Origin: a virus
Direction: 5' to 3' (one strand)
IMG/VR virus record: IMGVR_UViG_3300025120_007633
Coordinates: 1-33,252 of that record
DNA: 33,252 nucleotides
Part shown: positions 1 to 33,252 of the stretch, one piece after another
How the letters are laid out: each line of letters starts with the position of its first letter
Numbering within the stretch: position 1 is the stretch's first letter
The notes under the pieces: model-generated
The model's database searches: none
Told to the model about the DNA's origin: nothing
The model's input: only the letters and a program-made list of their open reading frames with translations
Position numbers and translations under genes: made by a program

Positions 1-44
1 GCAAGTCCTTTAAAAAAGCCTTCAGTTATTTCTTTACTCTTCAT
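1..44 (-). CDS. Unknown protein, N-terminus only (runs off left edge)
   Basis: A minus-strand ATG at 42-44 opens a frame that continues off the window edge and reads MKSKEITEGFFKGLA. An AAGGAAA Shine-Dalgarno-like stretch lies about 9 nt upstream, inside the end of the preceding gene, with which it overlaps by 11 nt. This overlap style matches the rest of the window. Only 14-15 residues are visible, so no function can be given. The start is supported by the ribosome binding site and spacing, not by homology. Confidence 0.5.
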   Translation of the reverse strand, partial: MKSKEITEGFFKGL

Positions 45-282
45 CTTTAATTTTCCTTATCCCACGTGTAAACTTGGTTGGATCTTGACCTTTAATAGCA
101 TTCAGAAGTCTATTCTCAAGTTTGGTGGCTGTTTCTTGATCGTATGATTCGCGGATATATTTTATTAGATTAATAGCGGAGTTGATAGTGTTATTAGCAC
201 GAGCTTCAAGAAGATTCTCTTTATCCTTGTGTGTAATAAGCTCATCAAGCTCTGTAAGTATGCTACGTGTACGTCTCTGCAA
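34..282 (-). CDS. Small conserved-looking phage protein, unknown function
   Basis: An 82-residue, highly charged, mostly helical protein without cysteines, signal peptide or membrane segment. No family recognised. The start is TTG at 280-282, preceded by AGGGAG at a good distance. A late-type promoter CATAAATA lies upstream at 303-310. The frame ends inside the start of the next gene. The late promoter suggests expression in the second half of infection, independent of the upstream helicase gene. Confidence 0.7.
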   Translation of the reverse strand: MQRRTRSILTELDELITHKDKENLLEARANNTINSAINLIKYIRESYDQETATKLENRLLNAIKGQDPTKFTRGIRKIKDEE

Positions 283-302
283 AATTAACTCCCTATTTGA
301 TA

Positions 303-310
303 TATTTATG
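303..310 (-). promoter_or_regulatory. T4-type late promoter (CATAAATA)
   Basis: The minus strand reads CATAAATA, matching the NATAAATA form of the T4 late promoter. It sits in the 42-bp gap between gp41 and the small gene ending at 34, and about 20 nt upstream of that gene's TTG start and ribosome binding site. Confidence 0.55.
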
Positions 311-324
311 CTCTGCGGAAATTA

Positions 325-1713
325 TTATTCAGCCTTCTTGAGACCAGCCAACATACTCTTAAGTTTACTACTGTCGACTTCTGCTGTAACTTTTGCATCA
401 CTTGTAGGAGTTACTGTACTTCCTTTTTTAATTTGATTCATAATGTCTCCACTACCTACAGATGTGCCTTGGCTATCTTGTCCTTCTTCACCTGGATCAG
501 TAATACGTAGACTATCTAGATCAAATTCTAAATCAACTTTCATACCAACACCACTAGATGATCTTGTTTTCATTAGCTGTAATTGATATCTTCCACGTTC
601 TCGCATTGCACGACTTGTAAATATACCAAACACATTATCAGCAGTATTAATTTTACTCAACCCACCTGCAATATGACTATGATCAAACTCAATTTCTTCT
701 ACTGCCCCTCTGTTCAACTGCGATGCTGTTATCATTAATATGTTCTGCTCACGTGCTAGATTACGTAATTCTTCTGACACATACTTGTCTTTAACAAATA
801 AATCATTTGGGCTAACTTTAGCACTTACTGGCATAACTAAATCTAAATAGTCTACCATAATAAAGTCTATATTCATTCCTGTTTGTACGTGCAGTTCTTT
901 TAAGTAACTTCTAATCTGATTAACATTACTCTGTGCCGACATATACTTAACACGCAATGCTCCGGATTTTTTACCTGCCATTTTAACTTTCATTTCAACT
1001 GTGTCTATATCTTTAAAAACTGCTTTTGTCGAACAGTTAGCTACCATTGAATCCATTCGCATCGAACATAAGCCTTCACTCAATTCTAGTGTTAAGAAAA
1101 CCCCATTAAGTCCTTGGGTTACCCAATTAATAGCTATGTTTTGCATAAACAAACTCTTACCACTACCACTACCACCAGCAAAAATGTTTAGTTCTCCTCT
1201 GTTCATACCACCAAACAATCTTTTGTCTAGTGTAGGCCATCCTGTTGATACTTGTCCATTATTATCTTTAATTGCTAGTAATCTCGACCTAGGATCTTCA
1301 AAGTAATCAGTACCCATATCTTTAGTTAAACTAATCTGTACAGCTTCTTTAATTAATTTTTCTACAGGATCATAATCACCTTTTTCTAATAGGTCTGCAC
1401 TTTTTAAAATTGCACGTTCTAATTCTTGTCTGCGTGTAAATCCCTCAAACTCTTCCATGAACCATGAATAATGATCATCTGTTAGATCTGGTACTGCTTT
1501 AAGATCAATTTTAGTTACTGCTTTTACCTGCTCTGCTGTAGGCATAGCTGTGTGTTCATCTATGTGTGTCTTAATAAACTTGGCCGCTTCTCTTAAGGCA
1601 CGATCAAAGTTTTCTGGATTATAGATATTCTGCACACGCACATAACTTTGTGCGTCTTGGAGCATCATCTCTAGAAATAGCTTTTGTAATTCTGGTGTGT
1701 AGTCTTTTGTCAT
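325..1713 (-). CDS. 41: Replicative DNA helicase, gp41/DnaB family
   Basis: Hexameric 5'-3' helicase that unwinds DNA at the phage fork and activates the primase. At 462 residues it has the usual gp41 size. An N-terminal helical domain (about 1-150) is followed by a RecA-like core. The Walker A motif GGSGSGKS is at 180-187, Walker B IMVDYLD is at 285-291, and the DnaB-type ITASQLNRG segment follows. The C-terminus is acidic and polar. The primase gene lies immediately upstream, as in T4. The gene has its own sigma70-type promoter (1723-1751) inside the end of the primase gene, which would start the mRNA only about 3 nt before the ATG. No Shine-Dalgarno is visible. Confidence 0.95.
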   Translation of the reverse strand: MTKDYTPELQKLFLEMMLQDAQSYVRVQNIYNPENFDRALREAAKFIKTHIDEHTAMPTAEQVKAVTKIDLKAVPDLTDDHYSWFMEEFEGFTRRQELERAILKSADLLEKGDYDPVEKLIKEAVQISLTKDMGTDYFEDPRSRLLAIKDNNGQVSTGWPTLDKRLFGGMNRGELNIFAGGSGSGKSLFMQNIAINWVTQGLNGVFLTLELSEGLCSMRMDSMVANCSTKAVFKDIDTVEMKVKMAGKKSGALRVKYMSAQSNVNQIRSYLKELHVQTGMNIDFIMVDYLDLVMPVSAKVSPNDLFVKDKYVSEELRNLAREQNILMITASQLNRGAVEEIEFDHSHIAGGLSKINTADNVFGIFTSRAMRERGRYQLQLMKTRSSSGVGMKVDLEFDLDSLRITDPGEEGQDSQGTSVGSGDIMNQIKKGSTVTPTSDAKVTAEVDSSKLKSMLAGLKKAE

Positions 1714-1719
1714 ATATAC

Positions 1720-2709
1720 TTAATTATACAGTTTTTTTCTCATAAGTTCAATCTTGAGCTTGCTCGTTTCTTTACCATCTAGGATAGCTTTTAACACAAA
1801 CAACTTGCCATACTTAACAACTGCCTCGTTGATATCTTTGCAGGTCTCTTGCCATACTGGAAAACTTGCTGACCAGCCATACTCCATTGCACTGTTAAGC
1901 ATTTTACTTCCAGCACGATCTCTATCAGCTACTACTATAACTTCTCTACCTAAACTTTCAATTATGTCTGCCTGTGTTTCGTTTACTTCATTGTTTAATA
2001 CTGCAACACCATCGACACTCATAGCGTCAAATGGTCCTTCTGATACTATAACAAACTTCCAATCCTTCTCTTGATTGTTTATGTTAAACACAAAGTTCGG
2101 TTCGTAATGGCTATGGTATTTTGGTTTAACATTATCTTCTATTGCTCTGGCAGTATACCCTATAGTTTTACCTTGCCATATCATAGGAACTATTACTCTT
2201 TTATGTAAATTATATTGTTGCTGTTTGGTTACATAAAATTCATATTTTTCTAAATCAATTTTACGATTATAACAATATTCTAATGCTGGATGTGCATCTT
2301 TAAGATTATTAAAGCTGATTCTATCTTCAGGAAGGTCACGTGATTTAAATTCTATTTTTTCTTCTTGCTCAATTTTTACTTCTTCAGGATTAACTAGTTC
2401 ACGTACTCGTATAGCTTCAATGACTAAACGTTTGATTTCGCTATCATCAACTGATAACCATTTTAAAAACTTACGGAATTTAAATGTTAAGTGTCTGCCT
2501 GGCTGATAACTAGTTTTAAAATTACAATTAAAACAATGATAACTTACTGATCCATCTTGATTAGCTGTAAGTCCACCTCGACCTCTAGTGTCTGGAGTTT
2601 CACCATTATGCACACAACAGACAGCATTAAATGATGTCCACCCGCTAGGAGTAGTTTTCTTCTTAGCCGGTAAATGTTGTTTTACAAAGTCTTGAATGAT
2701 AGTCAGCAT
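1720..2709 (-). CDS. 61: DNA primase, gp61/DnaG type
   Basis: Makes RNA primers for lagging-strand synthesis and works with gp41. A zinc-binding domain is seen at C32-x-H34 with C59-x2-C62. A TOPRIM fold follows, with the catalytic glutamate in VSEGPFDA (E224) and the acidic motif VADRD at 260-264. At 329 residues it fits T4 gp61 (about 340). The helicase gene starts only 6 bp downstream. A sigma70-type promoter at 2717-2745 places the predicted transcription start about 1 nt before the ATG, so the message is probably leaderless. No ribosome binding site is present. Confidence 0.93.
   Translation of the reverse strand: MLTIIQDFVKQHLPAKKKTTPSGWTSFNAVCCVHNGETPDTRGRGGLTANQDGSVSYHCFNCNFKTSYQPGRHLTFKFRKFLKWLSVDDSEIKRLVIEAIRVRELVNPEEVKIEQEEKIEFKSRDLPEDRISFNNLKDAHPALEYCYNRKIDLEKYEFYVTKQQQYNLHKRVIVPMIWQGKTIGYTARAIEDNVKPKYHSHYEPNFVFNINNQEKDWKFVIVSEGPFDAMSVDGVAVLNNEVNETQADIIESLGREVIVVADRDRAGSKMLNSAMEYGWSASFPVWQETCKDINEAVVKYGKLFVLKAILDGKETSKLKIELMRKKLYN
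1723..1751 (-). promoter_or_regulatory. Sigma70-type promoter for gp41
   Basis: Minus strand: TTGAAC, 17-bp spacer, TATAAT. The promoter overlaps the last codons of the primase gene. There are 9 nt between the -10 box and the helicase ATG, so the expected leader is about 3 nt. Confidence 0.7.
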
Positions 2710-2716
2710 ATGCTAC

Positions 2717-2745
2717 ATTATACACTAATCTTTTGATTAAATCAA
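2717..2745 (-). promoter_or_regulatory. Sigma70-type promoter for gp61
   Basis: Minus strand: TTGATT, 17-bp spacer, TATAAT, then 7 nt to the primase ATG. The predicted start site is 1 nt upstream of the ATG. Confidence 0.7.
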
Positions 2746-2760
2746 GTATTTTGACTAGTC

Positions 2761-4719
2761 TTATGGTGACCAGTAAGCTAATTCACCTGTTGTTGGATTG
2801 TAAACAGTATAAAAGAATCCACTTGGCAGTGTACCACCTGATGGTAGTGTACCAGTAGATTTAATTGCAACAGGTTTAATAACTGTAACATTAGCTGAGG
2901 TATTAATTAATTCATTACCAGTTGCATTTATTGTAATACTGTTATTACCTTGATTGTTTAGTCCTGCCTGAGCACCGATTGCTACTGCGGCAAGTCCTTG
3001 ATTTCGGCTACCAGCTTCTCTACCAACTGCTACTGCTTGGGTTGTTTGGGTTAAGTTACCTGCTCGGAAACCAATTGCTACTGTACTAACTCCTTGAGAT
3101 GCTTCACCAGCTTGGAATCCAAGTGCTACTGCTTCTATCCCTTGAGATGTTTCACCAGCATTTGTACCGATATGTACTTCATTACTTTCTACGTAATCAT
3201 CAACATATCCTTTTAGTGCAAGATTTGATCTAGTTATACCAGTTGCTGTTATAGTATTTGCTAGTCCAACAAATCCAATCATTCCAATATTGGCTGTTGT
3301 AACTTTGTTGTCAGTGTAACCTATCTGCCCGATATTAGCCGTTGCAACTTTGTTGTCAGTGTAACCTATCTGTCCAATGTTTGCTGTGTTTACTCTTGAT
3401 GTAATAACGCTATCTTGTACTGTGTTAGCAAAGTCAGTATATCCAATTTGACCAATGTTTGCTGTTGCTACAGCACCACCAACGAATCCAACCATTCCAA
3501 CATTTGCTGTTACTATGCCAATGGATAAGTCAGCAACTTTGTTGTCAACGTAACCTTTTAGTCCAACATTTGCTGTTGTAACTTTGTTAGTAATAACACC
3601 ATCTTGAACAGTATTAGCAAAGTCAGTATAACCTATTTGCCCAATATTTGCTGTTGCTACAGCACCACCAACAAACCCAACCATTCCAATATTTGCTGTT
3701 ACTGTTCCGGCCGCTGTTATGGTATTTGCTAGTCCAACAAATCCAATCATACCAATGTTGGCAGTTAGTACTTTATTATCTGTATAACCTATCTGACCAA
3801 TGTTGGCTGTTGTGGTTGAGTTATCTACATACCCTTTCATTCCAAGGTTTGCTGTAGTAACTTTGTTAGTAATAACACCATCTTGTACTGTGTTAGCGAA
3901 ATCAGTATAACCAATTTGTCCTATATTAGCTGTGTTAACTTTGTTAGTAATAACACCATCTTGTACTGTGTTAGCAAAATCAGTATACCCTTTTAGTCCA
4001 ATGTTTGCTGTTACTATTCCAGCAGTAACAATAGTATTAGCAGTTGTTACAGTTGCTATCGTACCTGCGTAAGTAGGTAAGAACGAAGTTACATTAGCAT
4101 TGCCATAAATTGATGCGTCTTTTTGTTGGTCAACATATCCTCGCATACCGACGTTGGCCGCAATGATTGCCGCTACTTGTATTGTGTTACTTAATGTTGT
4201 AGCAGTATTAACAGCAACAACTTGTCCATCTGTATATGCTTTTTGTATAGTGTTAGCTATTGTAACTTTGCTGTCGGTATATCCTATCTGTCCAATGTTT
4301 GCTGTAGTAACTTTGTTATCTACATACCCTTTCATGGCTAAGTTAGCATTTGTTACCGTTGCTATAGTACCTGTATATGTTGGAAGGAATGAAGTTACGT
4401 TGGCATTACCGTAAATTGATGCGTCTTTTTGTTGATCAACGTATCCTTTCATTATGGTGTTAGCAAAGTCAACATATCCTTTCATACCAATATTGGCTGT
4501 AGTTGTTGAATTATCAACATAACCTTTCATTGCAGTATTAGATTGGGACGATGATCCAACTTCACTATAAACAACATTACCTCCCGGAGTAACACCATCG
4601 TGTACTCGGATGGATCTTAGAGTTGTATCAACAGTAATCTCGCCAGCTGGACCAGTATAGACATTACTTACTGCAAGATTGCCTCTTCTATGTAAAATTA
4701 ATACGTTTGCTACTGTCAT
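2761..4719 (-). CDS. Repetitive fibre-like virion protein
   Basis: A 652-residue protein with three visible parts. Residues 20-50 resemble the short N-terminal module of phage fibre and appendage proteins (YTGPAGEITVDTTLRSIRVH, then DGVTPGG). Residues about 60-510 are a long run of 12-17-residue units such as TANIGQIGYTDNKV and TANIGMIGFVG. The next 80 or so residues carry AVALGFQAGEASQG-type repeats like the head repeats of YadA-type trimeric adhesins. A glycine- and proline-rich tip ends in GELAYWSP. This architecture suggests a trimeric fibre or appendage involved in host contact; the assignment is by pattern only. Its start overlaps the stop of the upstream gene (TAATG), so the two are translationally coupled behind the late promoter at 5251-5258. 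Confidence 0.75.
   Translation of the reverse strand: MTVANVLILHRRGNLAVSNVYTGPAGEITVDTTLRSIRVHDGVTPGGNVVYSEVGSSSQSNTAMKGYVDNSTTTANIGMKGYVDFANTIMKGYVDQQKDASIYGNANVTSFLPTYTGTIATVTNANLAMKGYVDNKVTTANIGQIGYTDSKVTIANTIQKAYTDGQVVAVNTATTLSNTIQVAAIIAANVGMRGYVDQQKDASIYGNANVTSFLPTYAGTIATVTTANTIVTAGIVTANIGLKGYTDFANTVQDGVITNKVNTANIGQIGYTDFANTVQDGVITNKVTTANLGMKGYVDNSTTTANIGQIGYTDNKVLTANIGMIGFVGLANTITAAGTVTANIGMVGFVGGAVATANIGQIGYTDFANTVQDGVITNKVTTANVGLKGYVDNKVADLSIGIVTANVGMVGFVGGAVATANIGQIGYTDFANTVQDSVITSRVNTANIGQIGYTDNKVATANIGQIGYTDNKVTTANIGMIGFVGLANTITATGITRSNLALKGYVDDYVESNEVHIGTNAGETSQGIEAVALGFQAGEASQGVSTVAIGFRAGNLTQTTQAVAVGREAGSRNQGLAAVAIGAQAGLNNQGNNSITINATGNELINTSANVTVIKPVAIKSTGTLPSGGTLPSGFFYTVYNPTTGELAYWSP
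3200..4560 (-). repeat. Coding tandem repeats of the fibre-like gene
   Basis: Degenerate repeats encode GYVD/GYTD/GFVG units separated by TANIG-type linkers. One 24-residue block starting GYVDQQKDASIYGNANVTSF occurs twice (residues 92-115 and 194-217) with identical protein sequence but several synonymous differences in the DNA. Confidence 0.8.
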
Positions 4720-5225
4720 TATACGTTCCCTGTTATTGTTCCGCCATCATATGTAATATTTGATGCAAATGGTTCTTGATTATAATACGCTGGTAATATA
4801 TCTAAGTCTACTGGTACCCCATAGTTGTCATCTGAGTACAAAGGAAAACTTACGTTATCACTACTTCTGGTTGTTTTAAATGTTAATTTATATATTCTAT
4901 TTTCTAAATTACTAACTGTAACAGAGTCAAAAGTAAAGTATCCTTTACCCGAGGCAATGTTGGCCCAGTTTACAGCATATGATTTAATTGTTTGCTGATT
5001 CAATGGATCTTGTATACTAGCTTGGACTACGTATCCTTCTAGATCAACATATTTTTGATCTTGGTTTTTAAAGTCAACTGATACTGGATTATCAATCCCC
5101 TGATATATTTTTATTGGTCTTTGATACACTATTCTGTCCCTCGTTCCTGAAATCGCAACATTAGCGTTATCCACTATTTGTACAGTGAAGCTGTTTGGAT
5201 ATAAATAACTTGTAACTAGTGGCAC
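4719..5225 (-). CDS. Probable small virion structural protein
   Basis: 168 residues, mostly beta-strand-like, beginning MPLVTSYLYPNSFTVQ. There is no enzyme motif or cysteine pattern. I chose the GTG start at 5223-5225 because AAGGA sits about 10 nt upstream and the late promoter GATAAATA at 5251-5258 lies just before it. A TTG at 5265-5267 in the same frame would start upstream of that promoter and has no ribosome binding site. The stop overlaps the fibre gene start by 1 nt. Late expression plus coupling to a fibre gene suggests a virion or assembly protein; the exact role is unknown. Confidence 0.65.
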   Translation of the reverse strand: MPLVTSYLYPNSFTVQIVDNANVAISGTRDRIVYQRPIKIYQGIDNPVSVDFKNQDQKYVDLEGYVVQASIQDPLNQQTIKSYAVNWANIASGKGYFTFDSVTVSNLENRIYKLTFKTTRSSDNVSFPLYSDDNYGVPVDLDILPAYYNQEPFASNITYDGGTITGNV

Positions 5226-5250
5226 TTTAAATTTGTTCCTTATTAGTTTA

Positions 5251-5258
5251 TATTTATC
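5251..5258 (-). promoter_or_regulatory. T4-type late promoter (GATAAATA)
   Basis: The minus strand reads GATAAATA about 25 nt upstream of the GTG start at 5225, followed by AAGGA. It drives the structural pair 4719-5225 and 2761-4719. Confidence 0.6.
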
Positions 5259-5285
5259 ACATATCAATTTTAGAAAGAATCAACC

Positions 5286-5660
5286 ATGGAAGAAGTATAC
5301 AAGAAATTGCTCGACCAGTATCCGTTTATTAGTTATATTACCTATGGAGGGAACGAATACATAGGTATCATTCAAAATTCAGATGAGGTTATTACTACCA
5401 TATATGACTACGCTGTTTTAAAATCTCTAGAAGAAAAAACTCGATTCATGGAATTAGGTGATCAATGGTGGTGGGAATCAAATAGATTAGTTCCAATTAA
5501 TGTATTTTTAAAAGCAGACTGGAACGAATTCCGTCCTTGCTTGAAAACATTTAATTCAAAAGACGTGAATATACAACACGGTCCATACATTAGTCTTAAG
5601 GAAATTGCTCAGAAACGTTCTAAGCGTCGGTCGATAACTCTTGTTCGGAAAGTAAGTTAA
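5286..5660 (+). CDS. Conserved hypothetical phage protein
   Basis: 124 residues, one of only three plus-strand genes. The motif ELGDQWWWESNR in the middle, followed by the basic stretch QKRSKRRS near the C-terminus, looks like a small soluble protein conserved in marine T4-like phages (from memory, not searched). No catalytic signature is visible. The ATG at 5286 is preceded by a weak AGAAAGAA. Its 3' end overlaps the end of the minus-strand gene at 5620 by 41 bp, so the two transcripts converge. Function unknown. Confidence 0.75.
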   Translation: MEEVYKKLLDQYPFISYITYGGNEYIGIIQNSDEVITTIYDYAVLKSLEEKTRFMELGDQWWWESNRLVPINVFLKADWNEFRPCLKTFNSKDVNIQHGPYISLKEIAQKRSKRRSITLVRKVS

Positions 5661-6210
5661 TATTTACTACAACTAGTTGTGCATAACTTACACTGTGACT
5701 CTTCTTAAAATAATAAGTATCATCTTTAGGTTTAACCCAAACTGTTTCAGAAACTTCTTTCCAAGTACGACCTATTAAATGTCTTTTACCCGGACGTATA
5801 ATTGCTAAAAACATAGCCAATCTCGGAATAGTATCTACAGGCTCTGGCATCTGTAATAATAGATCATAATGATTATTAACGTGTATCAATTGCTCACAGA
5901 CTTTAGGATCATATAGTTTAGTCCAATCTGGTTCACGCATAAGTTCAATCAAGTGTTGTTCACTTTTAACCTGTTTATATAAATTAACATTCAACAGATC
6001 AAGTTTCATATATCCTCTATCTTCAGCAACCTTATGATCAAGACTAGCATATCCTGTAAATGGATCTATAGGAACGTCAGTAGCATATACACCTGTGTTA
6101 TGTTTGTTTAGTTGTTGATCACGCAATATACTAGCTGTAGTAACGTCTAGGAGTTCAAGTACTTGATCTCTGTCAGCAAAATCTATATCAATATCTGACT
6201 TAAATTTCAT
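5620..6210 (-). CDS. Miniature DNA polymerase III alpha (DnaE)-like protein
   Basis: 196 residues that line up in order with widely spaced motifs of bacterial DnaE. SDIDIDFADRDQVLEL (5-20) matches the palm motif PDxDxDFxxxxRDQV. HNTGV (37-41) matches the HxGGV segment. GYMKLDLLNVN (66-76) matches the KFDFLGLRT strand that carries the third catalytic aspartate. IIRPGK (137-142) resembles the RPGP segment, and FKKSHSVSYAQ (168-178) matches FNKSHSAAYAL. The PHP, finger and tau-binding regions are absent, and the protein is under a fifth of DnaE length. Acidic residues at all aligned sites are kept. Whether it binds DNA, regulates replication or is catalytic is unknown. It overlaps the upstream gene by 4 nt (ATGA). 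Confidence 0.7.
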   Translation of the reverse strand: MKFKSDIDIDFADRDQVLELLDVTTASILRDQQLNKHNTGVYATDVPIDPFTGYASLDHKVAEDRGYMKLDLLNVNLYKQVKSEQHLIELMREPDWTKLYDPKVCEQLIHVNNHYDLLLQMPEPVDTIPRLAMFLAIIRPGKRHLIGRTWKEVSETVWVKPKDDTYYFKKSHSVSYAQLVVVNINLLSEQELSTDA

Positions 6211-6932
6211 AAGCCTGCATCCTTTAATATCTTTTTAACCCATTCAGTATCTGCTACATAATCTTTAAATTTACGTTGCCAATGATCTGGTTCTATCCAC
6301 GGCATTATAAGTCCAAGCTGATCTTCATTTAGTGTTTCGAGGAATGCAATGCCTGTGTTACAATTAAATACAATCCAAGGACTTACCCTACCGTTGGTAA
6401 TGTGCATACAAACTCTATTTGGACCACCAAATCGGAAATAGTCACTGAATCCATTTTTAAACTCGCCCACTTCATCTGTGTAATCTTGCATTTCTTTTAA
6501 CGCTCTTTCTAGTGCATCACTAACTGATTCTTTACGCATATATTGTTTTAGATATTCTAGATATATCTTTTCCTGACACCAATGGTCAAGTTTCTTATTT
6601 TCTTTAATAACATAATCAATAAATGTTCTAGGATTAACTGCTCGAATACCAACCATATGTCGACCAAACTTAACAAAAGCACGATAATATGGACTAACAA
6701 CAAAGTCAGCATATGTTTTCATCTTAGCACTACCTTGTGTCATTTCATAAAAACGCAAGTAGGCCTGCATACCTAACTGTACTCCTACTTCTTTTTCCTG
6801 TTGCCAACGTCTCTTTGGTTCACATAAATGTACCGCGAGGCTGGACTCTTTGCGAAATTCTTTTCCGCAATATTTACATATGTGCTGTTGGCCCAGTCGC
6901 TTTTCTACCAAATCTTGAGTGTTTTCAATCAT
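6207..6932 (-). CDS. CCHC zinc-finger protein, unknown function
   Basis: 241 residues. The N-terminus holds a single finger, C19-x2-C22-x12-H35-x-C37, in the sequence HICKYCGKEFRKESSLAVHL. The remaining 200 residues are aromatic and charged, with no enzyme motif that I recognise. Zinc-finger proteins of this layout sit near replication and recombination genes in marine T4-like phages, so a nucleic-acid-binding role is plausible but inferred. The start overlaps the upstream stop by 4 nt and the stop overlaps the DnaE-like gene by 4 nt, so the four-gene operon 7968-5620 is translationally coupled. Confidence 0.75.
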   Translation of the reverse strand: MIENTQDLVEKRLGQQHICKYCGKEFRKESSLAVHLCEPKRRWQQEKEVGVQLGMQAYLRFYEMTQGSAKMKTYADFVVSPYYRAFVKFGRHMVGIRAVNPRTFIDYVIKENKKLDHWCQEKIYLEYLKQYMRKESVSDALERALKEMQDYTDEVGEFKNGFSDYFRFGGPNRVCMHITNGRVSPWIVFNCNTGIAFLETLNEDQLGLIMPWIEPDHWQRKFKDYVADTEWVKKILKDAGL

Positions 6933-7393
6933 CCTAATTCTTTTTTGATTTCCTTATCCTCTATACCTAATGTTTGTGCCAGCTTCTTGATGTCTTTCTT
7001 GTCATTGAGTTTTGCTAATAGATCTATTTCATCAGCTTTCATATTAGGATACAACTTAGCTAAAAACTTTTGACTTTTATTGTTTCCTTCTTTTTTCTTT
7101 GCCTTAAGCCAATAGTGATACTGTCCGCCCATACCTGGACTAACTGTAGTACATACTAACCATTGTAATTTTTTGTGTTTGTTTATTTCAAAGAAATGTT
7201 TGTTTACTCGCTCATTGGTAGCTAAGAGATAGTATGACTGTATGTCTAGATTACCACCTACATTTGATCCCCATTTCAACATTAGATATGTTGAGAATTT
7301 CTTTAAGTCTTCATCAGTGAAGTTATCATGGTAGTCACGATCTTTGCGATCCATTGCCGCCATTTCATCTTTTATGTATAAGCTACTACTCAT
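6929..7393 (-). CDS. Conserved phage protein, possibly clamp-loader small subunit (gp62-like)
   Basis: 154 residues, lysine-rich at the C-terminus. The layout is a central hydrophobic segment YLMLKWGS, then YYLLATNERVNKHFFEINKH, a small turn VSPGMGGQYHYWLKAKKK, and a helical tail with NDKKDIKKLAQTLG. The order of segments resembles T4 gp62, which with gp44 loads the sliding clamp. The similarity is judged by eye and is weak, and no gp44 lies in the window, so this stays a suggestion. It overlaps both neighbours by 4 nt in an operon with a DnaE-like protein, which fits a replication role. Confidence 0.5.
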   Translation of the reverse strand: MSSSLYIKDEMAAMDRKDRDYHDNFTDEDLKKFSTYLMLKWGSNVGGNLDIQSYYLLATNERVNKHFFEINKHKKLQWLVCTTVSPGMGGQYHYWLKAKKKEGNNKSQKFLAKLYPNMKADEIDLLAKLNDKKDIKKLAQTLGIEDKEIKKELG

Positions 7394-7968
7394 ACCGTTC
7401 TCCCTACCAATACAATTTTACAAATATGTTCAAGACGTTCTGTGTGTTCATAAGCGTCATACAATGTAGACCCTCTGCTGACAGCACCGTGTGCTTTGAT
7501 ACCAACTATGTCTTTATCTTCGCCTAGTTTCAGTATACATTGTTCTGCTAGTTCTTCGCTGATAGGTGGTACCATTCCTACATTGTCAGCAACACGAGTA
7601 TATCTGCTAATTTCAGGATAGTCCGTTACTAAGGTTGATAACTCTAGTGTCTGCATTGCCGCAACAATGTAAGTAGGGTGTAAATGAACTACGCATTGTT
7701 CTTGTTGTGTTTGTTTTATTAATCTGTGATGTAGATGTATTTCTCCGCTTGCTCGAAGATCTAGATTATCATCTAACTCTGCTAGTGTAGTAATGTCAAT
7801 CTTTTTAAATAGCTCAGGAGTCATATCCTGTTTACGAACACCACTTGGTGTAATATAAAAATAACTAGCACCTTCTGGATGCCAACTAATATTACCATCA
7901 CGGCTGGTTATCCAGTTACGACTGTAAGCGTCTTTAAGCAATTCACAAATGTTAGTTAGTGTATTCAT
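7390..7968 (-). CDS. Class II aldolase/adducin family protein
   Basis: 192-residue zinc-dependent aldolase or dehydratase of the L-fuculose-phosphate aldolase fold, of normal family length. Seen: the phosphate-site segment TSRDGNIS (21-28), catalytic-type glutamate in SGE (E76), zinc ligands in VVHLHP (H95, H97) and a third histidine in YEHTERLEH (probably H175). The substrate cannot be told: sugar phosphates such as fuculose- or ribulose-phosphates are family options. All key residues are present, so it is probably active. It heads an operon whose later genes look replicative, and has a strong sigma70-type promoter placing the start site 1 nt before the ATG. Confidence 0.88.
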   Translation of the reverse strand: MNTLTNICELLKDAYSRNWITSRDGNISWHPEGASYFYITPSGVRKQDMTPELFKKIDITTLAELDDNLDLRASGEIHLHHRLIKQTQQEQCVVHLHPTYIVAAMQTLELSTLVTDYPEISRYTRVADNVGMVPPISEELAEQCILKLGEDKDIVGIKAHGAVSRGSTLYDAYEHTERLEHICKIVLVGRTV

Positions 7969-7975
7969 ATACTCT

Positions 7976-8004
7976 AGTATACGTGTTTCCTTGCATTATG
8001 TCAA
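7976..8004 (-). promoter_or_regulatory. Sigma70-type promoter for the aldolase operon
   Basis: Minus strand: TTGACA (consensus -35), 17-bp spacer, TATACT, then 7 nt to the ATG at 7968. This predicts a 1-nt leader and no ribosome binding site. Confidence 0.75.
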
Positions 8005-8013
8005 GCGATACGA

Positions 8014-8262
8014 TTATTTGTCTCTTCGAACATATGTGACCAATTGGTCAAATGCCTGTTGCATACGGTTAAATTTACCCTGCAGATCAGCAATCTTTTC
8101 ATCTTGACTAGCTACTAGATTGTGTAATTTACCAAATGCTTCTGTAGTTTCACGTAGTTTCTTATCTTGACTAAGTAGGTTTGGGCGTGGTGGAGCATTT
8201 GGATCCACAGCCCGTTTCTTTTTTACTTTCATTGTTTTAAACATTTTTGTGTTAAACGCCAT
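8014..8262 (-). CDS. Small coiled-coil protein
   Basis: 82 residues. A basic N-terminus (MKVKKKRA) and proline-rich PNAPPRP linker precede a long amphipathic helix (about 38-78) likely to form a coiled coil. No catalytic motif. GGGG lies about 10 nt before the ATG. The start overlaps the end of the upstream gene by 11 nt. It is the last gene of the unit that begins at 11623. Probably a structural adaptor or DNA-associated small protein; function unknown. Confidence 0.65.
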   Translation of the reverse strand: MAFNTKMFKTMKVKKKRAVDPNAPPRPNLLSQDKKLRETTEAFGKLHNLVASQDEKIADLQGKFNRMQQAFDQLVTYVRRDK

Positions 8263-8503
8263 CTTTATAATCCCCCGAGAGCTTATATATAATTATCGTT
8301 TCTTCGACCGCTTTTTCTAGTGCTACAGAGCTTTTCCTGTCTTTGTATATTTGAGCCCACTCTTGCTCTTTCTCTAACGCCTCAATAATACTTGTTCCGC
8401 CAATTTCTATCCTAGTATCAGCAGGTTGGCCTTGTTCGCGAGCATATACTACTCCGTCTACTCTTTCGTATACATATGTAGCACCTGGTTTTAATCTTCC
8501 CAT
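8252..8503 (-). CDS. Small conserved phage protein (MGRLKPG family)
   Basis: 83 residues starting MGRLKPGATYVYERVDGVVY, a beta-hairpin-like N-terminus followed by a helix (57-75). The MGRL-P-GxxYxYE start is one I associate with a short protein common in marine T4-like phages near uvsW, but its function is not known to me. It starts one base after the upstream stop (TAAAATG) and overlaps the next gene by 11 nt. Confidence 0.7.
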   Translation of the reverse strand: MGRLKPGATYVYERVDGVVYAREQGQPADTRIEIGGTSIIEALEKEQEWAQIYKDRKSSVALEKAVEETIIIYKLSGDYKDGV

Positions 8504-8504
8504 T

Positions 8505-9005
8505 TTACCAAATCTTGCTGTAATCTACTACTTCACTTTGTCTACTTATATCTTTAACAAAAAATGCACACAGCGGTTCCGACCCACCAGTTATCGGTAC
8601 TGAAAGCATCTGTCCTGGTTTAAGTTTAGGAAAATACCACTTAACATCTTGGTATATGTCTACTATCTCAACTGGCATAAATTCTGGTTTAAAACTACTT
8701 AACGGATTAAACGTGTATACTGAAAAGCCTCTATCATTGATACTAGTTAGTGGTATAACTTCTAGGTCACCAAAGTCAGGCTCACCTATAAGTATCTGCC
8801 AATCCACAGGCATTTTAACCAGATTCTCACCAATACGTAGCACTAGTGCAGGACTATTAAATGATTCTAAAAATATTAAAGGAATAAAATAGTAATCTGG
8901 ATTTTTTGGATCACTGTTATCTAGAATGTTAAATCTTAGATCATCTACTTCATCTGGGATTTCATTCATTTCAAATGCTTGATTGTCTAACGTTAAAATA
9001 TAAAT
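8505..9005 (-). CDS. Conserved T4-like phage protein, probable ATT start
   Basis: About 166 residues, with conserved-looking blocks PDYYFIPLIFLESFNSPALV, DVKWYFPKLKPGQ and ISRQSEVVDYSK. It is a small beta-rich protein I associate with the gene next to uvsW in marine T4-like phages; no role is known. The first ATG is at 8967-8969 with no ribosome binding site. A consensus TAAGGAG lies 36 nt further up, directly behind uvsW, and at 8 nt from it is an in-frame ATT (9003-9005). This would add 12 residues (M-YILTLDNQAFE). I prefer this start; if wrong, the gene is 8505-8969. Confidence 0.7.
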   Translation of the reverse strand: MYILTLDNQAFEMNEIPDEVDDLRFNILDNSDPKNPDYYFIPLIFLESFNSPALVLRIGENLVKMPVDWQILIGEPDFGDLEVIPLTSINDRGFSVYTFNPLSSFKPEFMPVEIVDIYQDVKWYFPKLKPGQMLSVPITGGSEPLCAFFVKDISRQSEVVDYSKIW

Positions 9006-9024
9006 GTTGAGCTCTCCTTAGTTA

Positions 9025-10485
9025 CTATTTTTGCCATTGTATCTTCTGTACTTCAAATGGATAATTTGCATCCTTATAAAATGCCTTACGTTTTGTTAAA
9101 TGACGTTTTGCAAATTTACAGGTTGATGTTATATCCCATATCTGTACAAAGTCTTTATCTTCTGCTTTTCTAATTCCACGACCTATACTTTGTATGACTC
9201 TAACAAAGCTCTTACCAGGTTCAACAAGAACAAGATTGAAAATACGAGGGATATTAATACCCACAGCGGCAACACCATAAGTGGCAATAATAACTTTACC
9301 GTCCATTGTTGCAATTTCGTCATATTCATCTTTCCTATCATCAGCTTTAGTTCCTCCTGAAACAAATACTGCATCTTTAACTTTCTCTGCTAGATATTTA
9401 CCAGGTACTATTCTATCTACTAGCACTAACGTATTTCCTGCTTCACGTATCGATTCAATTAGCTCTGCCATATAATCTAAACGAGATTCAGTTGATAATA
9501 GATATTTTAGTTCACTCTGATAATCTTTGTATTCTACACTATCTTGTAATTGTAACACATTCACGTGGCAGTTTGCAAGAACTCCTTGATCTTGTAATTC
9601 CTTTGCACTTAGTCTGCCTATTACATTTCCAATACTGCATTTTAAACTCATAAATTCAAAGTCTTCTTTAGGTATTGTTCCTGTTAGTCCCCAACGGATA
9701 GGTATATGTGCCATTACTCCTGTTAGCAGAGTTTTAAGTGCATCAGCTTTTGCCATATGTACTTCGTCTACCATAACACAAACAACGTCTTCTAGGAATT
9801 CACTAATTGTAACATCTACTTCATAGTTGCGTGATCCTTTAAGCAAGATGTTTAGACTTTGCCAAGTACAAATTGTATGTGTCTTACCAAACTCCTTACG
9901 ATCACCAAAGTAAACTCCTACATCTAATCCCATATTAATGTAGTCTGCTTCGGTCTGTGTTACAAGTGATTTGTTAGGTACTATGACTATCGTACGACCG
10001 TGCGGCTCGCAACAGTGACTTAATACAGCAGTTATAAGTGTCTTTCCTGCACCAGTTGCTACTTCTTGTAAGCATTGTGGATTCTCAAGAAACTTGTTTA
10101 TAATATCAACTTGATAGTCACGCAACATAATTGGTTCACCTGCTATTGGATGTGTTTCTGGCCAATTAATTGTTGCAAAGCTGTCTTGAGTTACTTGGGT
10201 AAACTCAAAGTTAGTTTGATACTCCCTAAAGTCTTCGAGCTCAACGTGATATCCTTGTTTATCTAAGTAGGGTAATATTTCAGGCAATAAATTAGTAAAG
10301 GTACTTCCGCCCATTTGAAAGAATCCTACTTTACCATCCCATCGACCTAGTCTAACTGCTGGAAGATATCTTGCACCTGGTATCTCGAACTTGAACATAT
10401 TAGTTAGTTCTTTACGTTCTAGAATGTCAAGTCCTTCTATTTTTACATTGACTTCATCTTTAATTAATAATCTAGCTGTTGCCAT
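9025..10485 (-). CDS. uvsW: UvsW-type DNA/RNA helicase (SF2)
   Basis: ATP-dependent helicase and branch-migration enzyme that in T4 resolves R-loops and stalled forks and drives the switch to recombination-dependent replication. 486 residues, near the T4 length of about 500. An N-terminal DNA-binding-like region (1-95) is followed by motif Ia/I EVATGAGKT (141-149), DEVH box (240-243), motif III GLTGT (266-270) and motif VI IQSIGRGIRK near 440. The ATG lies 14 nt inside the end of the upstream gene, so the two are coupled. All core residues are present. Confidence 0.95.
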   Translation of the reverse strand: MATARLLIKDEVNVKIEGLDILERKELTNMFKFEIPGARYLPAVRLGRWDGKVGFFQMGGSTFTNLLPEILPYLDKQGYHVELEDFREYQTNFEFTQVTQDSFATINWPETHPIAGEPIMLRDYQVDIINKFLENPQCLQEVATGAGKTLITAVLSHCCEPHGRTIVIVPNKSLVTQTEADYINMGLDVGVYFGDRKEFGKTHTICTWQSLNILLKGSRNYEVDVTISEFLEDVVCVMVDEVHMAKADALKTLLTGVMAHIPIRWGLTGTIPKEDFEFMSLKCSIGNVIGRLSAKELQDQGVLANCHVNVLQLQDSVEYKDYQSELKYLLSTESRLDYMAELIESIREAGNTLVLVDRIVPGKYLAEKVKDAVFVSGGTKADDRKDEYDEIATMDGKVIIATYGVAAVGINIPRIFNLVLVEPGKSFVRVIQSIGRGIRKAEDKDFVQIWDITSTCKFAKRHLTKRKAFYKDANYPFEVQKIQWQK

Positions 10486-11623
10486 ATTTGTCCGTTAGTA
10501 GTGATGTAGTACCATAATAAATTATTTTTTCCGCCCGCAGACTCCAATCTTTTTTACGAGCACCAAACATCATTTCGAATGTTGTTATCATTAATGGTAC
10601 TGGAAAATTCCAAGTCTCGGGGATCTTCTGTGCGTATATTAGTTTAACATCATATGGGTTATAATCGCAAGTCTTTGTCTTGCCATTCCTGTCAAATCTT
10701 ACTATATCTTTTTCATCGAACGGTGATAGGTCTATTTCAAATAGTGTAGGATTATATATGCAAATAGGATATCGATTAGTTATCTCAGCATAGTCCCATA
10801 TCATCTGCAGGTTAGTAGGACTTGGATCTATATGTATGCGATAGTGTTGCCCTATTGCCAATAGTGCTTGTGGATATCTCTGTAAGCATTCACGTGATAC
10901 TTCTTCACTTAGTGTGTATCCACACAGTCCGCTATAATCAACCAGATTAATTAAATTATCTTTTGTCATTCCACCTTTACTATCTAAGAATTCTATCAAG
11001 CTAGGAGGACCATTTGTAATTTGGTAAGATTGATCTTGTTGAACCAGTTTAATTTCATATGGTATCTTTTTACATTCAAGTATGGTATTTAGTACTTGGG
11101 TAATTGCTGGATCTATAATAAAGGTTTCTTTCCCTTTAGATCGAGCCCACTCTACTGCCCATTCAATATTTGGCTCAGTTAAAGCAAGACGCCATTGTTT
11201 ACTATCACGTTCGAAGTATACCCTTCCTTTAGATCTATCGCGATACATCTGTACTTCATCAATCAGTTTATTGTCATATGGAAATTTAATTACAATCTGT
11301 TTGCCATCTAGAAAGACCTCTCTGGCTCGATCGACATACCGAGGCTTCATTCTCCAAATTGGTTTTAACACTGGATCGATATCTATACCATTCTTAGCGA
11401 ACTGCCTACGATACTTAACAATTAACTTTAATGTTAGTACACTTTGTTTGTCTGTTAATGCAGTTCCAAACATTGTACTGTTAGCCATACTGTCAACTAT
11501 CCTAACGTCATATCTGGCTAGTCTAATACGATCCATATCTGGAGCAGTAATTAAGTTAGCTGGCCCATTATTGTAACCTGCTAGATATTCTAAATAGTCT
11601 TCGACGTGTGGGAAAGTTGTCAT
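10472..11623 (-). CDS. uvsW-partner protein, unknown function
   Basis: 383 residues with no Walker motifs. The segment about 110-165 (IVIKFPYDNKLIDEVQM, then RVYFERDSKQWRLAL) resembles the HARP-type DNA-annealing domain found with SNF2 helicases, in which a pocket of basic and aromatic residues recognises branched DNA. The match is by eye and tentative. The gene overlaps uvsW by 14 nt, so a helicase accessory role is a reasonable inference. A sigma70-type promoter (11630-11657) puts the predicted start site exactly at the A of the ATG, giving a truly leaderless message. Confidence 0.75.
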   Translation of the reverse strand: MTTFPHVEDYLEYLAGYNNGPANLITAPDMDRIRLARYDVRIVDSMANSTMFGTALTDKQSVLTLKLIVKYRRQFAKNGIDIDPVLKPIWRMKPRYVDRAREVFLDGKQIVIKFPYDNKLIDEVQMYRDRSKGRVYFERDSKQWRLALTEPNIEWAVEWARSKGKETFIIDPAITQVLNTILECKKIPYEIKLVQQDQSYQITNGPPSLIEFLDSKGGMTKDNLINLVDYSGLCGYTLSEEVSRECLQRYPQALLAIGQHYRIHIDPSPTNLQMIWDYAEITNRYPICIYNPTLFEIDLSPFDEKDIVRFDRNGKTKTCDYNPYDVKLIYAQKIPETWNFPVPLMITTFEMMFGARKKDWSLRAEKIIYYGTTSLLTDKYGNS

Positions 11624-11629
11624 ATTACT

Positions 11630-11657
11630 ATTATAACATCAGGCTCAACTATGTCAA
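11630..11657 (-). promoter_or_regulatory. Sigma70-type promoter for the uvsW operon
   Basis: Minus strand: TTGACA, 16-bp spacer, TATAAT, then 6 nt to the ATG at 11623. Predicted leader length is zero. Confidence 0.72.
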
Positions 11658-11671
11658 GTAGAAAAGGTGAA

Positions 11672-11694
11672 CCCCTAACATATTATGCTAGGGG
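11672..11694 (-). terminator. Strong hairpin after the AAA ATPase gene
   Basis: On the minus strand CCCCTAGCAT pairs with ATGTTAGGGG over 10 bp around a 3-nt loop. One pair is G-U in minus-strand RNA but A-C in plus-strand RNA, so the structure was probably selected in minus-strand RNA. Only a weak T-rich tail (CCTTTTC) follows, so it may be an imperfect intrinsic terminator or an mRNA 3'-end protector. Confidence 0.6.
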
Positions 11695-11701
11695 CTCGTT
11701 C

Positions 11702-11740
11702 CTACCGCACTAGGAGCTAGACAAATAGGAAGTGCGGTAG
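11702..11740 (-). terminator. Second hairpin, 10-bp perfect stem
   Basis: CTACCGCACT (11702-11711) and AGTGCGGTAG (11731-11740) form a perfect inverted repeat around a 19-nt loop. It sits between the AAA ATPase stop (11764) and the hairpin at 11672-11694, giving a two-hairpin 3' region. No U-run follows. It could be a terminator, an RNase barrier or part of a small RNA. Confidence 0.5.
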
Positions 11741-11763
11741 TAAACTAACTGTTTGAGTTCCTA

Positions 11764-12771
11764 TTAAACTCGTTTCATACAAGTTGACTCAGCCATTGCT
11801 TTCCATTTAAGTGGAAAACTTTTACGTAGCTGTGCAATTTTAATTGCCATACGCAACGACATTTCACGTAACTTGTTTTTTGTTTGATTCATAAATTCAA
11901 CAATTTCATCTTGTTGTATTTGATTAAAGTTAAAGTCAGCAAATAGTTCGCCTGTTGCGGCAATCTGTTTAATACGTAGTAACTTATCACGCATTGTATC
12001 TAGTGTAAGATCTAAGTAATGACATCTTGACTGGATAGCATCTAAGTGATCACGTGTCTTTTGACTTTTCATTTGATCAAACTTCAAGTTAGTAATAAAG
12101 ATCACTCCGCCTTTAAAATCAAATTGATCTGGAATACCTTCACTACGTAAACTGTGACTATCTGATAACCATGAAATAACTCTCTTCTTGCTTGAGTCAA
12201 GTGCACCTTTTAAAAGATTTAAACAAACATCATCTAGTAAAATACTATCACAATCATCAAACACTACAACTGAGTTTGAATCTGAGTATTTGTAAAGTGC
12301 TTTATACATACCTAAAGCTGAAGCAGTACCTTTAATCATTTCTGACTTTATTCTACGTCCTGACATCTGATCAAATAGGTTACCTTTTTCAAGCTGTCTT
12401 TCAATACCATATGACTTACCTACTCCCGGAGGGCCTGCTACAATCATAGCACGTATATCTCCATTTAATACTGCTTTGGTCATATCATCTAGTATTTCAA
12501 AACGTTCAGCAATACGTTCTACAATTTCTGCGTCTGTTTCTGCATCAACTGCTGTTTGTGGTGTTTGATATTCTGCTTCGTCGACTAGTTCGTAGTCTGT
12601 TGGTAATTTAACTGATACTCTAATTTTATCTTTTCCAAACAAGCCAGTGCCATCTACAGTAACAAAGCCACCGTTCGATCCTAATTGATATTGTTTGATT
12701 AAAGGAAAAACTTGATCAGTAACTGGCTGGTTGCGATAGCTACCGTTTTTAATCCTAATAAATCCGTTCAT
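11764..12771 (-). CDS. AAA-family ATPase
   Basis: 335 residues. Residues 1-75 are a small beta-rich domain, followed by an AAA core with Walker A GPPGVGKS (113-120), Walker B VVVFDDCDS (168-176) and a sensor-like FITNLKF. It resembles single-subunit AAA ATPases of marine T4-like phages that probably remodel a nucleoprotein or protein target; the target is unknown. A conventional AAGGAG precedes the ATG. The promoter at 12839-12867 is one of a pair of near-identical promoter cassettes. Two strong hairpins follow the gene, so it is probably a single-gene transcript. Confidence 0.85.
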   Translation of the reverse strand: MNGFIRIKNGSYRNQPVTDQVFPLIKQYQLGSNGGFVTVDGTGLFGKDKIRVSVKLPTDYELVDEAEYQTPQTAVDAETDAEIVERIAERFEILDDMTKAVLNGDIRAMIVAGPPGVGKSYGIERQLEKGNLFDQMSGRRIKSEMIKGTASALGMYKALYKYSDSNSVVVFDDCDSILLDDVCLNLLKGALDSSKKRVISWLSDSHSLRSEGIPDQFDFKGGVIFITNLKFDQMKSQKTRDHLDAIQSRCHYLDLTLDTMRDKLLRIKQIAATGELFADFNFNQIQQDEIVEFMNQTKNKLREMSLRMAIKIAQLRKSFPLKWKAMAESTCMKRV

Positions 12772-12811
12772 TGTCTAGGCTCCTTATAATTATGTTGCTC
12801 AACTAAGAATG

Positions 12812-12869
12812 TTTGTCCATTTCCTAATTGTTATAATAATTATAGCACCGAATTACCAAAAAGTCAACC
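12812..12869 (-). repeat. 58-bp promoter cassette, copy A
   Basis: Identical at 57 of 58 positions, by direct reading, to 15368-15425. It carries a full promoter plus the first bases of the leader. Neighbouring genes are unrelated, so the cassette was copied as a regulatory unit. Confidence 0.85.
12839..12867 (-). promoter_or_regulatory. Sigma70-type promoter for the AAA ATPase
   Basis: Minus strand: TTGACT, 17-bp spacer, TATAAT, in copy A of the duplicated cassette. It is followed by a leader of about 60 nt and an AAGGAG ribosome binding site. Confidence 0.78.
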
Positions 12870-12880
12870 TCTAATTACAA

Positions 12881-13270
12881 TTATTTGGCAACTTCTCCTA
12901 GAAGATAAGTCATAAAATGTGTAAACATAACATTGTTTTTTATTTTAAAGGTATACGTACCAGGTTCGTCCATATAACCGTATGTAAGTTTTTTCTTACC
13001 TTTATTGGTTATGTATGATCCGAATCTATCTATAGCCATTGTAAGTTCAAGATCATTGACAGCTATCTTTTCGATAACTAATGCTTGCCCTTGTTCACAT
13101 TCATCAACAGTAACTTCGAATGAAAAATTAGTAGTGTTAAAATTAGCCTCCACAATAAGTTGTTCATCAGAATCAGTCTGAATGCTCTCAGCAGGTTTAA
13201 TACTATACTTAAACTTATCCGTCCTGTGGATAAACTTGATGTATATTAATAATTTTTGTTTTTGTATCAT
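12881..13270 (-). CDS. Small beta-rich hypothetical protein
   Basis: Up to 129 residues; the C-terminal 100 are beta-strand-like (for example NFNTTNFSFEVTVDE and YMDEPGTYTFKIKNN), suggesting a small beta-sandwich. No family recognised. The open frame begins at ATG 13270, 56 nt inside the radical SAM gene and without a ribosome binding site. The protein-like region begins only around DKFKYSIKP, just after the upstream stop, so the real start may be a non-ATG codon near 13210. It shares the radical SAM gene's transcript. Confidence 0.6.
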   Translation of the reverse strand: MIQKQKLLIYIKFIHRTDKFKYSIKPAESIQTDSDEQLIVEANFNTTNFSFEVTVDECEQGQALVIEKIAVNDLELTMAIDRFGSYITNKGKKKLTYGYMDEPGTYTFKIKNNVMFTHFMTYLLGEVAK

Positions 13271-14786
13271 CGGGTGTTATATGATCTTTACCTTTATATT
13301 TTTCTATGTATACTTTTTCTAATCCATCTATTTCATTTTTCCACTTAGATATAAGTCTTTCGTCGTGCCAAGTAAGTCCTAGATCTAGACTTAACTTAAT
13401 TAATCTTCTCCATCTATCAACTCTTGCAAGGAAATCGTTTTCAGGGTATAGTTCACTTTTCCAAAAATGTACTGTTAATGGATCGTTAAAATTTAAATCG
13501 GTTAGTCCATAGTATGTGGACAAATCCGGATCTGTGTTTATATTGTTTGTTGGTATGTGCATATAAGGAGGAGTAACATTTATCCTTAGCATACCGTCCT
13601 TGCCTAGATGTTTTGATCTTTTAAGCAATTCTAAAGTTTCTTGAAAATCTTGCTCTGTTTCACTCGGATACCCCACAATGAATAACCAACTTTGCACTAT
13701 GTTATTTTTAAATAACTGTGTGGCTGTGTAGTCTATATCGTCATTACTGAATTTCTTACGCATTTCGTTTCGAATCTTCTCACTTCCGCTTTCTACACCA
13801 ATAATCCATCTTTTACTACCAGCTCTTGCGGCTAGTTCAAAATCTTCTATAGGATGATGTTTCTTTTGACGAAAAATAGCGTAACCTTGATATTCTATTT
13901 CGTACGGTATTTCTCGTGCTAATACTTCGTTCATCTTTCTATAGTTTGTAACACTGCCATTTATAAGATTGTCAGTAAAGAAGAAATTCTTTATTCCTGT
14001 TGACCTATAGCTTTTTATTATGTCGCGAGCAACATTAGTACCTTCTCTGAAAATATACTTGGGCCAGAAGTTTGCTACATCGCAGAATGTACATTTACGC
14101 ACACAACCTTTACTGGCAGTTATGCCCATATATCTTAGATTATCACTTACTGAACTAATTGCTGTGTTGTATGTGGCTAAGTCGTAGTCATCCCAATAAG
14201 GTGAAGGAATGTTATCTAAATCTTCTTTAGTTTGTTGTTTGCTGATATAGATACCTGTGGCATCATCTTTTAATGCATCAATCAATGATGTTTCGGCATC
14301 TCCAACAACTATAAGATCAGCTAGCCCAAACTTGTTATACATTTCGTAATGCTTCATATCAGTTAGGCCGTGATGATTTTCTAGTCCTCTACCACCTAGC
14401 ACTATTTTAACTTCGGGCAAATATTTTTTAATGTAGCTCATTACCAATATACTAAAGTCTACTGACTCTGAGGTAAAGATACTTAATCCTATATACTCGG
14501 GATTGTACTTTTGATTAATATCTAATAGATATTGTTTTATAAATTTAAGTATGTTGATGATAACACGTCGTGGCAACTCTATCTTAGTAACGTGTCCTAT
14601 AGCAAATAGATTATGTATATCTCCCCAGTGACCTGAGTCTTTGAAATGATTAAAAAAATCAATATTGAGATCTTTAGCTAACGAGCTGAACCCTGCGTCT
14701 TTAAGACACGCACTCAGCAATACAGGAGCCATTGGTGGTATTGGCTCCATAATAGGACAGCTCATTATAATTATATCTTTTTTCAT
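13215..14786 (-). CDS. B12-binding-type radical SAM protein
   Basis: 523 residues. An N-terminal Rossmann-like region (1-200) has the layout of the cobalamin-binding domain in this class: it starts with PPMAPVLLSACLKDAG and includes KIVLGGRGLENHHG, but lacks a clear DxHxxG. The radical SAM core has the 4Fe-4S motif GCVRKCTFC (C228, C232, C235), then a GGE-like SGSEKIRNEMRK segment. Family members methylate unreactive carbons or rearrange small molecules and peptides; the substrate here is not evident. A promoter at 14797-14825 predicts a leader of about 4 nt. Confidence 0.87.
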   Translation of the reverse strand: MKKDIIIMSCPIMEPIPPMAPVLLSACLKDAGFSSLAKDLNIDFFNHFKDSGHWGDIHNLFAIGHVTKIELPRRVIINILKFIKQYLLDINQKYNPEYIGLSIFTSESVDFSILVMSYIKKYLPEVKIVLGGRGLENHHGLTDMKHYEMYNKFGLADLIVVGDAETSLIDALKDDATGIYISKQQTKEDLDNIPSPYWDDYDLATYNTAISSVSDNLRYMGITASKGCVRKCTFCDVANFWPKYIFREGTNVARDIIKSYRSTGIKNFFFTDNLINGSVTNYRKMNEVLAREIPYEIEYQGYAIFRQKKHHPIEDFELAARAGSKRWIIGVESGSEKIRNEMRKKFSNDDIDYTATQLFKNNIVQSWLFIVGYPSETEQDFQETLELLKRSKHLGKDGMLRINVTPPYMHIPTNNINTDPDLSTYYGLTDLNFNDPLTVHFWKSELYPENDFLARVDRWRRLIKLSLDLGLTWHDERLISKWKNEIDGLEKVYIEKYKGKDHITPDDTKTKIINIHQVYPQDG

Positions 14787-14796
14787 TAACTATAAC

Positions 14797-14825
14797 AGTA
14801 TAACAGATCTCCAACTTGGTGTCAA
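14797..14825 (-). promoter_or_regulatory. Sigma70-type promoter for the radical SAM gene
   Basis: Minus strand: TTGACA, 17-bp spacer, TATACT, then 10 nt to the ATG at 14786. It overlaps the last codons of the upstream gene. No ribosome binding site. Confidence 0.75.
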
Positions 14826-15187
14826 TTAATAACAACCTGTGTGCTTACGTCTGTTTGGTAGGCAGTAGTCTCATTACCTGTAGCTGGAGATACTCTATAG
14901 GCACTCTCTAGCATAAATGCTCGGTAGTCTTCAGAATGACCGTCTTTGATATCACGTAACCACTCGTCCTCTGTTTGCCATTCAGTTGGAAACTCTTTCC
15001 AACCTAATGTGTCCTCACTGAATGCGGCCATTACAAATGCAACTGCATCTTGCTCACGCTCTACACCTTCAACGATGTAGGTCTTGCCATTTTTCCACTT
15101 CCAGTACGCATTACCATTAGCGAACTTACCGTCCTCTGCGTGTGCTCCGTAGTTTTCAATCGCCTGCGTGTGAATTACAAAGTTCAT
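14822..15187 (-). CDS. Small acidic phage protein, unknown function
   Basis: 121 residues with the start MNFVIHTQAIENYGAHAED and several tryptophans in EFPTEWQTEDEWLRDI. I do not recognise a defined family, though this AIENYGAHAEDG start resembles small proteins seen widely in phages. AAGGGG lies upstream of ATG 15187. It follows the 52-residue gene by 17 bp and probably shares its promoter. Its stop is embedded in the promoter of the radical SAM gene. Confidence 0.72.
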   Translation of the reverse strand: MNFVIHTQAIENYGAHAEDGKFANGNAYWKWKNGKTYIVEGVEREQDAVAFVMAAFSEDTLGWKEFPTEWQTEDEWLRDIKDGHSEDYRAFMLESAYRVSPATGNETTAYQTDVSTQVVIN

Positions 15188-15204
15188 ATGATTCCCCTTG
15201 ATTG

Positions 15205-15363
15205 TTATCTAATTTCATTTTCCATTAATGGAGTAGGACCAGTTTGTATTGTTCCATAAGCCCTAGCGATACCAGTTGCATTTAATGGATTATCAGCTTC
15301 GATAACCATTTGTGTAACCCTTTGTGGGTTTGCTAAAATAATTGTAAATTTATATTTGTTCAT
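15205..15363 (-). CDS. 52-residue small protein
   Basis: ATG at 15361-15363, TAA at 15205-15207. The product begins MNKYKFTIILANPQRVTQMV and ends ENEIR, with an amphipathic beta-alpha look. AAGGA lies about 10 nt upstream of the ATG, and copy B of the duplicated promoter cassette lies directly behind it. It fills what would otherwise be a 280-bp gap. Function unknown. Confidence 0.68.
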   Translation of the reverse strand: MNKYKFTIILANPQRVTQMVIEADNPLNATGIARAYGTIQTGPTPLMENEIR

Positions 15364-15367
15364 TTTA

Positions 15368-15425
15368 TTTGTCCTTTTCCTAATTGTTATAATAATTATA
15401 GCACCGAATTACCAAAAAGTCAACC
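15368..15425 (-). repeat. 58-bp promoter cassette, copy B
   Basis: The same cassette as 12812-12869 with a single A/T difference. Directly upstream, a 12-bp AAAAAGTCAACC-type unit is repeated once more, giving two TTGACT boxes (15418-15423 and 15430-15435). Confidence 0.85.
15395..15423 (-). promoter_or_regulatory. Sigma70-type promoter with duplicated -35 box
   Basis: Minus strand: TTGACT, 17-bp spacer, TATAAT. A second TTGACTTTTTGG copy lies 12 bp upstream of the functional -35. It drives the 52- and 121-residue genes. Confidence 0.78.
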
Positions 15426-15467
15426 AAAAAGTCAACTTATTTTAAAAGATATTTCAAGCTAGGAGTA

Positions 15468-16868
15468 TTATAAAATTGCCATGAATCCGGGCAAGTTATT
15501 ACCTGGGATATGGCTTGGAGCACGATAATGGAAATTAAATTTGAGATTACTAAATGGTTCTGTTCTTAATGACTGTGTACCATCCGTATTAATTGTAATA
15601 TGTCCTATAACGGCATCAGCTTTATTAACTATATCAGTCATCATATCTTTATATTCTTTACTTTCACTTCCCATTTGAATATAGTTCTTAAGTCCTATAC
15701 CTAGCACATATGTTAATATATCAGCACCAGCTTTAGCAGGAGCACTATCATAACTAGCCTTGCCAGCTGTTTTAGTTTTCTTAGGAGCGTCTTTTTTGTA
15801 TCCTAGATAGTAAGAGCCGTCAGCCGGAAGACCTACTGGTTTCCCCCATCCGCCTGCTATCATTATTGGATAGTATGTCATTAAGAATTCGCTGTAATCA
15901 ACCGAACCTGTTTTAGTAGCTACTGCCTGTTCTAGTTCTTTAAAGCTAGTAATTTTTTTAATACCTAATATCTTTAATAATGTTCTGTATTCTGGAATAT
16001 TACTCTTAGCTACTGCACGTAATATTTTATCTTTGTTGTCTCCACCAGTGCTTGGATGGAACTGTTTTAATACTGCAAATTTCTTTAATTTATCTCGATC
16101 ACTACTAATGCTTTCTTCATATTGATCCATAAGATCAACAATACTCCTAAAGCTAGTTCCACTACCTGTTAGACTTTTAATACTTAAATTCATTCCTGGT
16201 AATTTAACATCAACCAATGGATAGTTACCATTAGGTAATTCTGCTTCTTGTCCTGTTTTCATTACCAATATTGGTGCTAGGATTTCTCCAAAATCCTGAC
16301 TTACAGTTCCAAGATATTCTTGTATATGATCCATTAGCTCTTTAGGTAACGGAACATTGCCACCGCCAGCCGCACTGGCCAATAATGCAATAAGACTATC
16401 TGCTAGTAAAGGATCACGCTGTCTATATTTCTTTTCAACTGCAACTCTTGTGATATTAATTAGTTTATCTTTACTGTAAAAGCCACCACTTATACCTAGT
16501 CCAGCTGGGCTAAGTTCTTTCCTGCCAATAGCTCGTTGACCTGTTGATGTTTGGACACTACCTATTACTGCTGTATATAATACGCCATCTCGTTCGAAAC
16601 TGTATACTGGATATTTTCCACTAGATGTCATTTGATCTTGATCAGCCGCAACGGGGTTAAATCCTTGTTTGGTCATTGCCTGCTTTAATTCTTCTGGATT
16701 TATTGCTTGGACTCTGATGCTTCTAATCTTCTTAGCACCACTTGCGGCCTGTTGTATAAACTTGCCGTCTGGTAAAGTTTGTTGTAAGTAGTCAACCACA
16801 GGTTTATACTGATTATTATCAGCATACTGATTTTGTTGTTCTTCTTGTTCGATTTCAGATAAATTCAT
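15468..16868 (-). CDS. Hypothetical protein, possible PD-(D/E)XK nuclease fold
   Basis: 466 residues. Residues 190-235 read FGEILAPILVMKTG, then PLVDVKLPGMNLSIKS, which has the spacing of a restriction-endonuclease-like core: E195, then D220-V-K222, with K231 in the next strand. An RKELSPAGLG block (116-125) also recalls phage proteins of that class. This is fold-level inference only. The N-terminus is rich in Q, N and E and is probably disordered. A late promoter GATAAATA ends 5 nt before the ATG, so expression is probably late and leaderless, unlike its early-type neighbours. Confidence 0.6.
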   Translation of the reverse strand: MNLSEIEQEEQQNQYADNNQYKPVVDYLQQTLPDGKFIQQAASGAKKIRSIRVQAINPEELKQAMTKQGFNPVAADQDQMTSSGKYPVYSFERDGVLYTAVIGSVQTSTGQRAIGRKELSPAGLGISGGFYSKDKLINITRVAVEKKYRQRDPLLADSLIALLASAAGGGNVPLPKELMDHIQEYLGTVSQDFGEILAPILVMKTGQEAELPNGNYPLVDVKLPGMNLSIKSLTGSGTSFRSIVDLMDQYEESISSDRDKLKKFAVLKQFHPSTGGDNKDKILRAVAKSNIPEYRTLLKILGIKKITSFKELEQAVATKTGSVDYSEFLMTYYPIMIAGGWGKPVGLPADGSYYLGYKKDAPKKTKTAGKASYDSAPAKAGADILTYVLGIGLKNYIQMGSESKEYKDMMTDIVNKADAVIGHITINTDGTQSLRTEPFSNLKFNFHYRAPSHIPGNNLPGFMAIL

Positions 16869-16873
16869 AACAG

Positions 16874-16881
16874 TATTTATC
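16874..16881 (-). promoter_or_regulatory. T4-type late promoter (GATAAATA)
   Basis: Minus strand GATAAATA followed by CTGTT and the ATG at 16868. In T4-type late promoters transcription starts about 6 nt after the box, which here is the A of the ATG. It overlaps the stop codon of the upstream gene. Confidence 0.62.
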
Positions 16882-17063
16882 TAGTCTAATTCTTCAGCTG
16901 GATCTCTCATTTGGTCTGCCATATCACACATACAGGCAAGACAGGTTGGGCAAAATGCTACTGGTAATATACCAAACTCGCCAACAGTTCCACCTTCCGA
17001 ATACTCATCAAAATCTGTGCTACATACTGAACAAGTGTGTAAATTAATCGTGGTATCCATCAT
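16881..17063 (-). CDS. Small cysteine-rich, probably zinc-binding protein
   Basis: About 60 residues with CSVC and CPTCLACMC clusters separated by an acidic, glycine-rich loop, typical of a small zinc ribbon. I chose the ATG at 17061-17063 (or the adjacent one at 17058-17060) because GGAAG lies just upstream and the overlap with the previous gene is then about 20 nt. The frame is open further up to 17135, which would overlap that gene much more. Partner unknown; candidates are RNA polymerase or nucleic acid. Confidence 0.62.
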   Translation of the reverse strand: MMDTTINLHTCSVCSTDFDEYSEGGTVGEFGILPVAFCPTCLACMCDMADQMRDPAEELD

Positions 17064-17262
17064 CTTCTTCCATCCTAAATGATAATTTAGATTCTGCTTG
17101 TTTATCCCATTGCCCTTGATTTGGATGTCCTTCATCGTATAATATGCCTGGTCGATCGGATAAATTCATACGAGGTTCTACTGGATACTCTTTTGTTGCC
17201 ATTCCTGCAGGGTCATTATCAGTTACCCATACATTACCTTTTTTTACTAAATGTTCGCCCAT
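17044..17262 (-). CDS. Small acidic hypothetical protein
   Basis: 72 residues, beginning MGEHLVKKGNVWVTDNDPAG and ending in an acidic tail (EEDDGYHD). No motif recognised. The start follows the previous stop by 1 bp, and AAAGGAGAAATG gives a good ribosome binding site (AAGGAG). It belongs to the four-gene small-protein unit from 17786 to 16881. Confidence 0.65.
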   Translation of the reverse strand: MGEHLVKKGNVWVTDNDPAGMATKEYPVEPRMNLSDRPGILYDEGHPNQGQWDKQAESKLSFRMEEDDGYHD

Positions 17263-17263
17263 C

Positions 17264-17413
17264 TCATTTCTCCTTTTTGAATCTAGTGAGGTATTTAGTC
17301 GCTTCTGTTAAATCTACTACAGGTTCTAACCTATCCAATTGTTGTGCATACTCACTTGATCTTAATAACTGCTGTGCGTGATGTAATCTTTTATATTTTA
17401 ATTGCTCACTCAT
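17264..17413 (-). CDS. Small basic helical protein
   Basis: 49 residues, starting MSEQLKYKRLHHAQQLLRSS. AAGGAAATTTCA precedes the ATG at 17411-17413, and the start overlaps the upstream stop (8 nt), which favours it over the longer open frame reaching 17548. It is strongly helical and basic. No family recognised. Confidence 0.65.
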   Translation of the reverse strand: MSEQLKYKRLHHAQQLLRSSEYAQQLDRLEPVVDLTEATKYLTRFKKEK

Positions 17414-17786
17414 TGAAATTTCCTTGATAGTCTTCCATCTGTCTAAGTTCTTTAAATACTTTTTCGTTTTCCTCAGCATCACGTTGCTCTTGTTCAATGT
17501 CTGGTTGTTCTGGTAACGGATCATTATATATAAATTCATCATCTCCAATTGGCGTTACTGAACTTTCAAATGTAAAGTCTACACAATCACCAGAATCGGT
17601 AGTAACACACGGACTTTCATCTCTTTGCACAATAGTAAGTGGTACATATTTAGGGAAGTATGGGGAAAATAACTGATAAGAAAGGAATAGTATTACCATG
17701 ATCATTATGCCGCGAATGACATTTATTTGATCATTAAACTTATGATGTTGTTTGTTACTGTTTACTCTAGTATTTGGTACAGGCAC
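17406..17786 (-). CDS. Single-pass membrane protein
   Basis: 126 residues with one membrane segment (about 24-43, VIRGIMIMVILFLSYQLFSP) after a basic N-terminus (K12, K16, R25). An acidic, probably exposed C-terminal region has two cysteines (CVTTDSGDC) that could form a disulphide. By the positive-inside rule the C-terminus would face the periplasm. The start is GTG at 17784-17786, with AGGGG upstream. The gene sits behind its own sigma70-type promoter. A role in altering the host envelope or excluding other phages is possible but unproven. Confidence 0.72.
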   Translation of the reverse strand: MPVPNTRVNSNKQHHKFNDQINVIRGIMIMVILFLSYQLFSPYFPKYVPLTIVQRDESPCVTTDSGDCVDFTFESSVTPIGDDEFIYNDPLPEQPDIEQEQRDAEENEKVFKELRQMEDYQGNFNE

Positions 17787-17818
17787 TACAATACCCCTAA
17801 AATTTATCTCTTAGCAGT

Positions 17819-17847
17819 ATTATACTACATTTTGGTTAAAAAGTCAA
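17819..17847 (-). promoter_or_regulatory. Sigma70-type promoter for the small membrane-protein unit
   Basis: Minus strand: TTGACT, 17-bp spacer, TATAAT. It lies between the 50-residue gene and the GTG start at 17786, with a leader of about 25 nt carrying an AGGGG site. The -35 flank TTGACTTTTT matches the duplicated cassettes. Confidence 0.78.
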
Positions 17848-17848
17848 C

Positions 17849-18001
17849 CTAACAGCAATCACTAAAAGCCGCCATACGTCTACGCATTTCAGATTGTTTA
17901 GCTTCTGCATATGCTTTTGATTCTTGTTTAGCTTTTGTAGTTTGTGCTTCTTGTTTAGTAGTGATAGGTTTATCTTGTTCCACTAACTCTGTGTTTTCCA
18001 T
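17849..18001 (-). CDS. 50-residue small charged protein
   Basis: ATG 17999-18001, TAG 17849-17851. The product begins MENTELVEQDKPITTKQEAQ and ends RRRMAAFSDCC: an N-terminal acidic part, a lysine/glutamine-rich helix and a cysteine pair at the very end. AAAGG lies about 10 nt before the ATG. Composition and position between two strong promoters support it as a real small gene. Function unknown. Confidence 0.62.
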   Translation of the reverse strand: MENTELVEQDKPITTKQEAQTTKAKQESKAYAEAKQSEMRRRMAAFSDCC

Positions 18002-18102
18002 TTTGAAAATACCTTTCGCCTTTTGGGCATCAGTTAATAATCAGTACTTTTGATACTGTATTAGCAATATTTAGTCATTGATTACCAAATACTACAATTA
18101 AC

Positions 18103-18131
18103 AGTATATACTGATTCATTCCAAAAGTCAA
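18103..18131 (-). promoter_or_regulatory. Sigma70-type promoter for the 50-residue gene
   Basis: Minus strand: TTGACT, 17-bp spacer, TATACT. The leader is about 95 nt and contains a small CAGTA/TACTG hairpin and a GCC/GGC hairpin just upstream of the ribosome binding site. Confidence 0.72.
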
Positions 18132-18143
18132 TGGACTATAAGT

Positions 18144-18971
18144 TTATTCTATGGCTAATATGCCAGGATTTCTATGTAATAGTGCTCGTCTATAGTAGTT
18201 CCATATCTCATATAAATCGTCACTTTCGTGTTCATTTATGGCCAGTTTAAGGTTACTTAACGCCATTATTTCGTCAAAAATGCTGGTATATTTGTCTGGT
18301 ACAGTGTCGTGGGTATATGTGTACCCTAATGAGTCTATATTTTCTAATTCTAGATATGTTGGTATTAATCTTTCAATTAAGAAAGTAAAGTTTGGCAAGG
18401 TAGAATCGTGTGCGTAATTACTTTTTCCTGCACCAAATACATCCTCTTTAAATTTTTGATCCAGGTCTGCTTCCGAAAATAATTTTCTACTAAACTCCAT
18501 AAAGTTTTCCCAGAACTTGCTACTACCAACAACGTAGTTAGCAAATACCGTTTTGTTCCGGTCCAAAACAGTCTCTTTAACACTAGCATCTTTGTATCCT
18601 ATCTTATGTAGAAAGTTGTTTCCTATATCTGAAATATTTGGATGGTACATATCGCCCTGTTCCCAACTATTAGCAAACACTGCTTCATTTAATATACAAG
18701 GATTGAACAGGTAAACATCGCGGCCTGGATTAGCTTCTATAAAATCTAACACCTGTCGTCCACTAAGTCCTGTTTTTTCTTGGAACTTCCAACTAACAAA
18801 TCCCCAATAGTCTAGTCCCTGTTTCTTTATGTTGTCGTGTTCTCTATTCCATTTATCCCATTCTCTTAATTCTGGATTTGGATTATCTGTGTTGTCCATT
18901 GGAACAAAATCTGGATCTAGATGCTCCTTTAGTTCTTCTTTAAAGTATATTTGAAAAATGCTTGTCGACAT
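18144..18971 (-). CDS. Glycan-cluster protein of unknown function
   Basis: 275 residues, last gene of the operon from 25551. The N-terminal half has the pattern DYWGFVSWKFQEKTGLSG, then NPGRDVYLFNP and NSWEQGDMYHP. I associate this combination with uncharacterised proteins in bacterial polysaccharide clusters, often next to glycosyltransferases. It has no DxD or Rossmann motif that I can place. The start overlaps the glycosyltransferase end by 32 nt. A glycosyltransferase-related role is a guess from context. Confidence 0.72.
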   Translation of the reverse strand: MSTSIFQIYFKEELKEHLDPDFVPMDNTDNPNPELREWDKWNREHDNIKKQGLDYWGFVSWKFQEKTGLSGRQVLDFIEANPGRDVYLFNPCILNEAVFANSWEQGDMYHPNISDIGNNFLHKIGYKDASVKETVLDRNKTVFANYVVGSSKFWENFMEFSRKLFSEADLDQKFKEDVFGAGKSNYAHDSTLPNFTFLIERLIPTYLELENIDSLGYTYTHDTVPDKYTSIFDEIMALSNLKLAINEHESDDLYEIWNYYRRALLHRNPGILAIE

Positions 18972-19722
18972 AATATTTTAAATCCTTTGAAATATCTCTT
19001 GCTCTAGGAATAAATTCATTCTCGAGCCTATAGGTTAGTGAATCTGCGTTTGTGATGTGGTGGAATCCCCAATTGCGTTGTCGATCGATTAATGGTATCT
19101 GTGTTTGTATCTGCAGTTTTCGATCTAGTTGACCTTGATCAAACGGTGACCATCCCCAATATAGTGTAACTAGTTCTTTTGTATTATACCCATTCCAATG
19201 TCTTCCAGGACTCATACATTCTGGTGTTGACTGTAAAGGATATTGTAGTGCATAGTTGTGCAAACTACGACTACGTCTTTCTAGGAAAGCTTCATCACTA
19301 TCATTGAATGTAAACCCATGATGTTTTTGTTCCCATAATGGTTTATCCTGTGTAACTAGAGTGTCTCTCTCACAGTCTACCATGAAGATACTAGGTACTA
19401 GTAATTGCTTACCTTCTATGTCATCATCCATTAATGAATAATCACCAATTAACTGTTCTGTTACATTAAGACATATTTTCCATCCATCAATATCTCGTTC
19501 GATATCATTAACTTCTGTATCTATATTGTCTGCCTGGAAGTCTGGATTACGACTTGTTACAATTTCCCAATCCGGACATATCTTTTTAATTACTGCTCGA
19601 CTGTTATCAGTACTATGATAGTCAATCATTATACCATGATCAAACATCTGTTTATGATGATTCAAGAACCAAGGTAACATCCATTCTTCATTTCGAAAGT
19701 GGCACAGTATTGTTTTTTTCAT
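18940..19722 (-). CDS. Glycosyltransferase family 2-like protein, copy 2
   Basis: 260 residues. The start KKTILCHFRNEEWMLPWFLN with HGIMIDYHSTDNSR is the GT-A nucleotide-sugar binding pattern of the family in which a short NEE motif and D-x-STD replace the classical DxD (Glyco_tranf_2_4-like). It is a paralogue of the next gene upstream, sharing HGIMIDYHSTD, ICPxWEIV and DIER. ATG at 19720-19722 overlaps the upstream stop (TGATG) behind AGGGAT. Donor and acceptor unknown. It probably acts at the cytoplasmic face in building the glycan made by this operon. Confidence 0.82.
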   Translation of the reverse strand: MKKTILCHFRNEEWMLPWFLNHHKQMFDHGIMIDYHSTDNSRAVIKKICPDWEIVTSRNPDFQADNIDTEVNDIERDIDGWKICLNVTEQLIGDYSLMDDDIEGKQLLVPSIFMVDCERDTLVTQDKPLWEQKHHGFTFNDSDEAFLERRSRSLHNYALQYPLQSTPECMSPGRHWNGYNTKELVTLYWGWSPFDQGQLDRKLQIQTQIPLIDRQRNWGFHHITNADSLTYRLENEFIPRARDISKDLKYYVDKHFSNIL

Positions 19723-20495
19723 CAATGATCCCTAGTTGAGCGTTGGTGCTCTAAGTATATCTGTTTTATAGTGTCAGTAAGGTCCTTGGCACATTCTTGC
19801 CTTAGGTGTGCATATGATTGCTTTATAAATGCTTTATCATGATCATGAACTGATCTTGCTTCACTAACCTTATTTCTTATCTGTGTTTTTCTCTTAAGAC
19901 CTTGTTCACTGCTGTCTGCCCATCCATAATAAAAAACAAATAGATCATCGAATGAGTGGTCTCGACCTTGGAAGTGTCTCCCAGCTGGATACTCTATAGG
20001 ATAGTTATGTATACTACGATTCATCCTAGACATTACATCTCCTCTCATATGACCATTATTTTTAAAATCATCATATCCCCAACTGCGTTGTTCGTGTAAC
20101 GGAGCCTGATGACTTAGCGTAATCGGTCCACCTCTACCGTCAAGCATATCAACAAATACATAGTTACCAAGAAAATATTGTGTTGAGTTATCGGTGTTAT
20201 CTAAATGATCCATATTTCCATACAAGAATTCTGTAGTGTTTAGTGCCATACGCCATCCTGTTAATGCTCGTTCTATGTCCATAACTTCTAGATCAATTGG
20301 AACGCTATCAAAGTACTTGTTACGTGTATTAACAATTTCCCACGTGGGACATATTTCATTAATTAATGTTCTACTACTGTCGGTGCTATGATAATCAATC
20401 ATTATACCATGGTCGAATATCCGTTTATGATGTGTAAGCCACCACGGTAATAAATGTTCTTCGTTGTAGAAGTGCGATACAACTGTTTTGTTCAT
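19722..20495 (-). CDS. Glycosyltransferase family 2-like protein, copy 1
   Basis: 257 residues, with NKTVVSHFYNEEHLLPWWL, HGIMIDYHSTDSSR and CPTWEIVNTRN. It aligns end to end with the gene at 18940-19722, clearly a tandem duplication. The C-terminal parts (about 120-257) differ far more than the first 100 residues, so the two probably keep the same sugar donor and differ in acceptor. The ATG directly follows the upstream stop (TAAATG). Confidence 0.82.
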   Translation of the reverse strand: MNKTVVSHFYNEEHLLPWWLTHHKRIFDHGIMIDYHSTDSSRTLINEICPTWEIVNTRNKYFDSVPIDLEVMDIERALTGWRMALNTTEFLYGNMDHLDNTDNSTQYFLGNYVFVDMLDGRGGPITLSHQAPLHEQRSWGYDDFKNNGHMRGDVMSRMNRSIHNYPIEYPAGRHFQGRDHSFDDLFVFYYGWADSSEQGLKRKTQIRNKVSEARSVHDHDKAFIKQSYAHLRQECAKDLTDTIKQIYLEHQRSTRDH

Positions 20496-21503
20496 TTAAA
20501 AATCGCTTGAAATAGCTGACCCTTTGTTTGGATCACTAAATCCAGATTCAGTAGGTGCTTGTCCTTGAGCAATTTGTTCGTTACTTAAATTATATGGATT
20601 TTGATTAGTACCATCAGCACCAGGTACGTTTAGATCTTGTTGTTGCTGAGGAGGTGGTGTAGCACCAAATCTATGTTTAGCTAGTTCTGGATCAATTTCT
20701 TTTACCTTAGTCCAATATTTTGAACTTTCATCGATATCTACTAATTCTTCGTCTAGACCATGGAACTCTCTATAGTCGTCAATTGCTTTAACACAGTTAG
20801 GTAAGCCGTAGTCATCAATAATTAAATGTCCACCTACACTTAGTAGAGGATATAAATTTTCTAATGCTTGGATAGTTGATTCATACATATCACCATCTAA
20901 TCTAATAACAGAGAACTGTTTAACTTCTAGTGGCCACTCATCTTGATTGAAGCCACCTTCAACTAACTTTGGTAGCGTGTCACCAAACAATCCCATAATA
21001 AATCTTATTCTATCTGGATTAAGTAGACCATATCCTTTAAAGTTTTCAATAACCTCGTGTATACTAACCTTTAAGAACAGTGCTTCGAAGTGTTTGTCTC
21101 CTTCGTCAGTAGGATATTTACCAGTGTTTGGTGGTGGAAGACCGTCAAAGCTATCACATACTATTACCTTACGGTCTTTTATATCGTATGCCTGCATAAC
21201 AGCGGCCGCCATTAACGAACATCCACCTCGCCATACTCCAGTTTCAATAAAGTCCCCTGGTATACCTTTAGTTTCTACATCTTCAACTAGAGCTCGAACA
21301 TTATCCATTCTATGTTCACCAGCCATTGTTTGTGCTAGGAATGGCCACGTTTGTCCTTTTGATCTAGCTTCGCGATTGAAAGGTAACTGTGTTGCATCAG
21401 CTGGTTGGAATTCTGGATCTCTATATGTATATCCCAATATATTATCTCTAATTGCAGTTAGATATAAATTAATTAACCGTTGTTCTTGTTCTGTTGTTTT
21501 CAT
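20496..21503 (-). CDS. TylF/MycF-type sugar O-methyltransferase with disordered tail
   Basis: SAM- and metal-dependent methyltransferase of the macrocin O-methyltransferase family. Seen: the SAM site DFIETGVWRGGCS (about 80-92), CDSFDGLPPP (130s) and RLDGDMYESTIQALENLYPL with IIDDYG, which carry the acidic metal ligands. The first 265 or so residues are a normal TylF domain. The last 65 (RFGATPPPQQQQ onwards) are low-complexity Q/N/P/G/S, unusual for the family. It overlaps the upstream gene by 1 nt. It probably methylates a hydroxyl of the deoxysugar made by this operon. Confidence 0.88.
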   Translation of the reverse strand: MKTTEQEQRLINLYLTAIRDNILGYTYRDPEFQPADATQLPFNREARSKGQTWPFLAQTMAGEHRMDNVRALVEDVETKGIPGDFIETGVWRGGCSLMAAAVMQAYDIKDRKVIVCDSFDGLPPPNTGKYPTDEGDKHFEALFLKVSIHEVIENFKGYGLLNPDRIRFIMGLFGDTLPKLVEGGFNQDEWPLEVKQFSVIRLDGDMYESTIQALENLYPLLSVGGHLIIDDYGLPNCVKAIDDYREFHGLDEELVDIDESSKYWTKVKEIDPELAKHRFGATPPPQQQQDLNVPGADGTNQNPYNLSNEQIAQGQAPTESGFSDPNKGSAISSDF

Positions 21504-22861
21504 TATGCTCCGACCTTTACATTTTGTTCAACTACAATCTCAGGGAAGTATTTGATAAACACATCATCTTCTCTGTCTCTTTTTTGTAATATCTTTTCTT
21601 TAATTTCTGTGTGGAAGTTCCAAGCCAGTGGTATGAATACCACTTTCATATCATCACATTCATCTAATATATCAATACTTTCAACTGGTATATTAGTTCC
21701 TGGTGCATACAGTCCTTGTTTAAGTTCATTATCGTCGATAATAAAATCTAACCATATCTTACCAAAGTTTAATAAAGTATTTCCTTTTGCGGCCGCACCA
21801 TATCCAGCTGTGACATATCCTTGAGATCGATACCATTCTATCTTCTCTTTAAGCTGTGTAACTATTTCGTAACAACGTTCGGTGTATGCTGGATATTTGG
21901 ATAAATCGTGTAGACCTTGCTCTTGTTCAAGTTCTAGTTGTTCCTGCACAGTATCATTAACATCACAAACACCTGGCAATGCCATTACAAATAAGTAGCT
22001 GGTACCGTGTATCGGTGTTTTAACTATATCGATAATTGTTAGCCCTGCACGTTCTGCTAGTGCTAGCATACTCTTTGAATTAAAGAAACTTAAATGCTCA
22101 TGATAGATAGTGTCAAACTCATTGTTTTTAATCATTTCTGCTTGACTGGTCTGTATAAACAATCTAGTATTATCGTGCATTATTGCTTTACAGTGTTTTA
22201 AGAAATCCATTGGATAATCATTATGTGCAAATACATTCTGTGCAATAATAATATCTAATTTTTTAGATTTATAATGATCAATGTATTCTTCTGTAAAGTA
22301 ATCACAGATTACTTCATGGTTCCTTGAACTTAATTCGTGTAAGTTTTGTGCTGGATCAATGCCATATGTTTTCATTCCTATAGCTTTAAATTTATCTAGT
22401 TGTGTTCCATCATTACAGGCAATGTCTAATACTGTTCTAGGCGGTACACGGTAGTCTTGATGTGTAACTTCTTCATCAGTAATATCTTTATCAGTACCAG
22501 AAACAAAGTCAGGCGCCAGCTGGTCGATATTTGTTGGAATATCACTTTTTATAAAATAGTTTAGCATTACGTTACCAGCAAATGCTTCAAAATAGTTGTG
22601 TAATGTTTTACTGGTACCACTTACATACAGGTAATCTTTAAATAAGAAATCTGGATTTACAGCGTGGCTTAACTGTAAATGAGTACAGTTTTTGCAAATA
22701 TTTAATCTTAAAGGAAAAGTTAGTTCTTCATCATCTGGGGATTTCTTAAAGCTGTTTGCCATTGGCTGTTCGTTTAAATCTAATACAAGTTCTAGTTCCT
22801 CACTTCCACAGCAAAGACATCTAGTCAGTGATTTTGCGTTATTGATCTTTTCTAAATCCAT
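21503..22861 (-). CDS. NDP-sugar C-methyltransferase (TylCIII/NovU-like)
   Basis: 452 residues with the three-part layout of this family. An N-terminal zinc domain has C15/C18 and C56/C59. The SAM-binding core has VLDIACNDGTQLDKF (about 146) and an IAQNVFAH segment, followed by YHEHLSFF. The C-terminal domain has GYGAAAKGNTLLN and FIIDDNELKQG. Such enzymes add a methyl branch to a 4-keto-deoxysugar, consistent with the 4,6-dehydratase at 24514. It overlaps the epimerase gene by 23 nt. It is slightly longer than typical members (about 410). Confidence 0.9.
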   Translation of the reverse strand: MDLEKINNAKSLTRCLCCGSEELELVLDLNEQPMANSFKKSPDDEELTFPLRLNICKNCTHLQLSHAVNPDFLFKDYLYVSGTSKTLHNYFEAFAGNVMLNYFIKSDIPTNIDQLAPDFVSGTDKDITDEEVTHQDYRVPPRTVLDIACNDGTQLDKFKAIGMKTYGIDPAQNLHELSSRNHEVICDYFTEEYIDHYKSKKLDIIIAQNVFAHNDYPMDFLKHCKAIMHDNTRLFIQTSQAEMIKNNEFDTIYHEHLSFFNSKSMLALAERAGLTIIDIVKTPIHGTSYLFVMALPGVCDVNDTVQEQLELEQEQGLHDLSKYPAYTERCYEIVTQLKEKIEWYRSQGYVTAGYGAAAKGNTLLNFGKIWLDFIIDDNELKQGLYAPGTNIPVESIDILDECDDMKVVFIPLAWNFHTEIKEKILQKRDREDDVFIKYFPEIVVEQNVKVGA

Positions 22862-23777
22862 TTTGATTTTCCCAATTATAAATTAAATAATGATTCCTGT
22901 GTTGTACTATTGGTTCTTCCTTTTCGCATAACGATTTTACTATTGTAGCAGGAGTTTCATTAAAAGTAAAGTCATATGTTTGTTCAAATAATGTTGTATC
23001 TATAGCAAAGTCATAGGCCTGCATTGTCTTGCCGTTGTCTTTTATTTCACATCCAATTTCAGTTGCAACTGCCCAAGCTATCTCTCCTACTGTTGAGTTA
23101 AAGCTGGCTAAATTGTAAATTCCTGGCTTTGGTTGTTCGATACATTTAATCATGGCCTTACATAAATCTTCTATGCCTAGTATAGCACGACTAATCTGTT
23201 TGTTAGTAACCTGTATTTGACCTCCTTCCTCTTTAGTGCTGTTGTGCATACTGTTAATCATTACGTCTGCACGTAGTAAAGGACTCCAGCCGTTAACTGT
23301 ACCAAATCTTAAACCTATTATATTCTTTCCATGGTGGTTAGCAAGTAGGGCCTGTTGATCTAAGGCATACTTGGTAACATCATAGTTGTTAACAGGAACA
23401 AATGTTTTGTTAGTTTCTTTGTGTGTTTCACCTGGTTCACTATTACCATAGACTGATGCTGAACTAGCATATATTACTAATTGGTCGTCTAATTTATCTA
23501 GTAGATTAACAAAATTAGTTACATTGTTTAACCATGGACTATATAAGTCACCATTGCAACTAGGTACACTACTATGTCCAGCTAGTACTATAACAACATC
23601 AAACTGTTCCAGATCCTCACGTGTCAGGTGATCATAATCTTGTTTGGACCAAAGTTTATCTGATGTGTGAAACCAACAGATGTCTTGTCCTTTAACATCA
23701 TATCCAGCGTCATTAAGTACCTGATCAAGTCTTGACCCAATATAACCTAATGCTCCTAATAGAAGTATTTTTTTCAT
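22839..23777 (-). CDS. NAD(P)-dependent sugar epimerase/reductase (extended SDR)
   Basis: 312 residues. Rossmann motif GALGYIG at 8-14, SSASVYG (105-111), and catalytic Y132-x3-K136 (NYDVTK). The TDE triad of 4,6-dehydratases is missing, so it is an epimerase or 4-ketoreductase acting after the dehydratase. Family WcaG-like. It is coupled to its neighbours by overlaps (1 nt upstream, 23 nt downstream). The substrate cannot be deduced. Confidence 0.88.
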   Translation of the reverse strand: MKKILLLGALGYIGSRLDQVLNDAGYDVKGQDICWFHTSDKLWSKQDYDHLTREDLEQFDVVIVLAGHSSVPSCNGDLYSPWLNNVTNFVNLLDKLDDQLVIYASSASVYGNSEPGETHKETNKTFVPVNNYDVTKYALDQQALLANHHGKNIIGLRFGTVNGWSPLLRADVMINSMHNSTKEEGGQIQVTNKQISRAILGIEDLCKAMIKCIEQPKPGIYNLASFNSTVGEIAWAVATEIGCEIKDNGKTMQAYDFAIDTTLFEQTYDFTFNETPATIVKSLCEKEEPIVQHRNHYLIYNWENQNGFRKDQ

Positions 23778-24514
23778 TAATCAATAACCATCATTCCGTT
23801 TGGTGCAATATTTCCTTCTAGACCTACAGTTTCTACTTCAACCAATTTGTCTCGTGGAAGAAACTTACTCATTGAATGTTCATTATCAATATAGTTGCCA
23901 GCGTTGAATAACTCCATCATATTACCAATAATCTTTTGATACATATCTATAGTTGGTATTAGTAGTGCTGGAGTAAATGACCACAGACGTGTTTGATATT
24001 GTGTAGTTACTCCAGTTATACTTGGGTTACACCAACCTGGTTGTGCTGTTTTAAACACATACTTGTCTTTTGTTGTTGAGTTGTCAAATGCATCAAGATT
24101 AAATTTTTCAGTAAGTTTATATCTACCACTAAGTTTAAATATCCTGTTAGCACCTTTAATTTCTGCAGTTAGTTCTGGATCTTGATCAATATAAATTAGA
24201 CTTTTTAAAATACCTAGTGCCTCCATTGCATTTTTTCCAATGTCGTAATTTTGTACATTTTCGTGGAAGTATCGTATGTCGGCATCTTCACTATTATCAA
24301 TATAGTAGTCCACTGTATCTATTAGTTCATTGAATACATCACTATCGTCATTAGCAACATCTACTTTACTGTTGTCGATTAATACTACAACTGCACCTGG
24401 GATAAATTTCTTGGCACTTTGAGCAGTTTCTAGAGTTTGTTGTATTCTATCAGCTGGTTTGTATATTCCGTAGTTGGTATACAGAGCTGATGTTAGGAGT
24501 ACTATATTTTTCAT
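23777..24514 (-). CDS. Glycan-operon protein, possibly glycosyltransferase-like
   Basis: 245 residues. The N-terminus reads KNIVLLTSALYTNYGIYKPA, then VVVLIDNSKVD, like a GT-A nucleotide-binding beta-alpha-beta, but no DxD is clear. ANRIFKLSGRYKL in the middle is another segment I have seen in uncharacterised proteins of surface-glycan clusters. Its start overlaps the 4,6-dehydratase stop by 1 nt. A role in sugar transfer or modification is inferred from context only. Confidence 0.68.
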   Translation of the reverse strand: MKNIVLLTSALYTNYGIYKPADRIQQTLETAQSAKKFIPGAVVVLIDNSKVDVANDDSDVFNELIDTVDYYIDNSEDADIRYFHENVQNYDIGKNAMEALGILKSLIYIDQDPELTAEIKGANRIFKLSGRYKLTEKFNLDAFDNSTTKDKYVFKTAQPGWCNPSITGVTTQYQTRLWSFTPALLIPTIDMYQKIIGNMMELFNAGNYIDNEHSMSKFLPRDKLVEVETVGLEGNIAPNGMMVID

Positions 24515-25551
24515 TATTCGTCCTCACAACGTAACCAACGATCGTTTTGTAGTGTCCAATCAACTACTTCACCGATACGTTCTGTTAATTCTACTTTAGG
24601 CTCCCACCCTAGTTTTCTCATATAGTCACCATCTAACGCATACCTTAGATCGTGTCCAGGGCGTGCTGAATGGAAATCCATCATTTCGTATTTTAGTTCT
24701 TTACCTTGTGCATCAGCAATGATCTGTGCTAATTGTAAATTATTAATTTCTTGTTTTCCTACTAGATTAAACTTAGGACATTTAGCATCACCATAATCTG
24801 CTTCTAGTTTAGAGTCATCTAATTCTAACAAGAACTGCATAGCATCTGCTACATCGGCGGCGTGTATATAAAATCTACTGCCTGGAATTGTACGTGTGCT
24901 GTCTGAATGGATAGTAATAGGATCGCCATCGTTCACTTTACGGATACACATTGGAATAAACTTTTCTGGATGCTGTCGTTGTCCAAACACATTCATGGTA
25001 TGTGTAATGTATATTGGCATCTTGTAAGTATTTTCAAACGCTACTGCTAATTCTTCGCCACCAGCTTTAGTTGCTGAATAAGGATTACTTGAATTATATC
25101 TATCACGTTCTTTATAATTTACACCTTGTGGTGCTGGCCCAAATACTTCATCTGTTGAAAAGTACACAAAGCGTTCTAGATTTGGTAGTTTACGGGCAAA
25201 CTCTAAACAATGACCTGTTCCTACTACATTGTCCATAACAAATTCCATTGGATATTCTATCGAACGATCAACGTGACTACCTGCGGCCAAGTGTAATACA
25301 AATTCGACATCACCAATATCTCTAGCTACCATTGGATTGATTTCTGCTCTCAAATCGTGGAATACTACCCTTACACGTTTTCTAGTTTCTGCGTCGAATT
25401 CATCCATCATATCGTGAAGACGATTCAGGTTACCTGAGAAGTCTAACCTATCTAGGCTGACCACATTCCAGTCGGTATTTCTTAATATATTTTCAATAAC
25501 GTGGTGTGCAATAAAACCCGCACCACCAGTCACTAAGACGGTTTTTGACAT
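24514..25551 (-). CDS. NDP-glucose 4,6-dehydratase (RmlB family)
   Basis: First enzyme of 6-deoxysugar synthesis: converts an NDP-hexose to its 4-keto-6-deoxy form. From MSKTVLVTGG the visible motifs are GGAGFIA (9-15), the catalytic triad region FSTDEVFG (T133, D134, E135) and Y158-x3-K162 (YSATK). The Rossmann G is replaced by A at the last position of GxxGxxA, which is tolerated in SDRs. At 345 residues it is of normal length. I chose ATG 25549-25551 because GGAGAG sits 4 nt upstream; an ATG at 25563 would place that site inside the gene. It leads an eight-gene overlapping operon behind a late-type promoter. Confidence 0.9.
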   Translation of the reverse strand: MSKTVLVTGGAGFIAHHVIENILRNTDWNVVSLDRLDFSGNLNRLHDMMDEFDAETRKRVRVVFHDLRAEINPMVARDIGDVEFVLHLAAGSHVDRSIEYPMEFVMDNVVGTGHCLEFARKLPNLERFVYFSTDEVFGPAPQGVNYKERDRYNSSNPYSATKAGGEELAVAFENTYKMPIYITHTMNVFGQRQHPEKFIPMCIRKVNDGDPITIHSDSTRTIPGSRFYIHAADVADAMQFLLELDDSKLEADYGDAKCPKFNLVGKQEINNLQLAQIIADAQGKELKYEMMDFHSARPGHDLRYALDGDYMRKLGWEPKVELTERIGEVVDWTLQNDRWLRCEDE

Positions 25552-25590
25552 AAATCTCTCCATTTTTCATTGAATTTACTACTATAAATG

Positions 25591-25598
25591 TATTTATT
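25591..25598 (-). promoter_or_regulatory. T4-type late promoter (AATAAATA) for the glycan operon
   Basis: The minus strand reads AATAAATAC, about 40 nt upstream of the dehydratase ATG, in the gap after the 51-residue gene. Reading through from the sigma70-type promoter at 25812 is also possible. Confidence 0.5.
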
Positions 25599-25620
25599 TG
25601 GCCGATACTGCCTGGTAAAA

Positions 25621-25776
25621 TTATGCAGGTACTTTTACCTTAGCATCTACATATTCTCTAATAAACTTTATAGCTTTACGACTTGTGTCAAACACATATT
25701 CTGTAGTGTCATCTTCTTGCTGTAGTATTACTACAAAACCATTTGTTACTTTACGTATTTCAATTGAATCAAACAT
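25621..25776 (-). CDS. 51-residue small phage protein
   Basis: ATG 25774-25776, TAA 25621-25623. The product begins MFDSIEIRKVTNGFVVILQQ and continues with EYVFDTSRKAIKFIREYV, a beta-beta-alpha layout I associate with tiny proteins of marine T4-like phages. GGGGAAG precedes the ATG. It has its own sigma70-type promoter. Function unknown. Confidence 0.75.
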   Translation of the reverse strand: MFDSIEIRKVTNGFVVILQQEDDTTEYVFDTSRKAIKFIREYVDAKVKVPA

Positions 25777-25811
25777 TTTATACTTCCCCATTATATTTTT
25801 GTCACTATATA

Positions 25812-25841
25812 ATTATAACATCAATATTGCTATGGTGTCAA
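25812..25841 (-). promoter_or_regulatory. Sigma70-type promoter for the 51-residue gene
   Basis: Minus strand: TTGACA, 18-bp spacer, TATAAT, with a leader of about 30 nt containing a ribosome binding site. Confidence 0.72.
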
Positions 25842-25850
25842 TGTTTTTAT

Positions 25851-25858
25851 TGTAAATA
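25851..25858 (+). promoter_or_regulatory. Late-promoter-like box for the plus-strand gene
   Basis: The plus strand reads TGTAAATA followed by TTTGT and ATG. This is one change from NATAAATA, with the same 5-nt spacing to the ATG as at 16874-16881. Confidence 0.35.
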
Positions 25859-25863
25859 TTTGT

Positions 25864-26337
25864 ATGAAAATGTATTTTGAACTGGAAGATGAGCAACTAG
25901 CTCAAATTGTTATTGAAACTAAACAATATCTACGTAGACATCGAAGTCTATTAGAGTCCAAGTTCTTTTGGAATCAAATTGACACCAAAGACTTTCTATT
26001 AGAAAGCACAACATTAATTGATTACTGTTTGACAAAGAATTTAATAATACGTGAAGTAGCTATGCTAGTAGTTCAGAATAGGTATACTGTTCCATTGCAT
26101 ATCGACCACGGGCCGGTAGTAGCAAAAATTGATTTTCCAATACAAAACTGCCTAGGTACTCGAACAGAGTGGTATAATATGAGCGAACAACTATTGGATA
26201 GTGTTGAAATGAAAGTACCAACAGTGTTTAATTCAACTGTTCCGCATAGAGTAGTATGTGATGATAGTGCTAAATTTCCTAGAATAGTACTAAGTTGTAT
26301 GTTTCAAAGAGAACCAACACAATACCTAGAAGATTAA
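25864..26337 (+). CDS. Small 2-oxoglutarate/Fe(II) oxygenase-like protein
   Basis: 157 residues on the plus strand. The C-terminal half has the facial-triad pattern of 2OG-Fe(II) oxygenases: H79-x-D81 (PLHIDHG), distal H128 (TVPHRVV) and R140 (FPRIVLS) 12 residues later, in a beta-rich context (AKIDFPIQNCLG, RTEWY). The N-terminal half is helical. It is shorter than typical hydroxylases (about 200 or more) but keeps all ligand-type residues. The substrate is unknown; a sugar, peptide or nucleotide is possible. No ribosome binding site precedes the ATG, fitting a leaderless mRNA from 25851-25858. Confidence 0.6.
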   Translation: MKMYFELEDEQLAQIVIETKQYLRRHRSLLESKFFWNQIDTKDFLLESTTLIDYCLTKNLIIREVAMLVVQNRYTVPLHIDHGPVVAKIDFPIQNCLGTRTEWYNMSEQLLDSVEMKVPTVFNSTVPHRVVCDDSAKFPRIVLSCMFQREPTQYLED

Positions 26338-26399
26338 AGTTTTACTCGAAATTACCCCTAAATTAGTAACAATTAAGAAGAATATCATAAGTATTTGTA

Positions 26400-26499
26400 T
26401 GGTGGGAATGCTTCATTCCAATCGGACACTTAGTCCTTGAATCGCCTCTAACTTGTTATGCGATATAATATTAAAGCGACTGCGAATACATTCCCACTA
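26400..26499 (+). ncRNA. Structured intergenic element closed by an 11-bp stem
   Basis: GTGGGAATG (26402-26410) pairs with CATTCCCAC (26489-26497), extended by a G-U and a T-A pair to 26400-26499. Inside are GGAC/GTCC and ATCGC/GCGAT hairpins. A competing local hairpin GGAATG-CTT-CATTCC uses the same 5' strand as the closing stem. The outer G-U pair forms in plus-strand RNA but would be C-A on minus, hinting at a plus-strand transcript, namely the 3' end of the message from 25864. It could be a terminator region, a small RNA or an mRNA end protector. No U-run. It does not fit a tRNA. Confidence 0.4.
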
Positions 26500-26568
26500 C
26501 TTTACTTTAGCCATTTCATCTAGCCATTCAAAATCTTCATCAGTCATTGGTCGCCAAAATAGTTTCAT
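26497..26568 (-). CDS. 23-residue micro-ORF after ahcY
   Basis: The ATG (26566-26568) directly follows the S-adenosylhomocysteinase stop (TAAATG). The product reads MKLFWRPMTDEDFEWLDEMA, then KVK: acidic, tryptophan-containing and amphipathic, unlike random non-coding translation. Its stop codon lies in the closing stem of the structured element at 26400-26499. It would be translated by coupling from ahcY. It could be a small regulator or simply a non-functional frame. Confidence 0.42.
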   Translation of the reverse strand: MKLFWRPMTDEDFEWLDEMAKVK

Positions 26569-27927
26569 TTAATACCTATATGTGTCTACCTTAAATGGTC
26601 CTTGTTGAGGTACTGCAATATACTCAGCCTGTGCAGGTGTTAACGCTGTTAGTTCAGCACCTACTTTGGCTAGATGCAATTCAGCTACTTTCTCATCTAG
26701 GTGTTTAGGTAGTAGATAAAGTTTACCTGTTTCGTAGTTATCAGGATTATTAAACAGTTCTATCTGTGCTAGTACTTGATTAGTAAATGAATTTGACATA
26801 ACATAACTTGGATGTCCTGTTGCACAACCTAGGTTAATTAATCTACCTTTTGCTAAGATAATAATTTTATTGCCATTAGGTAAAGTAACGTGGTCAACTT
26901 GAGGTTTAATTTCATCCCATACCAGATCACTTAATCCAGCAATATCAATTTCACTATCAAAGTGTCCAATGTTACAAACAATGCTATTATCTTTCATAGC
27001 TAGCATATGCTCTCTAGTAATAACATCAATGTTACCGGTTGCAGTTACAAATATGTCTGCTTTGTCTTTGGCATAGTCCATAGTAACTACTTTAAATCCT
27101 TCCATTGCGGCCTGTAAAGCACAGATTGGATCTACTTCTGTTACCCATACCTGAGCTGATAATGCGGACAATGCCTGTGCTGATCCTTTACCAACATCAC
27201 CATACCCACATACCACAGCAGTCTTACCTGCTATCATAACATCAGTAGCACGCTTAATACCATCAACTAAACTTTCACGGCAACCATACAAGTTATCAAA
27301 TTTACTTTTAGTTACAGAGTCATTAACATTAATAGCTGGCAGTGTCATAGTACCTGCTTCAATACGTTCTAGGATTTTGTGTATACCTGTTGTAGTTTCT
27401 TCTGTTACTCCAACAATATCATCTAGTAAGTCAGGACGTTTGTCTATGATATAACCAGTTAGGTCATGACCGTCATCTAGTAAGATGTTTGGTCGCCACC
27501 CATCTGGACCTTCAAGTGTTTGTTCTATACACCACCAGTATTCTTCTTCTGTTTCACCTTTCCAAGCAAACACAGGAATACCTTTATCAGCCAGTGCGGC
27601 CGCGGCGTGATCTTGTGTTGAAAATATATTACAGCTTGACCAACGAACATCAGCACCTAGTGCTACAAGTGTTTCAACTAGTACAGCAGTTTGTACTGTC
27701 ATATGTAAGCTACCTGTTATTCTAGCACCTTTAAGTGGCTGTTGTTCTTTAAATTCTTCTCTAACTGCTATAAGTCCAGGCATCTCTGTTTCAGCTATTG
27801 CAATTTCTTTATGACCCCATGATGCTAATTCTATATCTGTAATCTTGTAATCTGTTTTCTTTCTACTAACTTTTACAACGAAATCTTCTTCATTCTCTAA
27901 CCAATCTATCTTTGTTTCTACTGACAT
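26569..27927 (-). CDS. ahcY: S-adenosylhomocysteinase
   Basis: NAD-dependent enzyme that splits S-adenosylhomocysteine (the inhibitory by-product of SAM methylation) into adenosine and homocysteine. At 452 residues it is full length. Key residues visible: SLHMT (H74), [16 protein letters not shown] (D151/D152), VTEETTTG (E176/E177), NDSVTK (K207) with D211, NAD-site GYGDVGKG (241-248), GHFD and the C-terminal lock ending in DTYRY. Nothing is missing, so it is probably active. It sits at the end of the sigma70-type sugar operon and next to an operon with two methyltransferases, and overlaps the upstream stop by 1 nt. Confidence 0.97.
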
Positions 27928-28124
27928 TACTTTTTCTCCCCTGGTTTTGGTCGACCACCTTTCTGTGCTACTGCTGGGTCACTAAACTTTCGATTCTTTG
28001 ATTGTTCGTACGATGATAGTGCTTCTACAAATAATTTCTTAACAATGTGTCTTTTATCACGTGGTGATGAGCTAATCATTATTTTGTATTCTGTTGGTAA
28101 TTTAAAACTTTTATTTGTTGCCAT
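27927..28124 (-). CDS. Small basic protein, unknown function
   Basis: 65 residues with a very basic C-terminus ([13 protein letters not shown]). The middle is helical ([19 protein letters not shown]). Possibly nucleic-acid or ribosome binding by charge, but no family recognised. AAGGAAAATT precedes ATG 28124. The stop overlaps the ahcY start by 1 nt, so the two are translationally coupled. Confidence 0.7.
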
Positions 28125-28148
28125 AATTTTCCTTTATTAGATGTTAAT

Positions 28149-29234
28149 TTACCAGTTTCCTAGCAAGTGTTTTTTAAAATAATCAATTGAATGACTGTCT
28201 TGCATTGCAAAGTCTATACCAAAACAGCTTAGTGGTATGCGTGTCATTTGAACGAATGCACCATCGCGAGCATAATGTAGCATAGCTATATTTTGATCTA
28301 GGTTAACATCAATATCTGCAATATGATCTTTCCAAAATAATGGTAAATCTTCTATACACCATCGATGGTCGTGCCCACCTTCGCTAACATTAAATAGAAG
28401 TTCGGCATTTGCTAAAAGATTTGTTGCGTTATCAACACGATCAGGATATCCTATTTTTACTTGCATTTGTTTTTCAAAGAAACCATATGGTATGTACAAA
28501 GGAGGACATATATTGTCACAACCTTCTCCAGTATGACTGTACCCTTCATAGTGTCGTACTATTTCTTTCGTTGGAGCATACACTGTACTTGGACATTCAT
28601 ATCCATGGTGTCCTCCTAGGTAGTCTGGCTTAAACATTAAAGCGTCACCGTAGTCACGTTCCCAATACTGTTTTAATCTTCCAGCTTTTAACATCATTAT
28701 ACCGTCAAAGGTTTCCCAATTGAACTTAACAAAATTACCATCTTCTGTTAGTGTGCCATTAAGATGTTTACTCATCCACATCTGCTCTGGCCAATGACTA
28801 TAATAAACTAATGCGTTTGGATCTTGATCTTGTTTAAGTGTCTTAATCCCAGCTTCTACTATGTCGAGACTATTGTCTATAAAGATATGATCATCATTGG
28901 CCGCTAACCATACTACCTCGTCTGGATCAGTTAGCAGTTCGTCCATATTTCTTTTCCAATCGCGACCAAAGTCATTACGTTGCCATACAATGTGCAATTT
29001 ATCTGCAGGGAACAAACTGTGTATATACTCGTCTAATTCTGCCTGTCTATCCTCTAATTCGGGTGCTAAGGTAATATAAAATGCAAATTTTGATACCAAT
29101 GGTTCTAATACACTAGTACTTGCTAAACAGTATTTAAATATGTCAAAGCGTTCTGGATTAGGCATATGTGCTCCACGAGTATATGGATATCCCATACGCA
29201 CATCAGTAATTTTTACGTTGAATAATACAATCAT
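28149..29234 (-). CDS. Probable glycosyltransferase (GT-A-like)
   Basis: 361 residues. FAFYITLAPELEDRQAELDE and WLAANDDHIFIDNSLDIV (around 108) look like the nucleotide-sugar and metal-binding segments of a GT-A glycosyltransferase, with NDDHIFID in place of DxD. Further conserved-looking blocks are YYSHWPEQMW and GGHHGYECPS. I do not recognise the exact family. It lies between the GatZ-like and ahcY genes, overlapping the former by 4 nt. It probably uses or decorates the sugar made by the genes upstream. Confidence 0.7.
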   Translation of the reverse strand: MIVLFNVKITDVRMGYPYTRGAHMPNPERFDIFKYCLASTSVLEPLVSKFAFYITLAPELEDRQAELDEYIHSLFPADKLHIVWQRNDFGRDWKRNMDELLTDPDEVVWLAANDDHIFIDNSLDIVEAGIKTLKQDQDPNALVYYSHWPEQMWMSKHLNGTLTEDGNFVKFNWETFDGIMMLKAGRLKQYWERDYGDALMFKPDYLGGHHGYECPSTVYAPTKEIVRHYEGYSHTGEGCDNICPPLYIPYGFFEKQMQVKIGYPDRVDNATNLLANAELLFNVSEGGHDHRWCIEDLPLFWKDHIADIDVNLDQNIAMLHYARDGAFVQMTRIPLSCFGIDFAMQDSHSIDYFKKHLLGNW

Positions 29235-30238
29235 TTATCTAGTCCAGTTATGTGATATCCGAAGTTGTTTGTGTATAAGTCTAGGATATAACTAATTTTG
29301 TTATTAATTTCATCGTTCCAGCTGGTATGTGTGTTTATAATATCAATAATTGGTTGATAGTTACTGCCTGAAAAATGATAGTGTCCGGCTACATTAACCT
29401 GATGATCATAATCATCTCGTTTAGTCCATTTACGCCAGCGTCCACTATGTACTACTTCACCTGCAAAGTTATCCCATTCTTTAGTTATTTCGTATTTTTC
29501 ACACAAACTTCTTAATAGTTTTGTTTGCTCTACTCCTAACTGCGGTGCAATATTCATAGCGTGTACACCACATACCTGTCGTTCGCGAATGTCTTGGGCG
29601 TGTAAGTAATCAGCGTTATGTTCTTTTAATTTAATACCATTTTTGTTTGACACTTGAACTAGTTCTTTCACAGCTTCAGTTTCAAATTTTCCTGCTTGAT
29701 GATCTTCATAACACAAACTACCTGTTTGTGCTACTACTGTATAAATGTTTGGTATATGTTTAGCGAATGCAACATCTTCTTTATACTTTATCGCACCAGC
29801 GGCCACACCTACATTTTCTTCGGTACCAAATTCAAAACGTACATCAGGATTTAGTTTTAGGCAGAATTCAAATAGCTCTTCAGCAATGCCGTATGTATCA
29901 TCTACTCTCGATGTATCAATATGTATTAGATCAAATCCTTGTTCTATGTCATAAGCAATAGTTTTTTTACTAGCTTCAACAGCATCACGCAGACTGAGAT
30001 CTTTTTCTGAATCTAAAAAGTATGGACCACAATGATCTCTACACATCCATATATGGTCTGTTGGTAGTTGATCTAGCTGTTTACGTATTTCAGGTGTTGT
30101 CATTACATAACCTGTTTCAGCATCAACTTGATTACGGCTTGCGATAATCATTAAAGGTTTTTTATTCTCGTGACTGTAGTTGCACATTATATCAACACAC
30201 TCTCGACTCATTGGTCCAAATCCTAGTTTAAAATCCAT
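29231..30238 (-). CDS. GatZ/KbaZ-like protein (tagatose-bisphosphate aldolase subunit family)
   Basis: 335 residues. PLMIIASRNQVDAETGYVMT, TPEIRKQL, WMCRDHCGPYF and DIEQGFDLIHIDTSR follow in order the pattern of GatZ/KbaZ, the chaperone-like second subunit of class II tagatose-1,6-bisphosphate aldolase (typical ATSNQVD, GGDHLGPN, AGFKKIHLDCS). No catalytic GatY/KbaY partner is in the window, so this member may be a free-standing enzyme on another sugar. ATG 30238 is preferred over the TTG at 30244, because GGGGA lies 8-9 nt upstream. It overlaps the KdsC-like gene by 11 nt. Confidence 0.78.
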   Translation of the reverse strand: MDFKLGFGPMSRECVDIMCNYSHENKKPLMIIASRNQVDAETGYVMTTPEIRKQLDQLPTDHIWMCRDHCGPYFLDSEKDLSLRDAVEASKKTIAYDIEQGFDLIHIDTSRVDDTYGIAEELFEFCLKLNPDVRFEFGTEENVGVAAGAIKYKEDVAFAKHIPNIYTVVAQTGSLCYEDHQAGKFETEAVKELVQVSNKNGIKLKEHNADYLHAQDIRERQVCGVHAMNIAPQLGVEQTKLLRSLCEKYEITKEWDNFAGEVVHSGRWRKWTKRDDYDHQVNVAGHYHFSGSNYQPIIDIINTHTSWNDEINNKISYILDLYTNNFGYHITGLDK

Positions 30239-30698
30239 GATCAATCCCCATCTTATCCATTATATATACACAGGCATCCATTACTGCCCCTTTTCCTCCA
30301 TCTCTTTCTGTTACGTAAGTTGCATTGGCTACTGCTGTTCTCCAGGCCTGTGCCGGTGCAATACTTAATCCTACGTGTGGAAATATTTTAGCATCATAAG
30401 GTCCATCACCCATAAACACTGTTTCAGTGGGGTCACCTTTTGCTAATACAAAATCTAATCTATCTGCTTCTTTAACACAACTACAAGGAAACTTCATATG
30501 TGTAATAACTCTAGATTCAGTTATTGGCCATCCTTGCTTATCAGCTGATACAAACTCTATGTCAATATGTTTTCTTAATATCTTTAATCCATCGTGATCA
30601 TAGTTGCCAAATGCTTTAAATGGTTTTCCATCTACTCCCCAATATAGCATACCATCGTTTAACACTCCATCTACATCTAATATAAATCTTTTATACAT
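30228..30698 (-). CDS. KdsC-like HAD sugar phosphatase
   Basis: 156-residue cap-less HAD phosphatase of the KDO-8-phosphate / N-acylneuraminate-9-phosphate phosphatase type. Nucleophile D8 and acid/base D10 in LDVDGVLNDG, motif IV FMGDGPYDAKIF, and the C-terminal RDGGKGAVMDA typical of KdsC. It removes a phosphate from a sugar intermediate, here probably between the aldolase-like step and nucleotide activation. It is coupled to the upstream kinase-transferase by a 1-nt overlap. Confidence 0.88.
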   Translation of the reverse strand: MYKRFILDVDGVLNDGMLYWGVDGKPFKAFGNYDHDGLKILRKHIDIEFVSADKQGWPITESRVITHMKFPCSCVKEADRLDFVLAKGDPTETVFMGDGPYDAKIFPHVGLSIAPAQAWRTAVANATYVTERDGGKGAVMDACVYIMDKMGIDHGF

Positions 30699-32317
30699 TA
30701 ATCAAGTACCTTTGAGAAATGGTATTGTGAAAGTGCTACTAAGAATTTATCAAACGGTGCTTCGTGCAATGGACTCATATTTAAATAGATAATTGGTACT
30801 AACAGTTGGACCTTACGCCAATTAAGTCCATTAGCTTCAACCCAGAGTCTTAGTTTTTCTTCATAATGATCAACATCAGTAATGTGTGGAACTTCTATTG
30901 TTGCGTAGTCATTCTTTTCTTTGTAGCTGTATAACTCACTCTTGATATCTTTGTAACTTTGAAATAATCCACCTAACATTTTTGCTAAGTCATAATATTG
31001 ATCGCCATACAGCGTTCCACCAAAGTCTGTTCTCCAGTCAATGGCTGTAAATTTGTGAACAGCTTTATCTCCAATCTCTTCGGATATCTTCTGACTTACA
31101 ATAGCCATTGCACTTGGACTTCCTAAGTACGGTTGATACTCGTATATGGTGTTGTCAAAGTGTAAATCCCCGTGTACAAACTTCCAACTAGTTTCAGTAC
31201 ATAACCACTCCCAGTCAATCTTATTTAGGTATGTATCAATAGTAGCTACTTCTCTTCCATTGACTACGCAAGGCTCACTCCATTCACTGTATTTTGCACG
31301 GAACATATCAACACGTTCCATTGTTTTATCATGGTAAAACTTATGACATATTTTATATTTGTCTTGTTCAGTGATATCTGCTGGCGCATCTTTCCATAAA
31401 TCCTTTTCACACCAATCTAACATCTTATCAAATATATCTAAGCTGTAGTGATTATACACTATATCACCTTGAGCAAAGTCGTGTACTAAAAAGTTTCCTG
31501 ATTGTTCAACATTAGCTGGCATAGCCTCTGGATTACAAAGAGCACGTTTTACACGTAATTCTGCGTGTTTAGTCTCTGTCCAGAATTTAATAATTTTGTT
31601 ATTATCACTATAAAATAGTTCGTTGGGTTTAGGAAAACTAACATCTGTTAAGTGTGCTGAAAGTTCTTCCCATTTTTCATACGTACCAAAGTCTTTCCAA
31701 CCTCTAATAGTGTGTACTTTAAGATCCATACCTTCGAAGCCTTCAGGTGTTTGCTTGGCTGATCTTTCTTTAAGTTTATCCAAATATTCATCATCTTTTG
31801 CATACATTAATCCTACAAATGCATCGACAGCAGTTTTACTAGTTTCTTTGTTTGCAATACGAAGTAATTGTTCGCCATCTCGTTCAACCCAATGATAATC
31901 CTGTGCTATCACGCTGTCTACTGGATGTACTCCAATCCAATTGTGATCTAGTTTATCTTTATAATTAAAATCAAACAGGGTATCGCAGGCTAACCACATA
32001 AAGCCACCTCTTAGATATTTTTCGCAGGCCTGTATAGTTGTTGCTGGGCCAGTGTCTCCCTCGGCATAGTTATCTATATCAACAAATACTATGTCTTTGT
32101 CCTTATGAACTGCTGTAACATAATCTTTAATGTATTGACCCATATGTCCACAGGCAACAACAAAACGTGTATGATCATCAAACTTTTCCATAATATGGCT
32201 AATTAAAGGTTTGTTATCATATGGTATTAGTGCTTTAGGAATCATTCTTGAAAATTGCCCCATTCTACGACCATATCCTGCGGCTAGTATTAGTACTGTT
32301 AATTTATTTGGAGTCAT
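30698..32317 (-). CDS. Fusion of sugar nucleotidyltransferase and sugar kinase-like domain
   Basis: 539 residues, two domains. The first (1-230) is a GT-A nucleotidyltransferase: VLILAAGYGRRMGQFSRMIP with PKALIPY (8-33), and CDTLFDF (111-117) with the metal-binding aspartate. The second (240-539) is an aminoglycoside/choline-kinase-like phosphotransferase with Brenner motif VHGDLHFDN (381-389) and metal-binding AIDWRTDFGG (425-434). One polypeptide could phosphorylate a sugar or small alcohol and then activate it as an NDP or CMP derivative. Fused enzymes of this kind occur in surface-glycan clusters. It overlaps the cupin gene by 14 nt. Confidence 0.88.
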   Translation of the reverse strand: MTPNKLTVLILAAGYGRRMGQFSRMIPKALIPYDNKPLISHIMEKFDDHTRFVVACGHMGQYIKDYVTAVHKDKDIVFVDIDNYAEGDTGPATTIQACEKYLRGGFMWLACDTLFDFNYKDKLDHNWIGVHPVDSVIAQDYHWVERDGEQLLRIANKETSKTAVDAFVGLMYAKDDEYLDKLKERSAKQTPEGFEGMDLKVHTIRGWKDFGTYEKWEELSAHLTDVSFPKPNELFYSDNNKIIKFWTETKHAELRVKRALCNPEAMPANVEQSGNFLVHDFAQGDIVYNHYSLDIFDKMLDWCEKDLWKDAPADITEQDKYKICHKFYHDKTMERVDMFRAKYSEWSEPCVVNGREVATIDTYLNKIDWEWLCTETSWKFVHGDLHFDNTIYEYQPYLGSPSAMAIVSQKISEEIGDKAVHKFTAIDWRTDFGGTLYGDQYYDLAKMLGGLFQSYKDIKSELYSYKEKNDYATIEVPHITDVDHYEEKLRLWVEANGLNWRKVQLLVPIIYLNMSPLHEAPFDKFLVALSQYHFSKVLD

Positions 32318-32780
32318 AATGTTCCGAATCTATCCTTCCGTGTCCTCTATTAGCTGAATCTTCTAGTCTTATTACGTCATCAAGTTCAGTGGTACTTGCT
32401 TCAGTATAGTGCAAATCATCGTGTGCTATCATTCGATGTATAGTTCCAGGAGGTGTATGAAAAACTGCTCCAGGAGTTAGTTCTTGTGTTATTAATTCAC
32501 TTTTAATTTTTGCTATTTCTTCTTCCGAAAAGCCACCTGCTAAAAAGCGTTCGCAATCAAATGGCTCTGGATGATATGCTAATGCTCCGTTACCTATATG
32601 TAAGTGTATACTTTCTGATTTAACTTGATGTACCTGTAGACTAGTAACAAATCCAGCTTTAAGCACTAGTTCTTTTAGTGCAAACGGGTAATGTCCACCA
32701 CCACCTTGTAACCAAGTTTCTGTTCCCCATGGCTTATGTACCACGTGGCATTCTTCTAATCTTTGAAAATCAACAGTCAT
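32304..32780 (-). CDS. Cupin, mannose-6-phosphate isomerase-like
   Basis: 158-residue single cupin. HKPWGTETWL (15-24), H51, E56 and H61 in VHQVKSESIHLHIG, and PPGTIHRM (H115) give the usual metal ligands, followed by EASTTELDDVIRLEDSANRG, which is shared with type II mannose-6-phosphate isomerase-like proteins. It probably isomerises a sugar phosphate to feed the kinase-transferase. It leads the eight-gene unit to 26497 behind a sigma70-type promoter with a conventional leader and an AAGGAAAGG site. Confidence 0.85.
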   Translation of the reverse strand: MTVDFQRLEECHVVHKPWGTETWLQGGGGHYPFALKELVLKAGFVTSLQVHQVKSESIHLHIGNGALAYHPEPFDCERFLAGGFSEEEIAKIKSELITQELTPGAVFHTPPGTIHRMIAHDDLHYTEASTTELDDVIRLEDSANRGHGRIDSEHYDSK

Positions 32781-32803
32781 ATCCTTTCCTTTTTAGACTA
32801 TTT

Positions 32804-32832
32804 ATTATATACTACTATTTAACTTTTTGCAA
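32804..32832 (-). promoter_or_regulatory. Sigma70-type promoter for the sugar-activation/ahcY operon
   Basis: Minus strand: TTGCAA, 17-bp spacer, TATAAT. It is the only promoter seen for the 6.3-kb overlapping gene run down to 26497. Confidence 0.65.
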
Positions 32833-32849
32833 GAGGTCCGGAAAATTTC

Positions 32850-32857
32850 AGTAAATA
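32850..32857 (+). promoter_or_regulatory. Late-promoter-like box for the plus-strand radical SAM gene
   Basis: The plus strand reads AGTAAATA, then CTTTAT and ATG. Same layout as 25851-25858: one change from NATAAATA and 6 nt to the start codon. Confidence 0.35.
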
Positions 32858-32863
32858 CTTTAT

Positions 32864-33252
32864 ATGAAAGAAACTCAATGTATAGTTCCGTATAGTCAAG
32901 CATTTATACGCCCTGACGGACAGTATCGAGATTGCTGTTCAAGTACTCCTCACGTTATTAGATTTGAAAAAAACTTTAGTGATTGGTGGACTGGCTCTGA
33001 TATGGAAAAGTTAAGAACAGATGTGTCAAGCGGGCAATTACCTAGGAACTGCCAACGCTGTACTCAACACGAAAGTGCTACTGGCACATCAATGCGTATT
33101 TCAGCTAACAAAGACAATGCTAACTTTGATGTAGGCAGTAAGCTACCTAATAGATATCAGATAGCATTTGGTAATTTGTGTAATCTAGGGTGTTGGAGTT
33201 GCGAAGAAAATCTTAGCAGTGTAATACAAGAAGAAAAACGTAAACTAAAAAT
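32864..33252 (+). CDS. Radical SAM protein, N-terminal part (runs off right edge)
   Basis: 129 residues visible. The start reads MKETQCIVPYSQAFIRPDGQ, then YRDCC, and a cysteine pair follows at NCQRC. The radical SAM motif CNLGCWSC (C-x3-C-x2-C) is near residue 110. The leading cysteine-rich segment resembles half-SPASM (twitch) domains that hold an extra iron-sulphur cluster, but here it precedes the core rather than follows it. The substrate is unknown; peptide or enzyme modification is typical of the class. No ribosome binding site; a late-type box ends 6 nt before the ATG. Confidence 0.8.
   Translation, partial: MKETQCIVPYSQAFIRPDGQYRDCCSSTPHVIRFEKNFSDWWTGSDMEKLRTDVSSGQLPRNCQRCTQHESATGTSMRISANKDNANFDVGSKLPNRYQIAFGNLCNLGCWSCEENLSSVIQEEKRKLK

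Follow-up and report, generated by a model that had tools for sequence, protein, structure and literature searches.

A metagenomic phage homologue of the C-terminal half of the split minimal DNA polymerase III alpha

In group 2.2 jumbo phages, a minimal DNA polymerase III alpha (Pol III alpha) is split into two proteins encoded by distant genes (Iyer et al., 2021; PMC7824862). One unit is N-terminal and binds NTP, and the other is C-terminal and binds metal and template; these phages additionally have a family B polymerase, and the assembly of both units into an active enzyme was proposed in the same article. Truncated Pol III alpha proteins had been sighted earlier, i.e., CBB_328 of phage CBB (PMC5259590) and gp316 of Atu_ph07 (PMC6102473). 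The size and genome position of CBB_328 suggest that it is the N-terminal half (N-half), and the C-terminal half (C-half) of the same phage is gp287, for which similarity to a "putative membrane protein" was noted. In phage Phosso, the C-half gene is annotated as "DnaE-like DNA polymerase III alpha." The division of the family B polymerase in MIJ3 (PMC6892783), which is associated with an intein bearing a homing endonuclease, was also considered and was set aside as a different split. No biochemistry on the split Pol III alpha pair was found in the searched literature. This article is focused on a C-half gene in the IMG/VR record IMGVR_UViG_3300025120_007633, the whole 33,252 nucleotides of which were analyzed and are referred to as the window. 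The gene is another, well-conserved member of the split minimal Pol III alpha published in 2021, and the miniature DnaE noted in a preliminary description of the window is not new. New here, within the searched literature, are the place at which the split falls at residue level, the predicted structures of both halves, the statistics of conservation, and the absence of R390, R709, and the thumb.

The C-half open reading frame occupies exactly positions 5620–6210 on the minus strand and encodes 196 residues from an ATG start, as originally delineated. The protein begins at the DxD strand and comprises the metal- and template-binding part of DnaE, which is the C-terminal unit of the group 2.2 pair; the window C-half is accordingly a further member of that group of proteins, from a metagenomic phage. 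Because the text of the 2021 article gives no accession, we infer that its C-terminal unit corresponds to PHROG 11778, the family to which the window protein belongs; Atu_ph07, a member of the group of Iyer et al., encodes a protein 51% identical to the window C-half. Relative to PHROG 11778 and its partner family PHROG 11127, the window protein differs by sequence divergence alone (32–51% identity to isolates). Its motifs run in the order SDIDIDF..RDQV, KHNTGV, KLDLL, IRPGK, and FKKSHSVSYA. The five DnaE motifs initially listed therefore stand in their order, whereas two of the spellings do not, since the first motif lacks the proline and the second reads KHNTGV and not HxGGV. Residues D6, D8, and D10 correspond to D401, D403, and D405 of Escherichia coli alpha, H37 and G40 to H511 and G514, K69 and D71 to K553 and D555, R139–P140 to R639–P640, and H172 and Y176 to H760 and Y764.

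Homology of the 196-residue protein to DnaE is established by several comparisons. The sequence matches PHROG 11778 ("DNA polymerase") with an E-value of 1e-63 over 192 of its 196 residues. Searched as a single sequence, it had no Pfam match and no meaningful NCBIfam or PDB match, and a 17-sequence HMMER profile of the family found no PDB chain. Weak matches to the Pol III finger domain PF17657 were obtained for 11 of 17 homologues from isolates (best E-value, 3e-5). By contrast, when a profile of 64 family members was compared by hhalign with ten DnaE and DnaE-like proteins, DnaE was matched with a probability of 95% (P 3.8e-8), and the alignment was collinear through HxxGV, KxDxL, RPG, and KSHSxxYA. 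A 17-phage profile yielded 92%, with an alignment reaching the DxDxD strand, and a 63-member IMG/VR profile yielded 74%; the controls, consisting of reversed DnaE and ten column shuffles, did not exceed 0.4%. The AlphaFold2 model of the C-half has a mean pLDDT of 94.1 and a pTM of 0.83. In a Foldseek search of the PDB, the top twelve matches were all Pol III alpha or PolC, with modest E-values of 0.005 to 0.6 and probabilities up to 0.99, and unrelated chains ranked below them at probabilities of at most 0.09. With VIA-align, 192 of the 196 residues were superposed on residues 459–841 of Taq alpha (Z 9.5, rmsd 3.7) and 186 residues on residues 397–784 of E. coli alpha (Z 8.0), whereas the first unrelated chain reached only Z 3.6. 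The DnaE kinship was detected by profile–profile and fold comparison alone, and the absence of a Pfam hit would therefore mislead. A DnaE-type palm with three catalytic acidic residues, as anticipated in the preliminary description, is borne out by these profile and fold searches, and D6, D8, and D71 are kept.

Relatives of the C-half are widespread among large phages. A tblastn search found the C-half in 63 phage records, nearly all of jumbo phages, at 32–51% identity; carriers include RaK2, CBB, GAP32, 121Q, Munch, PA5oct/Paride, Atu_ph07, Phosso, SCTP-2, and XacN1. Two scans of IMG/VR yielded 471 and at least 599 relatives, respectively, in overlapping sets. The SCTP-2 protein, used as a query, had no relatives in viral_contigs. 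Furthermore, eleven contigs with a bacterial or archaeal assignment in GTDB (L311–L321), including contigs of 335 kb and 284 kb, carry the C-half; all of these matches lie in metagenome-derived assemblies, and the contigs are therefore read as probably misbinned phage genomes, not as cellular homologues.

The GS nucleotide-binding motif of Pol III alpha is absent from the C-half polypeptide and is carried by a second small gene of PHROG 11127, which encodes the missing start of the protein (E. coli 278–393). The N-half from a relative matches PHROG 11127, a family likewise labeled "DNA polymerase," and the N-half profile matches DnaE with an hhalign probability of 97%. Its predicted structure (pLDDT 92) aligns to residues 278–393 of E. 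coli alpha with Z 11.3. On one E. coli chain, the N-half (278–393) and the C-half (397–784) show zero overlap and a gap of three residues. The N-half open reading frames, judged from 75 distinct sequences, stop at EFLK (ERFLN in E. coli) or a few residues from it in nearly all cases, and the C-half begins five residues ahead of the first aspartate; the cut thus lies at one fixed place. PF07733 finds a short N-half in all 14 isolate genomes carrying the C-half, and family B polymerase (PF00136, DNA_pol_B) is likewise present in 14 of 14 isolates having both halves, in agreement with the earlier statement that this T4-like lineage uses a family B polymerase. Among twelve IMG/VR contigs longer than 300 kb and chosen for one half, eleven also hold the other, although several are near-copies of isolates and the contigs are hence not independent; in one 348-kb contig, the N-half is present and the C-half was not detected. 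A PF07733 search of the window, which is a 33-kb fragment, did not find the N-half. Large relatives of the window phage contain the N-half (G001, G009, G020, and G021), both halves (G020, G021, and G009), and family B polymerase (G009, G020, and G021), suggesting that the window phage itself carries the partner elsewhere in its genome. The two genes are approximately 33 kb apart in RaK2 and approximately 43 kb apart in Paride, and both sit in replication neighborhoods, the N-half gene being located upstream of gp44, at a distance of four genes in RaK2 and of three in Paride. The earlier suggestion of a captured and minimized DnaE palm hence stands regarding its kinship with DnaE, but not as a lone mini-polymerase, since the N-half is encoded elsewhere in related genomes. 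In the contig of locus L274, a second, weak N-half-like match (G023:C1:54886-55167) lies inside a 570-residue open frame, which may encode a further protein of the Pol III alpha type in that phage.

The comparison with bacterial DnaE (E. coli, Taq, and Mycobacterium tuberculosis alpha) indicates which parts of the active site are kept. The palm fold, D401, D403, and D555, K553, H511, RPG, and KSHSxxYA are shared in the same order. The equivalents of D401, D403, D405, H511, G514, K553, D555, R639, P640, H760, and Y764 are invariant in all 138 distinct C-halves. In the N-half, the motif G-x-G-R-G-S-S is invariant. Furthermore, the C-half has gained an invariant lysine after RPx. Unlike bacterial DnaE, the phage protein is split at 393/397, and the C-half lacks the PHP, thumb, full fingers, LRRxMGKK, beta-binding, OB, and tau-binding parts. 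PHP and tau-binding regions were correctly listed as dropped in the preliminary description, whereas the fingers were listed in error, because a part of them (RPG and KSHSxxYA) is kept; the thumb had been omitted from that list and is the segment missing between DxDxD and HxxG. The D405–H511 spacing is 27 residues in the window protein and 24–36 across the family, compared with 106 in E. coli, and the R639–K758 spacing is 29–39 residues in C-halves, compared with 119 in E. coli. Approximately 85 fingers residues are missing, including the LRRxMGKK segment and R709. R390 and R709 occur without exception in the 10 DnaE-type sequences compared but are lost in the split pair, where the R390 position is occupied by glutamate in the N-half; in Pol III structures, arginines of this kind contact the incoming triphosphate. 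Without R390, R709, and the thumb, the split pair must bind dNTP and primer otherwise than DnaE does; mainly on account of these losses and of the missing part of the fingers, polymerase activity is not to be taken for granted.

The genes surrounding the C-half are largely conserved. Immediately upstream, a gene at 6207–6932 (minus strand; PHROG 11058) encodes a protein with a C2H2/C2HC-type zinc finger at residues 17–37 and is translationally coupled to the C-half through a four-base ATGA overlap at 6207–6210. The zf-C2H2 match (E-value 7e-4) is under the Pfam cut-off, C19, C22, H35, and C37 are invariant, and the gene directly precedes the C-half in 182 of 188 homologous loci; the proposed coupling to a zinc-finger gene is thereby confirmed. 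Its constant position is what makes the product a candidate helper, and potentially a DNA-binding partner, of the C-half. The preceding gene at 6929–7393 (minus strand; PHROG 11758) is kept in 145 of 175 loci. It had been labeled gp62-like, a label that finds no support: comparison by hhalign with a single T4 gp62 sequence yielded 2%, no PDB profile match to any clamp loader was obtained, and phrog_11758 has no assigned function. On the opposite side, a convergent small gene at 5286–5660 (plus strand; PHROG 11637) shares 41 bp with the 3′ end of the C-half gene; this family is the antisense neighbor of the C-half in 170 of 172 loci with enough flank, at a median spacing of approximately 0, and the product had no PDB profile match. 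Further genes on the minus strand encode a DnaB-like replicative helicase resembling T4 gp41 (325–1713; phrog_19, E-value 3e-72), a DNA primase resembling T4 gp61 (1720–2709; phrog_47, E-value 1e-43), and a UvsW-like DNA helicase (9025–10485; phrog_16 DNA helicase, E-value 5e-76). The primase lies in the same order relative to the C-half cluster in RaK2, CBB, Paride, and Phosso, and the position of the UvsW-like helicase with respect to the C-half is that found in RaK2 (uvsW at L004:1572-3107) and CBB. The gp41-like, gp61-like, C-half, and UvsW-like genes thus form a replication cluster common to the window and RaK2. A stand-alone DnaQ/epsilon-type exonuclease is encoded near the C-half gene in RaK2, XacN1, and CBB (L004, L089, and L090). 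As an obligate partner, the stand-alone exonuclease (PF00929) was rejected, being present in 12 of 14 isolates and found in none of Phosso, SCTP-2, G020, and G021.

We favor, with a probability of approximately 0.68, the reading that a minimal family C polymerase is divided into two subunits, of which the C-half is the C-terminal one, and that the pair constitutes a two-subunit auxiliary DNA polymerase. The homology, the fold, the complementarity and co-occurrence of the halves, the conserved catalytic residues, and the surrounding replication genes are observed, whereas binding of the halves to each other, catalysis, and a task in infection are inferred. The C-half would contribute two palm strands, one binding metal (DIDID) and the other bearing the third aspartate (KLDLL), together with abbreviated fingers (RPxK and KSHSxxYA). 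The N-half, whose gene lies at a distance of tens to hundreds of kb and, in RaK2 and Paride, close to the gp44 clamp loader gene, would provide the beginning of the palm, including the GS nucleotide-binding motif (GRGSS). The halves may come together in a single active site of the Pol III alpha type, and this rebuilt site would add nucleotides as an auxiliary enzyme beside the family B replicase, e.g., on one strand or in gap filling or repair. Because the thumb is missing, another protein is probably required for binding the duplex. The retained metal ligands and GS motif, together with the loss of the thumb and of R390/R709, are also consistent with a metal-dependent nucleotidyltransferase, i.e., a split family C enzyme devoid of a thumb, in which a rebuilt nucleotide site would serve a transfer other than ordinary template-directed replication, such as end-tailing, primer modification, or production of a nucleotide signal, perhaps with the zinc-finger and convergent-gene products as subunits. 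We regard this as rather unlikely, given that the fingers motifs RPxK and KSHSxxYA are kept, invariant or nearly so, and that the neighbors are primase, helicase, and clamp loader genes.

Two further explanations would dispense with catalysis. A structural relic that serves the phage replisome in assembly or in DNA binding would suit the small size of the protein, and the conserved zinc-finger and convergent-gene surroundings suggest a multi-protein assembly; however, an invariant metal triad and invariant K553 and H511 equivalents are not expected of a relic, and this explanation appears improbable. The preliminary description had alternatively suggested a decoy or regulator of host replication, here host Pol III, to which the likeness to host alpha and the possession of a replicase by the phages lend some plausibility. 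This is the least credible of the explanations and is very improbable because strict conservation (138 of 138) extends to the metal ligands and to the equivalents of K553, H511, and H760, a matched N-half with a conserved GS motif occurs in every isolate, and the beta-, tau-, and epsilon-binding regions through which the host replisome is bound are absent; moreover, the phages have a wide host range. To our knowledge, the split pair is among the smallest DnaE-type catalytic cores. Its division between two genes falls at a single constant position, and it persists in hundreds of sequences from jumbo phages, the isolates of which already possess a full replicase. If active, it would reveal which parts of Pol III alpha are truly required for catalysis and would bear on the question of whether such cores are remnants or reductions.

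Several other genes of the window were observed on the minus strand. A class II aldolase/adducin-type gene (7390–7968; Pfam E-value 2e-29) lies inside the replication cluster; none was found in 166 homologous loci with enough flank, and it is therefore probably a recent cargo gene. Between the primase and the C-half, an open reading frame at 2761–4719 encodes a 652-residue protein of degenerate repeats (TANIGMKGYVDxxx), which had no PHROG match. Finally, a nucleotide-sugar epimerase (24514–25563; PHROG 540) and a methyltransferase-like protein (20496–21503) are encoded among many unmatched open reading frames, and this region is possibly a sugar-modification island.
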